This document shows, in pieces, positions 1 to 64,000 of a stretch of 64,000 nucleotides of DNA. Source of the stretch: Polyangium sp. 15x6 (GTDB lineage: Bacteria > Myxococcota_A > Polyangia > Polyangiales > Polyangiaceae); assembly GCF_029960785.1 (NCBI RefSeq), contig NZ_JASBQE010000001.1:62001-126000 (forward strand), read 5' to 3'. The position numbers were made by a program, and so were the translations under genes. The notes beneath the pieces are model-generated. The model did no database searches. It was not told the DNA's origin and saw nothing but the letters and a program-made list of their open reading frames with translations. How positions within the stretch are numbered: position 1 is the first letter of the stretch; every line of letters begins with the position of its first letter.

Positions 1-868
1 AGAGCAGATAAAAGGTCCAGGCGAGCGCGTTCGCCGTGGTCTCGTGGCCCGCGGCGAACATGGTCATGACCTCGTCGCGGAGCTGGCGGTCGGTCATTCC
101 TTCGCCGGTCTCGGGGTCGCGCGTGGCCATGAGCATGGAGACGAGGTCGGTCCCGCCCTCGCGCGCCTTGCGGCGGTGCTCGATGATGCGGAAGACCTCG
201 CGGTCGAGGACGGCGATGGCCTCCTGAAATCGCCGATTGTCGGGGGTGGGCACGCTCCGGGGGATCTTGAGGAGCCGCGTGAGGTTCTTGCGGCTGTCGT
301 CGAGGATGAAGTCGAGGGCAGAGGCCGTCGCGGCGGCGTCGATGGGCACGTCGGTGCCGAGCAGGGTCTCGGTGACGATGCGCAAGGCGACGCGCATCAT
401 CTCGCCGGCGACGTCGACGGGCGCGTCGGGGCGGGGCCTTCGCATCCAGCCGTCGACGAGCTCGTCGGCGGCGCGGACCATGACGCCGGCGAACGCGGCG
501 ATGCGTTGCTTGTGAAAGGCCGGCTGTGCAATGCGGCGCTGCCGGCGCCAGAAGGCGCCCTCGCTCGTGAGCAAGCCGTTGCCGAGGACCGGGCGGATCG
601 CGTCGATGCCGGGGGTTTGTTTGGTAAAACGCTCGGCCGCGTCGACGAAGACGTACTTGATGTGGTCGGGGTGGCGGAGGAGGTGGGCGACGTGCCGCGG
701 GCCGGGGCCGAATTGAAAGCGGACGACGTCGCCGTAGGTATCGGCGGCCTCGAGGAAGATGCGGATCCGGTCGCGGCGAAGCGCGGGGAGGTTGCCGAGG
801 AACGGCATACCCCGAGGTCCCGGCGCGAAGGGGGCGGAGGGCGAGCGCGAGGCGGAGACGGAGGTCAC
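1..868 (-). CDS. Cytochrome P450, 3' part missing at window edge
   Basis: This is a heme monooxygenase of the cytochrome P450 family. About 289 N-terminal residues are visible; the ExxR and heme-cysteine regions lie outside the window. The I-helix oxygen-activation motif AAGHETT is clear near residue 276, and the N-terminus reads MPFLGNLP about 20 residues in, followed by a conserved WRRQRRIAQPAF segment (C-helix WxxxR). I place the start at the GTG at 868, because a divergent lipoprotein gene begins at 925 and its promoter must lie between. No membrane anchor is seen, which fits a soluble bacterial P450. The substrate cannot be inferred. Confidence 0.9.
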   Translation of the reverse strand, partial: MTSVSASRSPSAPFAPGPRGMPFLGNLPALRRDRIRIFLEAADTYGDVVRFQFGPGPRHVAHLLRHPDHIKYVFVDAAERFTKQTPGIDAIRPVLGNGLLTSEGAFWRRQRRIAQPAFHKQRIAAFAGVMVRAADELVDGWMRRPRPDAPVDVAGEMMRVALRIVTETLLGTDVPIDAAATASALDFILDDSRKNLTRLLKIPRSVPTPDNRRFQEAIAVLDREVFRIIEHRRKAREGGTDLVSMLMATRDPETGEGMTDRQLRDEVMTMFAAGHETTANALAWTFYLL

Positions 869-924
869 GGGGGCAGCGTAGCAGCGAGGCGTCGTCGGGG
901 GGAGATCCGGTGTAAGATGCCGGT

Positions 925-1659
925 ATGCGAGCGCAATCGATCCTGATTTCGGTGATATTTGCGGCCGGGCTGTCCGCCGTCGTCGCGGCCTGCAGTGACG
1001 AAGGCGAGGGGACCGCGGGGGGCGGGGCGTCCGGCGCGGGGACGGGTGCGTCCGGGGGCTCCGGCGGGAGCGGCGGTGGGAGCGGCGGGAGCGGCGGAAT
1101 CGGGGGCGGGAGCGGCGGCGGAGGCGGGAGCGCGAGCGGAAGCGGCGGCGGGAGCGCAAGCACGAGCGGCAGCGGCGGCGGTGGCGTGGGGGGCGGCAAT
1201 GGTGTGGGCGCGCCGTGCAATGGGGGCGCCTCCGGGTGTGATCCGGGTCTTTATTGCAATGCGCCCGGGTGCGGGGCGGGCGTTTGCGCGCAGAAGCCGC
1301 CTCCGGGGCTGCAATCGCAGGACCCCGACCTCGTGTGCGGGTGCGACGGCGTCACGTACTGGAATGCGGAGATCGCCGAGGTGCTCGGGTCGAGCGTGAA
1401 ATCGGCGGGCGCCTGCCCCGCGGCCGAGGCCGTGACCTGCGATCCTGAGACGCCTTGCCCCGGGGGACGCCATTGCAATCGCATGGTCGCGGCGGCGAAC
1501 GCCTGCTCGCCCATGGTCACGGGCGTTTGCTGGGGCATGCCCATTTCATGTTCCGTGACCGGGGCGAAGGCGAAGGGCTGCGCCGGCGGGATGTGCTTCG
1601 ATCAGTGCAGCCTGATCCAGAGCCAGAATCCCTGGTACGACGACGGCGGCTGCCCTTGA
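925..1659 (+). CDS. Secreted lipoprotein with Gly/Ser linker and Kazal-like segment
   Basis: The 244-residue protein starts with a lipoprotein signal peptide; its lipobox ends VVAAC near residue 23. A linker of about 65 residues made almost only of Gly and Ser follows, as in many myxobacterial lipoproteins. The C-terminal half is rich in cysteine. It contains a Kazal-like stretch (CGCDGVTYWN near residue 137 and SAGAC about 22 residues later), although one cysteine usual in the family is replaced. This suggests an outer-membrane-tethered, disulfide-bonded protein, possibly a protease inhibitor. That function is inference from a short motif. The gene is divergent from the P450 gene and convergent with the OmpA-like gene. 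Confidence 0.85.
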   Translation: MRAQSILISVIFAAGLSAVVAACSDEGEGTAGGGASGAGTGASGGSGGSGGGSGGSGGIGGGSGGGGGSASGSGGGSASTSGSGGGGVGGGNGVGAPCNGGASGCDPGLYCNAPGCGAGVCAQKPPPGLQSQDPDLVCGCDGVTYWNAEIAEVLGSSVKSAGACPAAEAVTCDPETPCPGGRHCNRMVAAANACSPMVTGVCWGMPISCSVTGAKAKGCAGGMCFDQCSLIQSQNPWYDDGGCP

Positions 1660-1689
1660 GAGGGGAGGGGGGCGGGAGAGGCGACGCGG

Positions 1690-2544
1690 TTACTGCGTGA
1701 TCGCCTTGAGGTCGAGCATCTCCTCGACGCTCGGCACCACGATGAGGTCGCAGCGGCGGTTCTTCTGCCGGCCCTCGTCCGTGTCGTTCGACGCGATCGG
1801 GTCCGTGTCGCCGAAGCCGGCGGCGCTCCACTTCGCGGTCGGCATGTTGCCGCCCTTCTCGCTCACCAGGTAGAGCAACACCTCGCGCGCGCGCATGAGC
1901 GACAGACCCCAGTTGTCGCGGAAGACGCCGCCCGCGAGGGGCTTGTTGTCCGTGTGCCCGGCGACCTGGTAGTCGCGGCCGAGCAGCGAGGCGTCGTTCT
2001 TGACGATGTTCGCGACCTTCAAGAGGATCTCCTGACCCTCTTTCTTCAGCGTCTCGCGGCCCGAGTCGAAGAGCACGTCGCCGGGGAGCGAGATGACCAT
2101 GCGGTTCTTGCGGATGTTCACCGCGAGGCCGAGCTTCGTGAGCTCGTCGAGCTTCTTGCGCAGCATCTCGAAGCGCGCCTTGATCTGCTCGAGCTGCTTG
2201 GCGCGCGCCTTGTACTCGGCGAGCGCCTTCTCGCGCTCCTCGAGCGTCGAGCTCAGCGCCGACACCTTCGTCGCCGACGCCTGCAGGCTCTCGTTCAGCT
2301 TGCTGATGTCGACGCCGGCGTCCGAGAGCTTCTTCGTCAGGTCAGAGACCTTCGCCTGCTCCGCCGCGAGCTCCGCCGCGAGCTTCTTCTGCGCTGCCGC
2401 CGCGGCCTGGTCGTTCGAGTTCTTCTCGGCCAGGAGCTGGTTGTACTTGTCGAGCTGCGCCTGCCACTCTTCCTCGGAGTACCCGCAGCCGCTCACGGCG
2501 AACGCCGCGGCGAAGGCAGAGGCAGTAAGGATGCGCACGTTCAT
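1690..2544 (-). CDS. OmpA-family lipoprotein with coiled coil
   Basis: This 284-residue protein has a lipoprotein signal (AVSGC near residue 20). A long coiled coil follows (about residues 30-140, rich in Ala, Lys, Glu and Leu heptads), then a C-terminal OmpA/MotB-type peptidoglycan-binding domain. The OmpA domain is recognised by VLFDSGRETLKKEGQEIL, AGHTDNKPL and the closing RQKNRRCDLIV. The likely role is tethering the outer membrane to peptidoglycan. The ATG at 2544 is chosen because the lipoprotein signal begins there and a GGGGAGA ribosome site precedes it; open frame further upstream has no coding character. The long 5' region holds three spaced GACAAAC boxes. Confidence 0.92.
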   Translation of the reverse strand: MNVRILTASAFAAAFAVSGCGYSEEEWQAQLDKYNQLLAEKNSNDQAAAAAQKKLAAELAAEQAKVSDLTKKLSDAGVDISKLNESLQASATKVSALSSTLEEREKALAEYKARAKQLEQIKARFEMLRKKLDELTKLGLAVNIRKNRMVISLPGDVLFDSGRETLKKEGQEILLKVANIVKNDASLLGRDYQVAGHTDNKPLAGGVFRDNWGLSLMRAREVLLYLVSEKGGNMPTAKWSAAGFGDTDPIASNDTDEGRQKNRRCDLIVVPSVEEMLDLKAITQ

Positions 2545-3102
2545 GACATTCTCCCCGGTGCATCCCAGGGGAAAATACGTCCCTGGGACGAGCAATCCTT
2601 GAACCGTAGCGAGGTCGTCCGTCCCGCGAAAGTCCATTCCATCGGAAGCCCCCGGCGGATCCCGCGCGCTCGGCCTTCCATGTAGGGATTCTTGCTTCGA
2701 AGCCCCGGGGAACCCCCTGCCTCCCGGTTCCGGTCTGGTCCCGAGTCGTGATCTTGCTCGCTTGCCGCAGCCGCGAAGGACAAACCGGCGGCGTCGAGAC
2801 AGACAAACCAGGCTCCAAAGAGACAAACCGGGCGGACCCGGGATCCTCCGCGGGATCGCGCCGATCTCGGTCGCATACATCCCTTCCCTGACAGAGAAGG
2901 GAAAGTCCTCGAACCAACGGCCCCGACAGCCCGATGGCTCGGTTATTCCCGATGCGCCAGATCGTTCGCGTTCGCCGGGACCTAGTTCGTCCCGGCCCGG
3001 TCGCGCCGCCGCGCAGGCAGGAGGAAGGCGCGGTGGCGACGCCCCGCGCGACTCCGGCCGCGCCGCCGCGTCGAGAAAGACCCAAGCGCCGGAGGAGGTC
3101 CG
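2545..3102. other. 558-bp intergenic region between divergent genes
   Basis: The region lies between the OmpA-like gene (minus) and the secreted operon starting at 3103 (plus). I see no convincing gene: open frames here lack the G/C third-position bias of real genes. It contains three direct copies of GACAAAC at 2779, 2802 and 2822, about two helical turns apart. It presumably holds the promoters of both flanking genes, but no clear -35/-10 pair was found. Confidence 0.5.
2779..2828. repeat. Three spaced direct copies of GACAAAC
   Basis: Copies lie at 2779-2785, 2802-2808 and 2822-2828. All three are followed by C, and two of them extend to CCGG. Start-to-start spacing is 23 and 20 bp, so the sites lie on roughly the same DNA face. 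They sit about 240-280 bp upstream of the OmpA-like start, where they read GTTTGTC in that gene's direction. The same heptamer recurs throughout the window, so this may be a local cluster of a genome-wide word rather than a dedicated operator. Confidence 0.5.
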
Positions 3103-3945
3103 ATGCGATCCGTCCGTCCGAGTTTCATCGCTTCCGTGATCGTCTGCGCCTCGCTCGGGGCCCGCGCGGCCCACGCCGCCCCGCTCCCCTCGCCCGCGGA
3201 CACGCTCGCCGACGTGCTGCGACAAACCGCCGCCGTGATCGAAGGCGACGTCGAGGATGTGAGCTTCCATTTCGACGAGGTCGAAGGGCCGCGGACGGTC
3301 GCGACCGTGACGAACGTGTTCGTCCACCTGGGATCGCTGGGCAAGTCGCCGCCGAGCTCGCTCCAGATCCGCTCGTTCGGCGGGTATCTGCCCGACGGTC
3401 GGGAGATCGTCGCGACGCACGTGCCCGCGCTCGCCCCGGGCAAACGGTACTTCCTGTTCCTGCGCAACACCGAGTGGACGCTGTCGCCGATCGCCTTCGA
3501 GCACGTGTTCCGCCTGGACACCGTGGGGAAGAAGCGCGCGCTCGTGGATGCCTACGGGCGGCTCGTCGCGGCCGTGGGCGCGCGGGAGGTCCTGCCCGGG
3601 CCGCTGCTCTGGACGCAGCCGAGCGGCGCGGTCGATGCTTCGACGCCGCCGCGGCTCTCGACGTGGATCACGGAGGCCGACGTGGATCGAGCCCTCGACG
3701 CCGCGGAGCTCGCCGAGGCGCTGCGCGTGTTCGCCCGCGCGACGGGCGCGTGGCCGCACGGATCGTTCTCGCCCGCGCCGGTGTCGGCCGGTCCGTGGCG
3801 GCGCGTGACGACGTGGCGCGCGCCCACGCCCACGGAGAGCCCCGCGAGCACCGAGGGCCTGCTCGCATGCTTCGACCCGCCCGTGGGCCTCGCCGATACG
3901 TCGACGAAGGAGCTCGCCGTGTGTGAAGACGGAGGTGCGCCGTGA
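3103..3945 (+). CDS. Secreted hypothetical protein, first gene of a three-gene operon
   Basis: The 280-residue protein has a Sec signal peptide ending AHAAP near residue 26. I do not recognise a family with certainty. The first 130 residues (VIEGDVEDVSFHF, then FLFLRNTEWTLSPIAF) resemble an OB-like/beta-rich domain of exported proteins of unknown function. The start at 3103 is supported by an upstream GGAGGTC. Its stop overlaps the start of the metalloprotease-like gene (GTGATG at 3942-3947), so the two are translationally coupled. It may assist or accompany the protease; this is inference from position only. Confidence 0.75.
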   Translation: MRSVRPSFIASVIVCASLGARAAHAAPLPSPADTLADVLRQTAAVIEGDVEDVSFHFDEVEGPRTVATVTNVFVHLGSLGKSPPSSLQIRSFGGYLPDGREIVATHVPALAPGKRYFLFLRNTEWTLSPIAFEHVFRLDTVGKKRALVDAYGRLVAAVGAREVLPGPLLWTQPSGAVDASTPPRLSTWITEADVDRALDAAELAEALRVFARATGAWPHGSFSPAPVSAGPWRRVTTWRAPTPTESPASTEGLLACFDPPVGLADTSTKELAVCEDGGAP

Positions 3946-5033
3946 TGCGCGTGCATCCGTCGATCATCGCCGCGTGCTTGGTCCTCGCGTGCCTCTTGCT
4001 CGCGAGCCGCGCCGAGGCGTTCCGCTTCCTCACGTGCGACGGCAAGAACGTCCGTTGGAAGTCGCCGTTCGGGCTCGTGCAGAATCTCTGCAGCATCCCG
4101 TCGGGCTCGAGCCAGGCGAAGGCCTATGCCGCGGCGATCGGGCAGTGGCGCGGCGTCGGCGGCATGCAGGACGTCGTCTACCACTACGGATCCTGGTCCG
4201 CGAACCACTGCTGGGTGGATCTCGACGACGGCTGGAACGACGTGGCGCTCGTCGAGGCGTCGAGCATCGACGGCTCGCTCGGCACGACGGTGGTCGTGCG
4301 GAGCTGCGATCGGATCGACGAGGTGAACGTGCTGCTCGCGAACCTGTCGACGCAGAGCTTCGACAACCCCGACGAGGCGTTCGCTTCGGGCGCTTGCCCG
4401 TACAGCCCGACGCGGACGGGCAGGTCCACGTTCCTCCACGAGCTCGGCCATGCGCACGGTTTGTCGATCTCGGCCCCGGGCGGCGCCGACAACCACACGC
4501 TCGACTTCACGATCATGCGGCCCTCGCCGCCTGTGCCGCTCGGCGGCGGGCCGAGCGCGATGTTCGCGCAGCCCATGCCGGACGACGCGGCTGGCGGGCG
4601 CTTCCTGTACCCGTCGACGGTCGGCGAGACGAACCTGATGGCCTCCGCGCAGCGCCTCACGAACGGAAAGATCCAGAGCACGGCCGCGTGGCAGACGATC
4701 CAGCGCTGCCGCGGCGACACGTTCTCGTTCCACTTCACCACGGCCAACACCGGGACGAAGACGGTGGCATCGGACCAGCGCTTCTTCATCGCGACGAGCC
4801 CGACCGCGCACGCGTGGGCGGGGATCACGCTCGGGACATGGTTCGGGGCGACGGTCAACGCGGAGAAGCAGGTCCACCCGAGCGTGACGACCACGGTGCC
4901 GTGCGGCACGCCGAAGGGTTTGTACTGGCTCTACCACCAGGTCGACGCGGGCAACGCGGTCGTGGAGAGCTCCGAGAGCGACAACGTCATCCACAACCCG
5001 CTCACCATCCAGGTGCTCGACTGCGGGTGCTGA
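3942..5033 (+). CDS. Secreted zincin-like metalloprotease with C-terminal beta domain
   Basis: This 363-residue exported protein has a signal peptide ending in SRAEAF. The zinc-binding motif HELGHAHGL lies near residue 167. It supplies the HExxH pair and catalytic Glu of matrixin/astacin-like zincins, but the canonical third His of HExxHxxGxxH is absent: Ile occupies that place, and the next candidate His lies in ADNH ten residues later. Residues about 245-360 look like a CARDB-type adhesion domain (TANTGT, VVESSESDNV). GTG 3942 and ATG 3945 are alternative starts; the GGAGG at 3931 suits either. The gene sits in an operon with the genes before and after it. Confidence 0.78.
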   Translation: MMRVHPSIIAACLVLACLLLASRAEAFRFLTCDGKNVRWKSPFGLVQNLCSIPSGSSQAKAYAAAIGQWRGVGGMQDVVYHYGSWSANHCWVDLDDGWNDVALVEASSIDGSLGTTVVVRSCDRIDEVNVLLANLSTQSFDNPDEAFASGACPYSPTRTGRSTFLHELGHAHGLSISAPGGADNHTLDFTIMRPSPPVPLGGGPSAMFAQPMPDDAAGGRFLYPSTVGETNLMASAQRLTNGKIQSTAAWQTIQRCRGDTFSFHFTTANTGTKTVASDQRFFIATSPTAHAWAGITLGTWFGATVNAEKQVHPSVTTTVPCGTPKGLYWLYHQVDAGNAVVESSESDNVIHNPLTIQVLDCGC

Positions 5034-5050
5034 AGCCAGAGGATACGTCG

Positions 5051-5671
5051 ATGAAGGACGAGAGAAACCTGTTCCTGCTGCGCGCGTGCGCCACGTCCGC
5101 AGCCCTCTGCACCACGGCCTGCTCTGTGGGTGACGTGAGTGATCTGTTCGCGTTCCGGACGACGGCCGTGAACGACGACCTCACGATCCGGACGCCCGAC
5201 GGTCGCGTCTTCCGCGGCGATTCGGCGAGCATCGAGGTGCGCGCGTCGCTGCCGAACGGACCACCGGCGACGGCGTCGGTGACGCTCTCGACGGCCGATC
5301 GGCGTGGCTACGGGCTCAGCGTGGCGTTCGACATCAGCACGGATACGCTGCTCGAACAGAGCTTCTCGGTGACGCTCACCGACGGGTACGGCGGAGGGAC
5401 GCTCGCGCATCTGTCGCAGAGCGGCGCGCAGGTCATCGGCCCGGGGACGCTGTCGATGCGGACGTCAGCCGGCAAGATCACGGGGCGGTTCGAGACGGAG
5501 GACGAGGCGTTCCCCGCGGGGACGATCGAGGGGCGGTACGAGGTGGTTTGTCTGGTCCTACCGGAGATGCTGGGCGTGTCGCCGAACGGCGAGGCCTCGC
5601 AGGGGACGTGGATCCTCGTGGAGGACGAGGCGAAGACGAGCAAGTTCTGCCAGACGTTCGCGGAGCTCTAG
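5051..5671 (+). CDS. Secreted hypothetical lipoprotein, third gene of the operon
   Basis: The 206-residue protein begins at ATG 5051, 17 bp after the protease stop, with AGAGGA upstream. Its N-terminus is a lipoprotein-type signal (LCTTACSVGD), so it is probably membrane-anchored. The rest is predicted beta-rich with no recognised family. Its 3' end overlaps the end of the convergent minus-strand lipoprotein gene by four bases (5668-5671). Conserved operon position suggests that it acts with the protease in the cell envelope. Confidence 0.75.
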   Translation: MKDERNLFLLRACATSAALCTTACSVGDVSDLFAFRTTAVNDDLTIRTPDGRVFRGDSASIEVRASLPNGPPATASVTLSTADRRGYGLSVAFDISTDTLLEQSFSVTLTDGYGGGTLAHLSQSGAQVIGPGTLSMRTSAGKITGRFETEDEAFPAGTIEGRYEVVCLVLPEMLGVSPNGEASQGTWILVEDEAKTSKFCQTFAEL

Positions 5672-6315
5672 GGCGAACGCTCGCGGGAGCGCGCGGGCGC
5701 AAGCTCGCTCTGGAAGCGCATGCGCCGGAGCGATCCGTCGACCATGACCGCGAGGCGCTCCATGACGACGCGCTCGTTCGCGTCGCGCGTGGCGAAGACG
5801 TACGCGAAGCACCGCTTGGCCCAGCCGCCGAAGGCCAGGACGAAGCCGTCGGTGGGCTCGCCGTTCGTGGAATGTGGGCCGAGGAGGACCTCGACCAGGG
5901 TGTCGTGATCCGGAGGCACCGCGAGGCGTGAGGCCGAGACGAGGCGGCGTCCGTCGCGCGAAGGCAAGTCGCGCCAGGTGCGCGCGCGCGCCTCGCATCG
6001 CGCGCGGCCGCCGACCTCGTCCTCGCGCCACGTGCGGACGAGCAGGACCGAGCTCGTCGCCTCGTGACGAGCCACGAGCCAGCGCTCGGTCCGATCGTCG
6101 ACCCGGAACGCCGCGCCGTCGGGCAGCGGCAAGGAGAGGTCGAAGCGCGCCGAGGTGAACGTCGTGAAGGACGTGGCCGCGGCGATCGCGTCGGGCGCGG
6201 GCTTCGGCGCCGCGCTCCCCGCGGAGGGGAGCGGGCGCGGCGGGTTTGTCCGGGGAGAGGGCGCGCCGCCGCAGCCGCAGAGGAGGGCGAGGGCGAGCGC
6301 GAGGGGCGCGCGCAC
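5668..6315 (-). CDS. Lipoprotein of unknown function downstream of ilvE
   Basis: The 215-residue protein starts at GTG 6315, two bases after the ilvE stop, so the pair is probably cotranscribed. The signal peptide ends in a lipobox (LLCGCGG), followed by a short Pro/Ala linker. The folded part (FTTFTSARFDLSLPLPDGAAF onward) is an alpha/beta domain without a family I can name. The pairing with an amino-acid biosynthesis gene may be incidental. The end overlaps the convergent gene ending at 5671. Confidence 0.72.
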   Translation of the reverse strand: MRAPLALALALLCGCGGAPSPRTNPPRPLPSAGSAAPKPAPDAIAAATSFTTFTSARFDLSLPLPDGAAFRVDDRTERWLVARHEATSSVLLVRTWREDEVGGRARCEARARTWRDLPSRDGRRLVSASRLAVPPDHDTLVEVLLGPHSTNGEPTDGFVLAFGGWAKRCFAYVFATRDANERVVMERLAVMVDGSLRRMRFQSELAPARSRERSP

Positions 6316-6317
6316 GG

Positions 6318-7238
6318 TCAGACGCGCGTGAGCCACTCGGGGTGCGAGTTGTCCTCGCCCCGCACGATGCCGAAGAAGCGCTGCTGCAGCCTGCGCGTGA
6401 TCGCGCCGACCTGGCCCTCGCCGATCGTGCGATCGTCGACCTCGCGGATCGGCGTGACCTCGGCGGCCGTGCCCGTGAAGAACGCCTCGTCGGCGAGGTA
6501 GAGCTGATCGCGCGTGATCATCTCCTCCGCCGCCGGGATGCCCTCCTCGCGCGCGAGCGTGAGGATCGTGTCGCGCGTGATGCCCTCGAGGATCGAGGCC
6601 GAGAGCGGCGGCGTGAGCAGACGGCCGCGGCGCACGATGAAGATGTTCTCGCCCGAGCCCTCGCTGACGTAGCCGTTCGGATCGAGCAGGATCGCCTCGT
6701 TGTAGCCGGCGATGCGCGCCTCGCGCTTGGCGAGCGAGCTGTTCGTGTACTGCCCCATCATCTTCGCCTTGGGCAAACCCACGTTGATGTGGTGCCGGGC
6801 GAACGCGCTGATCTTCGCGCGGATGCCGTTCTCGGTCGCGCCCTTGCCGAGGTACGCGCCCCAGTGCCACCCGACGACCGTGGTGCGCACGGGGTTGTCG
6901 TGCGCGTACACGCCCATCGGCCCGTCGCCCATGTACACGAGCGGGCGGATGTAGCCCTCCTGCATGTCGTTCTGGCGGAGGAACTCCACCGTCGCGTCGG
7001 ACACCTGCTGCCGCGTGAACCGCGGCTGGATCGCGAGCAGCCTGCACGTGTCGAAGAGCCGATCGATGTGCTCCTTCAGCCGGAACACGTACGTGCCGCC
7101 GTCGGTCCTGCGATAGGCGCGGATCCCTTCGAAGGCGCCGAGCCCGTAGTGCAAGGAGTGCGTCAGGATGTGCACCTTGGCGTCGTCCCAGTCGACGAAC
7201 TCGCCTTCCATCCAGATCTTCTTCAGCTTGTCGACCAT
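6318..7238 (-). CDS. ilvE: Branched-chain-amino-acid aminotransferase
   Basis: This is a PLP-dependent fold-IV aminotransferase. It interconverts Leu, Ile or Val and their 2-oxo acids with glutamate as amino donor; this is the last step of branched-chain amino acid synthesis and the first of breakdown, in the cytoplasm. At 306 residues it matches the family length. Visible motifs are SLHYGLGAFEGIRAY, the catalytic lysine K159 (AKMMGQY), the signature EGSGENIF and EGITRDT. ATG 7238 is preferred to GTG 7241 because it lies six bases after AAGGAG. In myxobacteria, branched-chain amino acids also feed iso-fatty acid synthesis. Confidence 0.96.
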   Translation of the reverse strand: MVDKLKKIWMEGEFVDWDDAKVHILTHSLHYGLGAFEGIRAYRRTDGGTYVFRLKEHIDRLFDTCRLLAIQPRFTRQQVSDATVEFLRQNDMQEGYIRPLVYMGDGPMGVYAHDNPVRTTVVGWHWGAYLGKGATENGIRAKISAFARHHINVGLPKAKMMGQYTNSSLAKREARIAGYNEAILLDPNGYVSEGSGENIFIVRRGRLLTPPLSASILEGITRDTILTLAREEGIPAAEEMITRDQLYLADEAFFTGTAAEVTPIREVDDRTIGEGQVGAITRRLQQRFFGIVRGEDNSHPEWLTRV

Positions 7239-7348
7239 CACGCGCTCCTTCGGAGGTTCGTCGTTCCGACGCTTCGTTTGATGCCGCTTCCCCCGCGTTC
7301 GCCGTCCGCTGCGAGGGGGAATGCGAGAGAGGAACTAGCCCGATCCCG

Positions 7349-8170
7349 TCAGCGTGCCAAGAGCGCCAGCACGACTCCCGTACCGCCTTCGTCCTCGGGG
7401 GCCGACGCGAACGCGGCCACATGGTGGGCGACCGGACCCTGGCTCAACCACGCCGCAATCTCGCCGCGCAGCACGCCGATGCCGCGCGGCGAGTGGTTCC
7501 CCCGACCGTGGATCAAAGCCACGACACGATCTCCGTCCGCGCGCCGTTTGCGTACGAACTTTTCCACCTCGCGACGCGCCTCGCCTGCGCTCATGCCGTG
7601 CAAATCGAGCCGACCATCGACCGTATACGCACCGCGTCGAAGGCGTCGCACCTCGCGTGGATCGACGTCGAGCCTGCGGCCTTCGATGCGCTCGCCGTCG
7701 TCGGTGACCTCGAAGCGAACGCCCTCGGCGACGAGGGAGTGCAGCATGTGACGCGCGTCGGCGTCGTGGTCCTTCATGACGCGCGGAGCCTTGGATTTCG
7801 GCTCGATCGGCGTGGCCGAGCGAGGGACGCGCGCCTTGCGATCCTCGAGCGTACGCACGCCCGCCATGTACATGGCGAACGTCTCGGCGTCGCTCGGTTG
7901 CACCTCCGGCTCGGCCTGCTCGTTCGTCAACTGTACAGGTACACGTTGCGACGCCTGCTTCTTCGCGCCGCCTTCCTGTTTCGTCGCAGGCGCAGATTTT
8001 TCGGGCTTCGCGGCCTTGTCGTTCTTCTCGGCCTTCTCCGCTTTGCCCTTGCGTCCCTTGGACGCGAGCTTCGCGAACGGGCGGAAGAACGGGCTATCGG
8101 CCGCCTGTTTGCTCGGCTTCTTCTGCGTCTTCTTGGTGCTCGTCCGCCCGGCTCGCGCCTTGGTCGCCAT
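7349..8170 (-). CDS. Smr-domain protein (MutS2 C-terminal-like nuclease)
   Basis: The 273-residue protein has a basic, Lys/Ala-rich N-terminal half (about residues 1-90), probably disordered and nucleic-acid-binding. A C-terminal Smr domain follows, recognised by DLHGMSAGEA and HGRGNHSPRGIGVLR and ending FASAPEDEGGTGVVLALL. Stand-alone Smr proteins are nicking or structure-specific nucleases acting on DNA or on RNA of stalled ribosomes; which applies here is unknown. The ATG at 8170 lies inside the 3' end of the upstream gene, giving a 77-bp same-strand overlap in different frames. The Lys-rich start supports this choice, though the ribosome site is weak. Confidence 0.9.
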   Translation of the reverse strand: MATKARAGRTSTKKTQKKPSKQAADSPFFRPFAKLASKGRKGKAEKAEKNDKAAKPEKSAPATKQEGGAKKQASQRVPVQLTNEQAEPEVQPSDAETFAMYMAGVRTLEDRKARVPRSATPIEPKSKAPRVMKDHDADARHMLHSLVAEGVRFEVTDDGERIEGRRLDVDPREVRRLRRGAYTVDGRLDLHGMSAGEARREVEKFVRKRRADGDRVVALIHGRGNHSPRGIGVLRGEIAAWLSQGPVAHHVAAFASAPEDEGGTGVVLALLAR

Positions 8171-8426
8171 GAGAGAGAACTTCACCCGAGAGCGCCCGTA
8201 GCGCAAACCGCACGGACTGAATTCCCGTCAGTTGCCCATCTTCGAAGTGCCAGTCAGGGTCGTCGAGGTCCGGGAAATCATGAGGATTGCGGATGTCCTC
8301 CGGCGTGAGCCCCGGCAAGAGGCGCCGCGCCAGGGAGAGGACCTTCTGCCGCTGGTTCTCCTCCATCGCCTCGACGAGAGAGAGGACGCGCTCGAAGAGC
8401 TCACTTGCATCCGGATCACCACGCAT
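8094..8426 (-). CDS. Small acidic hypothetical protein overlapping the Smr gene
   Basis: The 110-residue protein has a start at ATG 8426 after non-coding-looking upstream sequence. It contains a helical segment (ELFERVLSLVEAMEENQ) and a conserved-looking acidic stretch (DFPDLDDPDWHFEDGQLTG). Its last 26 codons overlap the beginning of the Smr-domain gene in another frame, so the two are probably cotranscribed. I cannot assign a function. Confidence 0.7.
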   Translation of the reverse strand: MRGDPDASELFERVLSLVEAMEENQRQKVLSLARRLLPGLTPEDIRNPHDFPDLDDPDWHFEDGQLTGIQSVRFALRALSGEVLSHGDQGASRADEHQEDAEEAEQTGGR

Positions 8427-8564
8427 GGCGCGGAGCGTAGCAAAGGGGCCGAGGTGTCGAGGCGTCAACGCGTGCGACGCCGCGCGCGCTCGAGCGTGAA
8501 CGATGGCGAGCGAAGAAGCGGAGGCGCAGGCGGAAACGGAGGCGATTGTCAAGCCGTACGGTGG

Positions 8565-9440
8565 CTACGACTTCGCCGTCGTGTCGCCTTCGAGCTCGGA
8601 GAGCAGCGCCGCCTCTTGCGCCGCGAGCTCGGCCTTGAGCTTCTGGAGCGCTTCGAGCTTCGCCTTCTTTTCTTGCTGGACGGCTTGCGCCCGTTGGGCG
8701 GCGATCTTCGCTTCCTGGGCGGTGAGGATTTCGCGCTGCTTCTTCAACGCGTCGAGCTCTGCCGTGGCCGCGCCGATCTTCTTGTCGAGCAGGCTCAGGC
8801 TCGGCTCTTCGGCCGATTCCTGCAAGAAGAACGACTCTGCCCATCCGGCGCCGAGCTTGTGCTCGTGCTGGATCTCACCCAGCTTGCCGAAGAGGGACTT
8901 CCGCAATTTGTTGTGGTCCTGGTTCAGCTTGACGCGCGTGCCGATGGTCCGGAAATCGACGAGCTTCTGCGCGGCGGTCCTCTTCTCGTCCGCCGCCTGC
9001 GTGCCTGCCAGCGCGCGCGCGGCGACCACGGGCGCGTGGTCCTTCAGCACGGGTTTATCGGCTTCCGCCAGCGCTTCGGGCCAGGTCTTCATGATGTCGA
9101 GCTGCCCGCCGAGCGTGGGGCGCTTCAATTCGCTGGGTCGCAGATCCCCGAAGAGCCGCTGCGCGAGGAGCGAGCCCTTTTCCACGTTGGCCCAGACGAA
9201 ATCGACCGAATCATCGAGGTCATGATCCGCGAATTCGACGGCCGCGGCGGCGGAGGCCTCGGCGATGAGGAGGTTCTTCTCCTCGGCGATGGCCGCCTCG
9301 ATTCGCGACTCGAATGCATCCACCTCGGCGACGAGCGCCTGCGCGTAGGGGTTGCGTCGGATGCGGGCCGCCATGAAGCGGAAGTGTGCCTCGCCGGCCG
9401 TCGTGGTCGCTGTTTCGGGGAGGGTCTTGATTCCAACCAT
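8565..9440 (-). CDS. Hypothetical protein with C-terminal coiled coil
   Basis: The 291-residue cytoplasmic protein has no signal peptide or membrane segment. The first 200 residues are mostly helical and resemble bacterial proteins that describe a four-helix repeat (NPYAQALVAEVDAFESRI and DHDLDDSVDFVWANVEKG). Residues about 215-285 form an uninterrupted Lys/Ala/Glu/Gln coiled coil. I do not recognise a family. No partner gene is evident. Confidence 0.75.
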   Translation of the reverse strand: MVGIKTLPETATTTAGEAHFRFMAARIRRNPYAQALVAEVDAFESRIEAAIAEEKNLLIAEASAAAAVEFADHDLDDSVDFVWANVEKGSLLAQRLFGDLRPSELKRPTLGGQLDIMKTWPEALAEADKPVLKDHAPVVAARALAGTQAADEKRTAAQKLVDFRTIGTRVKLNQDHNKLRKSLFGKLGEIQHEHKLGAGWAESFFLQESAEEPSLSLLDKKIGAATAELDALKKQREILTAQEAKIAAQRAQAVQQEKKAKLEALQKLKAELAAQEAALLSELEGDTTAKS

Positions 9441-10188
9441 GGGGGCGGATGCGAGAGAGCGCGCTTACCGGGCGTCAAGGGCAGAGACCGCCCGGCGACG
9501 CCGCCGTCCTCTGCGCGGGAGGGCTCGAACGCCTCGGCGACGGTTTGCGGGGGCGTTCGAGCCGGCTGAAGCGGCGTCGCAACGCGTCGCGGGGGCGGTT
9601 CGGGCGCCGGAAGTGAGGTCGGAACGTCGACGGGTGTGCCGCGGGCGCGTGGAACGGGGGCGCGAGCGGTTGCGTGGGCGCTCGCGGCGCCGGAGGCGCG
9701 CGGTGCACGTGTTTCGCCGCCTGTCGACCGACGCTCGAACCTGCGTGGCAATGCGGGCCGAGCGGTTTGGGCGAAGAGAGTGAGGAGGCGACGCGTCGAC
9801 GTGTCGGTTCAAGCCCGCGAGGAGGCGCGTCGAAGCGGCGCGCCTGCGGAAAGAGAGACCGAAGCGGGAGGGCGACGCGTGCGTCGGGCCGTTCGAACGT
9901 CCGAAATGGCGTGTCGACGCATTGCGGGACGACTTGCGGCATGTGGGCGCGTTGAATGCCGGGAAAACACCGGGAAAACGGTGGACGGAGCTGCCGCCGC
10001 TCCCGCAGCCTCCCCCCACAGCGCAGCGCGACGGCTCACGTGCGGACATTGCGCGTCCGATGCGCCGGCGATTCAGTTGCGCTCGCGTCGCTCTTCGTTG
10101 CAGAACCGATGGCCAGGAACAACGCGAGCCGGCGCACGGCGCCATGGGGGTGGCTTGGTGAGGCCTCGCGTGCACGGAGGGGTCCGTC
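9441..10188. other. 748-bp region without a recognisable gene
   Basis: Several long open frames exist on both strands here, as expected at this GC content. None shows a steady G/C third-position pattern, a credible start or a recognisable protein. The DNA is rich in GCGTCG/CGACGC words and ends with a small direct repeat (CCGGGAAAACA then CCGGGAAAACG near 9959-9979), which may belong to the control region of the lipoprotein gene at 10189. It may be gene debris. Confidence 0.45.
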
Positions 10189-11187
10189 ATGGCCTCGTCT
10201 CTATCGATCCGCCTGCGGAGCGTGCTGCTCTCGTGGTGTCTCGCCGCGCTCGTCGCGCTGTCGCTCGTGTTGTCCGGGTGCGCCTCTTCGCGCGACCCCA
10301 CCATGGCCCGGATCTTCGAGGCGCCGAACATCATCCACGTCTGCGTACGTCCGCGGAACGTGCCGAAAGACAAGCGAATCTGGGGACTCGACACCTCCGA
10401 CGGCTCGCCAATCTTGGAGGCCCGGGAGGTGGACCGCGCGAGACGCGAAGGCCGTCTCCTATACATTTTCGACCCGGACTCGCCTCCAGAGAGCGCGCGG
10501 CTCTTACCGATTCCGTACAACAAGCTCGAATGCCCCGCGCGGACGCCGCAGCCGAAGCCCCGCGTCGTCGCGGCGAAGGCGAAGGCCAAAGAGGCCGAAG
10601 AGAAGAAGAACGGGGCCAAGAAGGCCGAGGAGCCGAGGCCGCTGCCGCGACCGATCGCGAGGCCGCCGGAGCAAGAGCGGTGCACGGCATATCGGGAGCC
10701 GGGTCAGGCGAGAAGACGGAGCGGCTCTGGCTCGCGTGCTTGCACGAGGGTCCTCGTCCACCGGGCCCCCACGGAGCAGGCCGTCGCGGAGAACCGACCG
10801 CGCCCGGTCGAGGCGCCCGTGCCGAAGGACCCGAGCGAGGTACAGCCGGGTGAGGTATGGCAGTACGAGGACTGGAGACAAACCCCGGAGGAGACCGCGC
10901 GGCTCGAGCGAGCCTACGAGTGCGTTCAGGGAGTTTGCCATGCGAGGCACCAGAACTTCATTCCGAAGGACAAGAAGAAGCCCGCCGGGACGCACAACGG
11001 GCAGTCGCTGTCAACGGGGAGCGGTGGGGGAGCAAGCACGCCGCAGCCGGCGGCGAAGACGACGGTCAAGACGAGGACCAAGCCGGTCGGGAAGCCGAAT
11101 GGCGCGAAGCCGAACGGCGGGGCGGCGGGGCAGGGGGGGCAGGCGGGCAACGGGAGCGCGGCGGAGCCTCCACCGCAGGCGAAATAG
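10189..11187 (+). CDS. Lipoprotein, probable delivery half of a polymorphic toxin
   Basis: The 332-residue lipoprotein has an unusually long hydrophobic signal and a strong lipobox (LVLSGC at about residue 29). An N-terminal domain of about 90 residues (IIHVCVRPRNVPKDKRIWGL) is followed by a Lys/Ala/Pro linker, a middle region (WQYEDWRQTPEETARLERAYEC) and a low-complexity Gly/Pro/Lys tail. The frame ends at TAG 11185, but the same frame continues open into a nuclease-like domain up to 11475. The whole may therefore be a lipoprotein toxin of the SitA kind (myxobacterial outer-membrane-exchange toxins) interrupted by a stop. Codon bias around 10707-10748 favours another frame, a possible second lesion. 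Confidence 0.65.
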   Translation: MASSLSIRLRSVLLSWCLAALVALSLVLSGCASSRDPTMARIFEAPNIIHVCVRPRNVPKDKRIWGLDTSDGSPILEAREVDRARREGRLLYIFDPDSPPESARLLPIPYNKLECPARTPQPKPRVVAAKAKAKEAEEKKNGAKKAEEPRPLPRPIARPPEQERCTAYREPGQARRRSGSGSRACTRVLVHRAPTEQAVAENRPRPVEAPVPKDPSEVQPGEVWQYEDWRQTPEETARLERAYECVQGVCHARHQNFIPKDKKKPAGTHNGQSLSTGSGGGASTPQPAAKTTVKTRTKPVGKPNGAKPNGGAAGQGGQAGNGSAAEPPPQAK

Positions 11188-11475
11188 AAGCGGGGAGGCG
11201 AGAACCCGGCGGCGGCGCGGGGGCGGGAGGTGCATGAGGAGTTCAAGAAGAAGGTCGAGGCGAAAGAGAAAGAGGGAAAGGGGTGGGATCCCAGGCCAAG
11301 TTTGGAGGACCCTGTGACGGGCCGAGAGCTGCGACCGGACGCGCTCACGCCCAAAGGGCACCCCATCGAGCTGAAGCCAAACACGCCGACGGGCAGAGAA
11401 GCAGGCAAACGCCAGATGAAGAAATACGAGGCGGCTGCGAGGAAGAAGGGGCGCGTGATTTACTATGAACCCTAA
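11188..11475 (+). pseudogene. PD-(D/E)XK nuclease-like toxin domain, cut off by TAG
   Basis: This 95-codon stretch is in the same frame as the lipoprotein before it and directly follows its TAG. It reads like the C-terminal nuclease of polymorphic toxins. A Lys-rich helix is followed by RPDAL and IELKPNTPTG (the D and ExK of the PD-(D/E)XK nuclease core), then a KRQMKKYEAAARKKG helix and a final strand GRVIYY. The only possible start of its own, GTG 11230, has a GGGAG directly against it, which is poor. I therefore treat it as the separated end of the upstream gene. It overlaps the immunity gene start by 11 bp. Confidence 0.6.
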
Positions 11476-12127
11476 GCGAGTCCTGCGGGACCGAATGAGC
11501 CACATCTTCAAGACCTGGGTCACGCCTACGCTCCACGAGGCGGGCTTCAAGAAACGAGGGATCGTGTATGTGCGGGAGCTGGGCAGCGTCCAGCACCTCT
11601 TCCAGCACGAGAGTGACGACCTCAACACGGCCGACAAGTACAGCTTCACCACGAATTGCGGAATTTACGTGCCGGGGGTCAAGCAGGCATACGGCAATCC
11701 GAGCCGCGAAGAACCAAAGGCGCCTCAAGCATTCCAGGGACTCTTAACCGTGCGGCCCGGATTCCTTACACCGGCGGGCAACCCGTGGTGGCATCTCACG
11801 TCCTCCGATGGGCCCGTGAAGGACGACGAGATCGGGCAAGAACTGCGGACGCTCGTGGAAACCGCGGCCCTGCCCTTCTTCGACCGGTTCCGTGACGAAC
11901 GCGCGATCGCGGAGTTCTTCTCGCAGCCCCGCAGGAAGGAGGACCGGCTCATCAATCCCCGTGAAGATACGTTCGAGCTCTTCTTTGCCGCGATCCTCTG
12001 GAAGCAGCTCGGGTGCAAGGACAAGTGTCGCGAATGCATCGAGCGGGAGAAGTCGAAGACCAAGAAGCGCTATGGTGCCAAGACCGACGAGGCGTTCTTC
12101 GCGCGATTCTCCTGTGACGACGACTGA
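11465..12127 (+). CDS. DUF4304-like protein, probable toxin immunity protein
   Basis: The 220-residue soluble protein starts inside the last codons of the nuclease-like domain (ATG 11465 against TAA 11473), a typical toxin-immunity arrangement. Its N-terminal half (TLHEAGFKKRGIVYVR, then SFTTNCGIYVPGV) matches the pattern of DUF4304, a family repeatedly found as immunity protein beside polymorphic toxins. The C-terminal part is helical and ends in an acidic CDDD tail. The reading frame is intact although the toxin appears broken. It may protect against the same toxin delivered by kin. Confidence 0.7.
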   Translation: MNPKRVLRDRMSHIFKTWVTPTLHEAGFKKRGIVYVRELGSVQHLFQHESDDLNTADKYSFTTNCGIYVPGVKQAYGNPSREEPKAPQAFQGLLTVRPGFLTPAGNPWWHLTSSDGPVKDDEIGQELRTLVETAALPFFDRFRDERAIAEFFSQPRRKEDRLINPREDTFELFFAAILWKQLGCKDKCRECIEREKSKTKKRYGAKTDEAFFARFSCDDD

Positions 12128-12150
12128 CGCAGGCGCCTTTCAACACAAGA

Positions 12151-12274
12151 CATGGCCTGCCCTGGGCCGCGGATGGACCCACCGGCGACGGTCGCCGGGC
12201 TGTTCCCGTTCGGCGGCAAGTGCTCCCCCGCCTCGCGTTCGTCCCGGAACCGAAAGTTTGCCCAGGGACTTGAC
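12151..12274. repeat. Tandem 124-bp repeat, copy 1
   Basis: This copy matches 12461-12584 with about ten differences by eye (near 92 percent), at a fixed offset of 310 bp. Both copies carry the identical 17-bp dyad CCGGCGACGGTCGCCGG (12182-12198 here) and end in a TTGACA hexamer. It begins 24 bp after the immunity gene stop. The conservation ends sharply just after TTGACA, as expected if the repeat is a duplicated control region. Confidence 0.9.
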
Positions 12275-12378
12275 AAGCGCGTTTGTCTCGGTTAAGGATT
12301 GTCCCCGGAGGCTGACGCTGGGCGTGCGCTCGTGACCCCGAGTAGCACCAAGACGCTCGCGTCAGCCTCCCCTTTTTG
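12270..12378 (+). ncRNA. Candidate small RNA 1 with promoter and terminator-like hairpin
   Basis: A TTGACA box at 12270-12275 is followed 17 bp later by a weak -10 (TAAGGA, 12293-12298). A perfect 12-bp inverted repeat follows, GGAGGCTGACGC at 12307-12318 pairing with GCGTCAGCCTCC at 12359-12370, and then CCTTTTT. A transcript starting near 12303 would be about 75 nt and end in this stem and T-run. No peptide with codon bias is encoded. The layout repeats downstream at 12580-12681. No transcript data support it yet, so this is structural inference. Confidence 0.5.
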
Positions 12379-12460
12379 TGTCCATCCGCGACAGCAGGCC
12401 CCCAGGTTTGTCTGATTGCCCGGGTGGCAGGCGAGCGGTAGGAGCTCGCCATGCGCAAAA

Positions 12461-12584
12461 CATGGCCGGCCCTGGGCCGCGGATGGACCCACCGGCGACG
12501 GTCGCCGGGCACTTGCCGTTCGACGGCAAGTGCTCCCCCACCTCGCGTTCGTCCCGGAACCGAACGTTTGTCCCGGGGCTTGAC
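12461..12584. repeat. Tandem 124-bp repeat, copy 2
   Basis: This is the second copy of the element at 12151. It includes the identical 17-bp dyad (12492-12508) and ends with TTGACA (12580-12585). It lies immediately upstream of the second hairpin and of the gene starting at 12735, so it could also drive that operon. Confidence 0.9.
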
Positions 12585-12685
12585 ATCCGTGGCTGCATAA
12601 GATAGGCCCTCTCCCCGGAAGCCGGCGCGGAGCCGCTGTCGTTCGAGCCCAGACGGGCGATACGGCTCCGCGTCGGCTCCCTGGA
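12580..12685 (+). ncRNA. Candidate small RNA 2 or structured leader
   Basis: After TTGACA at 12580 come AT-richer bases (CATAAGATAGG, 12596-12606). A long hairpin follows: 12617-12635 (GGAAGCCGGCGCGGAGCCG) pairs with 12663-12681 (CGGCTCCGCGTCGGCTCCC), nineteen positions with one G-U and one mismatch and a 27-nt loop. The start of the stem (CCCCGGARGC) is shared with candidate 1, while the rest differs in sequence but keeps the fold. No T-run follows, so this copy may be the 5' leader of the 12735 gene rather than a separate RNA. Confidence 0.45.
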
Positions 12686-12734
12686 CGAACCCCCCTTGCG
12701 GTCCCGGCCAAACTCCGGCAACGTGGGGTTCGTC

Positions 12735-13829
12735 ATGATAGAACGGGTTGTTGCTGTCGCCGCCGCATGCGCCGTCCTGGCGCTCTCGGGTAGCTCCGCC
12801 GCCGAGCCTCCCCCGCAGATTGCGTTCCGTCTGGATTACCACGCCAACCTCCCGGAGCGCGGGTGCCCGAACGCGGACGAGTTTGGCCTGATCCTCGCGG
12901 GCGAGTTCGGATATCTGCTCGTCCGTGACGACGCGGCGGCCACGCTGCGCATCGAGACCCGGACGAACGGCAGGGGGATCGAGGCCGAGCTATCCGCGCC
13001 AAACCCGGCGGAGGATGGTGAGTGGCGGCGGGTGGTCACGAGCCAAGACTGCCGGGAGCTCCTTTATGATGCGGCGACCCTGATCCGGATCCGGTTTGGC
13101 CCGGGCGGATGGCAGGGAGAGGAGCCGCCGCCGTGGCTGCTCGCGCCGCCGGTGTTCGAGGTGGAGAGCCCCGAGCTGCGGATGGTGATGCCGGAGGCGT
13201 TCCTGGACTCGATGGCGGGGGAGCCGTCGGAGGCGCCGCTGACGCCGTGGGAGGGGACGGCGCCGAGGTGGGCGCAGCAGGCGCCGGGGCCTGCGGGGGA
13301 AGAGCAGACCGCTCTCCAGATGGAGGGGGCGCTCGGGCCGGCGATGTCGCTGTACGGGTTGCCGAGTGTCGCGGTAGGCGGGAGTGGGATGGTCGGGTTG
13401 CGCTGGCAGAGGTTCGCCCTCGGCATGGACGTGCGTGCTTTGATCACGCCAGCGTTGGGCATCGGGGAGCCGCCAGCGCCAGGGCGCACATCGGTCGTCA
13501 ATATTGCATTGTTGGGTTGTGGGATCGCAAAGTTTATTGATCTTTGTGCGGTGGTGAATGGCAGCCGTCTCAATTTCGATCTGGACAAGGTAGGACAGCT
13601 CCAGTCCGCCGATACGTCATCGCTCGGTTTTGGTGGACGAATAGCGGCGCGGTGGCAGTTCAGCTCTCGCTTCACACTGCTAGGGTACACCGATGTAAGC
13701 GGAGAGATCCGAAATATCGTGTTCCGAGCCGCGCGTTTGGATGCCCCTACCATTCCGGCTTATTATTGGCGGTCCCCGTCGATGAGGGTCGCCCTTGGTC
13801 TTGCCGTATCTGCATTTCTTTTCGATTGA
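12735..13829 (+). CDS. Envelope protein, first gene of a sigma-factor operon
   Basis: The 364-residue protein starts at ATG 12735 with a Sec signal ending SSAAEP. The N-terminal 110 residues (ERGCPNADEF, AATLRIETRTNGRGIEAEL, SQDCRELLYDAATLIRIR) form a small periplasmic domain, common in myxobacteria next to sigma factors. The C-terminal part (SVAVGGSGMVGLRWQRFALGMDVRA onward) reads as beta strands of an outer-membrane or surface domain. The codons toward the 3' end are less GC-biased than those of its neighbours. It is followed after 14 bp by a lipoprotein and then a sigma factor, so it may sense or execute the output of that regulator. Confidence 0.78.
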   Translation: MIERVVAVAAACAVLALSGSSAAEPPPQIAFRLDYHANLPERGCPNADEFGLILAGEFGYLLVRDDAAATLRIETRTNGRGIEAELSAPNPAEDGEWRRVVTSQDCRELLYDAATLIRIRFGPGGWQGEEPPPWLLAPPVFEVESPELRMVMPEAFLDSMAGEPSEAPLTPWEGTAPRWAQQAPGPAGEEQTALQMEGALGPAMSLYGLPSVAVGGSGMVGLRWQRFALGMDVRALITPALGIGEPPAPGRTSVVNIALLGCGIAKFIDLCAVVNGSRLNFDLDKVGQLQSADTSSLGFGGRIAARWQFSSRFTLLGYTDVSGEIRNIVFRAARLDAPTIPAYYWRSPSMRVALGLAVSAFLFD

Positions 13830-13843
13830 ACGGAGGATAGGTC

Positions 13844-14533
13844 ATGAGGGCAAAGCAGATCGCGACACTGGCGGTAACGGCCATCGTATTTGGTATCATT
13901 GGCGCATCATGCGTCGATGGTGTAGCGGACTTCGTCCTGCTGGACGCTGGCGGTGGTGAAGGCGGCCAAGCCCCCGACGCCGGCCCCGACGGCGGCGACG
14001 AGGAGGACGCCGGCAAGAGCAGCAGCAACGCCGGCGCCTGTGACTTCACCTGCGACGGGGACTGCGTGCCCCTCCACCCGGGCGACAGCTCTTATCCTGT
14101 CCTCGTCTGGATCGGCCCCAACGACGGCAGCGCGCCGGATTGCCCGGACAACGCCCCCGTCGAGCAATTCGTCTGGTACACCGACCTCGTTGTCCCGCCG
14201 AAGTCGTGCGGTCCTTGCTCCCGCGGTCCCTCGTTCGCCACCGTGCCGCCCGTTCCTCCGAAGCCGTCCTTTCGCCGCATGGCGCGCGTGTGCGAGGGCA
14301 GCGCCTTCGGACGATGCGAGCCCGACGAGCACTGCGCGCCCGCGCCGCCCGAGGGCTTCCGACAATGCGTGTACGCGGCGGGCGAACACGATTGCCCGCC
14401 CGAGAGCTACGCGGAGCGGGTTGTCGTCTACGAAGGATTCGCGGACGAACGCACTTGCCCGCCCGGCGCCTGCGGCGCGCCCGAGGGAGACGTCGCGCCC
14501 AAAGGAACCCGCACCCTCTGCTGTCTGGGTTGA
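13844..14533 (+). CDS. Cys-rich lipoprotein, second gene of the sigma-factor operon
   Basis: The 229-residue lipoprotein has a lipobox IGASC near residue 23 and a GGAGGATAGG ribosome site just upstream. An Asp/Gly-rich acidic linker is followed by a domain with about 20 cysteines (GACDFTCDGDCVP, PKSCGPCSRGP, ending CCLG). It is predicted to be a disulfide-rich protein on the outer membrane. No family function is known to me. It ends 12 bp before the sigma-factor gene. Confidence 0.8.
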   Translation: MRAKQIATLAVTAIVFGIIGASCVDGVADFVLLDAGGGEGGQAPDAGPDGGDEEDAGKSSSNAGACDFTCDGDCVPLHPGDSSYPVLVWIGPNDGSAPDCPDNAPVEQFVWYTDLVVPPKSCGPCSRGPSFATVPPVPPKPSFRRMARVCEGSAFGRCEPDEHCAPAPPEGFRQCVYAAGEHDCPPESYAERVVVYEGFADERTCPPGACGAPEGDVAPKGTRTLCCLG

Positions 14534-14545
14534 CCCGAGGCTTCC

Positions 14546-15577
14546 ATGGACGACCGCGAATTCACAAGAGCGCTGGAGTCGCAACGGACCAAGCTACAAG
14601 CCTGGCTCTCCCGCCGGTTTTCGGCGAGCGACGTGCCGGACCTCGTGCAAGAGACGCTCCTCCAGTGCTGGAAGAAGCGCGAGGAGTACGATCCGACCCG
14701 GGAAATCGGCGGCTGGGTGCATTACCAGATGCGCACGGTGGCCTACGCCCATCGCAAGCGCGCCCGCGTGCGCGAAGTGGCCGCGCCGCTCCTCCGGGAA
14801 GAGGACGTCGCCCCGTCGACCCCCGAGCGTGAAGCCTCGAATCACGAAACGGATTCGCTCCTCCACCACATCCTCGCTTTCCTGCCCACCCAGGAGCGCG
14901 AGATGGTCGCGGTGCGGTTCTTCGACGAGCTCTCGATCCGAGAAATCGCCGGCTCGTTCGACCGCACGGAGGATGCCGTCGATGCGACTCTGCGACGGGT
15001 CAACAAGAAAATGCGCGAGGCGCTTCTGCGCATGGGCGTCGAAGACGCACGGCGGGCGGCGGTGCTGCCGTTCCTCGTGGAGAGGTCCGGCGGGACCGAG
15101 ACGGAGGACGCCGCGTCGAGCGAGCGGCCAGCGGTATGGACGTCCATTCCCGCCGCGGGCATGCCGGCAGGCCCCTCGCGCGTGGCGTGGGAGCCGTTCG
15201 CCCGTTGCTGCGCTGCCGCGGCCGGCGTCGTCGCCCTTCTCCTCTATCTCCTGTCGCGGAGGGAGGCGCCGTGGGCGAATCACCTCGCGCTCGTGATGCC
15301 CGACCTCCGGCCCGGTGGCGTGGTCCCGCTCGTGACCGACCCCATGCAGCCACCCAACCCGACGGTCGAGCCGCCGCCCCTGTGCCCGCCGTCCCCGCCG
15401 GCGCCACGCACGCCCCCCTGTCCACCGGACGTGCCCAAGGACGCGGGGCCGCGCTCGCTCGGACGCGCCGCCGTGACCGCCCACGAGCGAGGCGACAAGA
15501 AGAGCGCCGCCGAGGCGTGCCGCCTGGCCGGCCCTGACAGCGTCTTCTGCCGAGAGCTCCAGAGCCTCCATCCGTAG
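14546..15577 (+). CDS. ECF-type sigma factor fused to a membrane segment and outer tail
   Basis: The 343-residue protein has sigma region 2 at about residues 10-80 (DVPDLVQETLLQCWKK, REIGGWVHYQMRTVAYAHRKR). Region 4 lies at about residues 110-160 (LPTQEREMVAVRFFDELSIREIA with the helix-turn-helix TEDAVDATLRRV). A transmembrane helix follows (about 222-242, AAAAGVVALLLYLLSRR), then a Pro-rich stretch and a short helical end outside the membrane. The tethered sigma factor could be controlled by the envelope proteins encoded before it, and no separate anti-sigma gene is seen. Release by proteolysis is a plausible but unproven mechanism. Confidence 0.85.
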   Translation: MDDREFTRALESQRTKLQAWLSRRFSASDVPDLVQETLLQCWKKREEYDPTREIGGWVHYQMRTVAYAHRKRARVREVAAPLLREEDVAPSTPEREASNHETDSLLHHILAFLPTQEREMVAVRFFDELSIREIAGSFDRTEDAVDATLRRVNKKMREALLRMGVEDARRAAVLPFLVERSGGTETEDAASSERPAVWTSIPAAGMPAGPSRVAWEPFARCCAAAAGVVALLLYLLSRREAPWANHLALVMPDLRPGGVVPLVTDPMQPPNPTVEPPPLCPPSPPAPRTPPCPPDVPKDAGPRSLGRAAVTAHERGDKKSAAEACRLAGPDSVFCRELQSLHP

Positions 15578-15725
15578 AGCGCAAGGCGCGCGGATACCCG
15601 ACTCCGAAAAACATTGGCTTGGGCGAGCACACCGGTCGCCGCTGCCGACCACGCGCGGCGATCACTCCCCGAGCCTCGCGAGCAGATGGGGATGGCGCGT
15701 CCTCGGCGCTCTCTCTGGGAACGGC

Positions 15726-16823
15726 TCACGCCTCCGGATGATCCGAGGAGGGCGCGACCAACGCGGCCATCTCCTGCGCGCGGCGCTGCGCCTCCTCGGC
15801 GGAGTAGAACATGTGGAGGGCCTCGCGGATGCACGGCAGAGCTCGCCGGAGCCCGTCAGCGCCGAGCGCGCTCACGTCGACGCCGGCGCGGCCGCACGCC
15901 TTCGAGAGCACGTTCCGCGCGAGCAGCGGCGAGAGCCCCATCGCTGCGACGATGCGCGCGAAGAGGGGTCCCTCGGAGGCCGCGTCGCGCGGTCGCGAGG
16001 CGGGCGGTCTGTCGGCGCTCGCCGGGCGCGAAGGTGCAGCGCTCGCCTGCGCGGCGCGACGGCTGCGGAGGAGGTTGCGGATCCTCGCGCGCACGGCGTC
16101 GAGGTTCACGCTCTTGTGGAGGAAGTCGGACGCGCCCGCGTCCGTGGCGCGCCGCGCGAGGGCCGGATCCTCGCTCGCCGTGAGCATGACCGTCGGCGTG
16201 GACTCGCGGCCCGGCATGCGGCGGAGCCTGCGCAGCGTCTCGAGGCCGTCGACGTCGGGCATCACGAGGTCGAGCACCACGCAGTCGACGGACTGCACCG
16301 CGAGGAGCTCGAGCGCTTCGACGCCGGAGCGCGCGAGCACGACGTCGTGGCCATCTTCGCGCAGCTTGCAGGCGAGCTCCGTGAGGAACGTGGGGCTGTC
16401 GTCGACGGCGAGGATGCGGCGCGCGGCGGCGACGGGGCCGGTCTCTTCGCCGCTCGTCCGCTCGCAGAGCGCGCGCGCGCGGCGGACGAGGTAGGTGATG
16501 TCGTAGGGTTTGCCCACGTACTCGTCGGCGCCCGTGGTCAAACCCTTCACGCGGTCGCGCACCTCGGCCTCGGTGGAGAGGACGATGACGGGGAGATGGC
16601 AGAGCGCGTCGCTCGCGCGGATCATGCCGAGCAGATCGATGCCGCTGCCGTCGGGAAGGATGACGTCGAGCACGGCGAGGGAGAAGGTGTGCTCGCGGAG
16701 GGCTTTTTCCGCTTCGCGCTTCGTCTCACAGGCGGTCACGGAGAAGCCGGCGGCCGAGAGCGCGCCGCGTAGATCCATCCGAACGGTGAGGCTGTCGTCG
16801 ACCACGAGGACATGCGGCTTCAT
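15726..16823 (-). CDS. Double-receiver response regulator of the chemosensory operon
   Basis: The 365-residue protein carries two CheY-like receiver domains, residues 1-122 (phospho-acceptor D53, lysine in VGKPYD) and 136-255 (acceptor D185). A linker and a C-terminal helical domain of about 90 residues (ARIVAAMGLSPLLARNVLSKAC) of unknown type follow. It lacks a DNA-binding or enzymatic output I can recognise. It is last in the operon after cheB, so it is the likely output or phosphate sink for the CheA kinase encoded upstream. 28 bp separate it from cheB. Confidence 0.9.
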   Translation of the reverse strand: MKPHVLVVDDSLTVRMDLRGALSAAGFSVTACETKREAEKALREHTFSLAVLDVILPDGSGIDLLGMIRASDALCHLPVIVLSTEAEVRDRVKGLTTGADEYVGKPYDITYLVRRARALCERTSGEETGPVAAARRILAVDDSPTFLTELACKLREDGHDVVLARSGVEALELLAVQSVDCVVLDLVMPDVDGLETLRRLRRMPGRESTPTVMLTASEDPALARRATDAGASDFLHKSVNLDAVRARIRNLLRSRRAAQASAAPSRPASADRPPASRPRDAASEGPLFARIVAAMGLSPLLARNVLSKACGRAGVDVSALGADGLRRALPCIREALHMFYSAEEAQRRAQEMAALVAPSSDHPEA

Positions 16824-16851
16824 CGGGCCCCCTTTTTGGCGATCTTCCCTT

Positions 16852-18006
16852 TTACACGTTTCCCCCTCGAACCGGGCGACCGAGTGCGAGCAAGGTGCGT
16901 CCGAAGTCGCCGATGGGGAGGATGCGGCTCGCCGCGCCGAGCCGGATGGCCTCCCGCGGCATGCCGAAGACCACCGACGTCGATTCGTCCTGCACGAGCG
17001 TCGTCGATCCGGCGCGCTTCATCGCGAGCAAGCCGAGCGCGCCGTCCTTGCCCATGCCCGTGAGCAGGCAGCCGATCGCCGTCCTGCCGATCTCCGTGGC
17101 GACCGACTCGAACAGGACGTCGACCGAGGGCTTGCACGAGTGCCGCTCCGGGCCGTCGTCGAGCCAGAGCCGCCCCGCGCGCACGACGAGATGACGCTCG
17201 GGAGGCGCCATCACGATGCGCCCCGCGCCCGGCAGAGGCAGAAGGTCGCCGTGCCTCGCCTCGACGACGGGGAGCGGCACCATGCCGTCGAGCCAATCGG
17301 CGAACGCGCGGCCGAAGGGCTGGCCGATGTGGATCACGAGCAGCACGGGGAGCGGGAACGTCTCGGGCAGCTCTCGCAGGGCCTGCACGAGCGCGCCCGG
17401 CCCGCCGGTGGAGGCGCCGATCGCGATGAGCGAGTGCGACGTGGCCGTCTCGGCAAGCGCGACCGGCGCGGGCATGGCAGGGGTGCGCGGCGGGATCCGC
17501 TCGGGGATTCGCTCGGGGGTTCGCTCGGGCGGGCGGACGCGGGGAGGAACCGGCGGCTGCACCAGCGATGGGTTCGACTTGAGCTTGGCCCGCGGGTGCG
17601 TGATCACGCGGATCTTCGCGGCGAGCTTGACCGTCTCGACGAAGCGCCTCGCCCAGGCCTCGTCGGGTTCGTCGCCGGTCGGCTTGTCGATCACCTCGAG
17701 CGCGCCGGCCCGGAGCGCGTCGTAGGTCTTGATCATGTCGCCGCGGTTGAACGAGGCCGACACGATCACGATCGGCGTCGGGCAGAACGCCATGATGTGC
17801 TCGGTGACCTCGACGCCGTTGCCCTTCTTCAGGATCAGATCCAGCGTGACGACGTCGGGGCGCAGCGACTCGCAGAGCGCGATGCCCCGCGCCCCGTCCT
17901 CGGCCTCGCCGACGACCTCGCAGCCCGGATCGGCCGTGAGCGCCTGGACGAGGCGGCGCCGTACGGTGAGCGAATCTTCGATGACGAGAACGCGTGTCTT
18001 GCTCAT
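16852..18006 (-). CDS. cheB: Protein-glutamate methylesterase CheB
   Basis: The 384-residue enzyme removes methyl groups from chemoreceptor glutamates when phosphorylated by CheA, giving adaptation. It has an N-terminal receiver domain (acceptor D56, about residues 1-125), a Pro/Arg linker and a C-terminal methylesterase domain with the triad S199 (IGASTGG), H226 (VIHIGQP) and D321 (TGMGKDG). The start ATG overlaps the cheA stop by four bases (18003-18006), indicating translational coupling. Its partner CheR is in the same operon. Confidence 0.95.
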   Translation of the reverse strand: MSKTRVLVIEDSLTVRRRLVQALTADPGCEVVGEAEDGARGIALCESLRPDVVTLDLILKKGNGVEVTEHIMAFCPTPIVIVSASFNRGDMIKTYDALRAGALEVIDKPTGDEPDEAWARRFVETVKLAAKIRVITHPRAKLKSNPSLVQPPVPPRVRPPERTPERIPERIPPRTPAMPAPVALAETATSHSLIAIGASTGGPGALVQALRELPETFPLPVLLVIHIGQPFGRAFADWLDGMVPLPVVEARHGDLLPLPGAGRIVMAPPERHLVVRAGRLWLDDGPERHSCKPSVDVLFESVATEIGRTAIGCLLTGMGKDGALGLLAMKRAGSTTLVQDESTSVVFGMPREAIRLGAASRILPIGDFGRTLLALGRPVRGGNV

Positions 18007-20081
18007 GAAGCCGCTCCCAGAAGCTCGGCGACCTTCCGGACGAAGTGCTTCTGGTCGAACTCGCCCTTCACGATGTACGCGGAGGCTCCGGCCGCGGCGC
18101 CCTTCTCGCGATCCTTCGAGGTGGCGAGCGAAGTGACGATGATGACGGGTACGTCGCGCAGCGCAGGATCCGCGCGCGTTGTCGCCGTGAACTCGAAGCC
18201 GTCCATGCCGGGCATCTCGACATCCACGATGAACAGGCCGTACTTGCGCGCCTTCGCCTTGCGCAGGCCCTCCTCCGCCGACGCGCTGAGATCCACCTCG
18301 TAGCCAGCCGCCTCGAGGATGCTCTGCTCCAGCATCCGCGTCGTGAGCGAGTCGTCGATGACCAGGATCGGCAGCCGCTTCGGCGCCTCGCGCCGCGTCT
18401 CCATCGCCGCCCCGCGTCGCGCGCCCGTCCGCGCGAGCGCGGGTGGATCGAGCACGAGCAGCGGATCGCCCTGCGCGTCGAACGCCGCGCCCGCGACGGC
18501 CGCCGGCGCTCCCGCGCCCGGTGGCAGCGGCCGAAGCACGACGTCCATCGTGCCGAGCAGCCGATCCACGCCGAGCGCGATCCACGCCTCGCCCGACTGC
18601 ACGATCACCGCCGAGCAGGCCTCCGGCAGATCGTGCCGTTCGCCCTCGGACGCGAGCACCGCGCCGAGCGAGGTGAACGGCACGGCCCGATCGCCGAACA
18701 GGATCCGCTCCCCGTCAGGCCCTTGCAGACGCTCCGACGCGGTCAAGCGCCGTGTGCCGCGCACGGCGTCGAGCGGCACGAGCGCCGTCGATCCGCCGAA
18801 CATCACGGACAGCACCGGGATCGACGAGAGCGACACCGGCACCTCGATCTCGATCGTCGTGCCTTCGCCGAGCTTGCTCGAGAGCCGCACCGATCCGCGC
18901 AGCCGGCTCGCCACCTCGCGCACGACGTCGAGCCCCACGCCGCGGCCCGAGATCTCCGTCACCTCCGCGGCCGTCGTGAGCCCCGAGCGGAACACGAGCG
19001 CGAGCGTCGCCTCCTCGTCGAGCTCTTCCTCGCTCGAGGCGAGGCCACGATGCACGGCGGCTTTTCGCACGGCCGCGACGTCGATCCCGCGCCCGTCGTC
19101 GCTGCATCGGAACGCGACCATCCGACCGCGCCGCTCGATGTCGAGATGGATGCGGCCGGCCTCGGGCTTGCCCCAGGCGAGCCGCTCTTCGAACGTCTCG
19201 ATGCCGTGATCCACCGCGTTGCGGATCACGTGCAGGAGCGCATCGCGCACGGCCGAGAGCACGTGTCCTTCGAGTCGCACCTCGCCGCCTCGCGCCGAGA
19301 AGCTCACGTTCTTGCCGAGCGCCTCGGCCGTATCCCGTGCCGTGAGCTCCAGCGTGCCGAGGATCGCGCCGACCGGCAGGAGCCGCAGCGTCGCCGCGCG
19401 CGACTGCACCTCGCCGAGCTCGCGCTCGATCCGCCCGAGCGACGCGTTGATGTCCCGCTCGGCGTGCACGAGGCTCTGCGTGATCTCGGCGAACTGCGCC
19501 GCGAGCCGGGGACTTCGGCCGCGCTCGCCCATGGTTTGTCCGAGTTCGAGCTCCTCGCGCAGGAGGACCGCGAGCCGGAGCGCGTGCTGCAGCGCGGCCA
19601 GGCCTCCGTTCAGCGGGCCGATCTGGATGGACGCTTCCGACAAACCTTCGAGCAGCGCGTCCATGTCGGCGATGTCGACGCGCACCGTCTCCAGCCGATC
19701 GTCGATCGGCGGCGGCGCGGGCTTGGTCGTGCCCTTGCCCTTGCCGTCGGAGGCGGGCCCGGGCGCGATCGTGGCCCCGAGCTTCATGGTCTCCTCGCGG
19801 ATCCGTTCGAGGATCCGGAGCAGGTCGCTCACGTAATCGCTGGTGATGGTCTCGTCGGTGTCGCGGAACGGGGCGAGCGCGTCCTCGATGGTATGCGCCA
19901 TCTCGCCGATGCGCGTCTGCCGGACCACGCGCGCGGCGCCTTTCAGCGTGTGCGCGAGCCGCATGCAGCGCGCGAGGATCGCCGAATCGGCGGGGTTTTT
20001 CTCCAGCGCGAGCAGATCCCGCGTGAGCCCTTCGACGATTTCGTTCGCCTCGTCGCGGAAATAATCCTCGAGCTCGTTCAT
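18003..20081 (-). CDS. cheA: Hybrid chemotaxis histidine kinase CheA with C-terminal receiver
   Basis: This is a 692-residue kinase. Its Hpt domain carries the phosphorylated H44 (RLAHTLKGAARVV). A Pro/Lys linker and a dimerisation segment follow, then an HATPase domain (VIRNAVDHGIETFEERL, DDGRGID, GRGVGLDVVREVASRL), a CheW-like regulatory domain and a receiver domain with acceptor D620 (LFIVDVEMPGMDG) and K672. The extra receiver, as in FrzE, marks an alternative chemosensory pathway rather than classical flagellar chemotaxis. In this lineage such pathways often control gliding, development or gene expression. No P2 CheY-binding domain is evident. It lies between cheW and cheB. Confidence 0.95.
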   Translation of the reverse strand: MNELEDYFRDEANEIVEGLTRDLLALEKNPADSAILARCMRLAHTLKGAARVVRQTRIGEMAHTIEDALAPFRDTDETITSDYVSDLLRILERIREETMKLGATIAPGPASDGKGKGTTKPAPPPIDDRLETVRVDIADMDALLEGLSEASIQIGPLNGGLAALQHALRLAVLLREELELGQTMGERGRSPRLAAQFAEITQSLVHAERDINASLGRIERELGEVQSRAATLRLLPVGAILGTLELTARDTAEALGKNVSFSARGGEVRLEGHVLSAVRDALLHVIRNAVDHGIETFEERLAWGKPEAGRIHLDIERRGRMVAFRCSDDGRGIDVAAVRKAAVHRGLASSEEELDEEATLALVFRSGLTTAAEVTEISGRGVGLDVVREVASRLRGSVRLSSKLGEGTTIEIEVPVSLSSIPVLSVMFGGSTALVPLDAVRGTRRLTASERLQGPDGERILFGDRAVPFTSLGAVLASEGERHDLPEACSAVIVQSGEAWIALGVDRLLGTMDVVLRPLPPGAGAPAAVAGAAFDAQGDPLLVLDPPALARTGARRGAAMETRREAPKRLPILVIDDSLTTRMLEQSILEAAGYEVDLSASAEEGLRKAKARKYGLFIVDVEMPGMDGFEFTATTRADPALRDVPVIIVTSLATSKDREKGAAAGASAYIVKGEFDQKHFVRKVAELLGAAS

Positions 20082-20103
20082 GGGCGCTTCTCCCGGGGCT
20101 CGC

Positions 20104-20694
20104 TCACGACGCGCCCTCGCGGCGCTCTCCGGCCCGCTTCAATGCCCGCGCGACCAGCGATTCGAGCACGAGCACCCCGCGCGCTTGCCCGGCGAGCGTC
20201 ACGAACTCGCGGACGTGCGCCTCGCCCTCCTTCGCCGAATCGACGGGCACGAGATCGGCGGGGCTCACTTCGAGGCAGGCCTCGATCGACGCGACGCCGA
20301 TGGCGATGGGCTCGTCGCCCCCCGCGATGAGCAGCCAGCGCGGCTTCTCATTCCACGTCGGCAGGCCGAGCAGCGCCCCGAGCGCGTGCACGGCGAAGAG
20401 CCGGCCGCGGATCCCCGTGAGCCCGAGCAGGCCCGGCGGAGCCTCGGGCAGCGGCACGACCTTGCGGCACTCGTGCACGCCGTCGATATCGGACAGCCGG
20501 ATCGCGTAGCCCTGTCCGCCCGCCTGAATGGCGAGGACGAGCTCACCGGATCGTTCGGCGTCGCGAGGCGGCGCGGCGAACGACGCGTCGAATGCGCGGC
20601 GCAGATCCGTGACGTGTCGCTCCGCTGCAATGGCGGGCGCGGAAACCGGAGCCCCGTCGCCCGACCTGTCCCATTCCTGCGAACGACCGTTCAT
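20104..20694 (-). CDS. cheW: CheW-like adaptor
   Basis: The 196-residue adaptor has a variable N-terminal tail of about 45 residues followed by a CheW domain (LVLAIQAGGQGYAIRLSDI, LGLTGIRGRLFAVHALGALLGL). It would couple the chemoreceptor to CheA at the inner membrane. It ends 22 bp before cheA. It is the first gene after a 184-bp gap and so may have its own promoter. A second CheW-like gene lies at the operon's 5' end (23875-24354). Confidence 0.92.
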   Translation of the reverse strand: MNGRSQEWDRSGDGAPVSAPAIAAERHVTDLRRAFDASFAAPPRDAERSGELVLAIQAGGQGYAIRLSDIDGVHECRKVVPLPEAPPGLLGLTGIRGRLFAVHALGALLGLPTWNEKPRWLLIAGGDEPIAIGVASIEACLEVSPADLVPVDSAKEGEAHVREFVTLAGQARGVLVLESLVARALKRAGERREGAS

Positions 20695-20878
20695 CGAGCC
20701 CCCTCGACCCCGGAAAAATAATCATGAACATAGCACGAACCCTGGGGCCCGCACAATCGTTCGCCCCCGTACGATCCCGCTCGTTTCGTGCTTCTCTCGC
20801 GCGCGGCCCGCCTCGCCGATTTCAATGGCCGGGCTCCGTGGGCCATGGGCCCATGCAGTCGGGACGATCGGCCCGGAA
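20695..20878 (-). promoter_or_regulatory. Gap with possible internal promoter for cheW-cheA-cheB
   Basis: The 184-bp gap is the only long break in the operon. Just upstream of cheW it contains the AT-richest bases of the cluster. Read on the minus strand these include TATGTT (20732-20737), a plausible -10, and then ATTATTTTT (20713-20721) before the start codon. No clear -35 was found. It may give separate control of the kinase half of the operon. Confidence 0.35.
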
Positions 20879-22354
20879 TCACGCAGCTTGCTCCTCTCTG
20901 CGGATGAGACGCACGAGGTCTCCGGACAACCCGGAGAGCTGCGAGGCGGTGTTCAATGTCTGCGACGAACCGGCCTCGCTTTCGCGCGCCGTCTGGGCGA
21001 CGTCCGCAATGGCGGAGGCCACCTGCTCCATCGCGCTCGTTTGTTGTTTCGTGCTGAGCTCGATTTCCCGCGACGCCTCGGCGGTCGAGCCCACGTACTC
21101 GACGATCCGGCGGAAGCTCTGCGCCACCTCGCCGAACCGGCGCGTCCCCGCCTCCACGGCCTTTGCTCCGTCCTCGGTGGCCATCACCGTCGTGTTCGCC
21201 GCGGCCCGGATCTCCTCGATGAGCCGGCGGATCTCCTTCGCCGAGCCGCCCACGCGATCCGCGAGCTTGCGGATCTCGCCCGCCACGACCCCGAACCGCC
21301 GCCCCGTCTCGCCCGCGCTGACCGCCTCGATCGTCGCGTTGATCGCCAGGATGTTCGTCTGTTCGCTGAGCTCCGAGACGATGTCGAGGATCCCGCCGAT
21401 CTCCTGCGATTTCCGCCCCAGATCGAGCATGTGCGCGACGATTTGATCGACCTGCCGCCGTACGGTCTCGATTGCCTCCTGCGCGCCCTCGACCGTGTGA
21501 TTGCCGCCCCTCGCGGCCAGCGCCGTCTCGCTCGCGACCTGCGTGACCCGCTGCGCGCTCTCCGAGATTTGCCGCGACGTCGTCACGAGCTCGCGCACCG
21601 TCGTGCTCACCTCGGTCGCCGCGGAGACCTGGCCTTTCGAGCCCCGGACCTGCTGGGTCGCGGCCGCTTCGAGCTCCGCCGACGCGCTCCGGATGTGCTG
21701 CACGGCCGCGCCGATCCGCGCTCCGAGGCCGCGGGTCAGGAGCACCGCGATGCCCGCCACGATGAACACCGCCGCGAGCGTGCCGAAGATCAGGATCTGG
21801 CTCAGCCACGCGGCGGCCTGCTTCGCATCGGTGTTGCGCTCGGTGAGGAGCTTCTGCTCGTGAGTCTTCATCTCGGCCACGACGCGCCGGATCTTATCCA
21901 TCACCTTCGGGCCATTGCCTTCGACCACGATCTTCTCCGCGGCCTCGAACCCCTGCGTCCTGCGCGCCTCGATCGTCTCGTCGATCTCGCGCATGCGCTC
22001 CTCCACGAGCGGCCGGAGCTGTTTGACGCGGTCTTTCTGGTCCGAGTCGTCGCTGAAGAGCTCTTCGAGCTGCCGGAGCTCGATGCCGACGCCTTTTCTA
22101 CCCGTGTGATAAGGCTGCAGGAAATCCTCGCGGCCCGTGATCACGAATCCGCGTTTGCCCGTCTCGGTCTCGTCGAGCGCCGCGAGGAAGCTCGACAGAC
22201 CCGTCAATTCTTCGTGCGCGTGCGTGACCGCCTCGCTGGTCGCGAGGAGCCGCTGCGTGCTCCGATACGAAAAAGCACCGAGCGCGATCAGGATGAGGAG
22301 CGGGAGCAAGAATCCCGCCGCGATTTGCTGCCCGACCGTCCATGATTTGCTCAC
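20879..22354 (-). CDS. Methyl-accepting chemotaxis protein with CHASE3 sensor
   Basis: This is a 491-residue receptor. TM1 is at about residues 8-28. An extracytoplasmic CHASE3-type four-helix domain follows (about 35-185; DETETGKRGFVITGREDFL is typical), then TM2 at about 188-210 and a cytoplasmic signalling region with the hairpin tip EQTNILAINATIEAVSAGE. The tip has VSAGE where most receptors have ARAGE. No clear HAMP signature follows TM2. It feeds the CheW/CheA encoded downstream and is modified by the CheR and CheB of the same operon. Confidence 0.93.
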   Translation of the reverse strand: MSKSWTVGQQIAAGFLLPLLILIALGAFSYRSTQRLLATSEAVTHAHEELTGLSSFLAALDETETGKRGFVITGREDFLQPYHTGRKGVGIELRQLEELFSDDSDQKDRVKQLRPLVEERMREIDETIEARRTQGFEAAEKIVVEGNGPKVMDKIRRVVAEMKTHEQKLLTERNTDAKQAAAWLSQILIFGTLAAVFIVAGIAVLLTRGLGARIGAAVQHIRSASAELEAAATQQVRGSKGQVSAATEVSTTVRELVTTSRQISESAQRVTQVASETALAARGGNHTVEGAQEAIETVRRQVDQIVAHMLDLGRKSQEIGGILDIVSELSEQTNILAINATIEAVSAGETGRRFGVVAGEIRKLADRVGGSAKEIRRLIEEIRAAANTTVMATEDGAKAVEAGTRRFGEVAQSFRRIVEYVGSTAEASREIELSTKQQTSAMEQVASAIADVAQTARESEAGSSQTLNTASQLSGLSGDLVRLIRREEQAA

Positions 22355-22381
22355 GAAGCCCGCCTCCCTTTTCCCATCCGA

Positions 22382-23878
22382 TCACACGGGTGTCGGGTCT
22401 CGCTTCGGGATACCCAGCGCACCGAGCTGGGCCTTGCACAGCTCGAGCAACACCTCCCTGCGAAACCCCCCGCCGAACATCACGATCCTCGCGCGCTCCT
22501 CGTGCTCGAGCAGCTCGAGCGCCTTTTCGAGCTCCACGCGCGCTTCTGCGCCGTGTCCCCCGCGCCGGAGCACCATGCCGAGCCGCAAATGCGGCAGCGA
22601 GAAGCGCGGATCGCGCCGCTTCGCCTCGCGGTAATGCCACGCCGCCCGCTCGATGTCGCGCTCGTTCTCGCGGAGCAACCCGAGCAGGTAATGTGCCCCC
22701 GTCTCGCATTGCCCCCGCGCGAGCAAGGCGCCGAGCGCGCGCTCCGCGTCCCGCAATCGCCCTTTTTCGCCGTAAATGGCCGCCCGGCAAAGCTCGAGCT
22801 CCGGCGGCGCGCCCGGACCCGCGGCCGAGACCACGAGGAGCGCCTCGTCGTGCCGCTCCGCTTCGAGCAGATCGAGCACGCGCGCGAGCGCGGAAGGCGT
22901 CTCCGCCGCCCGCGCCTCGGCCACGCTCGCCGCATCCTCGGCCTCCCGCGTCTCCGCGATCCGGGCGATCCGCTCCGTCGAGCGCTGGATCTCCTCCGCC
23001 CACGAGAACGCGCCGTCCTCCGGCGTGGGCAAAGGCGCCCGCATCGGGGGCTCGGGGAGCGGGAGCGGCAAGAGCGCGGGCGTCGTCGTGATCGTCGAGG
23101 CGCTCGGGCTCTTCAACCGGTAATAAAATGCATCGTGCTCGTGCACGAGCTCGAAGCCGTCGGAGATCCCGCGGAGCGACTCGCTGTGGCCGAGGAAGAG
23201 ATACCCGCCCGGCAGGAGCGCCCGGACAAACGCCGCGAGCGCCCGGTGGAGCGCGCGCTCCGAGAAATAAATGAGCACATTGCGGCAAAAAACGACGTCG
23301 TACGTGGCCTCCGGCACGCGCGCGAGCACGTCGAGCAGGTTGCCCTCCTCGAAGGTCACGCGGCTCTGGATGCGCGGATCGAGCACGAACGTCTCGCCGT
23401 CTTTCCTGAAAAACTGCTCGCGGATCTGCTGCGAGGCCCCGCGCACGGCCCAGGGCGAATAACGCGCCCGCCGCGCCTTCTCGATCGCGGCCCCGTTCAA
23501 ATCGAGCCCCGTGATCGACAGGAGCGGCGAGAGCTCCGGCGTGGTCACCTCGGCCGCGATGGCCATCGTATACGGCTCCTCGCCGGACGAGCAGCCCGCC
23601 GAGAGGATACGCAGCTTCCGCCCCCGCGGCCCCACGAGCGCGCGCTCGGGGAGCACCCGTCGCACGAGCGCGTCGATTTGCATGGGCTCGCGAAAGAAAT
23701 AGGTCTCGCCGACCGTCACCGCCTCGACCAGGCGTTCGAGCGGAATCGGCCCGCCGCTCTTGATCGGCTTTTCGCCGAGGATCATCTCGATGCGGTCGCG
23801 CTGAAACGCCGAGGGCGCGAGGCCGAAGCGGGCCTCGATGAGGTCCTCGATGCCCTTGGCGTCACGCGGGGCGTTCAT
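22382..23878 (-). CDS. cheR: CheR methyltransferase with C-terminal TPR-like region
   Basis: The 498-residue protein uses SAM to methylate receptor glutamates. The N-terminal CheR helical domain (VTVGETYFFREP) leads into the SAM domain (ILSAGCSSGEEPYTMA, VVFCRNVLIYF, LGHSESL), ending near residue 260. After a linker, residues about 330-490 form helical repeats resembling TPRs (LLARGQCETGAHYLLGLL, AAWHYREAKRRDPRFSLPHLRLGMV). The TPR extension is usual in myxobacterial and pseudomonad alternative systems. The ATG at 23878 overlaps the preceding cheW-like stop by four bases. Confidence 0.94.
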   Translation of the reverse strand: MNAPRDAKGIEDLIEARFGLAPSAFQRDRIEMILGEKPIKSGGPIPLERLVEAVTVGETYFFREPMQIDALVRRVLPERALVGPRGRKLRILSAGCSSGEEPYTMAIAAEVTTPELSPLLSITGLDLNGAAIEKARRARYSPWAVRGASQQIREQFFRKDGETFVLDPRIQSRVTFEEGNLLDVLARVPEATYDVVFCRNVLIYFSERALHRALAAFVRALLPGGYLFLGHSESLRGISDGFELVHEHDAFYYRLKSPSASTITTTPALLPLPLPEPPMRAPLPTPEDGAFSWAEEIQRSTERIARIAETREAEDAASVAEARAAETPSALARVLDLLEAERHDEALLVVSAAGPGAPPELELCRAAIYGEKGRLRDAERALGALLARGQCETGAHYLLGLLRENERDIERAAWHYREAKRRDPRFSLPHLRLGMVLRRGGHGAEARVELEKALELLEHEERARIVMFGGGFRREVLLELCKAQLGALGIPKRDPTPV

Positions 23879-24354
23879 CGTGATTCGGCGGAGAGGGAAG
23901 CGGCGTCTGGGAGCGCGGCGAACGCGTCCGCCGGGAGCAGGCGCGCGGCGTCCAGCACCGCGAGCGCCTGCCCATCGAGCGAGCCCATGCGCTCGACCTC
24001 CGCGGGCAGCGCCGCGCCGAGCAGCGGCGGCAGCGCTTCCAGGCGCTTCTCGTCGAACTCCTCGGTGCCCACCACGTCCTCCACGAGCAACCCCATCCGC
24101 CGCTCGCCCGCTCGCACCAGCACGAGGCGCCGCGCTTCCGCTCGCTCGCTGCCACCGAGAACGGACGATAACGACACGACCGGAACGACCTCGCCGCGGA
24201 CCACGGAGAGGCCCACGACGAAGCGCGGCGCGTTCGCGACGGGGTCGATCGAAAGCGGGCGCATCGTCTCGACGACCGACGACGCGGGTAACGCGCACAC
24301 CCAGGAGCGCGCCCGGACGAGCAAAAAGGTGCGTCGACCCGTGGGTTCTTCCAT
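23875..24354 (-). CDS. cheW: CheW-like protein, first gene of the chemosensory operon
   Basis: The 159-residue protein has a single CheW fold (FLLVRARSWVCALPASSVVETM, RFVVGLSVVRGEVVPVVSL, GLLVEDVVG). It is shorter and more diverged than the second CheW of this cluster, so it may pair with CheR or a second receptor. The start at 24354 (MEEPTG) is preferred to upstream frame-open codons. Its stop overlaps cheR by four bases. Confidence 0.88.
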   Translation of the reverse strand: MEEPTGRRTFLLVRARSWVCALPASSVVETMRPLSIDPVANAPRFVVGLSVVRGEVVPVVSLSSVLGGSERAEARRLVLVRAGERRMGLLVEDVVGTEEFDEKRLEALPPLLGAALPAEVERMGSLDGQALAVLDAARLLPADAFAALPDAASLSAESR

Positions 24355-24489
24355 GGCTTTCTTTCTCCATCGCACGCGAAGACAGCCCTTGTAAAGCGGT
24401 CATCCCGCGCTTTCCCCCGTCAAAACATCGACGATCCCCGTGCGAAACCGCGAATGGCTGGTGAAGTGTCGGCGTGATGCCGTTTCACT

Positions 24490-25254
24490 TCATCGCGCAG
24501 GCTCGCGCCGCACCTTCCACACGTGCTCGGCCGGGTACTTTCGTGCCCATTCGAGCGGCACATATCCCTCGTAGGTCGTCTTCGCGTCCGCGGGCGGCCG
24601 GATCTCGACGAGGTCCTCGACCACGAATCCCGAGCGCCGGAACAGCCGGATCCACTCTCCGTACGGGAGCTGGAACGAGGTCGCGCCGTCCAGATCCTCC
24701 CACGGCTTCATGTCGAAGTAATCGTTCACGAGCGCGGGCACCACGAGATCCGTGGCCTTGTCGACGACGAGGTAGAGCAGCGGCGTCGCCATGTTGAAGA
24801 TGAACATCCCGCCCGGGCGCAGGAGCCGCGCCGCTTCCGGGACGGCCTTGTGCGGGTCGGCGAACGTCATCGCCCCGTGATCGCAGAACACGAGGTCGAA
24901 GCTCGCGTCCGGCAGCGGCACCGCCTCGGCGCTGCCTTGCACGAGCGTCACGGAAACACCCTCCCGCTCGACGAGCGCGCGCGCGTGGCGGAGCTGCTCG
25001 GAGGAGAGATCGAGCCCCGTCATGCGCGCCCCGCGCTGCGCGAGCGCCACCGACCACTGCGCGGCGCCGCAGCCGAATTCGAGCACGTCCTTGCCCGCGA
25101 CATCGCCCAGGATCCGGAGGTCGCGCTCGGGGATGCCCCACACGCCCCAGGTCGGCTCCTTGATGCCGAGCTGCTCGGCGTGTTGCTGCTGGTATTCACC
25201 AGCGATTCGGTTCCAGTACTCCTGGTTCTTCGCGACATGATCGGGCATCGACAT
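24490..25254 (-). CDS. Class I SAM-dependent methyltransferase
   Basis: The 254-residue protein is a UbiE/SmtA-like methyltransferase. Motif I is VLEFGCGAAQWSVALA (about residues 60-75), motif post-I GLDLSSEQL, and motifs II/III SFDLVFCDHGAMTF and LLRPGGMFIFNMA. The substrate cannot be told from sequence. The N-terminus (NQEYWNRIAGEYQQQHAEQL) is typical of small-molecule methyltransferases. The start at 25254 follows a GGGAG by five bases. It is transcribed alone, divergent from the membrane-protein gene. Confidence 0.92.
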   Translation of the reverse strand: MSMPDHVAKNQEYWNRIAGEYQQQHAEQLGIKEPTWGVWGIPERDLRILGDVAGKDVLEFGCGAAQWSVALAQRGARMTGLDLSSEQLRHARALVEREGVSVTLVQGSAEAVPLPDASFDLVFCDHGAMTFADPHKAVPEAARLLRPGGMFIFNMATPLLYLVVDKATDLVVPALVNDYFDMKPWEDLDGATSFQLPYGEWIRLFRRSGFVVEDLVEIRPPADAKTTYEGYVPLEWARKYPAEHVWKVRREPAR

Positions 25255-25458
25255 TGCAAGCTCCCTCGAACGCCTTTCGTTGCGTAACGGTAACAGCCCT
25301 CTAACCGTATTCGAAACGCAAAGCATGCGCGTAGCACGCAATCCACGCGCCTTCCGTAGCGTGAGCTTTCCGCCATTTGCGCGAGGCGCGCGGGGATCCG
25401 GTCGAGGGTTTTACCGATGGATCCGGCCGGGCACGCGAGGTGCACCGTGGGGACGTTC

Positions 25459-25917
25459 ATGGAGCGCATGGAATCGGTGGGAGAAGAGCAGGCCTCGCGG
25501 AGCTCGTCCCGAAAGGACCTCGTCCTCGCGAGCGTCTTCACGGCCCTCGGGCTCGCCGCCGTGATCATCGGCCGCGGCGGACTCGGGGTCATGATCGCCG
25601 GCTCCATCGGCTCCGTCGGGGCGAGCGTCGTCGCCGTCGGCCTCGCGGTCCTCGATCCACGCCTGTCCTACAGCGACAAGGCGCAGGTCGGCATGTGCAT
25701 CGTGCTGATGATGCTCGTTTGTGGTTTCCTCGTCGGCGATTCGGCCTTCATCCTTTCGGGATACCCGCTCCTCGCCCTCGGCATCGCAGGGCTCGTCCCA
25801 GCCCTCCGCGGTCAGGCCGCGCCCGCCCGTTCGCGCGCGGCCGCCTCGTCCGCGATGCGCGCGAGCTCGGCGCCGGTCAAGGTCTCGCGGGCGACCAACG
25901 CCTCCGCCGCGGCCTGA
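25459..25917 (+). CDS. Small integral membrane protein
   Basis: The 152-residue protein has about four hydrophobic helices ([60 protein letters not shown]) and an Ala/Ser-rich tail. I take ATG 25459 because of the GGGGA just before it; ATG 25417 is an alternative. The last 106 bp run antisense into the end of ftsH. The function is unknown. Confidence 0.62.
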
Positions 25918-27713
25918 AGGCCCGCGCGCCGGGCTTCGAGCAAGGCCCTGGCCCGACCGAAGAGCTCGGCGAGTCGGTCGCGCACCTCTTCGTCGATCTC
26001 GCGCGCGGTCTCGTCACTGCAGAGCCGCTCTTCTTGCGTCACGCCGAGCAGCGGCGAGCCCACGTTCCGCGCGAGCGCGGGCAGCCCGAGCCGCCGGCTC
26101 ATCCCGAAGCGCGTGATCATCTCCCGCATGAGCGCGGTCGCCCGCCCGAGGTCGTCGTGCGCGCCCGTCGACGGCGAGCCATGGCAGAGCTCCTCCGCCG
26201 CGCGGCCGCCGAGCAGCACCATCACGCGTGTCTCGAGCTCGGACTCCGTGAGCACGTGGCGCTCGTCGCGTGGGACCTGGATGGTCACGCCGAGCGAGAT
26301 CGCGCGCGCCACGATCGACACCCGCTCCACGGGATCGGCCTCGGGCAAGGCGAGCGCGACGAGCGCGTGTCCCGCCTCGTGGACGGCGACGCGACGCCGC
26401 TCGCCCGGCGTCATCATGATGCCGCGGCGGCGCAAACCGAGCTGCACGCGGTCGAGCGCGTCCTCGAAATCGGCGTGCGTGATCTCGGTGCCGCCCCGTC
26501 GCGCCGCCGCGAGCGCGGCCTCGTTCACGATGTTCGCGAGATCCGCGCCGGCCATGCCCGGCGTCCGCCGCGCGACCGCGCCGAGGTCCACGTCGCCCCC
26601 GAGCGGCAAGCGCCGCGCGTGCACCGCGAGGATCGCCTCGCGCCCGGCGAGATCGGGCCGATCGACGATCACCTGCCGATCGAAGCGACCGGGCCGGAGC
26701 AGCGCGGGATCGAGCACCTCGGGCCGGTTCGTCGCGGCCATCAGGATGACGGTCGCGCGTGGATCGAAGCCATCGAGCTCGGCGAGCAGTTGCTGCAGCG
26801 TCTGCTCGCGCTCGTCGTGCGTCGCGAGCGCGCCGAGCCCGCCGCGGCTCCGGCCGACGGCGTCGATCTCGTCGATGAACACGATACACGGCGCGTTTTT
26901 CCGGGCCTCGGTGAAGAGGTCGCGGACACGCGCGGCGCCGAGGCCGACGAACATCTCCACGAACTCGCTCGCGTTGAGCGAGAAGAACGGCACCTCGGCC
27001 TCACCGGCGACGGCCCGGGCGAGCAGGGTTTTTCCGGTCCCCGGCGGCCCGACGAGCAGGATCCCGCGCGGGATCCGCCCGCCGAGCGCCCGGTAACGCG
27101 CCGGGTGCTTGAGGAAGTCGACGACCTCCATGAGCTCGGCCTTGGCCTCGTCCACGCCGGCGACGTCGGAGAAACGGACCGGCTCGCGCGCCGCGCGGTC
27201 GTAAAGCCGCGTCCTCGCGCGGGTGAGCCCGAGCGGCCCGCCCACGCCGCCGCCGGCCCCGCGTCGGAAGGCCGCGAAGAACAGGAGATTGATGACGACG
27301 AGCGGGATGATCCACCAGAGCGCCATGACCCAGAACGGCGTGCGCGAGGGCCGCGCGTCGACGGCGACGTCCTTCGTGAGCAGCGCTTCGACGAGCGGCT
27401 CGCGCTCCATGCCGGGGATGCGGCCGGTGCGCACCTCCTCGCCTTTCGGGGAGGGCGCGGGCAGGAAGCTCGGCGGCTTTTTCGTGGTCTCCGCGGGGGG
27501 CGGGCCTTCCGCCTTCAGCCGGAGGACGACGTCATCGGCCGTGACGGAGGCGGACTCGACGCGCCCTTCCTGGACGAGCCGCACGGCCTCGTCGTAGGGC
27601 ACGGTGCGCGCGCCCGTGGGCCCGAAGACGCCCGAAAACGCGAGCGCCGCGAGGATCAGGAACGCATAGAAAAGCCAGCTCCACGCGCGTGGTTTCGGGT
27701 TGACCTCGGGCAT
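25812..27713 (-). CDS. ftsH: ATP-dependent zinc metalloprotease FtsH
   Basis: This 633-residue membrane-anchored AAA+ protease degrades unfolded membrane proteins and regulatory proteins. TM1 is at about residues 12-30 and TM2 at about 126-148, flanking a short periplasmic domain. The AAA module has Walker A GPPGTGKT (222-229), Walker [10 protein letters not shown], a pore loop FVG (255-257) and the SRH region ([20 protein letters not shown]). The protease has HEAGH (445-449) and the third zinc ligand in TGAHDDL. The Pro-rich periplasmic insert and the short C-terminus suggest one of several FtsH paralogues usual in myxobacteria rather than the housekeeping copy. Confidence 0.95.
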
Positions 27714-27825
27714 TCCGAGGGGGGCATGGAGACGACGAGGCGCCCCAGCAACCCGCTTGCGCCCACGCTTTCTTTCCGCGTACAGGGAGCGGCCAGGGCC
27801 ATGCGAGGAAGCGGGCGTGCGCGCG

Positions 27826-28140
27826 TCACTTCCTGCAGTTGTCCCAGCGCTCCTTTTCGTTCTTGCAGCTCGTCGACCAATCCGCGCCGCCGCAGCGGCC
27901 GGTGTCGTACTCGCAGGCCTGGAGCTCGTCCCAGTAATCGACGCAGCCGCGGCGGTCGGCCTCGATTCCTTCGTTGTCGATGTGACGGTAGCAGTCGTCG
28001 AGCTGCGAGACGCTGCAGCCCTCGCATTCGCACTTGAGGTCGCAGACGGCCTCGGCGTCGGTGCGACACGCGGGCAGGGCCGCGGTGAGGAAGCCGAGCA
28101 GGAAGAGCGGGCGGATCGAGGACAGGAGCAAGTTCTTCAT
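27826..28140 (-). CDS. Small Cys-rich lipoprotein
   Basis: The 104-residue protein has a lipoprotein signal (TAALPAC near residue 25) and a short domain with about ten cysteines ([31 protein letters not shown]). It is probably a disulfide-stabilised surface protein. Longer upstream open frame is rejected because it runs into the reverse side of the neighbouring gene. I recognise no function. Confidence 0.8.
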
Positions 28141-28189
28141 GGTCCGAGCGTACCAGAAGAGCGCCACGCGCGCGACCCGCCGCTCGATT

Positions 28190-30043
28190 TCAACGTTTTT
28201 GGCGTGACACCGCGCGGTGGTCACGGGAGATTCCACGCCGGAGGAGCCAGCCGAAAACGAGCGCGGCGAGACCGAGCGCGCCGCCCTCGGACCCTCGGGA
28301 TCCGGGGATCCGGCACCCGCATCCCCCCTCATCGTCGACGACGAGGTCGGGTTTGTCGGGGCCACCCGTGCCGCCCGTGCCGCCAGCACCGCCCATTCCA
28401 CCGTTCCCGCCGCCGCTGCCGCCCGCGCCGCCATTTCCGCCCGCGCTGCCGCTACCGCCTGCGCCGCCTGCGCCGCCGCTGCCGCTCCCGTTTCCGGTCG
28501 TGAAGCTCTGCGACGCGCTGCACGCCTTGTTTCCCTTCCGATCCTCGGCACACGCGCGATACACGACCGTCGCGTCTCCCGGCGCCACGAACGTCGCGCG
28601 GAAAAGATCACCCCCGATGAATTGCGCGACCGCCACGCCGCCCGCGTCCTCCAGCTCGACGAACGCCTTCGTGAGCCGCGGCCCCGCGTCCGTCGTCGAA
28701 ACGTCGCTCACCGCGAACCGCACGACCCGCTCGCCGCCGGGCATTCCGCTCGGCAGCGCCTCGACGGCGCGGATCACCGGCGGCTGCGTGTCGATCGGCT
28801 GCGGCGACACGCCGAAATAAAGCCGATTGAGGAAGTCCCCGAACTCGCCCTGCGCCGTGATGACGTCGAGGATCCCGTCGCCGTTCACGTCACCGAGATC
28901 GAGCCCGAGGGTGGCGTCATTCTCCGTGGGGAACGAGCCGGCGAGCAGCGTGAAATGGCCCGTGCCGTCGTTCACGAGGACCCGCTCGTTCCCTGAAAGC
29001 GACGCGATCACCGCGTCGAAATCGCCGTCCCCGTCGATGTCCGCGCATTGCACCTCGTTGTCGTCGGCGCCGATGTTTCCCACGACCCGCGCCGCCGTTT
29101 CGTCCGTGAAGACGCCTTTCCCGTCGTTCACGAGGAGCTGCTCGTGCAGGTTCGCCGCGCCGTTGTCGAGCCACAGATCGAGGTCGCCGTCGCCGTCGAT
29201 GTCACACGCGTCCGGGCCGTACACGTACGGGCCCGGCTGATCCGGCAGGTCGCCGTTCGCGTCGACGAACGTGCCCGTGCCGTCGTTCCGGAACAAGAGC
29301 GATTCACCCTTGCGGCTCGCGAGGAGCAGGTCGAGATCGAAATCGCCGTCCACGTCGACGAGGTCCGCGTCGATCGGACCCGTGCCGATCGCCTGCGTCC
29401 CTTGCGGCACGGCCTCGGCCTTTTCCTGAAAAACCCCGGCCCCGTCATTGAGGTAGATCCGCGCGGTGCCGGCCGAGTCTGGCGGATCAGACCCCCAATC
29501 CGTCGAGACGAGGTCGAGATCCCCGTCGCCGTCGAGGTCGCCGAACCGCGCGCCCGCCGAGCGCGACGACGTGCCGATCCGCGCGGCCCCTTCGTTCGTG
29601 AACAGGGGCGGCGTCTGGCCGTTGTTCACGAAGAGCGCGTCGGGCTGCATGCCGTACGAATCCGGCGCGTAAAGGTCGACGTCCCCGTCGCCGTCCACGT
29701 CGGCGGCCGCGATTTGCCGCACGCGCCCGGAAAAACCCCCGAACGAGGTCCCGCCGACCTCCTGGAATTTGCCCGTGCCGTCATTGAGGTACGCCGCGAG
29801 CGGCGCAGTCGTGGACGGCGTGTAATACCCGCCGCCATTCGCGAACACGGCGTCGAGGTCATTGTCGCCGTCGAGGTCGACGAGGAGCACGTAATGGGAA
29901 TAGCAACCCTCGTTCGAGGCGGCGCAGGGCTGCGGGGAGCCGAGGTTTTCCGTCCTTTCGACGAAGATCGGCGCCGCGGCCGCGGCGACCGGGAGGCTCG
30001 TGAGGGTAAGCAGAGTGAGGCAAGCTGAAAATCGAGGGCGCAT
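28190..30043 (-). CDS. Secreted FG-GAP/VCBS repeat protein with MYXO-CTERM-like tail
   Basis: The 617-residue exported protein has a signal ending AAAAAP. At least eight repeats with Asp-rich calcium-binding loops of the form DxDGDxDxD (DLDGDNDLDAVF, DVDGDGDVDLYA, DIDGDGDFDAVI) form a predicted beta-propeller as in integrin alpha chains. An Ig-like segment follows (about 430-520), then a Gly-rich linker. The C-terminal end is GCGC, a hydrophobic helix and RR, resembling the MYXO-CTERM sorting signal that anchors proteins to the myxobacterial surface. The likely role is adhesion or surface recognition. The start at 30043 is supported by the signal peptide. Confidence 0.9.
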   Translation of the reverse strand: MRPRFSACLTLLTLTSLPVAAAAAPIFVERTENLGSPQPCAASNEGCYSHYVLLVDLDGDNDLDAVFANGGGYYTPSTTAPLAAYLNDGTGKFQEVGGTSFGGFSGRVRQIAAADVDGDGDVDLYAPDSYGMQPDALFVNNGQTPPLFTNEGAARIGTSSRSAGARFGDLDGDGDLDLVSTDWGSDPPDSAGTARIYLNDGAGVFQEKAEAVPQGTQAIGTGPIDADLVDVDGDFDLDLLLASRKGESLLFRNDGTGTFVDANGDLPDQPGPYVYGPDACDIDGDGDLDLWLDNGAANLHEQLLVNDGKGVFTDETAARVVGNIGADDNEVQCADIDGDGDFDAVIASLSGNERVLVNDGTGHFTLLAGSFPTENDATLGLDLGDVNGDGILDVITAQGEFGDFLNRLYFGVSPQPIDTQPPVIRAVEALPSGMPGGERVVRFAVSDVSTTDAGPRLTKAFVELEDAGGVAVAQFIGGDLFRATFVAPGDATVVYRACAEDRKGNKACSASQSFTTGNGSGSGGAGGAGGSGSAGGNGGAGGSGGGNGGMGGAGGTGGTGGPDKPDLVVDDEGGCGCRIPGSRGSEGGALGLAALVFGWLLRRGISRDHRAVSRQKR

Positions 30044-30089
30044 GCCGCGCAGGGTAGCGGCACGCGCCCCGATGTCGAGCGTTCGGGCA

Positions 30090-30635
30090 TCAGGCGCCGG
30101 CGGGCGCGCTCGGCGCGAGATCCGCCGGGTCGAGCTCGATCGGATAGAACACCTCGAGCGCGCCCTTCGTCGCGGCCGGCAGCGTCATCGAGCCGAGCTC
30201 CTTCGCGAGGCAGCTCCCGAGCGCCGCGTCGCCGATCGAGCCGCCGCTCACGCGCGACGAGCTCACCGTGCCGTCCTTCTCCACGTGCATCCGGACGATC
30301 ACCTTGCCGCCGAGGCCCGGATCCTTCTTCAGCGCCTCCGCATAACAGGCCCGGAGCGCCGGGATCTTCGCGTTCGCCTGGCGCAGGATCTCCTCCGGAG
30401 CGACGCGCCCATCCGCCGTCACCGCGTCCGCCGCGGGCACGGCCTCGCCCGAGACGAGGCGGAGGTCTTTCATTTCATAACCATAATCGCCCTTCTTGGC
30501 GTTGCCCGACTCGGAGACCGCCTCCGCCGTCGTGTTCTCGTCGATTCCCGCCGCCTCGGCCGCGCAGCCGCCGATGAACATCGCCGAGAAGAGACCAATC
30601 GTGAGCGAGAGGATCGAGTGCTTGAGCGTCGTCAT
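30090..30635 (-). CDS. Lipoprotein with AgmX/PglI (TonB-like) C-terminal domain
   Basis: The 181-residue lipoprotein has a lipobox FIGGC. The C-terminal domain (EEILRQANAKIPALRACYAEAL, GGKVIVRMHVEKDGTVSSSRV, CLAKELGSMTLP) matches the AgmX/PglI C-terminal family, which was named for adventurous gliding motility proteins. The fold resembles TonB C-termini and probably contacts envelope partners. The ATG at 30635 is chosen for the perfect GGAGG five bases upstream. Involvement in motility is inference from the family name. Confidence 0.85.
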   Translation of the reverse strand: MTTLKHSILSLTIGLFSAMFIGGCAAEAAGIDENTTAEAVSESGNAKKGDYGYEMKDLRLVSGEAVPAADAVTADGRVAPEEILRQANAKIPALRACYAEALKKDPGLGGKVIVRMHVEKDGTVSSSRVSGGSIGDAALGSCLAKELGSMTLPAATKGALEVFYPIELDPADLAPSAPAGA

Positions 30636-30782
30636 GGGAACCTCCATTCGATTTCAGCCGGGGTTGTCGTTGGCTTCGTCGAGGAGCCATTGCAGCGGGC
30701 GTGCCATGCCCAAACGGGCCCCGTGGCGCGGGAATTCGTGGCCTGGCTCTCTGAAACACGTCTGCTTCCGGCTGCCCGTGGC

Positions 30783-30830
30783 GGTTGCACCGGTTGCACC
30801 CCCTGTTGCACCCGTTGCACCGGTTGCACC
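30783..30830. repeat. Five tandem copies of GTTGCACC
   Basis: Units of GTTGCACC or GGTTGCACC occur at 30783, 30792, 30805, 30814 and 30822. The period is about nine bp, with one insertion of a few bases in the middle. The array lies directly after the stop codon of the FHA regulator gene (which ends at 30832) and could vary in length by slippage. No hairpin or T-run marks it as a terminator. Confidence 0.85.
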
Positions 30831-30831
30831 C

Positions 30832-32226
<1,395 letters not shown>

Positions 32227-32238
32227 GCGAGAGCCGTT

Positions 32239-34953
32239 TTACTTCATGCGGCGAACGATGTCGCGCAGGCCCGGATCCGCCCCGGCCCAGGCCTTGTCCA
32301 CGGCGGCGTCGAGCACGCGCGCATCGTCCGTCTTTCCGGCCGCGCGGAAGAGCTCCGCGAGCCGGACGCGCGCCGCGATCGCGTCGAACGGCGCGTCCCA
32401 CGGCTGCACGAGGCAGTCCCGGTACGCGTCCTCCGCTTCTTTCTTCGAACCGCGCTTTTCCAGGGCGAGGGCTGCTTCGAACTCGCCTTCCGCAGCGCGC
32501 GCGTCTCCCTTCTCGCGCCCGAGCAAGCGACGGATGCGGAGCTCGTCCTTGGCGAGCGCCTCCGCTCGTTGTTCGCGTCCGAGGGCCTTCTGCCGCCCGA
32601 TTTCGAGCTTCCACGCCGCGAGGGCGTCGTCCACGCGGCCGGAGAGCAGCATCGCGCCGATGCGCAACGTGGCGCCTTCGTGGTTCGCCTCGGGATCGGG
32701 TTCGCCGAGCAGCTCCTCCGCGGTCGCGATCGCCGCCCGCCCGTCGAGCGAGGCGAACGCGACGTACGCTCGATCCCGGGCGATCTCCGCGCGCGTCGCC
32801 GTCTCCACGCCGAGCGCGCCACGGATCTCGACCGCCTCGCGCGCCTCCTCGATGCGGCCTGCTTCGAGCAGTCGTTCGGTCCACCGGCCCCGCATCTCCG
32901 GCAGCACCGCGCCCATCCAGCCAAGGAAACGTGAAAACCGCGGATCGTCGTCGTCCACCGCGGGGAACGCGCAGCGCAGGATCGGCAGCGCCATCGTGGG
33001 CCAGCGTTTCGCCAGCCAGTCGGCCATCGGCAGCGTCTGATCCGTCACGATGCACCCGCACGACGTGTAGAGCGCCGCGAAATCCGGGTCCTCCGCGAGC
33101 TCGCCGTACGACTGGATCAGGAGCGACACGCCACGCTCGGTCTCCGCCTCCGAGGCGGGATGAACGTACGTCCTCAAAACACCTTCGAGCAGGGTCGCGC
33201 GACCCTTGGATAAACTCCCGAGCCGCCCGAGTGCGGTCTCCTTTGCCGCCGAGGCTCGTGCCGACTCTCCCTTGCGCCGAAGATCACACGCGAGGAGCGC
33301 GTGCGCCACGGCCGAGCCCGGGTCTGTCTGGACGAGCGCCTCCGTCTCGACGCCGTCCCACTCCGCGAAGCCGAAGGCGCGCCGCCGCACCACGCGCTCG
33401 ATCCGGCGCGCGCTCTCCGCGTCCGATACACCCCACCAAACGAGGTGCTCCTTCGACGGAGCCGGCCGGCCGAGCGCCGGCAGGAGCGCCTGGATCGCGG
33501 CGTTCGTCGCGGCGATCGGCGTCTCGCCTTTGCCTTCGGCCTTCTTTCCGGCGATCGAGAGCGTGACCGTCGTGCTCCCCTCGCCGATCTCCGCGTTCAC
33601 GTCGAGCTGCGTGCCGGGTTCGTTCTTCCAAACCACGCCGAGCTCGACCGCGAGGCGCGCGCAGGCGCCTTTTCCGAGCGCGTCGGCGAGTTTTTCCGTC
33701 GCGCCCGGCCCCGTGATCGTCGCGGCCGCGCACTGGACCGCCTCGACGATCGCGCGCGGCGCGGGCGAAGGCGGCGGCGTGGGGGCCTCCGACGTTCGTC
33801 GCAGGAGCATCCAGGTATTCAAGGCGAGCACGGCGATCCCGACCGCCGTCGCGACCCTCCGCCCGAGCGCGCGTTTCTGCGCCTTCGGCCCCTCCGCGGG
33901 CGCCTGCGAGACCGCCGCGGCCTCCGGAACCGTGACGACCTGCGGGTTTGGCAGGGCCATCTTCTCTTCGCCCCCGAGCGAGAGCGTTCGCGTCCGCTCC
34001 TGCGCGGGCGCGACCTCGGGCACCGTCTCCGCCTCCCGCGAGGCCGCGCGCGCGGGCGGCTCCGGCGCCGCCTGCATCGCGCTCTCCGCCTTCACGTCGA
34101 GCGCGCGCGCGAGCGCCTCGGCGGCCGCGCCCGCGCTCGGGAAACGATCCTCGGCCTCCTTCGCCGTCGCCTGCGCGAACCACGCGTCGAACGCGGCGGG
34201 CAGCGTGACGCCGGACTTCGCCGCGCGTTCCGAGGCAGGCTCCTTCGGCCCGTCGAGCGTCGTCAGCGCGAACGAGAGCGTGTTCTCCGACGCCCGCGCC
34301 TCGTCGGCCCAGTACTCGCGCCCGACGAGCAGCGAATACGCCACCATGCCGAGCGCATACACGTCCACCTTCGGACCGACCTTGCCGTTCCGGAGCTGCT
34401 CGGGCGCCATGTAGAACGGCGTCCCCACGGCCGAGGTCGTGCCCGCCGTCTCGGCGACGCGCTTCACCACGCCGAGATCGAGCAGCTTGATGCGCGGCGC
34501 CTCGCCCGCGCGCTCCGCGACGAACAGGTTCGAAGGCTTGAGGTCCCGATGCACGATCGACGCGGCGTGCAGCGCATCGAGCCCGCGCGCGGTCTGCGTG
34601 ATCCACGTCGCGACCTCTTCGGGTGGCAGCCGCCCGAGCCGCGACTTCCTGCGACCGAGGTCCTCGCCGCGGAGCAGCTCCATCACGAGGAACGGGCTCT
34701 CGGTCGCTTCATCGACGCCGGCGTCGAGCACCTCGACGACGTGCGCGCTCTCGATGAGCGCCGCGGCGCGCGCTTCGAGCCGGAACCTCTCGCGGAGCGC
34801 CGCGCTCTCGGCCACGTGCGGCAGCATCACCTTGAGCGCCGAAGGCCGATCGGTCTCGAGGTGCTGCGCCTCGTAGACCTCGCCCATACCGCCCGCCGCG
34901 ATTCGACGTACGATCCGGTAACGTCCGGCGAAGACCGTGTTCTCGGCTAGCAT
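32239..34953 (-). CDS. Membrane Ser/Thr protein kinase with TPR-like outer region
   Basis: The 904-residue protein has an N-terminal kinase domain (about residues 10-270): Gly loop IAAGGMGEVYEA, Lys in ALKVML, catalytic loop VHRDLKPSN, metal-binding DLG (LLDLGVVK) and activation segment GTPFYMAPEQ. A Pro/Glu linker leads to a transmembrane helix near residue 373 (VATAVGIAVLALNTWMLL). About 500 residues follow, mostly helical repeats (GKTDDARVLDAAVDKAW). The outer region may sense envelope signals. It starts at ATG 34953 and is first in an operon with the FHA regulator. Confidence 0.93.
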   Translation of the reverse strand: MLAENTVFAGRYRIVRRIAAGGMGEVYEAQHLETDRPSALKVMLPHVAESAALRERFRLEARAAALIESAHVVEVLDAGVDEATESPFLVMELLRGEDLGRRKSRLGRLPPEEVATWITQTARGLDALHAASIVHRDLKPSNLFVAERAGEAPRIKLLDLGVVKRVAETAGTTSAVGTPFYMAPEQLRNGKVGPKVDVYALGMVAYSLLVGREYWADEARASENTLSFALTTLDGPKEPASERAAKSGVTLPAAFDAWFAQATAKEAEDRFPSAGAAAEALARALDVKAESAMQAAPEPPARAASREAETVPEVAPAQERTRTLSLGGEEKMALPNPQVVTVPEAAAVSQAPAEGPKAQKRALGRRVATAVGIAVLALNTWMLLRRTSEAPTPPPSPAPRAIVEAVQCAAATITGPGATEKLADALGKGACARLAVELGVVWKNEPGTQLDVNAEIGEGSTTVTLSIAGKKAEGKGETPIAATNAAIQALLPALGRPAPSKEHLVWWGVSDAESARRIERVVRRRAFGFAEWDGVETEALVQTDPGSAVAHALLACDLRRKGESARASAAKETALGRLGSLSKGRATLLEGVLRTYVHPASEAETERGVSLLIQSYGELAEDPDFAALYTSCGCIVTDQTLPMADWLAKRWPTMALPILRCAFPAVDDDDPRFSRFLGWMGAVLPEMRGRWTERLLEAGRIEEAREAVEIRGALGVETATRAEIARDRAYVAFASLDGRAAIATAEELLGEPDPEANHEGATLRIGAMLLSGRVDDALAAWKLEIGRQKALGREQRAEALAKDELRIRRLLGREKGDARAAEGEFEAALALEKRGSKKEAEDAYRDCLVQPWDAPFDAIAARVRLAELFRAAGKTDDARVLDAAVDKAWAGADPGLRDIVRRMK

Positions 34954-35055
34954 CGAGCCGTCGCATTGTGCACAAGCTCTCGGAGCCGAGGTATCTTTTT
35001 GGTATACTCGCCGAATCTTTCGGCAGCGGCCTCGGGCCGCGGAGAGGCGTTGACG

Positions 35056-35871
35056 ATGGTTACCTTGGAGGATGGGAAGCGATGGTGCGCCGCCCTCGCC
35101 CTCACGCTCGGCGCATTCGCTTGCTCGTCGGGCGGCGGAGAGAGCTCGGGCGGCGAAGGCGGCGCGGGAGGCGTGGCGGGCCCGGGATCGGGCGGGAATG
35201 CGGGGACGATGACGGTCGCCTCGTCCTCGTCGAGCGTGGGCGCCGTCGCGAGCTCGGCGGCGAGCGTGGGCTCCGGCGGCGCCGGCGGCACGATGTCGTT
35301 CGTATGCGACCCGCCCGCCGAGCCGGGCAGCTTGTACGAGCATTCGGTCGAGTCCTACGACGTGAACGACCTCGAACCGGTTCCGCTCTGCAAGTACCGC
35401 GGCGAGGTCCTGCTCATCGTCAACACCGCTGCCGCTTGAGGCTACACGCCGCAATATGCGGGCCTCCAGGTCTTGGAGGAAAAATTCAGCGGTCAGGCTT
35501 TCCACGTGCTCGGCTTCTTGAGCAACGATTTCGGCAATCAAGGAGGTTCGGACGAACAGATCGGCGGGTGCATCGACAGCTATCATTTGAGCTTCAAGCA
35601 ATTCGCGATCGATCACGTCAAGGATCCGGACGGCGCCGGGCCGGAGGTGCCGCAGCCCGTCTGGCAATGGATCCTCGCGCAGCCGAACCCCGGCCCCGCG
35701 CCCACGATCGAGCCCTTGTGGAACTTCCACAAGTACCTGATCTCGAAGGACGGAAAGCTCGTGGCGGAGTGGACCTCGTCGACCTACCCCGGCGACGATC
35801 CGCAAAACCCGAACGATAGCTTCGATACGAACCCCATCGTCCAGGCCATCCAGGCCGAGCTCGCCAAATAA
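35056..35871 (+). CDS. Glutathione peroxidase-like selenoprotein (TGA-encoded Sec128)
   Basis: This thiol-dependent peroxidase of the GPx family would reduce peroxides. The frame from ATG 35056 (GGAGAGG eight bases upstream) runs through one TGA at 35437-35439 to the TAA at 35871, giving 271 residues. The TGA falls exactly at the catalytic position (LLIVNTAAA-Sec-GYTPQY). The rest of the active site is conserved: Q162 (DFGNQ), W222 and N223 (EPLWNF). A stem-loop with apical GGTCT follows the TGA. The N-terminus is a lipoprotein-like signal (GAFAC, near residue 23) and a Gly/Ser linker, so the enzyme probably acts in the envelope. No sel genes lie in this window. Confidence 0.88.
35437..35480 (+). 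promoter_or_regulatory. Selenocysteine TGA and bacterial SECIS-like stem-loop
   Basis: Downstream of the TGA (35437-35439), CCTCCA (35463-35468) pairs perfectly with TGGAGG (35474-35479) around the loop GGTCT (35469-35473). As I recall it, this is the apical GGUCU loop of the E. coli fdhF SECIS, whose G and U contact SelB. The first loop G is 29 bases after the last base of the TGA, further than in fdhF but within the range bacteria use. A smaller hairpin (CCGCA-ATA-TGCGG) lies between. Confidence 0.75.
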
Positions 35872-35880
35872 CGATTCGTT

Positions 35881-36327
35881 TCAGCGCGCGTGTCGGTGCT
35901 CGACCATCAAGCAACGATCCTGCACGACCTCGATCCCCGCGTCGGCGAGGCGTGCGGCGGCCTCGTCGTTGCGAATGCCCGACTGGAACCAGACGACCTT
36001 CGGGCGTTTCGCGAGGATGTCGTCCACGTGCGGCGGAATGTCGCTCGGGCGCCGGAAGACGTCGAGGATGTCGATCTCGCCGGGCACGTCGGCGAGGCGC
36101 CGATAGACGGGTTGACCGAGGATGCGCGTGACGTCGGGGTAATAGACGGGGACGGGGACGATGTCGACGCCCGCGCCCTGGAGATACGCGGGCACGTAGT
36201 ACGCAGGCTGGCCTGCTTGCTGCTCGGTCTTGATGCCGAGGACGGCGACACGCCTCGCATTGCGGGCGATCTCCGCGATGCGGCGGCTGTCCGTGACGAT
36301 GCGACCCTTCGGTTCGGCTGTGGCCAT
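35881..36327 (-). CDS. CoA-binding domain protein
   Basis: The 148-residue protein is a stand-alone Rossmann-type CoA-binding domain (YccU/HcgD-like): RVAVLGIKTEQQAGQPAYYVPAYL, VPVPVYYPDVTRILGQPVYRRL, VDILDVFRRPSDIPPHVDDIL and WFQSGIRNDEAAARLADAGIEVVQDRCLMVEH. Relatives bind CoA or nucleotides, but their cellular role is mostly unknown. The ATG at 36327 begins the conserved part. It is convergent with the selenoprotein gene and ends 10 bp from it. Confidence 0.92.
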   Translation of the reverse strand: MATAEPKGRIVTDSRRIAEIARNARRVAVLGIKTEQQAGQPAYYVPAYLQGAGVDIVPVPVYYPDVTRILGQPVYRRLADVPGEIDILDVFRRPSDIPPHVDDILAKRPKVVWFQSGIRNDEAAARLADAGIEVVQDRCLMVEHRHAR

Positions 36328-36364
36328 GCGGCGGAGCCTAACCACGGGTTCTCGGGCGTGCACG

Positions 36365-38452
36365 TCAGGGCTTCGGGACGAACAGGAATTGGCCGCTCTT
36401 CGGCAAGTTCGCGTCGAAGCGGAAGAGGGTCGGCGTCTGCTTGGCTTCTTTTTTGTCCTCGACCGAGCGGGGCACGCGCTCCTTGACGAACTTCGCGAGC
36501 TCCTCGTCGGTCACCACGTGATCCTGGTTCGCGTCGGCCGCCGCCGTGCCCGCGGCCGAGACGGCGAGCCCTTCCAGGACGAATGCCGTCATCGCCGAAT
36601 GCCCGCCCCAGGCCCACGCCCGCTCGTCCGGGTCGTCCTCCCACGCCCGCTGGCCCTTGCTGCCCGCCGTCAGGACGACCTCCGCGCGCTCTTTCCACAA
36701 AGAACCGAGGTGCGTCTCGAGCTCGTCGTCGCCCTTCGCGCCCACGGCCCAGCCGCTATAGCAGCAATCGAGCAGGAGCATCACGTGCTTCGAGGGCACG
36801 CCTTTGCGGATGTCGCTCACGAGGTCCTGCATGTCCCAGCCTTTGTGCGAGCTCGGCAGGGTCGCGAGCTTGCCGAAGAACTCCGCCGGCTGCAGGACGC
36901 CGTAATCCTGGCGCGCGCCTTTGATGTAACCGCCGTGGCCCGAGTAATAAAAGAGGAACGAGCTGTCCTCCTTGTCGCCGAACCGCGCGCGGAATTTTTC
37001 GACCGCGAGCTTGAGGCCCTCGGCCGTGGGAACGCCGTCCGTCTTGTCGCCCGGCGCGGGCTGGTCGACGAGGTAAAGGATGTTTTCGCGCTTGTAGCCG
37101 TATTTCGTGATGAGGAGATCCCGCATCGCGCGCGCGTCGCGGCAGGGCGAATGCAGCGCATGCTCGCCCTCGTAGCCGCATACGCCCGCGACGAGCGCGT
37201 ACGGCTCGATCGAGCGTGGTCCGTCGTTCTTCGCGATGAGGCTGATCACCTCCGCCGCGGGCAGCGGATCTCCCTTGCTGCCCCGCGGACGGCCTTCCTT
37301 CGCGGGGACGTTCGCCTCGGTCGTCTCGTCGTTCGAATTCGGCGCGGGCCGCGCGTCCGCGATCGCCGCAGGTTTGTCCTGGTTATGTAGGACCCACCCG
37401 ACCCCGAACGCCCCGGCGAGCGCGGCGGCCGCGAGCGCACCCGCCGCGACGAGCCGCCCGCGTCCGCTGCCCTTTCGAATGGGCCGGAGCCGCATTTCCT
37501 TTTCGAGGCACTCGACGACCTCCTCGAACGCGAGCGCCGTCCCCTCGCGCGGCGCCGCGGCGAGCGTGCCGCCGTGATCCTTGCCGTCGTACCACGGCGC
37601 CGCCTCTTTTCCTTGCGCCGCCCGCGCCTTGTTTTCCCGCTCCCCGAGCGCCTTCGCCAAAAGCCCGACCTTCGCGCGGCTCGCGGGATCGGCGCTCAAG
37701 ACGATCATCTTCTTGTCCTGCTCGACGAGCAGGAGCGGATATCCACGACCGCCCGGCGCGCGGGCGTCCGTTCGGGCCCACAGCTTGAATTGTGTCGCGA
37801 TCGGCCGCTGAATGCAGAGCAGCGGGAGCGTCCGCGCGACGCCGCCGCTCATGGCGCCAGGCAATTCGGCGAGGAAGCCGAGGCTCCGCCCGAGGTCCTC
37901 TTCGTAGAGCTTGTGGTCCTGCGCGAGCAGCGCGACGAACCGTTCGAGGCGCGCCTCGCCCGCGACGAGGTCGTCGTCGTAGAGGCGCGCGCCCGCGGCG
38001 AGCTTTTTCCCGACGATCGCGCAAAACGCGAGCGCGTCGTCGAGAAAGGCCTCCCGCCGCGGCGGGTCTTCGAGCAAATGGTGCTGCGCGAGCGCGAGGT
38101 AGACCGCCTGCACGGCGTGCTCGGGCTCCACGCGGTCGGGCCAGAGCCCCTGCCGCACGTCGCCCGCATACCGGCACATCGCTTCCCATGCGGCCGGGAG
38201 CGGTTCGCCGCGTCGCTTGCACGTGAGCAGATAGAGCGCCCACGCTTCATCCAGGTGCGGAAAGGAGCGAATGGCAATCGTGGCGTTTTCGAGCGCGGCC
38301 CCCTCGATCGCGAAAGGGGCCTCGCCGCGAAAGACGAGCAGCGAGAGCGAATCGTGTCCCGGCGCGGCCTTTCGATCGAGCCAGAGCGTCGCGCCCTCGG
38401 GGCGAACACCGTCCGCGGCCCATACGAGCGAGAGTCCTGCGAGAGGGCTCAT
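36365..38452 (-). CDS. Membrane-anchored caspase-like (C14) protein
   Basis: This is a 695-residue protein. Residues about 1-310 form a domain I do not recognise (LWLDRKAAPGHDSLSLLVF, LFLVEQD-type strands). A single transmembrane helix follows (about 335-352, AAGALAAAALAGAFGVGWVL) after a basic RKGSGRGR stretch. The C-terminal caspase fold has the dyad H506 (YYSGHGG) and C564 (LLLDCCYSG). A helical end carries an EF-hand-like loop (DANQDHVVTDEEL), which suggests calcium control as in metacaspases. The positive-inside rule places the caspase outside the cytoplasm. It follows the trypsin-like lipoprotein gene by 22 bp. Confidence 0.88.
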   Translation of the reverse strand: MSPLAGLSLVWAADGVRPEGATLWLDRKAAPGHDSLSLLVFRGEAPFAIEGAALENATIAIRSFPHLDEAWALYLLTCKRRGEPLPAAWEAMCRYAGDVRQGLWPDRVEPEHAVQAVYLALAQHHLLEDPPRREAFLDDALAFCAIVGKKLAAGARLYDDDLVAGEARLERFVALLAQDHKLYEEDLGRSLGFLAELPGAMSGGVARTLPLLCIQRPIATQFKLWARTDARAPGGRGYPLLLVEQDKKMIVLSADPASRAKVGLLAKALGERENKARAAQGKEAAPWYDGKDHGGTLAAAPREGTALAFEEVVECLEKEMRLRPIRKGSGRGRLVAAGALAAAALAGAFGVGWVLHNQDKPAAIADARPAPNSNDETTEANVPAKEGRPRGSKGDPLPAAEVISLIAKNDGPRSIEPYALVAGVCGYEGEHALHSPCRDARAMRDLLITKYGYKRENILYLVDQPAPGDKTDGVPTAEGLKLAVEKFRARFGDKEDSSFLFYYSGHGGYIKGARQDYGVLQPAEFFGKLATLPSSHKGWDMQDLVSDIRKGVPSKHVMLLLDCCYSGWAVGAKGDDELETHLGSLWKERAEVVLTAGSKGQRAWEDDPDERAWAWGGHSAMTAFVLEGLAVSAAGTAAADANQDHVVTDEELAKFVKERVPRSVEDKKEAKQTPTLFRFDANLPKSGQFLFVPKP

Positions 38453-38474
38453 GGGAAAACTCCTCGAAAGATGA

Positions 38475-40985
38475 TTATTCGAGCGATCGGGCCTGGAAGA
38501 GCTCGCCGGCGACCTTCTTGAACTGCGCCTGGGTCGGCTTCTTGGTGAAGACCGAAGGACGGACCATCTTGCCGCCCGCGAGCGAGGGATCCATCGTCAC
38601 CGCGCCATTCGCGTCGATGCGATACGCGCGCTCGGCCAGACCCGACGAGGGCGCCCCGGTGAAGAGGACGAGGTCGAAGCGGCCGTCCTGGTCCGTGTCG
38701 TAATAGGTCCACTCGGCGCCGTCGCGGTGCAGGAACGCGAACTCGGGCTTGAATTTGCCGCCCGTGATCACCTCCTGCGCCGAGAGTTTGCCCGGGGCGG
38801 GGCTGTCCTTGTTCACGTCGACGACGAGCGAGGTCGACGTCATGCCCGCCGAGACGATGACCGCCTTGTCCCAGCCCGTCTTGGGGCCGAACGCCGTGCT
38901 CCATCGCGAGGTGTCGCCGAAGCTGAAATAAATGCCGCCGTGCCGCAGCGGATCCGGGAACGAGTCGAGCCCGTCGTCGGCGATCGCCGAGGTCGCCGAG
39001 GGAATGGCCCGCACGGCCACGCGGCCGAGCCTCGCCGCGAGCGTGCCATTCTCGAGGAGGCGCGGGCGCAGCATCTTGCGGCCCACGTGCTCGGGCGCGG
39101 GCTCCTTCCGGCCGTCCTCGCCGAGCCGATACGCTTCGAGCGCGACGCCCGTGCCGACGCGGCTCGTGTACGTGAGGAAATCGAATTTGCCGTCGTCGTT
39201 TCGATCGTAATAGACCCAGAGCCGCGGGCCCTGCGCGATCATCGTGGCCTCGGCGTCCACCGCCTGCTTCTCGAGGAGCGCCTGCGCTGCGTCGTTCTTG
39301 TGCACCTCGCCGAGCGTGCCCTGATCGACGTCGAACACGAATCCATGGCTGTAGACCGAGCGCGTGACCAGCGTGTCCGTGCGGCCGTCGCCGTCCATGT
39401 CCTCGATCGCGACCTCGCGGCCGCCGCCGAGCAGCGGGCTCGGGAGGTTTTCCGCGAGCTCGCCGCCGCGCGACTCGACCATCGACGCGCCGAGCGTGAT
39501 CGACCCGAGCCGCGCGAGCGCACTCCGCTCCGCGCTCTGCACGACGAGGTCCGGCTGGATCATGGGGCCGCCCGAGCCGAGAGCGTCGTCCTTGCCGAGC
39601 TTGCCGTTCTTGCCGATGCGGTAGCCGTGGGTCACGCGGCCCGAGCCGCGTTCGTCGTGAAGAACCACGTCGTAACGGCCGTCGTCGTCGGTGTCGTACC
39701 AGGCGAAGCTACCGTCACGGGTGGCCAGGAAGATGACCTCCGCGTCGAACCCGCGCTTGCCGTAGAGCGCGCCGACGTCGGGTTTGCCCGCGCCCTCGCC
39801 GATCGTGCTCTGGTCGAGGTCGTAAAACCGCGCCATCGCCGCGCGGCCCTCGGTGCGCAGGACGTCGTAGCGGCCGTCGAGATCCGCGTCCTCGATCGTC
39901 GCCTCCTCGCCGCCGTCGAACCACGGGTCGGGCAGGACGTCCGCAGGCTGGACCGGGATCTCCGAGAGGAACGTGCGGATCTCGGAGACGTGCACGTGGA
40001 AGGTCGCGCGGTTCTCGCTGTTGCCGTAGCCGAAGCTGTTCAGCCCGACGAGCTCGTTTCCCCGATTGACGAGCGGGCCGCCGCTGTCGCCCGGCCAGTT
40101 CGGGCAGGTGGATTGCACGACCATGAGGGGTTTGTCGTGCTCGAGCACCTTCTTGAGGCCCTCGAACATCTCCTGCTTGCGCTTGGGGCAAGCGTCGTCG
40201 CCCGCGGATTCGCTGCCGCTGCACTCGAGCGAGACGAGCTGCGAGAGGTGCGTGGCGAGCTTGCCGACGGCCGCGACCTCGCCGTCCTTGATCGCCCAGA
40301 CGAGGCCCGAGCCGGCGTGGCCGAGGCTCGCGACGGGCTCGCCGGGGGCCGGATCCTTCGCGGCCGGGCGGATGAAGGGCAGGTCCTTGTGGTTGCCTTC
40401 GAGCTTGATGATGGCGAGGTCGCGCATCGGATCGGCCTTGTGCACCCAGGCCGTGATCGGTTTGTTCGTGCGCTCCATGGCGCCCGATTTGTCGAGCGTG
40501 CCGAGCTCGACCGAGACCTTGATGCGGAAGTCCTCGCGCTCGCCGCTGTCGACGACGTGGTTGTTCGTGAGGATCCAGCCCGTGGGGCCGACGATCACGC
40601 CGGTGCCGAGGCCCGTGGGCGTCCGGATGATCACGGTGGCCGGCGCGACCGCGCGATAGTTTTCCCGCACGTCGCCCTTGCCGCCCTCGGGCAACGACGC
40701 GAGAGCGCTCTTCGTGCTGGCCGCGTCGGGGCTCGGCAAGAGCTCGGCGCGGCGCAGGAGGTCGAGCATGCTGCGGCTCGGGACACGCGCGGTGCTCGGT
40801 GCCTGGGCCTTCGTTGCTTCGGCTTTCGTGGCCTTCGCGGCGGGGGCGGCGTCCGCCTTCGCGCTCGCGGGATCGGGCGGAGGGGCCGGCGTGGCGCCGC
40901 CGCACCCCGCGACGAGGGGCCCGAGGATCGCCGCCGCGACGTACCCCGAGGACCCGCCCAACCTGCCGAACCATCGCTTGCCCAT
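38475..40985 (-). CDS. Trypsin-like lipoprotein with calcium-binding repeat region
   Basis: The 836-residue protein has a lipobox VAGC (C28) and an Ala/Lys linker. A chymotrypsin-fold protease domain follows (about 110-350) with H143 (TNNHVVD), D189 (PMRDLAIIKL) and S301 (WPGDSGGPL). The remaining 480 residues hold at least five Asp-rich loops (DADLDGRYDV, DTDDDGRYDV, DMDGDGRTDT, DRNDDGKFDF, DTDQDGRFDL) typical of FG-GAP or thrombospondin-type calcium-binding repeats. The start at 40985 has GGAGGA upstream. It is cotranscribed with the caspase-like gene, which suggests a proteolytic relay in the envelope. Confidence 0.9.
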   Translation of the reverse strand: MGKRWFGRLGGSSGYVAAAILGPLVAGCGGATPAPPPDPASAKADAAPAAKATKAEATKAQAPSTARVPSRSMLDLLRRAELLPSPDAASTKSALASLPEGGKGDVRENYRAVAPATVIIRTPTGLGTGVIVGPTGWILTNNHVVDSGEREDFRIKVSVELGTLDKSGAMERTNKPITAWVHKADPMRDLAIIKLEGNHKDLPFIRPAAKDPAPGEPVASLGHAGSGLVWAIKDGEVAAVGKLATHLSQLVSLECSGSESAGDDACPKRKQEMFEGLKKVLEHDKPLMVVQSTCPNWPGDSGGPLVNRGNELVGLNSFGYGNSENRATFHVHVSEIRTFLSEIPVQPADVLPDPWFDGGEEATIEDADLDGRYDVLRTEGRAAMARFYDLDQSTIGEGAGKPDVGALYGKRGFDAEVIFLATRDGSFAWYDTDDDGRYDVVLHDERGSGRVTHGYRIGKNGKLGKDDALGSGGPMIQPDLVVQSAERSALARLGSITLGASMVESRGGELAENLPSPLLGGGREVAIEDMDGDGRTDTLVTRSVYSHGFVFDVDQGTLGEVHKNDAAQALLEKQAVDAEATMIAQGPRLWVYYDRNDDGKFDFLTYTSRVGTGVALEAYRLGEDGRKEPAPEHVGRKMLRPRLLENGTLAARLGRVAVRAIPSATSAIADDGLDSFPDPLRHGGIYFSFGDTSRWSTAFGPKTGWDKAVIVSAGMTSTSLVVDVNKDSPAPGKLSAQEVITGGKFKPEFAFLHRDGAEWTYYDTDQDGRFDLVLFTGAPSSGLAERAYRIDANGAVTMDPSLAGGKMVRPSVFTKKPTQAQFKKVAGELFQARSLE

Positions 40986-41207
40986 GTTCTCCTCCGAGCG
41001 CGCTGCCGCTCTCGAACTCATACCAAATTCGGGGCGGTTCAGTAACCCCCGGCCGCGAACGATGCTTCGCGCGGCCAGGGTGGACGGCCAGGGTCGCGGG
41101 ATCGTCATGGGGGTGTCACGGAGCGGGGTCGTTCGAGCGCGGCGGCGGGCTTCGAGTCCTTGCATTCAGAGGCGTGCTGCCCGATGCTTGGAGCTCGGAG
41201 GAATAAC

Positions 41208-42533
41208 ATGCGCACGAAACGAACCATCTTCCTTTACGCGTTCGCTGCTTTTTCTCTCGGCGGCGCGGCGACTTCCGTGGGCTGCTCCGGCGGTGAGAAC
41301 TCGACCTCGGCCAACACGGGCGGCAACTCGTCCGGCTCGTCGCAGGGAGGCGGCGGCAATGGGCAGGGTGGTAATGGCGGCGACGGCGGCGGCGACATCA
41401 ACTTCTTCGACGCCGGGCCCGGCGACGGCGGGCTCACCGAGGACAGCGCCTGCGTGAGCCAGAGCTCCGAGGCGACGCTCGTGAAGAAGCCGGTCGACAT
41501 CATCGTGGTCATCGATAACTCCGGCAGCATGTCCGCCGAGATCATCGGCGTTCAGACGAACATCAACCAGAACTTCGCGCAGATCCTCGAGACGAGCGGG
41601 CTCGATTACCGGGTCATTCTCCTCGCGAAGCACGGCAACGCGTCGAGCGCGCAGAGCGTGTGCATCGAGGCGCCGCTCTCGGGGATCCCCGCGGGCGGCT
41701 GCAACCCTCCGCCGTCCCTGCCCGTCAACAACCCGGGGCGCTTCTACCATTACGATCGCGAGATCACGAGCGTGGACTCGTGGTGCCGGCTGATCCAGAC
41801 GTTCACGACCGCCGACGCGAACGGCTTCGCGCCCACGGGCTGGCAGGAGTGGCTGCGGCCGGACTCGTTCAAGACGTTCATCGAGCTCACGGACGACCGC
41901 GTGAGCTGCACGTACAACAACGTGAACTACAACGACGGGAACACGGTGAACGGTGGCATCGCCGCCGCCGAGAAGTTCGACACGGACCTGCTCGCGCTTT
42001 CGCCCCAGAATTTCGGGACGAAGGAGGCGCGCAATTACCGCTGGTACAGCATCGTCGCGATGTCGTACAACGACCCGGCGACGAAGCCCTGGGAGCCGGC
42101 CGATCCGATCACGACCGGCGAGTGCCCGACCGCGGCGAACCCCGGCACCGGCTACCAGGCCCTCAGCGTGCTCACGGGCGGCCTCCGCTTCCCGCTCTGC
42201 GACACGACCTCGTACGACGTGGTGTTCCAGGCGATCGCCGAGGGCGTCGTCGCCGGCGCGCAAGTCTCGTGCGAATTCGGGATCCCCGATCCGCCCATGG
42301 GCACGACGGTCGATCTGAACAGCGTGGTCGTCGATTACACGCCGGGCGACATGTCGCCGAACAAGCAATTCAAGCAGGTCGCGGACGCGGCGGCGTGCAC
42401 GGCGGAGTCGTTCTACATCGACAAGGATGCGAAGAAGATCATCCTCTGCCCGGATACCTGCGGGGTGGTGAAGAACGACGCCGCGGCCAAGGTCGCCGTG
42501 CTCTTCGCCTGCGATCCGGGCGGCGCGAACTGA
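41208..42533 (+). CDS. vWA-domain lipoprotein
   Basis: The 441-residue lipoprotein has a lipobox SVGC, an Asn/Gly/Ser linker and a von Willebrand A domain beginning near residue 95. The metal-ion site is VVIDNSGSMS (DxSxS), with further ligands likely in FIELTDDRVSC. It contains several cysteine pairs, as usual for extracytoplasmic proteins. It is probably an adhesion or protein-binding factor on the outer membrane. GGAGG precedes the ATG at 41208. The next lipoprotein starts four bases after its stop. Confidence 0.88.
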   Translation: MRTKRTIFLYAFAAFSLGGAATSVGCSGGENSTSANTGGNSSGSSQGGGGNGQGGNGGDGGGDINFFDAGPGDGGLTEDSACVSQSSEATLVKKPVDIIVVIDNSGSMSAEIIGVQTNINQNFAQILETSGLDYRVILLAKHGNASSAQSVCIEAPLSGIPAGGCNPPPSLPVNNPGRFYHYDREITSVDSWCRLIQTFTTADANGFAPTGWQEWLRPDSFKTFIELTDDRVSCTYNNVNYNDGNTVNGGIAAAEKFDTDLLALSPQNFGTKEARNYRWYSIVAMSYNDPATKPWEPADPITTGECPTAANPGTGYQALSVLTGGLRFPLCDTTSYDVVFQAIAEGVVAGAQVSCEFGIPDPPMGTTVDLNSVVVDYTPGDMSPNKQFKQVADAAACTAESFYIDKDAKKIILCPDTCGVVKNDAAAKVAVLFACDPGGAN

Positions 42534-42537
42534 GCGG

Positions 42538-43590
42538 ATGAAAAGGCCGATGCTCCATCGAAAGACGGTCGTATTGGCCTCGGTCCTCGCCGGGTTTGTC
42601 CTGGCGTGTGGACCCGAGGCCACCAATACCCCTGGTTCGGGCGGCGCGGGCGGCACCGGCGGCGCGGGCGGGGGCGGCGGCGGAGCGGGCGGCGGCGGGA
42701 CCGCGAAGGATCCATCCGGGCCCAAAGATCCGGGCGACGCTCTGAAAGCAGCGATCCTCGTGGGAAGCTGCATCCCCGACGGCAACGTGGATTACTGGCT
42801 CCGCGATTTTTACACGGAGCGCGGGTCCAGCGACGGGTCGCCCAACATCCGCAACTACACGAAATGCCTCGCGAGCAAGAACAACGGCTGCAAGGCGATC
42901 GAGGAGTGCCTCGGGGTCGAGGTCGATGCCAGCGGCCCCTGCGAGACCACCTGCACGGGGAACGTGCTCAAGACCTGCGACACCAAGCTCGCATTCATCA
43001 TCGATTGCAGCGCGGTCGGCCTGGAGTGCTCCCCGGAGAGGAGGGACTGCATCGACAAGAGCATGCCAGGCGGGCAGTTCTGCGACGACGGTACGTTCGT
43101 GGAGGGCTGCCAGGACGGCGTCCCCCGGATATGCAACGACGAAGTGGAGGCGTACGGCCCCCTCTGCGCCGACCACGGGCTCACGTGCAAGGAGCTGCAA
43201 TCCGGCACCTTCGGGTGCGTCGGGACGGGCGCGACGTGCCAGTCGGAGTCGGGCGGCGCGCTCCGCATCGCCTACCGTACGGGCCTCGCGTGCGACGGGC
43301 CGCAGCTGCGCGCCTGCATCAACGGAGGCGAGCAGGCGGTCGATTGCGGCACGCTCGTGACGGGGTTCACCTGCCAAACGTCGGGCGAGAGGATCTTCTG
43401 CGGGCTCGCGGGCGAGTGCGATCCCTACGACGGGACCGACCCGACCTGCGAGGGAGACTCGCTCGTCGTCTGCAACGCCGGCCGGATCGAGAAGGTCGAC
43501 TGCAAGTCGCTCGGCTTCACCGGCTGCAATGCGGACTGGCGTCGGTGCAGCCCGACCATCTACGACGAGTTCCCCCCGCCCGGGCCCTGA
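42538..43590 (+). CDS. Cys-rich lipoprotein cotranscribed with the vWA lipoprotein
   Basis: The 350-residue lipoprotein has a lipobox FVLAC and a Gly/Thr/Ala-rich linker. The rest carries more than 25 cysteines in short repeats (CETTCTGNVLKTCDTKLAF, IDCSAVGLEC, QFCDDGTFVEGC, PRICNDEVEAYGPLCADHGLTCKE). Such disulfide modules are common in Polyangiales surface proteins. No enzymatic motif is visible. Four bases separate it from the vWA gene, so the two products may work together. Confidence 0.85.
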   Translation: MKRPMLHRKTVVLASVLAGFVLACGPEATNTPGSGGAGGTGGAGGGGGGAGGGGTAKDPSGPKDPGDALKAAILVGSCIPDGNVDYWLRDFYTERGSSDGSPNIRNYTKCLASKNNGCKAIEECLGVEVDASGPCETTCTGNVLKTCDTKLAFIIDCSAVGLECSPERRDCIDKSMPGGQFCDDGTFVEGCQDGVPRICNDEVEAYGPLCADHGLTCKELQSGTFGCVGTGATCQSESGGALRIAYRTGLACDGPQLRACINGGEQAVDCGTLVTGFTCQTSGERIFCGLAGECDPYDGTDPTCEGDSLVVCNAGRIEKVDCKSLGFTGCNADWRRCSPTIYDEFPPPGP

Positions 43591-45111
43591 TCAAAGCCCC
43601 CCGTCCCGCAGCCACTCCCCGAATCGCTCGCCGATCATCAATGCCGTGACGTTCGTGTTCGTACTGACGATCGTCGGCATGATGCTCGCGTCCGCCACGA
43701 CGAGGCCCGAGACGCCACGCACGCGGCCGCGTCCGTCGACGGCCGCCTCGGGATCGCCCTCCGGCCCCATCGGGACGGTGCCGGAAGGGTGATACCCGGA
43801 GCCGGAGCTCCATTCGATCCAGCGCGAGATTTCGGCTCGATCGCGGAGGACGCGGTCGTTCGGCCAGAAAGGGACGACGAGGTCGCGCAAGGGTTTCGTG
43901 CGCGCGACGTGGCCGGCGAGCTCCATGGCCTCGACGGCGCAGGCGCGGTCGTCGGGGTGGGTGACCGTGTCGAGCTCGATGAGCGGTTTGGCGGAAGGAT
44001 CGGCGCTCGTCCAGGTGATGCGGCCGTGGCCGCGGGGTTTGCCGACGCAGCAGGAGATGCCGACGAGCGGCATGTGATTGCCGGGCCAGGCGAAGAACGA
44101 GAACGGCTGGAGCTGCATGTCGCTCGGGAAGGGGCTGCCCTCGGAGGTGTAACGCAGCACCGTTTGAATGAGCGGATGCCGGATGCTGGCGAATCCGTAC
44201 GTCCGCGGGACGAAGAGCGCGAGGGAGCCCGGGTGATCGAAGAGGCGCGCGCCCACGGCCGGAAGGTCGGAGACGACGTCCACGCCGAGCCGTTCGAGCA
44301 AGGCGCGCGGGCCGATCCCCGAACGAATGAGGATCCCCGGCGTGGCAATCGCCCCGGCCGAGAGAATGACCCGGTTCGTCGCGAGGACTTCGATGTTGCC
44401 GTCGGTCTCGACCTCGAGGCCCGTGACCTTGCCATTGTGGAAGAGGACGCGGCGGACGCTGGTTCGCGGCCGGACTTTCAGGTTTTCCCGGCGGCGGACG
44501 TCCTCGCTCAGGTAACAACGCGCGGCGCTCATGCGGACGCCGCCGATCTTGTTCATGGGCTGCGGGCCGACGCCGAACGGATCCGGGTCGTTTTGATCGG
44601 GGCAGGCCGGAAAACCAAGGGCGCGGCAGGCTTCCACGAACGCGACCTGGAACGGCGAGAGCTCCTCGGTCGGGTGGCGACGGATCGGAATGGGGCCGCC
44701 GCGGCCGTGCCAGCGATTCTGGACGTCTTGATCGTCTTCGAGGCGTTTCAGCGCGGGCAGGCACGCGTCGAAGCTCCACTCGGGCAGGCCGAGCGCCGCC
44801 CATTCGTCGTAATCGTAGGGCTGGCCGCGGAGCGCGATGCAGGTGTTCACCGCGGAGGAGCCGCCGACGACCTTGCCGCGCGGGTACATGAAGGGCTTGT
44901 GCCCGGGCATGGGCAGATAGGAAAAACCCCAGTCGTGGGCGGTCATCGAGTTGCGGGTGCCGTCCACGAGATCCGAGGGGAGCTCCCCGCTCGGGGGATA
45001 GTCGGGCCCGGCCTCGACGAGCAGCACCTCGCGATCCGCGCGTTCGGTCGCGCGGGCCGCGATTACCGCGCCGGACGAGCCGGCGCCCACCACGATGGTC
45101 TCCGCTTGCAT
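43591..45111 (-). CDS. GMC-family FAD-dependent oxidoreductase
   Basis: The 506-residue flavoenzyme oxidises an alcohol or sugar, passing electrons to FAD. It has an N-terminal dinucleotide fold (IVVGAGSSGAVIAARATE), the GMC signatures PRGKVVGGSSAVN and SAGAIATPGILIRSGIG, and a C-terminal catalytic region SGSGYHPSGTVPMG (active His) and DASIMPTIVSTNTN. The length matches choline dehydrogenase-like members, and the substrate is unknown. There is no signal peptide. It abuts the convergent lipoprotein gene. Confidence 0.94.
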   Translation of the reverse strand: MQAETIVVGAGSSGAVIAARATERADREVLLVEAGPDYPPSGELPSDLVDGTRNSMTAHDWGFSYLPMPGHKPFMYPRGKVVGGSSAVNTCIALRGQPYDYDEWAALGLPEWSFDACLPALKRLEDDQDVQNRWHGRGGPIPIRRHPTEELSPFQVAFVEACRALGFPACPDQNDPDPFGVGPQPMNKIGGVRMSAARCYLSEDVRRRENLKVRPRTSVRRVLFHNGKVTGLEVETDGNIEVLATNRVILSAGAIATPGILIRSGIGPRALLERLGVDVVSDLPAVGARLFDHPGSLALFVPRTYGFASIRHPLIQTVLRYTSEGSPFPSDMQLQPFSFFAWPGNHMPLVGISCCVGKPRGHGRITWTSADPSAKPLIELDTVTHPDDRACAVEAMELAGHVARTKPLRDLVVPFWPNDRVLRDRAEISRWIEWSSGSGYHPSGTVPMGPEGDPEAAVDGRGRVRGVSGLVVADASIMPTIVSTNTNVTALMIGERFGEWLRDGGL

Positions 45112-45182
45112 GAGCCCGAGCCTACCATTTTTCCGGGAGGGTTCACGTCGTCCCGGACGCTCGGGCTCCGTGGCAAACGGTT

Positions 45183-48083
45183 TTACAGGAAGACCCGCTT
45201 CACCTCGGCGGCGAGAGGTTTTTCCGCCCAGCCCGAAGGCAAGTGCCCGAGGGCGACGCCGATCTTCCCCGTGGCAGAGGGTCGATCGGCGAGCGAGATG
45301 CCCGCGAGGGCCGCGGCGATCGGGGCCGGGAGGCCGCCCGGCGCAGGGTCGCCGTGGGGCATCGTGAGGAGCGCGAGGGCGAGGAGGGCGAGGAGTTTGT
45401 CCTCGGAGGACAATCCAGCGAGTTTGCCGCGCAGGGTGACCGTGGTGCGGCGGAGCTCGGCGCGGAAGAGGCCCTCGCGGGCGGTGTGGCCGCGGCGGAC
45501 GAGGGCCGCGACGGCGGCGAGCGTGGCGCCGAGGTCGGCGTCGAAGAGGCCGTCGGCCTTTTGATGGAGGAGGAGCGCGCGGAGGCCTGCGTCATCGTCC
45601 GAGAGGCGCGGGGCCGCGGGCGGCGCGGATCGGGCCATTTCAGCGGCGGGGGCCGGGGCCCGCTGCGGCGAGGGGGCCCTGGGCGGCGGCGTCGGAGCGC
45701 CGGGCCGCGCAGCCGGCGGCGGCAGGACAAACCCGCCGGGCGGCGCGCCCATGGCGGGGGGAGGGGGCGGACCAAAACCACTTGCCTGCGGGCCAAACCC
45801 GGGTGGCGGGACAAACCCACCGCCCGGCGGCGCGGCCATGGCAGGCGGCGGGGGCGCGTAGAAGTTCGAGCGGAACATGACGTCCTCCTCGGCGGCGTTC
45901 GAAGGCATGGGCAGGGCGACCGGGATCTTTCCTTCGATCGTCACCTTGCGATCGTCCGGATCGACGCCGACGAGCGCGACCTTGCGGTTCACCAGGCCAA
46001 ACGTGGTGCCGAGGCCTTCGAGCGTGTCGTCGTCGTCCGGATCGAATCGATACGTGAGCCGCTTGTTGCGGAGCAGCGCCCAGAGCGTGGCCGCGCCCTC
46101 GGCGCGCGCGTCCGCGGGCACGGTGAGCTCGAGGGCGACGCGCTCTTCCTCGCCGTCCGCGCGTTGTCCGAGGAGGACGAGGCGATCGCCCGGCTCGATT
46201 TTGCCGCGGAACGCGAAGAGGACCGGCTCGGCGGCGAAGAGGTCGATGGGGCTCGGAGGTTCGAGCATCTTCGGGCTCTTGCGCTCGCCGTCGCGCTCGA
46301 CGAGCACCCGAATGCCGGTCCAGAGGGGCGCGGTGATCGCATTCTTGAGCCGCACGAGCGCGCGCTCGAGGTCCTCGTTCGTCGCGACGGGCATGTACGT
46401 GCCGCCGCCGAGCTGCGCGAGCTCGGCGAGCATCGAATGCTGGACGGAGTCGCCGATGCCGAGGACGTGCAGGCGCGTGTCGATGAGCTTTTCCTTGGCT
46501 GTTTTGAGCACGTTCGCCGCATTCGCGACGTCGCCGTCGGTCATGAAGACGACGATCTGCAGCCGGTACGTCTGGTCGGGCGGCGTGGGGTTCGTCCAGG
46601 CAACCGCGACGTCGGTGCCGAGCCGCGCCGAGAGCGCCGCGCGGATGGCCATGGACGCCTGGGTGCCGCCGCGCGCCGTGATGCGGCCGATGAAATCGTC
46701 CGCGGCCTGGAGGTGCTCGTCGTCGAAGGGGACGGGCGAGACCGCGAGCGCTTCGAGTTTGTCGTCGAACGCGATGACGTTGAAGCGGTCCTCGGGCCCG
46801 AGCGAGCGCAAGGCGCCGCGTACGGCGCGGATGGCCGATTGCATGGGCGCGCCGCCCATCGAGCCGGAGCGATCGACGAGGAAGATGACGGAGCGCGGAA
46901 TGACGGGGCCTTCGTCCGCGAACGCCGGCGGGACGATACCGACCGCCGTCGAGGGGCCATTTCGATCGGGGCCGTCGGTCGCATCATGGCGGATCCACAC
47001 GGCGGGTTTTTCACCGCGCGGCCGGTTGATGAGCTCGATCTGCACGTCGCGGTCGAGCGGGGCGTCGTGGATCTCGATGAGCCGCGCGCGCGGGCCGGCC
47101 TGCGAGATGCGCGTCGAGTGCGAGGTGCAGCGAAGGCTCGCGGATTCTTCCGGGCCATCCTCGATCGTGACGTTCACGCCGGCCCGCGCCGCGAGCGTCG
47201 TCGGCCGCGGACGAGCGAGCGCCGCGGCCTCGGTCTCCGTGACGGTCGCCGTTTCTTCCACGTACCGCGGCATGTACGTGAGCGGGACGATGAGGCGGTG
47301 GCCGTCGGCGATCGGCAAGAGCATCTGATCGACCGTGAGCGTGACCTCGACGTCCTCGCCGGGCTCGATCGGCGCGATTCGCAATCGCGCGAGGTCCTCG
47401 CCCTCGGATTCGCCGATCGCGGCCGATTTCCCGGCCTCCACGGCGCGCTCGTACTCGGCGCGCGCCCGACCCCGCGCGCGGATTTTGCCTTCGATCGTGC
47501 GGCCGCCGAGCTTGACGACGAGCTCGCGCAGGGCGGCCATGGGCGGGAGCGGAAAGACGAGGTCGCCCTCCAGCGTGCGGGCGAGATCGTTGTGGAACGT
47601 GACGACGAGGCGGGCCCGCGAGAGGAGGCGATCGACGTGGACGTCGGCGCGGACGGCGCGCACGGAGAGGTAATCGCCGGCTTTCGCGTCGGAGAGCAGC
47701 ACGCCGTTTTCGTTCGGGGCGGGCTTTTTGGGCTGCTTTCGTCGTTTTTGCGGCTTGCCCCAGGGCGCCGTGCGCGGCTGGGTCCAGACCTCGGGCGCGG
47801 CCTCGATTCGCAGGGACGCGTCGCCGATCTCGATCACGTCGCCAGGCGCGAGGTCGAGCGGCTTCTGGATCTGTTCGGCATTGACGAACGTGCCATTCGT
47901 CGAGCCGAGATCCTCGATGCGGATCGTGCCGCCCTGCCATTCGATCCGGGCATGCTTGCGCGAGATGCCGTTCGATCCGATGAGGACGTCGCATTGCTGC
48001 CCGCGGCCGATCAGGATGCTCGGCTTGTCGAACGCGTCGCGCGTCTCTTTCCCCCTCGCCCCCTCGACGACCACCGTGAACAT
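45183..48083 (-). CDS. FHA-VIT-vWA protein
   Basis: This is a 966-residue protein. An FHA domain comes first (about residues 1-95: ILIGRGQQCDVLIGSNGISRKH, STNGTFVN). A VIT domain follows (about 120-260: VFPLPPMAALRELVVKLGGR, ARAEYERAVEAGKSAAI), then a vWA domain (about 370-560) with metal site VIFLVDRSGSMGGAPM. After a beta-rich part, a Pro/Gly linker (about 745-835) leads to a C-terminal helical domain (about 845-966). VIT-vWA proteins resemble inter-alpha-trypsin inhibitor heavy chains. The FHA domain and the lack of a signal peptide suggest cytoplasmic, kinase-linked assembly here. ATG 48083 begins the FHA strand. Confidence 0.9.
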   Translation of the reverse strand: MFTVVVEGARGKETRDAFDKPSILIGRGQQCDVLIGSNGISRKHARIEWQGGTIRIEDLGSTNGTFVNAEQIQKPLDLAPGDVIEIGDASLRIEAAPEVWTQPRTAPWGKPQKRRKQPKKPAPNENGVLLSDAKAGDYLSVRAVRADVHVDRLLSRARLVVTFHNDLARTLEGDLVFPLPPMAALRELVVKLGGRTIEGKIRARGRARAEYERAVEAGKSAAIGESEGEDLARLRIAPIEPGEDVEVTLTVDQMLLPIADGHRLIVPLTYMPRYVEETATVTETEAAALARPRPTTLAARAGVNVTIEDGPEESASLRCTSHSTRISQAGPRARLIEIHDAPLDRDVQIELINRPRGEKPAVWIRHDATDGPDRNGPSTAVGIVPPAFADEGPVIPRSVIFLVDRSGSMGGAPMQSAIRAVRGALRSLGPEDRFNVIAFDDKLEALAVSPVPFDDEHLQAADDFIGRITARGGTQASMAIRAALSARLGTDVAVAWTNPTPPDQTYRLQIVVFMTDGDVANAANVLKTAKEKLIDTRLHVLGIGDSVQHSMLAELAQLGGGTYMPVATNEDLERALVRLKNAITAPLWTGIRVLVERDGERKSPKMLEPPSPIDLFAAEPVLFAFRGKIEPGDRLVLLGQRADGEEERVALELTVPADARAEGAATLWALLRNKRLTYRFDPDDDDTLEGLGTTFGLVNRKVALVGVDPDDRKVTIEGKIPVALPMPSNAAEEDVMFRSNFYAPPPPAMAAPPGGGFVPPPGFGPQASGFGPPPPPAMGAPPGGFVLPPPAARPGAPTPPPRAPSPQRAPAPAAEMARSAPPAAPRLSDDDAGLRALLLHQKADGLFDADLGATLAAVAALVRRGHTAREGLFRAELRRTTVTLRGKLAGLSSEDKLLALLALALLTMPHGDPAPGGLPAPIAAALAGISLADRPSATGKIGVALGHLPSGWAEKPLAAEVKRVFL

Positions 48084-48160
48084 GCCCGCCTCCTCACACA
48101 CGCATTTCAGGAACGGTCCCGGGCGTCAAGGGTTGACGCGCAGAGCGAGGGCTTCCTAGC

Positions 48161-49696
48161 ATGCTCGCAATGCTGGCCGAACGCCTCGGGACCGCTGAAA
48201 AAACGGGCAAGCTCGATCTGCGTGGCCTCGTGCTCGGCCAGGCGCCGCCCGCGATCCGCGCGCTGCGGAACCTCGTCGAGCTCGATCTCGGGAGCAATGC
48301 CCTCGCCGAGGTGCCGGCGTGGCTCGGCGAGCTCACGTCGCTCGAGGTGCTCCGGCTCGAGCGCAACGCCCTCGAAGACCTGCCCCGCAAGCTCGGGCGG
48401 CTCGACAAGCTGCGCGTCCTCGATCTCAGCCAGAACAAGCTCCCGGACGTGCCCTCGTTCATCGCGGATCTGCCGGCGCTCGCGTCGCTCGACCTCGCCC
48501 AGAACCGCATCGAGTCCGTGCCGCGGTGGCTCGCGGACCGGAAGGCGCTCCGGGCGCTCGCGCTCGGGAAGAACCCGCTCGAAGCGTTCCCCGAGCCGGT
48601 GCTCGCGCTCTCGAACCTCGCGGAGCTCGGGCTGTCGGGGCTCGGGTTCGAGGCGCTGCCGGGGAATCTCGGCGCGCTCTCGGCGCTCCGGAAGCTCGAC
48701 CTCGGGGACAACCGGCTCTCGGGGCTGCCCGCGTCGATCGGTAAACTCGGCGCGCTCGCGGCGCTCGTGCTGCGGGGAAATCGGCTCACGGAGCTGCCGC
48801 CCATGCTTCCGGGGCTGCGGCTGCGCGCGCTCGACGTGTCGGGCAACCGCATCGGCGCGCTGCCGCTCGCAGGGCACGCGTGGGACGAGATGGAGGCGCT
48901 CGAGCTCGGCGACAACCCGCTCGTCGTGCTGCCCGAGGAGGTCGCGGCGTTCGGTTCGCTCGGACGGCTCGACTTGCGAAACACCTGGCTCGAGAGCCTG
49001 CCGGATGCGTTCGCGCGCCTCACGAGGCTCCGGACGTTGCTCCTCGCAGGATCGCCCGTGGGGCTGCGCGACGGAAGACCCCCGGACGTGATCTTCACGC
49101 TGGAGGGGCTCGAGGAGCTCGATCTGTCGCTCACGGGGATCACGGCGCTGCCCGAGGCGCTCTCCTGGCTCTCGCGCCTCAAGTTCTTGTGGCTGCAAGG
49201 AAATCCGCTCGCGAGTATCCCGGCCGCGCTGCGATCGATGCAGCACATCGAAGAGATCGATCTCACGGACACGCCGTTCGGCCGGACCGACGAGGTCGAG
49301 GCGCTGACGCTGGCGCTGCCGAAGACGCGTGTGGTGTGCGTCGATTGGGCGGCGACGTACCGCTCGATGCTGGAGGATATTTACATCCTGCGGGATGATA
49401 CGGGGCTCGACGACGTCGAGATCGCGAAGTGGGTGGTCGCACGGGAGCGCGGGGGGCGTTTGCCGGCGGCGGGGCGGCTGCGCCCGGTGGACGAGGAGGT
49501 GCTCACGCGGCTGCACGCGCTGGTGTGCGTGCAGGCGCCGCGGCGGCGCGTGACGACGCGGGGCGCGGTGGGGGTATTGATCGACCTCGTGGCGAAGGAT
49601 CAGCTCGGCTGGCACGAGGTGCTGGAGCAGCTGCTCGACGGCGCGCAAGCGAGCGGCGGGACGAAGAGCCGCCGCAGCGGAGACACGGGTCGATGA
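48161..49696 (+). CDS. Leucine-rich-repeat protein
   Basis: The 511-residue cytoplasmic protein has about 14 leucine-rich repeats of about 23 residues, consensus LxxLxxLDLGxNxLxxLPxxL (for example NLVELDLGSNALAEVPAWLG). They form a horseshoe for protein binding. The last 120 residues are helical and not LRR (DWAATYRSMLEDIYILRDD, VLIDLVAKDQLGWHEVLEQLL). Start codons at 48161 and 48170 are both possible. Its stop overlaps the next gene's ATG by four bases, so it is coupled to a PAS-STAS sensor and may serve as its partner scaffold. Confidence 0.9.
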   Translation: MLAMLAERLGTAEKTGKLDLRGLVLGQAPPAIRALRNLVELDLGSNALAEVPAWLGELTSLEVLRLERNALEDLPRKLGRLDKLRVLDLSQNKLPDVPSFIADLPALASLDLAQNRIESVPRWLADRKALRALALGKNPLEAFPEPVLALSNLAELGLSGLGFEALPGNLGALSALRKLDLGDNRLSGLPASIGKLGALAALVLRGNRLTELPPMLPGLRLRALDVSGNRIGALPLAGHAWDEMEALELGDNPLVVLPEEVAAFGSLGRLDLRNTWLESLPDAFARLTRLRTLLLAGSPVGLRDGRPPDVIFTLEGLEELDLSLTGITALPEALSWLSRLKFLWLQGNPLASIPAALRSMQHIEEIDLTDTPFGRTDEVEALTLALPKTRVVCVDWAATYRSMLEDIYILRDDTGLDDVEIAKWVVARERGGRLPAAGRLRPVDEEVLTRLHALVCVQAPRRRVTTRGAVGVLIDLVAKDQLGWHEVLEQLLDGAQASGGTKSRRSGDTGR

Positions 49697-50952
49697 CGGA
49701 CGGCGCGACGCGGATCGCGGAGCTCGAAGCGGAGGTCCGAGTGCTCCGCGCGCGCGTCGCGGAGCTCGAAGCAGAGGTCGCGGGAAGACCGCCGGTCGCC
49801 GAGGCGTGCTTCGACGAGGCGTTCATCGGGTCGTTCGGGCGGGCGACGATCGGCTGGAACCTCGAAGGGATCGTGACGCGCTGGAGCGAGGAGGCGGCGC
49901 GGCTGCTCGGCCATTCGCGTGAGCAGGCGCTGGGGATGCGGGTCACGGACCTGATGGGCACCCACGAGCGGACGCCGGAGGAGCTGCGGCAATGGGCCGA
50001 TCGGATGATGTCGCGCTCGATGGCGACGATGCGGGCCCAGTACATGACGCGCGACGGTCGGTCCATGCAGTTGCAATGGTCGCACACGGTGCTGCGCGAC
50101 GCGGAGGGGCAGGCGACGGAAGTCCTGTCGGAGGTCGAGGACGTGACCGATCAGCAGGCCACGGAGCGCGCGCTGCGCGATAGCCAGCGGCTCCTGCTCG
50201 CGGTGCTCGACAACACGCCGAGCTACGTGTTCATCAAGGACACGCAGGGGCGGTTCTTGCTGGTCAATCGGCAGGTCGAGGCGTACCTCGGCAAATCACG
50301 CGCCGAAATCGCGGGTTTGACCGATTACGACGTTTTCCCACGCGACGTCGCGACGTTTTTCCACCGGCAGGACGAGGAGGCGCTCCGGACGGGTCGTGCC
50401 ATGCAGTACGAGCAGACCTTGCCGTCGCCGGACGGGCCGCTCTCGTACCTGGCGCTGAAGTTCCCCGTGCTCGACGCGCAGGCGAATCCGATGGCGATCG
50501 CGGTGATCTCCACGGACATCACACAGCGCAGGCGCGCCGAGGAGGAGCAAGCCCTGCTGCGCGATCAGGTGATCGAGGCGCAAAAGGCCGCGCTGCGGGA
50601 GCTGTCGACGCCGCTGATGCCGCTCGCCGAGGGGGTCGTGGCGCTGCCGCTCGTGGGCGCGATCGACGCCGAGCGGGCCGAGGAGATCATGAATACGCTG
50701 CTCGACGGCGTGAACCGGTACGGGGCGCATACGGCGATCCTCGACGTGACGGGGGTCCGGAACATGGACATCGACGTCGCGGGCGCGCTCGTCCGGGCGG
50801 CGCGCGCGGCCGAGCTGCTCGGGGCGCGCGTGGTGATCACGGGGATCCGCGGCGAGGTGGCGCAGACGCTCGTGCACCTCGGCGAGGGCTTCGGCGGCCT
50901 CACCACGCGCTCGACGCTGCGAGCAGGGATCGCCTGGGCGCTCAGGCGTTGA
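49693..50952 (+). CDS. PAS-PAS-STAS sensor of RsbR type
   Basis: The 419-residue protein has an N-terminal coiled coil (IAELEAEVRVLRARVAELEAE). A first PAS domain follows (about residues 40-160; ATIGWNLEGIVTRWSEEAARL), a second at about 175-290 (LDNTPSYVFIKDTQGRFLLVN) and a C-terminal STAS domain (about 300-419). The STAS domain carries the phosphorylatable threonine positions of stressosome RsbR proteins (LDVTGV and VITGIRGEVAQT). It is coupled to the LRR gene. No RsbS, RsbT or sigma-B partner is in the window. A related STAS end occurs on the large protein at 51925. Confidence 0.9.
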   Translation: MTDGATRIAELEAEVRVLRARVAELEAEVAGRPPVAEACFDEAFIGSFGRATIGWNLEGIVTRWSEEAARLLGHSREQALGMRVTDLMGTHERTPEELRQWADRMMSRSMATMRAQYMTRDGRSMQLQWSHTVLRDAEGQATEVLSEVEDVTDQQATERALRDSQRLLLAVLDNTPSYVFIKDTQGRFLLVNRQVEAYLGKSRAEIAGLTDYDVFPRDVATFFHRQDEEALRTGRAMQYEQTLPSPDGPLSYLALKFPVLDAQANPMAIAVISTDITQRRRAEEEQALLRDQVIEAQKAALRELSTPLMPLAEGVVALPLVGAIDAERAEEIMNTLLDGVNRYGAHTAILDVTGVRNMDIDVAGALVRAARAAELLGARVVITGIRGEVAQTLVHLGEGFGGLTTRSTLRAGIAWALRR

Positions 50953-51373
50953 GGTCGGCGCGGTAGGGCTCGAGCGTGGCGCGGAAGGCGTCGGTCCAGG
51001 GCACGGGCCGGTGCGTCGTGGGATCGACGCGCACGACGGTGCGGGTGCCGCGGGCGAAGTCCTCGTCCTGGTCGGTGGGCAGGACGCGGAACCCGAAGGT
51101 GAGACTCGAACGACCGAGTTTCTCGATCCAGACCCGGACGCGCACGTCGCGGACGCCGACGACGGGGCGGAGATATTCGATGTTGTTGGCGCGGACGAAG
51201 TGGAACTGGTCGGGGTTCTTCTGGGCGTCGAGGACGCCGCCCCACCCGAGGTGCTTCCAGAAGGAGCCGATCGTGCGCTCGAAGAGGAGGAGATACCGGG
51301 CGTTGTGCAGGATCTGGAAGGCGTCGAGGTCGTCGAAGTAGACGCCCATGAGCGTCTCGTGGAAGCGGGCCAT
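50942..51373 (-). CDS. Acyl-CoA thioesterase (4HBT, hotdog fold)
   Basis: The 143-residue hotdog-fold protein hydrolyses an acyl-CoA thioester. The active-site region VYFDDLDAFQILHNARYL resembles 4-hydroxybenzoyl-CoA thioesterase/YbgC (Asp then His-Asn). RANNIEYLRPVVGVRDVRVRVWIEKLGRSSL is the central helix-strand part. The length matches the family. It overlaps the end of the PAS-STAS gene by 11 bp on the opposite strand. Confidence 0.88.
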   Translation of the reverse strand: MARFHETLMGVYFDDLDAFQILHNARYLLLFERTIGSFWKHLGWGGVLDAQKNPDQFHFVRANNIEYLRPVVGVRDVRVRVWIEKLGRSSLTFGFRVLPTDQDEDFARGTRTVVRVDPTTHRPVPWTDAFRATLEPYRADLNA

Positions 51374-51391
51374 GGTGGCGGAGAATAGCAG

Positions 51392-51754
51392 CTAGCCGGA
51401 AGAGTCGAGCCTGTGCGTGGCCCACGCCTGCGTGGACGCCGCGCGGAGGGCGGCGACGCGGACGAGGAGCACGGCGCAGCCCGGGAGGTATACGGCCGAG
51501 ACGCGCGCGCCGAGCGGGACGAGGACGATCGCGACGACACAAACGGCGACGCCGATCCACGCGAGGGCGACGCCGAGCGCGCGCAGGCGCTCGCGGGGGA
51601 CGGCGGGCACGAGCGCGACGATCGCGAGGTAAGCCGCGAGGAAAAACGAGCGGTGCGCGAGCGCCGAGCCGATGAGCGCCACGAGGAGCCCGGCCGATAC
51701 GAGGAGCGGGAGCGGCGCTTCGGACGGCGGCGTGCGCGGAGGTGCAGGGGCCAT
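51392..51754 (-). CDS. Small membrane protein
   Basis: The 120-residue protein has four predicted transmembrane helices (LLVSAGLLVALIGSALA, FFLAAYLAIVALVPAV, LGVALAWIGVAVCVVAIVLV, VYLPGCAVLLVRVAAL). I place the start at ATG 51754, where the hydrophobic protein begins; more upstream codons have poor bias. The function is unknown. It ends 18 bp from the thioesterase gene and may be cotranscribed with it. Confidence 0.68.
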   Translation of the reverse strand: MAPAPPRTPPSEAPLPLLVSAGLLVALIGSALAHRSFFLAAYLAIVALVPAVPRERLRALGVALAWIGVAVCVVAIVLVPLGARVSAVYLPGCAVLLVRVAALRAASTQAWATHRLDSSG

Positions 51755-51924
51755 AGCGGCGAACGCGGCGAGGTTCAACGCGGTACCATACCCGGTCGCA
51801 TCGTGCCGGCACGCCAAGAACTTGTCTCCGCAATGCAAACCGTGGTTCGTGTTTCGGACCACAAATAGGTCGTTCCGGACCAACGTCGATGCGAGCCCGG
51901 TTGACGCGAGGCGCGAGGGGACGG

Positions 51925-54900
51925 ATGGCTGTGCCGATGCGGTTCTGGCTGGAGGGGCACACGCTCACGGAGGTCGTCCTCGAGGGGGAAGTGACGACGC
52001 TTTATCGAGGGTACCGGGACGTCGATGGAGCGCCGGTCCTCGTGGAGGCGCTGAACGAGGATTACCCGGCCGCGCGGGACGTGGCGCGGATCCGGCACGA
52101 ATTCTTGGTGATGCGAGGGCTCGCGCTGCCGAGCGTGCCCGAGGCGCTCGGGCTTTCGCCGTGTCGCAACGGCGTGGCGCTCGTGCTTTCGGACGCGGGC
52201 AAACGGCCGCTCCTCCAGCGGATGCGCGCCGGGCGGCAGAATGTGGGCGCGGTGCTCCGGCTCGGCGCCTCGATCGCGCGCGCGCTCGACCGCGTGCACC
52301 TCGTGGGGCTCGTGCACAAGGATATCTGCCCCGCGAATATCCTGGTCGACGACGGGACGCTGGAGGTGGAGCTCGTCGGATTCGGCCACGCCTCGCGGCT
52401 GCCCCGGGAAGACGCACGCATCGCGGCGGCCTCGGCGATCGAAGGGACGCTCGCGTACATGGCGCCGGAGCAAACGGGCCGGATGAACCGCGTCGTGGAC
52501 CATCGCGCGGACCTCTATGCGCTCGGCGTGACGCTGTACGAGCTCGCGACCGGCGCGCTGCCCTTCGTGATGGAAGATCCGCTCGAGCTCGCGCACGCCC
52601 ACATCGCGCGCGCGCCCGTGCCGCCGCACGTGCTCGCGCCGGAGCTGCCACGCGTGGTGTCGGACATCATCGTCAAGCTGCTGGCGAAATCGGCCGACGA
52701 CCGCTACCAGCGCGCGCGGGGGCTCGAAGCGGACCTCGCCGCGTGCGCGTCCGCGTGGGAGGAGCACGGGCAGATCGCGCCGTTCCGGCTCGGCAAGCAC
52801 GACCTCGGCGCGGAGCTCGTGCTGCCGCAAAGGCTCTACGGGCGGGAGCGGGAGCGGCAGCAGATGGCCCAGGCGTTCGAGCGCGCCGCATCCGGGCGGC
52901 TCGGGGTGATCGTGCTGTCGGGGCCGGTCGGCGTGGGCAAGTCGACGCTCGCGCGTGAGCTCGAGAGCGCGGCGGCGCTGCGCGGGGGGATCTTCGCGGA
53001 GGGCAGGGCCGACGCGGTCGGGAGCCGCGCGCCGTGTGGGCTGCTCTCGTCGGCGCTGCGGGACCTCGTGCGGCGGATCCTCGGCGGGCCGCCCGAGGAC
53101 GCGCGGGCGTTCTTGCGGGAGCTCGCGCGGACGGTCGACGCGGGCTCGGCGGCGCTGTTCGCCCTCGTCCCGGAGCTCGAAGGGGCGCTCGGCGAGCGGG
53201 AGGCGCATCCGCCGATGTCGGCGGCGGCGTCGAGCGGGAAGCTCGCGGTGCTCGTGCGCGCGCTGCTCGACGCGGCGAGTCGGCAAGGGCCGCTCGTGCT
53301 GTTCCTCGACGACATCGGCGCGTCCGACGCGGACTCGATCTCCGTGGTGCGGGTCCTCTGCGCGGACCCTTCGGCGAAGCAGCTCTGCGTGGTGCTGTCG
53401 CGGCAAGAGAGCGCGCCGTCCGACGAGGCGCGGCTCCTCGATCTGCAAGAGCTGCGGCAGACGGGCGTCTGCGTGACCGAGATCGCGCTCGGGCCGCTCG
53501 CGCCCTCGGATGTGCGCGCGCTGCTCGGCGATGCGCTCGGAGCGTCGGAGGATCGTGTCGCCGATCTCGCGGACGTGCTCGCGGCGGCGACGCACGGGAG
53601 CCCCTTCCTCTTGCGTGAGGCCCTGCGCGCGCTTCACGCCGAGGGGTTCGTGCGGTTCGACGCGGGCGCGGGCGCCTTCCGCTGGGACGTCGAGCTCGTG
53701 CGCGACCACCTCGGCGCCGAGGGCGCGCGGGATCTCGTCAGCGAGCGGATCGCCGCGTTGCCGGCGCGCTCGCAGCGGATCCTGGAGCTCGCCGCATGCC
53801 TCGGCCCGAGCTTCGACCTCGACACGCTCGCGTGCGTGGCCGAGCGAGAGCCGGCCGCCGTCGCCCAGGACCTCTGGCCCGCGCTCGAAGCGGGCCTCGT
53901 CCTGCCGCTCTCGTCCGATTATCGCTTCGCGCACAGCTCCGCGACGCCGCCGCCGCCGGGGGAGGGGTGGGAGGTGCCGTACGCCTTCTCCCACGAGCGC
54001 GTGCACGAGGCCGTCTACGCGCGGATCCCCGATTCACGGCGGCAGGACGAGCACCTCCGGCTCGGCGAGATCCTTTCGTCCCGCGGGGAGCACGGCGATC
54101 GCGACATGCTGGCGGCGGTCCGCCAGCAGAACCGGGGGCTCGCGTCGATGCGCGACGCGGGGCAGCGACGCGCCCTCGCCGAGCGGGATCTGCTCGCGGG
54201 CCGGAGGCTCCAGGCGATCGGCGCGCTCTCCGAGGCGATCGCATGCTTCGAGGCGGGGCTTCTGGCCCTCGCCGGGGACGAGCCCCACGCGCTCTGGTTC
54301 GATCTGACCCGCGAGCTCTGCGCCTGCCTCGTCACGCGCGAGCCGCGCGGAGCCGCCGAGTCGCTCGTCGCGGCGCTCGCCCGCGGGGCGCGGTCGAAGC
54401 TCGAACGGATCGAGGCCGAGCGGCTGGAGGTCGCTCGGCAGGCGGCCGCCGGTCACCCGATCGAGGCGCTCCGCGTGGGCGCGCGGGACCTCGGCGAGCT
54501 CGCGTTCGTCGTGCCGGACAGCGAGGCCGAGCGGCGCGCGGCGCTCGGCCAGAAGGCGCAGGCGATCGAGGCCGAGCTCGCCGGCCGCGCGCCCACGTCG
54601 CTCCTTTCGTTGCCCGTCGCGCGGAGCCCGGAGGCCGTGGCCACGATGGCGCTCCTCCTCGAGTTGCTCGCGCCGGCGGGCGCCGTGAGCCGCTCGGCCA
54701 CGGGGCTCGTCGCGGCCGCGCTGGTGCGCGCGTCCATGGCGCACGGCAACACCGAGGCGTCGGCCGTCGGCTATGCGGCGTACGGCGCCGCGTTGTTCGT
54801 CCTTCCCGAGCTCTCCGAGGCCGGCCAGGCGTTCGGCGATGTCGCGCTCGCGCTCGCGGAGGACCTCGGCGAGGGGCCGCTCGCTTGCCGCGTCCACCTC

Positions 54901-56901
54901 GCCGCCGGCTCGATCCTGCATGCGCGCAGGCCTCGGCGCCTCGCGCTCTTCCATTTCCACCGCGCCGTGGGCCAGGCCGCGGCCGTGGGCGACGTGCCCA
55001 CGGCTTGCCGCGCGGCGGCGGAGGTGCTCGCCGCGCGCTTCGAGCTCGGCGACGACCTCGCCCGCGCCTGCGACGAAGCCGAGCGCAGCCTCTCCCTCGC
55101 GCGCCGCGCCCCGGGCGCCGAGGCTGCGGCCGATCCGGCCGCGCGCGTCACCTTGCAGGCCGTGCGCAGCCTGCTCGGGCGCACCCGCGCCCCCGCGAGC
55201 CTCGACGGCGACGACTTCGACGAGGCGACCTTCTTCGGCACGGACGAGGGCGCCGGCGGCGCGCGGGCGCGCTTCTACGGGCACGCGCGCCGGGCCGAGC
55301 TGTTCCTCCTGCACGAGGACGCGGCGAGCGCGGCGCGCGAGGCGCTCGCGGCGGCCGAGGGCCTCGCCGACGTCGAGGGCGAGTTCCTCGCGACGGACCT
55401 GCCCGTCTGGCTCGGGCTCGCGCTCCTCCTCGACACCACCGCGCTCCCGTCGGCGCGCGCGTCACGCCTCGCGCGGGTGGACGCGATCCTCGCCGAGCTC
55501 TCGACCCTCGCCGCGCGTTGCCCCGAGAACTACGAGCGCAAATGGCTCCTCGTCTCGGCCGAGCGCGCGCGCGCCGCGGGGGACGAGGCCACGGCGCTCT
55601 CGCTCTACGAGAAGGCGATCCGCGCGGCCGCCGAGAGCGGCGTCTCGCGGGACGAGGCGCTCGCCAACGAGCTCGCCGCGCGCTTCCACCTCGAACGCCG
55701 CCGCGACACGGTCGCGCGTGCCTACATGGGCGAGGCCTACCAGGCCTACCTTCGCTGGGGCGCGATCACCAAGGTCGACATGCTCCGCGAGCGGTACGGC
55801 TTTCTCCTGCCGCGCCGCAGCGTCGGCCCCTCGGCTGCGCCCCTGCCGGGGCTCTCGGGCGAGTTCGACCTCGGCGCGGTCATGCGCGCGACCCGGGCCA
55901 TCGCCGAGGAGATCGTCCTCGATGTGCTCCTCGATCGGGTGATGCGCGTCATCGTGGAGACCGCGGGCGCCCAGCGCGCCGTGCTCCTGCTCGATCGGGG
56001 CTCGGGCCTGCACGTCGAGGCGGCCATGACGATCGATCCCGACCGCGTGCTCGTTGGCATCGACGCCGCGCGCGCGGCCGGCGAGGAGCTTCCGCGTGCG
56101 CTCGTCGACGAGGTCGCGGCGACCCGCGCGCCCGTCGTGCTCGGCGGCTCCCGCGGGTTCGATCGGTTCTCCAAGGACCCGTACCTCGCCGAAAGGCGGC
56201 CGCGTTCGCTCCTCTGCCTCGCCATGGCCCACCGTGGCCGCCTCTCGGGCGTGCTCTACCTGGAGAACCGCGCCGCGGCCGACGTCTTCAACGACGCGCG
56301 CATCGCCGTCGCCTCCTTCCTCTCCTCGCAGGCCGCGATCGCCGTCGAGAACGCGCTGCTCGTGGCGAGCATCCAGCGCATGCACGAGGCGCAGAGGCTC
56401 GCGAACGAGCGCCTCGAGCACGAGGTCCGGGCGCGTACCGCGGAGCTCGAACGCGAGCTCGTCGAGCGCGAGCGCGCCGAGCGCGAGAAAGAGGCCCTCC
56501 ACGACGCGATGCTGACGGCGCAGGAGGAGCGCCTGCGCGAGCTCTCGGCGCCGATCCTCCCGATCGCGGACGGGATCGTCGTGATGCCCCTCATCGGCGT
56601 GCTCGACGAGCGCCGCGCCGACGAGATCCTCGCGGCGGCGCTCACGGGCGTCTCGTCGAGCGGCGCGCGCGTCTTGATCCTGGACATCACGGGGGTACGG
56701 GGGGCCTCGGCGAGCGTCGCGTCCGCGCTCGTCGCCGCCGCCTCGGCCGTGGGCTTGCTCGGGGCCGAGGTCGTCATCTCCGGCATTCGCGCGGCGGTCG
56801 CGCGGACGCTCGTCGACCTCGGCCATCCGATGCAGGGCATCGCCACCCGGGCGACCTTGAAGGGCGCGGTCGCCTGGGCGCTCGCGCGGACCCAGCGGTA
56901 A
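51925..56901 (+). CDS. Giant pseudokinase-ATPase-GAF-STAS signalling protein
   Basis: This is a 1658-residue cytoplasmic protein. A kinase-like domain (about residues 10-285) lacks key residues: the VAIK lysine position reads VLVEAL and the DFG site reads VGFG, although HKDICPANILV keeps a catalytic Asp. An AAA/STAND-like ATPase follows (about 295-570: GPVGVGKSTLARELE, LVLFLDDIG), then a long helical TPR-like region (about 680-1290). A GAF domain (about 1330-1480), a coiled coil and a C-terminal RsbR-like STAS domain (about 1540-1655: LDITGV, VISGIRAAVARTL) end the protein. The layout matches trifunctional kinase/ATPase/histidine-kinase proteins with STAS replacing the kinase. ATG 51925 follows GAGGGGA. 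Confidence 0.9.
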   Translation: MAVPMRFWLEGHTLTEVVLEGEVTTLYRGYRDVDGAPVLVEALNEDYPAARDVARIRHEFLVMRGLALPSVPEALGLSPCRNGVALVLSDAGKRPLLQRMRAGRQNVGAVLRLGASIARALDRVHLVGLVHKDICPANILVDDGTLEVELVGFGHASRLPREDARIAAASAIEGTLAYMAPEQTGRMNRVVDHRADLYALGVTLYELATGALPFVMEDPLELAHAHIARAPVPPHVLAPELPRVVSDIIVKLLAKSADDRYQRARGLEADLAACASAWEEHGQIAPFRLGKHDLGAELVLPQRLYGRERERQQMAQAFERAASGRLGVIVLSGPVGVGKSTLARELESAAALRGGIFAEGRADAVGSRAPCGLLSSALRDLVRRILGGPPEDARAFLRELARTVDAGSAALFALVPELEGALGEREAHPPMSAAASSGKLAVLVRALLDAASRQGPLVLFLDDIGASDADSISVVRVLCADPSAKQLCVVLSRQESAPSDEARLLDLQELRQTGVCVTEIALGPLAPSDVRALLGDALGASEDRVADLADVLAAATHGSPFLLREALRALHAEGFVRFDAGAGAFRWDVELVRDHLGAEGARDLVSERIAALPARSQRILELAACLGPSFDLDTLACVAEREPAAVAQDLWPALEAGLVLPLSSDYRFAHSSATPPPPGEGWEVPYAFSHERVHEAVYARIPDSRRQDEHLRLGEILSSRGEHGDRDMLAAVRQQNRGLASMRDAGQRRALAERDLLAGRRLQAIGALSEAIACFEAGLLALAGDEPHALWFDLTRELCACLVTREPRGAAESLVAALARGARSKLERIEAERLEVARQAAAGHPIEALRVGARDLGELAFVVPDSEAERRAALGQKAQAIEAELAGRAPTSLLSLPVARSPEAVATMALLLELLAPAGAVSRSATGLVAAALVRASMAHGNTEASAVGYAAYGAALFVLPELSEAGQAFGDVALALAEDLGEGPLACRVHLAAGSILHARRPRRLALFHFHRAVGQAAAVGDVPTACRAAAEVLAARFELGDDLARACDEAERSLSLARRAPGAEAAADPAARVTLQAVRSLLGRTRAPASLDGDDFDEATFFGTDEGAGGARARFYGHARRAELFLLHEDAASAAREALAAAEGLADVEGEFLATDLPVWLGLALLLDTTALPSARASRLARVDAILAELSTLAARCPENYERKWLLVSAERARAAGDEATALSLYEKAIRAAAESGVSRDEALANELAARFHLERRRDTVARAYMGEAYQAYLRWGAITKVDMLRERYGFLLPRRSVGPSAAPLPGLSGEFDLGAVMRATRAIAEEIVLDVLLDRVMRVIVETAGAQRAVLLLDRGSGLHVEAAMTIDPDRVLVGIDAARAAGEELPRALVDEVAATRAPVVLGGSRGFDRFSKDPYLAERRPRSLLCLAMAHRGRLSGVLYLENRAAADVFNDARIAVASFLSSQAAIAVENALLVASIQRMHEAQRLANERLEHEVRARTAELERELVERERAEREKEALHDAMLTAQEERLRELSAPILPIADGIVVMPLIGVLDERRADEILAAALTGVSSSGARVLILDITGVRGASASVASALVAAASAVGLLGAEVVISGIRAAVARTLVDLGHPMQGIATRATLKGAVAWALARTQR

Positions 56902-56941
56902 GGTTGTCCCGACGGACGAGCGCGCCCTCGCGACGCCCCGA

Positions 56942-57634
56942 TCAGCGGAAGCCGCGCATACCGACCAGCATGCGCCCGCTCACGGCCGACGCTGCGATCA
57001 GGATGCCGCCGCCGAGCCCGAGCAGCGCCACGAGCAGCAGCGTGTACGGCTGGATGCCGAGCAGCGCGAGGATGCCGAGGATCGCGGCGCCGATGCCCAC
57101 GAGCGCCTGCACGCCGGCTGCGCCTTGCACTGCGTCACGCGCCATGCGCACGCGCCGGTCGTAGGGGAACGCCTCGCCGAGCTGGTTCACGGCGCTCGTC
57201 GCGCCGGTCGAGAGCAAGAGCCCGCCGCCGAAGGCCACGACGGACACGGCCGACAGCGTCAGCGGCTCGATGCCGAGCAGGATGAGGACGCCCATCACGA
57301 CGCCTGCGGCGCCCACGAGGAACTCCACGCCCACGCCTCCGCCGAACTCCACCTCGTCCACGCGTTGCCCGCTCACGCGCGAGGCGAACTGCGTGTACCG
57401 CGAGGCCAGCGCGCCGCCTGCGAACAGGAGCGCGGCGCCGATCGCGATGATGGCGACGGCGATCATCGTTTGCCGAGCGATCCCTGCCAGACCGAGGACC
57501 GAGAGCACGACGGCGGCGACGCCGCCGAGGGCCTCCACGAGCGAGCCGGCCGTCACGACCTGCATCGAACGCTCGCGCTCTTGCCGGTCGAACTCGGGCG
57601 GCCGGGTGCCCGTCGTATTGCCGAGATTGTCCAT
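56942..57634 (-). CDS. Membrane protein with duplicated hydrophobic unit
   Basis: The 230-residue protein has about six predicted transmembrane helices. The segments GVAAVVLSVLGLAGI, GVVMGVLILLGIEPLTLSAV and GIGAAILGILALLGIQPYTLLLV are repeats of one unit (GxxxGILxLLGIxPxTL), so the gene arose by internal duplication. A soluble tail of about 20 residues precedes TM1. The start at 57634 has GAGGGGAAC upstream. The function is unknown. It is divergent from the PerR-like gene. Confidence 0.75.
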   Translation of the reverse strand: MDNLGNTTGTRPPEFDRQERERSMQVVTAGSLVEALGGVAAVVLSVLGLAGIARQTMIAVAIIAIGAALLFAGGALASRYTQFASRVSGQRVDEVEFGGGVGVEFLVGAAGVVMGVLILLGIEPLTLSAVSVVAFGGGLLLSTGATSAVNQLGEAFPYDRRVRMARDAVQGAAGVQALVGIGAAILGILALLGIQPYTLLLVALLGLGGGILIAASAVSGRMLVGMRGFR

Positions 57635-57882
57635 GGTTGTTCCCCTCGCCTTTGGTTGGCCGAGCCTGGGCGCTGCGCGAGAGGGCGCAGCGGCGTGTGA
57701 GATCGGCCAGGCACGCCGGTTCGTGATCGCATGCGCCGTGCCGAAAGGGTTCGTCCGGACGGGCGGGCGGGCGCTCGTCCACGCCCGCTGCCTTCCGCGC
57801 GCGCTCGGCCTGCCTGCGCGCGTCATCCCTTCTCATGCGGCCGCCCCGGACCGAGCCCTGGCGAGAAATTCGTTCGCCGTTC

Positions 57883-57913
57883 TTGACAGGGTCTCGGTTT
57901 AGACACAGTCTAA
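57883..57913 (+). promoter_or_regulatory. PerR-box-like operator and promoter of the Fur/PerR-type gene
   Basis: TTAGACACAGTCTAA at 57899-57913 has TTAGAC and GTCTAA in inverted repeat around ACA. It fits the PerR box ends TTAGA-N5-TCTAA. A TTGACA at 57883-57888 could be the -35, with the operator covering the -10 region. The GTG start at 57919 then lies almost at the expected transcription start, which would mean a leaderless message. Autoregulation is likely. Confidence 0.6.
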
Positions 57914-57918
57914 CCCAC

Positions 57919-58359
57919 GTGAAGCCGACCAAGCCGACGACGGCGAGCAGCGTGCTTTCCGAGGCGGAGCTCCTCGAACGGCACGGTGTGCTGCCCTCGG
58001 CGCAGCGCCTGGCCATTGCGCAGTACGTCCTGCGTACCGATGAACACCCGTCGGCCGACCAGGTCTTTGCGAAGGTCAAGCGGGCGCTGCCGATGGTGTC
58101 GCGGGCGACGGTCTACAACACCTTGAACCTCTTCGTGGACAAGGGCCTGCTTCGGGCGCACGTCCTCGCGGAGGGCAAGGTGGTGTTCGATCCGAACCTC
58201 GCGCCGCACCATCATTTCATCGACGAGGAGACGGGCGCCATTCACGACGTCCCGTGGAGCGCGCTCGCCGTCTCGAACGTGGACGCGCTCGAAGGCTTCG
58301 ACGTGCACGAATACCAGGTCGTCTTGCGCGGCAAGCTCAAGAAGGCCCGCTCCACCTGA
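57919..58359 (+). CDS. perR: Fur-family peroxide regulator (PerR-like)
   Basis: The 146-residue metal-dependent repressor has a winged helix (ATVYNTLNLFVDKGLLRAH, recognition helix SRATVYNTL) and the metal-binding segment PHHHFIDEETG (H97-H99). The structural-zinc CxxC pairs of classical Fur/PerR are missing, as in several zinc-site-less PerR/Irr-like proteins. The context of ahpC, ahpD and dps downstream and PerR-like boxes upstream of both perR and ahpC indicates peroxide sensing. The start at GTG 57919 keeps the normal length. Irr-type heme sensing is the alternative. Confidence 0.82.
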   Translation: MKPTKPTTASSVLSEAELLERHGVLPSAQRLAIAQYVLRTDEHPSADQVFAKVKRALPMVSRATVYNTLNLFVDKGLLRAHVLAEGKVVFDPNLAPHHHFIDEETGAIHDVPWSALAVSNVDALEGFDVHEYQVVLRGKLKKARST

Positions 58360-58404
58360 CGCGTTCGCGCGTCCGAGGCGTGGCCGCTTTCTTGCGCCAA
58401 GCGT

Positions 58405-58436
58405 TTAGACGAGGTCCAGAGCTGGACACAGTACAA
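58405..58436 (+). promoter_or_regulatory. Two degenerate PerR-like boxes upstream of ahpC
   Basis: TTAGACGAGGTCCAG (58405-58419) shares 10 of 15 bases, and CTGGACACAGTACAA (58422-58436) shares 11 of 15, with the operator of the perR-like gene. The second includes the identical core GACACAGT. They lie 40-70 bp before the ahpC start and probably overlap its promoter. Confidence 0.5.
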
Positions 58437-58475
58437 AACGGATTCTGAAGTCGAGAGAGTTCCCAGGAGGAAGAC

Positions 58476-59015
58476 ATGCTGACGGTTTCCCAGAAGATCC
58501 CCGCGTTCAACCTGAAGGGCGTCGTGAGCCTCGAGCAGGGCAAGGAGTTCCACGACATCAAGAGCGAGAACTTCCAGGGCAAGTGGCTCGTGATGTTCTT
58601 CTGGCCGATGGACTTCACGTTCGTCTGCCCGACCGAAATCGCCGGCTTCGGCAAGCGCTATCGGGACTTCAAGGATCGCGATTGCGAGGTCCTCGGCGTC
58701 AGCACCGACACGGAATACGTGCACCTCGCCTGGCGCAAGCAGCACCCGGACCTGAAGGACCTGCCGTTCCCGATGGTCGCCGACACGAAGCGCGAGCTCT
58801 CGCAGTCCCTCGGCATCCTGCACCCCGAGGCGGGCGTGGCGCTCCGCGCGACGTTCATCGTCGACCCGCAGGGCATCATCCGGCACGTCGGCGTGAACGA
58901 CCTCTCCGTCGGCCGCAGCGTCGACGAGGTGCTCCGTGTCCTCGACGCGCTGCAGACCGACGAGCTTTGCCCCTGCAACTGGGTGAAGGGCCAGCCGACG
59001 CTGGAGGCGTCCTGA
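58476..59015 (+). CDS. ahpC: Peroxiredoxin AhpC (two-Cys)
   Basis: The 179-residue enzyme reduces hydrogen peroxide and organic hydroperoxides. The peroxidatic C51 sits in DFTFVCPTEI. The C-terminal CPC (C165, C167) contains the resolving cysteine. As in mycobacterial AhpC, which also has an extra C-terminal Cys, reduction by the AhpD encoded four bases downstream is likely. GGAGGAAG is an ideal ribosome site just before ATG 58476. Upstream PerR-like boxes suggest peroxide induction. Confidence 0.96.
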   Translation: MLTVSQKIPAFNLKGVVSLEQGKEFHDIKSENFQGKWLVMFFWPMDFTFVCPTEIAGFGKRYRDFKDRDCEVLGVSTDTEYVHLAWRKQHPDLKDLPFPMVADTKRELSQSLGILHPEAGVALRATFIVDPQGIIRHVGVNDLSVGRSVDEVLRVLDALQTDELCPCNWVKGQPTLEAS

Positions 59016-59019
59016 CGTC

Positions 59020-59562
59020 ATGAGCGCGCTCGAGGCCATCCGCGCGAAGCTTCCCGACGCCGCGCGGGACACGAAGCTGAACCTGCAGAGCGTGCTGGAG
59101 GGCGACTCCTCGCTCAGCCGGGCGCAGCGGCTCGGGATCGCCATCGCGGCGGCGGCGAACGCGCGTTGCTTGCCGCTCCGCGAGGCGCTCCTCGAGCAGG
59201 CGCGGGCGGAGCTCGAGAACGCCGACGCCCTCATCGACGACGCCTATGCAGCGGCGACCCTGATGGCGATGAACAACGTGTATTACCGGTTCCGGCACAT
59301 GATCGGAAAGGAGACGTATTCGCAGCGCTCGCCGAAGCTCCGGATGAACCGCATCGCCCAGCCGAAGACCTCGAAGGTCGATTTCGAGCTCATGAGCCTC
59401 GCCGTGAGCGCCATGAACGGCTGCGAGGCGTGCGTGAAGTCGCACGAGCACGCCGTCCTCGCCGCCGGGCTCGGCGAGGATCAGGTGCACGACGCGGTGC
59501 GAATCGCCGCGACGATCCAGGCGGCGACGGTCGCGCTGGAGATCACGGCCGGGGCGGTTTAA
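59020..59562 (+). CDS. ahpD: Alkylhydroperoxidase AhpD, reductant of AhpC
   Basis: The 180-residue protein has the CxxC active site C135-E-A-C138 with H142 (NGCEACVKSHEH), typical of AhpD. In mycobacteria AhpD passes electrons from lipoyl-enzymes to AhpC. It begins four bases after the ahpC stop, so the two are made together. A strong 19-bp hairpin lies after its end. Confidence 0.95.
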   Translation: MSALEAIRAKLPDAARDTKLNLQSVLEGDSSLSRAQRLGIAIAAAANARCLPLREALLEQARAELENADALIDDAYAAATLMAMNNVYYRFRHMIGKETYSQRSPKLRMNRIAQPKTSKVDFELMSLAVSAMNGCEACVKSHEHAVLAAGLGEDQVHDAVRIAATIQAATVALEITAGAV

Positions 59563-59578
59563 CCTCCCAAACCCTCGG

Positions 59579-59626
59579 ACACGGCGCCTCGCCGCGCTCG
59601 CCCCCCTGCGCGGCGAGGCGCCGTGT
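59579..59626 (+). terminator. Perfect 19-bp hairpin between ahpD and dps
   Basis: ACACGGCGCCTCGCCGCGC (59579-59597) pairs without mismatch with 59608-59626 around a ten-base loop. It begins 17 bp after the ahpD stop. Only TT follows, so it is not a textbook intrinsic terminator. It may act as a weak terminator, as an end-stabilising structure or in Rho-dependent termination, giving dps separate control. Confidence 0.55.
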
Positions 59627-59668
59627 TCCCGAAGGACGAACTATCACCCATTCCGATAGGAGCTTCTC

Positions 59669-60145
59669 ATGTACTCCACCTCGAGCCATCTGCCCGAATC
59701 CTCCCGCGCGGCCATCGTCAAGACCCTGAACGAGCGCCTCGCCGACGGCCTCGACCTGCACAGCCAGATCAAGGTCGCGCACTGGAACATCAAGGGCCCG
59801 CATTTCGCCGCGCTGCATCCGCTCTTCGAAACGTTCGCCACCGAGCTCGCGGCGTTCAACGACGAGATCGCCGAGCGCGCCGTCACGCTCGGGGGCCTCG
59901 CGACGGGCACGGCGCGCCACGTCGCGGCCTCCTCGCGGCTGCCCGAGTATCCGCAGGAGACCACGCGCGGCCTCGAGCATGTCCGCCTCCTCGCCGACCG
60001 CTTCGGCGTTTACATCCAGGGCCTGCACGCCTCGCGCGCGATCTCCGACGAGAATCGCGACGCCGACACGTCCGACCTGCTCACGAACATCATCACGACG
60101 TTCGACAAGCACACCTGGTTCCTGCTCGCGAGCCTGGAAGGCTGA
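59669..60145 (+). CDS. dps: Dps-family DNA-binding ferritin
   Basis: The 158-residue protein would form a 12-subunit shell that stores iron and shields DNA. The ferroxidase residues are in HSQIKVAHWNIKGPHF and HPLFETFATELAAFNDEIAERAV (His, His, Asp, Glu of the Dps intersubunit site). The tail is short, so DNA binding may be weak. AGGAGC precedes ATG 59669. The gene completes the peroxide-defence block. No PerR-like box was seen directly upstream. Confidence 0.95.
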   Translation: MYSTSSHLPESSRAAIVKTLNERLADGLDLHSQIKVAHWNIKGPHFAALHPLFETFATELAAFNDEIAERAVTLGGLATGTARHVAASSRLPEYPQETTRGLEHVRLLADRFGVYIQGLHASRAISDENRDADTSDLLTNIITTFDKHTWFLLASLEG

Positions 60146-60317
60146 GCACAAAAGGAAACCGGGCACCGGCCTCTCTCCCCTCGAATCGCTTTTCCAACGT
60201 CAGGGGCTCCGCTCGGCCAAGCCGAGCTCTGCCCCCGAACCCCCGCGTCCCGAACATAGGACATTTCCTGTCCTTGCGCAGTGCGCGAATGCGTTGACGC
60301 GGAGCGTCTCCCATTCG

Positions 60318-61196
60318 ATGCTTCCATGCATGAGCCCGTCGGGAAGGAAGACGCTCCTCGTCCTGATCACCCTGCTTGCGCCCGCGATCGCGGGTTGCGG
60401 CATGGCGTCGACGATCGGCACGAACACGCGCGCCATCCAGGAAACCACGAAAACCATGAACGAGACCGCCGGCGTCCTCGAGCGGTCGAATTCGAACATG
60501 GAGCGAATGGCCGGAGAGCTCGACGAGCTCGGCGCGCCCATGGAGCGACTCTCGGGGCTCGAAGCGCCGATGAAGGATCTCGCGTCCCTCGGCCCGGTGA
60601 TGGACCGACTCGGCGCCGGCATGGCGCGCCTCGAAGCGCAGATGAGCACCATGGAAAAGGGCCTCGCGCGGCTGGAAAAGCCCATGGAGGACGTGGCTTT
60701 GCTGCGTGAGCCGATGAAAGACGTCGCGGCGCTCGACGACGTGATGGGCAAGGTCGCGCGGCTCGACGAGCCGATGAGCAAGGTCGCGACGCTGCGCGGC
60801 CCGATGGAGGACGTCGCGGGGCTCCGTGGATCCATGGAAACCATGGCGAATTGGGCGCGCGGTGAAACGGGCGTGAAGACCGCGGGGTTTGCGTTCGGGG
60901 CGCTCGCGGCGTGGGCCGGCGCGACGTTCCTCGGCGTCTACCTCGGCTTCCTGGCCGGCATGCGGCGCCTCCGGACGCCGCGTCGCTCGGGGCGACGCAA
61001 GTCGCGGGCGCGGCGCGGCGCGGTCGTCGTCTCGATCGACCGAGGCGGAGCCAAGGCGCTCGGGGGCAAGTCCGCGCGCGGGCGGAAGGAGACGCGCGAG
61101 GAGGACGAGGAGCGCGGGCCCGCGAGCGGCATGCGGCGCACGTTCGGCTCGCTCCACGAGGAGTGGAGCAGCCACGGGCCCACGGGTGCGCCGTAG
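60318..61196 (+). CDS. Membrane-tethered protein with decapeptide repeats
   Basis: The 292-residue protein has a signal with lipobox AIAGC (about residue 27). A stretch of about 120 residues follows in which a ten-residue unit recurs (PMEDVALLRE, PMKDVAALDD, VMGKVARLDE, PMSKVATLRG, PMEDVAGLRG). A transmembrane helix (about 198-215, FGALAAWAGATFLGVYLGFL) precedes a basic, Arg/Lys-rich tail. The ten-residue period is unusual for coiled coils (7 or 11). Starts at 60318 and 60330 are both possible. Signal and second helix imply an outer domain with a short cytoplasmic tail. Confidence 0.75.
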   Translation: MLPCMSPSGRKTLLVLITLLAPAIAGCGMASTIGTNTRAIQETTKTMNETAGVLERSNSNMERMAGELDELGAPMERLSGLEAPMKDLASLGPVMDRLGAGMARLEAQMSTMEKGLARLEKPMEDVALLREPMKDVAALDDVMGKVARLDEPMSKVATLRGPMEDVAGLRGSMETMANWARGETGVKTAGFAFGALAAWAGATFLGVYLGFLAGMRRLRTPRRSGRRKSRARRGAVVVSIDRGGAKALGGKSARGRKETREEDEERGPASGMRRTFGSLHEEWSSHGPTGAP

Positions 61197-61265
61197 TGCA
61201 CGAGATCTTGCGCACGAAAACAAGCACTTGCCCGCGTGCGCCGAACCTCGTATGACCCACGAGCG

Positions 61266-61541
61266 ATGAAGCGAGAGAAGCGATTGACGAAGCGCGAGCG
61301 CAAGGCCCTCGCGCCCCCGCGCCCCGCGGCTGCTCCGGCGCACGTGCATCACATCCATTGCATTGCGTGCGGCCGCCACCTCGAGCCCGAGGAGATGCAG
61401 ACGGGCGAGGCGGTGATGCTGCGTTGCCTGCACGGCTCGACGTTCCCCTCGTGCAGCGGCTGCCGCGCGCGCTCGACGGAGCTTCTGGCCGAGCACGACC
61501 GGACGGGCCAGGCGGTCCGGACCGCGTCGGCCTGGCACTGA
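61266..61541 (+). CDS. Small zinc-ribbon-like protein
   Basis: The 91-residue protein has a basic N-terminus (KREKRLTKRERKAL) and cysteines arranged as two pairs (HCIACGRHLE and CLHGSTFPSCSGC), typical of a zinc ribbon. It has no signal peptide. It may bind nucleic acid. It lies 46 bp upstream of the Ser/Thr kinase gene. Confidence 0.72.
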   Translation: MKREKRLTKRERKALAPPRPAAAPAHVHHIHCIACGRHLEPEEMQTGEAVMLRCLHGSTFPSCSGCRARSTELLAEHDRTGQAVRTASAWH

Positions 61542-61580
61542 GGGCGAGGAGCGGGGGGGTTCGGTGAGGGCGGGGCGCGG

Positions 61581-62903
61581 GTGATGGGGAGCGCGGATCG
61601 ATTCACGCTCGCCGAGCGCGTCGGTATCGGCGCGACGGCGGAGGTCATTCGAGGCTTCGACCAGGAACGCCGCGTTCCCGTGGCGATCAAGCGCCTGCAC
61701 GAGCACCTCTCCGTCGATCCGCTCACGCGGGATCGATTCGAGCGCGAGGCGCGGCTCTCGGCGCGGATCTCGAGCGAGCACGTCGTCGGTTACGTCGCCT
61801 CCGGCATCGACGCGGACGACCGCCCCTACCTCGTGCTCGAATGGCTCGAAGGCGAAGACCTCGCGCACCGCATCCGCACCTCGGGCGCGCAGATCGGCAC
61901 GGCCGAGGCCCTCACGATCACGCGCCAGGCGGCGCTCGGGCTCTTCGCGCTGCACGAGGCGGGCATCGTCCATCGCGACGTCAAGCCGGGCAACCTCTTC
62001 CTCGCCGAGCCGCCCGATGGCGGGCCCTTTGTGGTCAAACTTCTCGACCTCGGCGTCGCGCACGACAGCGCCTCCGAGAGCGTCGACGGGGTCGCGCTCG
62101 GCACGCCGTTTTACATGTCCCCCGAGCAGGCCCGGGGCGACACCGAGATCGGCCCTCGCTCGGACCTCTTTTCCCTCGGCGTCCTGCTCTTCGAGCTCCT
62201 CTCCGGGAAAAGACCTTTTGCGGGGGACGATGCCTTCTCCGTCCTCGCCAAGATCGTCCTCCAGGCGCCGCCGCGTTTGTCGAACGCCTGGCCCGAGGCG
62301 CCGCCGGTGCTCGACGCCCTCGTCACGCGGGCGCTCGCGCGCGACCCCGAAGCACGATTCTCCTCGGCCCGCGAGATGGCCGACGCGATCGCGGCCGCCC
62401 GACGCGTGGTCCTCGAAGGCGCGGCGCCCCCGCAGGATATCGTGCTTCCGAAGGCCCTCGTCCCGAGCGACGATCACCTCGTGGGCGTCATCTTCGGCCG
62501 ATTGCCTCTTTCGAGCAATGTGGGCCGGACGCGAGCCCTGTTCCAGCGCATCGCCGAACAGCAGGGCGGGGTGGTCATTCCATTGCTCGGTCGTGGCGTG
62601 GCCGCCATCTTCGACGGCGAGTGCGCCGACGGCCTCCTGCGCGCGGCCGACGCGGCGCTCGACCTGGTAAAACAGGTGACCGGTGTTCGATTGTCGCTCG
62701 TGACCGGCGGGGCTTTGCCGTCCGGGGCGGGGTTATCGGCGTCCGTGATCGAGCGTGGAACCCGCGCGCTCGAGCGTCCGCGCGCCGACGTGAACGAGCC
62801 GCCCGTGCGTATCGACGACGCCACGGCGCAGCTCCTCGAAGAGCAATATGCGATCGAGGGGGCGCCCGGATCCTTGTCGATTCGTGGCACGCGTGGGCGG
62901 TAG
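61581..62903 (+). CDS. Ser/Thr protein kinase with cyclase-like C-terminal domain
   Basis: The 440-residue protein has a kinase domain (about residues 8-270): Gly loop VGIGATAEVIRG, Lys in VAIKRL, VHRDVKPGNLF, LLDLGVAH (DLG variant of DFG) and GTPFYMSPEQA. The C-terminal 160 residues (DDHLVGVIFGRLPLSSNVGR, GVVIPLLGRGVAAIFDGEC) resemble the degenerate nucleotide-cyclase-like domain found after myxobacterial kinases. No transmembrane helix is present. GTG 61581 and ATG 61584 are alternative starts. Confidence 0.9.
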   Translation: MMGSADRFTLAERVGIGATAEVIRGFDQERRVPVAIKRLHEHLSVDPLTRDRFEREARLSARISSEHVVGYVASGIDADDRPYLVLEWLEGEDLAHRIRTSGAQIGTAEALTITRQAALGLFALHEAGIVHRDVKPGNLFLAEPPDGGPFVVKLLDLGVAHDSASESVDGVALGTPFYMSPEQARGDTEIGPRSDLFSLGVLLFELLSGKRPFAGDDAFSVLAKIVLQAPPRLSNAWPEAPPVLDALVTRALARDPEARFSSAREMADAIAAARRVVLEGAAPPQDIVLPKALVPSDDHLVGVIFGRLPLSSNVGRTRALFQRIAEQQGGVVIPLLGRGVAAIFDGECADGLLRAADAALDLVKQVTGVRLSLVTGGALPSGAGLSASVIERGTRALERPRADVNEPPVRIDDATAQLLEEQYAIEGAPGSLSIRGTRGR

Positions 62904-62925
62904 CTCCCCGAATACGTGATTGTAT

Positions 62926-62955
62926 TTGCCCTCGTCGACGCGCCCGGGATAAAGT
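62926..62955 (+). promoter_or_regulatory. Possible sigma-70 promoter of the 63029 operon
   Basis: TTGCCC (62926-62931) and TAAAGT (62950-62955) are 18 bp apart in the gap after the kinase gene, about 75 bp before the next start codon. Each hexamer matches the sigma-70 consensus only partly. Confidence 0.3.
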
Positions 62956-63028
62956 CCGCGTCGCTTCGAACGGATCGACGAGCGCCGTGGTTTCCCTTTG
63001 GGGGGCGGCGCGCGAAGGGAGATCTACG

Positions 63029-63652
63029 ATGAGCGGATTGTGGAAAAAGGGCGCCGTGGCCCTCGTGCTGGGCGGATTGCTCGGCGTGACGGGCATGGCG
63101 TCCGCGGATGTGGCGCCGTACCCGAGGCCGACTCCGGTCGTGGACAAGGGCAAGGGCCCGGAAAAGGCGCAGGCGGGCAAGGGGCCCGAGGGCAAGGGGC
63201 CCGAGGGGAAGGGCAAGCCCGACGACAAGGGCAAACCGGACGACAAGGCCGACAAGGACGCGGGCGCTGACGCGGCCGCGGCTCCGGCCGAGTCCGAGGC
63301 GGACCAGAAGGCCCGGGACGAGAAGCGCAAGGCCAAGAAGGAAGCGCGCAAGGCGAAGTCCAAGGAGGACCGCGACGCGCTCAAGAAGAAGGTCTCGGCC
63401 GCGCTGAAGGGCCAGCCGATGGCCGTGGCCATGAAGCAGGAGCTCGAGCGGCATGCGCGCCGCCTCGCGCGCCTCGAACGCGTGAAGGACCTCGCCGAGG
63501 AGGCGAAGGACACCGAGGCGACCGAGCGCGTGCAGAAGCTCCTCGACAAAGAGAATGCGCGCCACGAGAAGTGGATGGCGAACTACGACGCGAAGCTGAC
63601 GGGCGCGAAGGGCGCGGACGGGAAGCCCGCGGAGAAGGCAGGTGAGAAATGA
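63029..63652 (+). CDS. Secreted Lys/Glu-rich protein with low-complexity linker
   Basis: The 207-residue exported protein has a signal ending GMASADV. A low-complexity region (GPEGKGPEGKGKPDDKGKPD-type repeats, about residues 40-85) follows, then a charged helical region (KARDEKRKAKKEARKAKSK onward) predicted as coiled coil. GAAGGGAG lies upstream. Its TGA overlaps the next ATG by four bases, so it is coupled to the small lipoprotein after it. The function is unknown. Confidence 0.82.
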   Translation: MSGLWKKGAVALVLGGLLGVTGMASADVAPYPRPTPVVDKGKGPEKAQAGKGPEGKGPEGKGKPDDKGKPDDKADKDAGADAAAAPAESEADQKARDEKRKAKKEARKAKSKEDRDALKKKVSAALKGQPMAVAMKQELERHARRLARLERVKDLAEEAKDTEATERVQKLLDKENARHEKWMANYDAKLTGAKGADGKPAEKAGEK

Positions 63653-63888
63653 ATCGCTCGATCGTGCTAGCGCTTTTCGCGCTCTCGGCGCTCGTCGTCG
63701 CCTGTGAGGAGCCGAAGTCCCAGACCGGCGGGACGACGGGCGCCGCCGCCCCGGCCCCGGTGGTCCTCGACGACAAGGACATCCCGACCGCGGCCGATTA
63801 CGACGACCAGGCCGAGAAGGACATTTCGGCCACGAACTACAAGAACGAGCTCGACACGCTCGAAAAGGAAATCAACGCCCAGGACTAG
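63649..63888 (+). CDS. Small lipoprotein
   Basis: The 79-residue lipoprotein has a lipobox LVVAC (C19) followed by a short Gly/Thr/Ala linker and an acidic helical end (KNELDTLEKEINAQD). It is coupled to the preceding gene. It resembles the small envelope partners often paired with coiled-coil proteins in this group. A terminator follows directly. Confidence 0.82.
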   Translation: MNRSIVLALFALSALVVACEEPKSQTGGTTGAAAPAPVVLDDKDIPTAADYDDQAEKDISATNYKNELDTLEKEINAQD

Positions 63889-63894
63889 GCGCGA

Positions 63895-63919
63895 GGGGCC
63901 GGGAGACCGGCCCCTTTTT
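63895..63919 (+). terminator. Intrinsic terminator
   Basis: GGGGCCGG (63895-63902), loop GAGA and CCGGCCCC (63907-63914) form a perfect eight-bp stem followed by TTTTT. It ends the operon of the two small envelope proteins, just before a convergent gene. Confidence 0.9.
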
Positions 63920-63923
63920 CATT

Positions 63924-64000
63924 TCAGTTCGACCCGCAATAACGAAGCGAGCACTGCGGGGTCAGCGGGAGGTAGAAGACGTAGTACCCGCCGCAATGCG
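63924..64000 (-). CDS. 3' end of a convergent Cys-rich gene (partial)
   Basis: The last 25 codons of a minus-strand gene are visible, ending in TGA (63926-63924). The peptide end HCGGYYVFYLPLTPQCSLRY followed by CGSN is coherent and keeps a G/C third-position bias. Three cysteines suggest an exported protein. The rest lies outside the window. Confidence 0.65.
   Translation of the reverse strand, partial: HCGGYYVFYLPLTPQCSLRYCGSN

What the first reader, a model, noticed from the sequence alone, without database searches (positions are those of the whole stretch)
35056..35871. Glutathione peroxidase with TGA-encoded selenocysteine
Seen: one frame reads through a single TGA (35437) placed exactly at the catalytic residue of a GPx. 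Gln162, Trp222 and Asn223 of the GPx tetrad are conserved, and a 6-bp stem with loop GGTCT follows at 35463-35479. Known: bacterial SelB reads a SECIS stem-loop just after UGA, and the E. coli fdhF loop is GGUCU as I recall it. Inferred: this is an envelope-linked selenoprotein GPx, which automatic annotation would split into two proteins. Sec-GPx is uncommon in bacteria, and a lipoprotein form is unusual.
Basis: partly seen in the sequence, partly recalled or inferred. Interest (0 to 1): 0.88.

Follow-up and report, generated by a model that had tools for sequence, protein, structure and literature searches.

The report
Selenocysteine peroxidase lipoprotein in Polyangium
A gene in a soil bacterium (likely genus Polyangium) has the stop codon TGA exactly where peroxidases of its family carry their catalytic residue, and the cell likely reads that TGA as selenocysteine to make a predicted surface-anchored peroxidase, which two close relatives encode with ordinary cysteine at the same place.

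Summary
One frame (35056-35871) crosses a single TGA (35437-35439) inside a GPx domain (Pfam GSHPx, E 1.2e-16). The genome has tRNA-Sec, SelB, SelA and SelD. Of 183 genomes of the order, 13 were found with TGA at this codon; 12 of the 13 have selB, against 43 of the other 170. All 13 carry the same stem-loop 29 nt after TGA and meet the published bacterial SECIS rules; 2 of 17 Cys genes do, both with another hairpin. In two genomes of the genus the codon is TGT, in genes with the same neighbours; two further substitutions break the SECIS loop and stem, although selB and tRNA-Sec remain. The protein has a likely lipoprotein signal, a low-complexity linker, the GPx tetrad, and a conserved Cys172 aligned with the cysteine I recall as the resolving one of yeast Hyr1. 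So it is likely a selenocysteine, resolving-cysteine GPx on the cell envelope. Bacterial Sec-GPx is a known family; my searches found no mention of a myxobacterial lipoprotein form. Sec insertion, anchoring and reductant are untested.

The parts
35056..35871 (+). Sec-GPx gene, 271 aa read through TGA plus TAA stop
35056..35124 (+). Likely lipoprotein signal peptide; lipid-attached Cys23 would be codon 35122-35124
   Evidence: sequence; a loose lipobox pattern fits 18 of 19 orthologous loci, the N-terminus of the 19th (L029) lying outside its frame
35125..35295 (+). Gly/Ser/Ala-rich linker, predicted disordered
   Evidence: pLDDT about 43-51
35305..35307 (+). Cys84, conserved; possible structural disulfide with Cys112
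   Evidence: an equivalent Cys in 19 of 19 loci; the disulfide is a guess
35389..35391 (+). Cys112, conserved
   Evidence: an equivalent Cys in 19 of 19 loci
35437..35439 (+). In-frame TGA, predicted Sec128 (UxxT motif: U-G-Y-T)
   Evidence: TGA at this codon in 13 genomes, TGT in G148 and G149
35463..35479 (+). SECIS-like hairpin: stem CCUCCA/UGGAGG, loop GGUCU
35539..35541 (+). Gln162 of the GPx tetrad
35569..35571 (+). Cys172, likely resolving cysteine
   Evidence: its role in Hyr1 is recalled
35719..35724 (+). Trp222-Asn223 of the GPx tetrad
33284..34953 (-). Neighbour: protein kinase, divergent from the GPx gene (stretch translated; its C-terminus may lie further on)
   Evidence: Pkinase E 6.5e-43; same place in 4 of 4 other Polyangium loci
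35881..36327 (-). Neighbour: CoA-binding domain protein, convergent with the GPx gene
   Evidence: CoA_binding_2 E 1.4e-35; same place in 4 of 4 other Polyangium loci

Best explanation
The gene has TGA at the catalytic codon of a glutathione-peroxidase domain, followed by a conserved hairpin that meets the published bacterial SECIS rules, and the cell's own SelB and tRNA-Sec likely insert selenocysteine there, giving what is predicted to be a lipid-anchored envelope peroxidase. Shown: the frame, the TGA/Cys correspondence, the conserved hairpin, the selA/B/C/D set, and the failure of the hairpin rules in the two congeneric genes that have TGT. Inferred steps: (1) SelB on the hairpin brings Sec-tRNA-Sec to the UGA, so 271 aa are made instead of a 127-aa stump; (2) signal peptidase II cuts before Cys23, the protein is lipidated, and the catalytic domain sits on a flexible linker of about 60 residues outside the inner membrane; (3) Sec128, with Gln162, Trp222 and Asn223, reduces H2O2 or lipid hydroperoxides; (4) the oxidised Sec forms a selenenylsulfide with Cys172, which a thioredoxin-like envelope protein reduces.
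For: Frame and domain. tRNA-Sec, SelB, SelA, SelD. TGA at the same codon in 13 genomes of 183, 12 of 13 with selB against 43 of 170. Hairpin rules met in 13 of 13 TGA genes and 2 of 17 Cys genes (rules from PMC13188914). In the two TGT genes the loop and one stem pair are changed while neighbours and Sec machinery are kept. The Leu codon on the 3' arm is never the common CTC in 13 TGA genes, but is CTC in 10 of 17 Cys genes. GPx fold. Cys172 conserved.
Against: Nothing measured. The hairpin's energy is ordinary and 6 of 7 pairs never vary, so covariation has no power (193 of 500 shuffles reach the score). G082 has the TGA gene but no selB or tRNA-Sec hit; it is 86% complete. The lipobox (AFAC) is not the textbook LxxC form (recalled). 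gshA- and gshB-like genes are present, so glutathione may be the reductant. No other selenoprotein was found in the genome, by a partial search.
Confidence: 0.9

Rival explanations
1. The TGA is a true stop and the gene is a decaying pseudogene, or makes only a short exported peptide.
For: Standard code reads TGA as stop; no product has been measured. One genome with the gene (G082) shows no selB or tRNA-Sec hit.
Against: The frame after TGA is intact and conserved in 13 genomes, always with TGA at this one catalytic codon; the hairpin is kept; the Sec machinery is present.
Confidence: 0.03
2. The TGA is read through by another residue (Cys or Trp by a near-cognate tRNA) and not by the Sec machinery.
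For: TGT replaces TGA in two close relatives, so Cys works there.
Against: Co-occurrence with selB and the SECIS-type hairpin, which fails the rules once the codon is TGT.
Confidence: 0.03
3. Sec is inserted, but the enzyme is a GPX4-like enzyme reduced by glutathione or another small thiol, with Cys172 not taking part.
Against: An equivalent of Cys172 is kept in 19 of 19 loci scanned and aligns with the Cys of Hyr1 that I recall as its resolving cysteine. Whether glutathione reaches this envelope is unknown.
Confidence: 0.3

Closest known systems
Bacterial GPx-like selenoprotein family (PF00255, UxxT; Treponema denticola GPx in PMC1794560, five sequences in PMC1088965)
   Same: GPx domain, Sec codon at the catalytic position, UxxT motif, bacterial SECIS after UGA
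   Different: Here a likely lipoprotein with a long linker and two extra conserved cysteines, in Polyangiaceae. Whether the known bacterial members have a signal or a resolving Cys was not tested.
Cys orthologues in Polyangium fumosum (G148, L050) and G149
   Same: 94% identical over 271 residues, same two neighbours, selB and tRNA-Sec present
   Different: TGT in place of TGA; SECIS loop and one stem pair changed
Thioredoxin-type GPx: yeast Hyr1/Gpx3, poplar GPX5 (type recalled)
   Same: Fold, and a Cys aligned with Cys172 in Hyr1
   Different: Those carry Cys at the catalytic residue (Hyr1) and have no lipoprotein build (recalled); here FPCNQFG reads FLSNDFG, so the Cys of that motif is missing
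Human GPX4 (Sec)
   Different: Eukaryotic SECIS in the 3' UTR; no equivalent of Cys172 (both recalled)

Membership tests
Bacterial selenoprotein | In-frame UGA aligned with Cys of homologues | tested here: met
Bacterial selenoprotein | SECIS after UGA: loop 3-9 nt, stem 4-16 bp, G in first two loop positions, spacing 16-37 nt, MFE -7.5 or lower (PMC13188914) | tested here: met
   Loop 5, stem 6, spacing 29, -8.0 kcal/mol; 13 of 13 TGA genes, 2 of 17 Cys genes (my own script, not bSECISearch)
Bacterial selenoprotein | selA, selB, selC and selD in the genome | tested here: met
Bacterial selenoprotein | Selenium in the protein | not testable with these tools
   needs 75Se labelling or mass spectrometry
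Glutathione peroxidase (PF00255) | Pfam GSHPx above its cut-off | tested here: met
   60.6 bits against 27
Glutathione peroxidase (PF00255) | Catalytic tetrad Sec/Cys, Gln, Trp, Asn | tested here: met
   residues 128, 162, 222, 223
Glutathione peroxidase (PF00255) | Peroxidase activity with glutathione | not testable with these tools
   gshA- and gshB-like genes present; no assay
NCBIfam GPx equivalogs (NF007900, TIGR02540) | Score over the curated cut-off | tested here: not met
   80.4 of 270 and 60.8 of 207.3 bits: not filed under these named subfamilies
Thioredoxin-type GPx | Resolving cysteine in the helix after the Gln motif | tested here: met
   Cys172 aligned with the Cys of Hyr1, conserved; reduction by thioredoxin untested
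Bacterial lipoprotein | Signal peptide ending in a lipobox Cys | tested here: inconclusive
   AFAC at Cys23; a loose pattern fits 18 of 19 loci; no dedicated predictor was available

The most novel reading that the evidence does not exclude
An envelope-anchored selenoperoxidase lineage of myxobacteria that runs on a Sec128-Cys172 selenenylsulfide reduced by an envelope thioredoxin system, and that has switched between Sec and Cys several times while the hosts kept the whole Sec machinery. The closest relatives of the window are caught shortly after a Sec-to-Cys switch, with the SECIS broken by only two substitutions: a natural experiment on why selenium is kept or dropped.
Probability: 0.45. 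Interest if true: 0.7.

Novelty: new variant of a known kind. Interest (0 to 1): 0.52.

Why it matters
Standard gene calling ends such genes at TGA, so a likely antioxidant enzyme would be missing or cut in the protein lists of the 13 genomes found here. Sec-GPx is best known from animals (recalled); a bacterial envelope form with a likely resolving cysteine would show another way to run a selenoperoxidase. The Sec/Cys pair inside one genus (94% identical, same neighbours, same Sec machinery) gives a matched pair for testing what selenium adds. A 2006 survey (PMC1794560, passages and table rows seen) found few Sec-to-Cys replacements, mostly in FdhA and SelD, and lists none for GPx.

Tried and rejected
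Folding energy as evidence: rejected, z -1.11. Covariation: no power, as 6 of 7 pairs never vary. A second, upstream hairpin in the window fold (CCGCA/UGCGG) is not kept in the same form in the other TGA genes, so I left it out.

Six more genes flagged with TGA (G173, G098, G102, G077, G064, G009) all have TGC or TGT at the catalytic codon; the TGA codons in their aligned stretches lie 40 or more codons upstream. They were not counted as Sec genes. The match list is cut at its end, so weaker TGA genes could be unseen.

Search for other selenoproteins in the genome: no TGA inside the 7 Molybdopterin (PF00384) hits; the best selD hit has no stop inside. The SECIS model found this gene, a Cys-GPx gene and no further convincing gene, but only 150 of 11055 candidates were scored, and I looked at 11 of its 17 matches. 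What keeps the Sec machinery in the two TGT genomes is unknown.

In the tree two catalogue proteins (P0013, P0016) were dropped because my pattern did not find their catalytic Cys, and of the 120 listed I entered only 15 (P0002-P0012, P0014, P0015, P0017, P0019). Sec genes cut at TGA tend to be missing from protein catalogues, so Cys rows are over-sampled.

Absence from print rests on searches in one open-access library (searches gave long lists of which 20 of 64 and 15 of 113 were shown); subscription papers are not held. Read: passages of PMC13188914, PMC9312934, PMC1794560, PMC1088965 and PMC12013277, and section 8 of PMC13188914; no whole paper.

Full report

The host and its machinery. 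G000 has one tRNA-Sec over the family cut-off (71.3 bits, anticodon TCA). selB lies beside it on the other strand and has the SelB winged-helix domain. SelA scores 490.4 bits and SelD 391.6 bits.

Conservation of the TGA. In 183 genomes of the order, 131 had a match at E 1e-10 and 19 of the listed matches were flagged with one TGA. In 13 the TGA is the catalytic codon; in the other 6 that codon is TGC or TGT. The list was cut at its weak end. A wider draw of 377 genomes of the phylum at E 1e-30 gave matches in 18 genomes; its five TGA rows are all among the 13. selB is found in 12 of the 13, against 55 of 183 overall (Fisher p 2e-6, kinship not corrected). The exception, G082, is 86% complete and has no tRNA-Sec hit either, while G083 of the same genus has both. 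Of 12 genomes tested for tRNA-Sec (nine with the TGA gene, two with TGT, one without an orthologue), 11 have it.

The hairpin. [quoted passage not shown] test by my own script). 13 of 13 TGA genes pass; of 17 Cys genes 2 pass, both with a different hairpin at another position. All 7 pairs form in 13 of 13 TGA genes; the innermost pair is GU in 6, GC in 5 and AU in 2. This is not formal covariation. Given the amino acids and a codon usage counted from 1699 codons, 5-10% of synonymous sequences would form all 7 pairs (6 of the 13 genes tested). The Leu codon on the 3' side is TTG in 8 and CTG in 5 TGA genes, never the common CTC, which is used in 10 of 17 Cys genes. Results against: the fold alone is unremarkable (z -1.11), and shuffles reach the covariation score in 193 of 500.

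The natural experiment. G148 and G149, 94% identical to the window protein, have TGT. Their hairpin carries two further substitutions, loop GGU to GGC and GAG to GCG, which break the U-A pair and change two residues, V to A and E to A. The kinase and CoA-binding neighbours are the same in 4 of 4 other Polyangium loci, two TGA and two TGT, and were not found in the 8 more distant loci apart from one weak kinase match. So the swap likely happened in place. Both TGT genomes still have selB and tRNA-Sec. In a tree of 45 rows with the catalytic column masked, the Polyangium Cys rows (G148, G149, P0002; support 99/92) nest inside Sec rows. Sec/Cys needs 6 changes over the tree, at least 4 on well supported branches. 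Direction is clear only in Polyangium, where the flanking rows are Sec.

How it likely works. Inferred: SelB delivers Sec at UGA; the product is exported, lipidated and held on a flexible linker; Sec128 reduces peroxides with Gln162, Trp222 and Asn223. A Cys stands at +44 from the catalytic residue in all 13 TGA genes, and at +41 or +44 in 6 of 6 Cys orthologues scanned. It aligns with the Cys in 'QFCQLNYG' of Hyr1, which I recall as its resolving cysteine. A Sec-Cys selenenylsulfide reduced by a thioredoxin-like protein is thus my preferred cycle. gshA- and gshB-like genes exist, so glutathione remains possible. Equivalents of Cys84 and Cys112 are also kept in the 19 loci scanned and could form a structural disulfide; this is a guess, and the model's coordinates were not at hand to measure it.

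Against the known. GPx-like selenoproteins (UxxT) are a listed bacterial family (PMC13188914 and PMC9312934). PMC1794560 counts one, in Treponema denticola; PMC1088965 reports five in the Sargasso Sea. None of the passages seen mentions myxobacteria. Searches for Sec-GPx with myxobacteria and for selenoproteins with Myxococcota found no paper, and the one paper holding Polyangium and selenoprotein is on Burkholderia. The gene is a member of that family by the tests that could be run. The likely lipoprotein build, the four conserved Cys/Sec positions and the in-genus Sec/Cys swap make it a variant.

Noticed in passing
G148 and G149 (loci L020, L019, L066, L067): Both genomes have the TGT (Cys) form but keep selB and tRNA-Sec, so some other selenoprotein likely maintains the machinery; it was not identified.
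   Followed up: partly
G152 (same genus): Has selB and tRNA-Sec but no close orthologue of this GPx (best hit E 9.3e-26, no stop inside), which suggests gene loss in one Polyangium species.
   Followed up: no
P0018 (catalogue protein, 149 aa): A protein named glutathione peroxidase by its source begins just after the place of the catalytic residue (VYTPQEAGLQVLENTF), as a Sec gene cut at its TGA would.
   Followed up: no
G000:C4:28082-28480: The genome also encodes a Cys-type GPx, so the Sec enzyme is not its only GPx.
   Followed up: no
G000:C66:163809-165061: selB and tRNA-Sec lie head to head about 60 bases apart; in G150, G148, G149, G152 and G083 the two are likewise close together.
   Followed up: no
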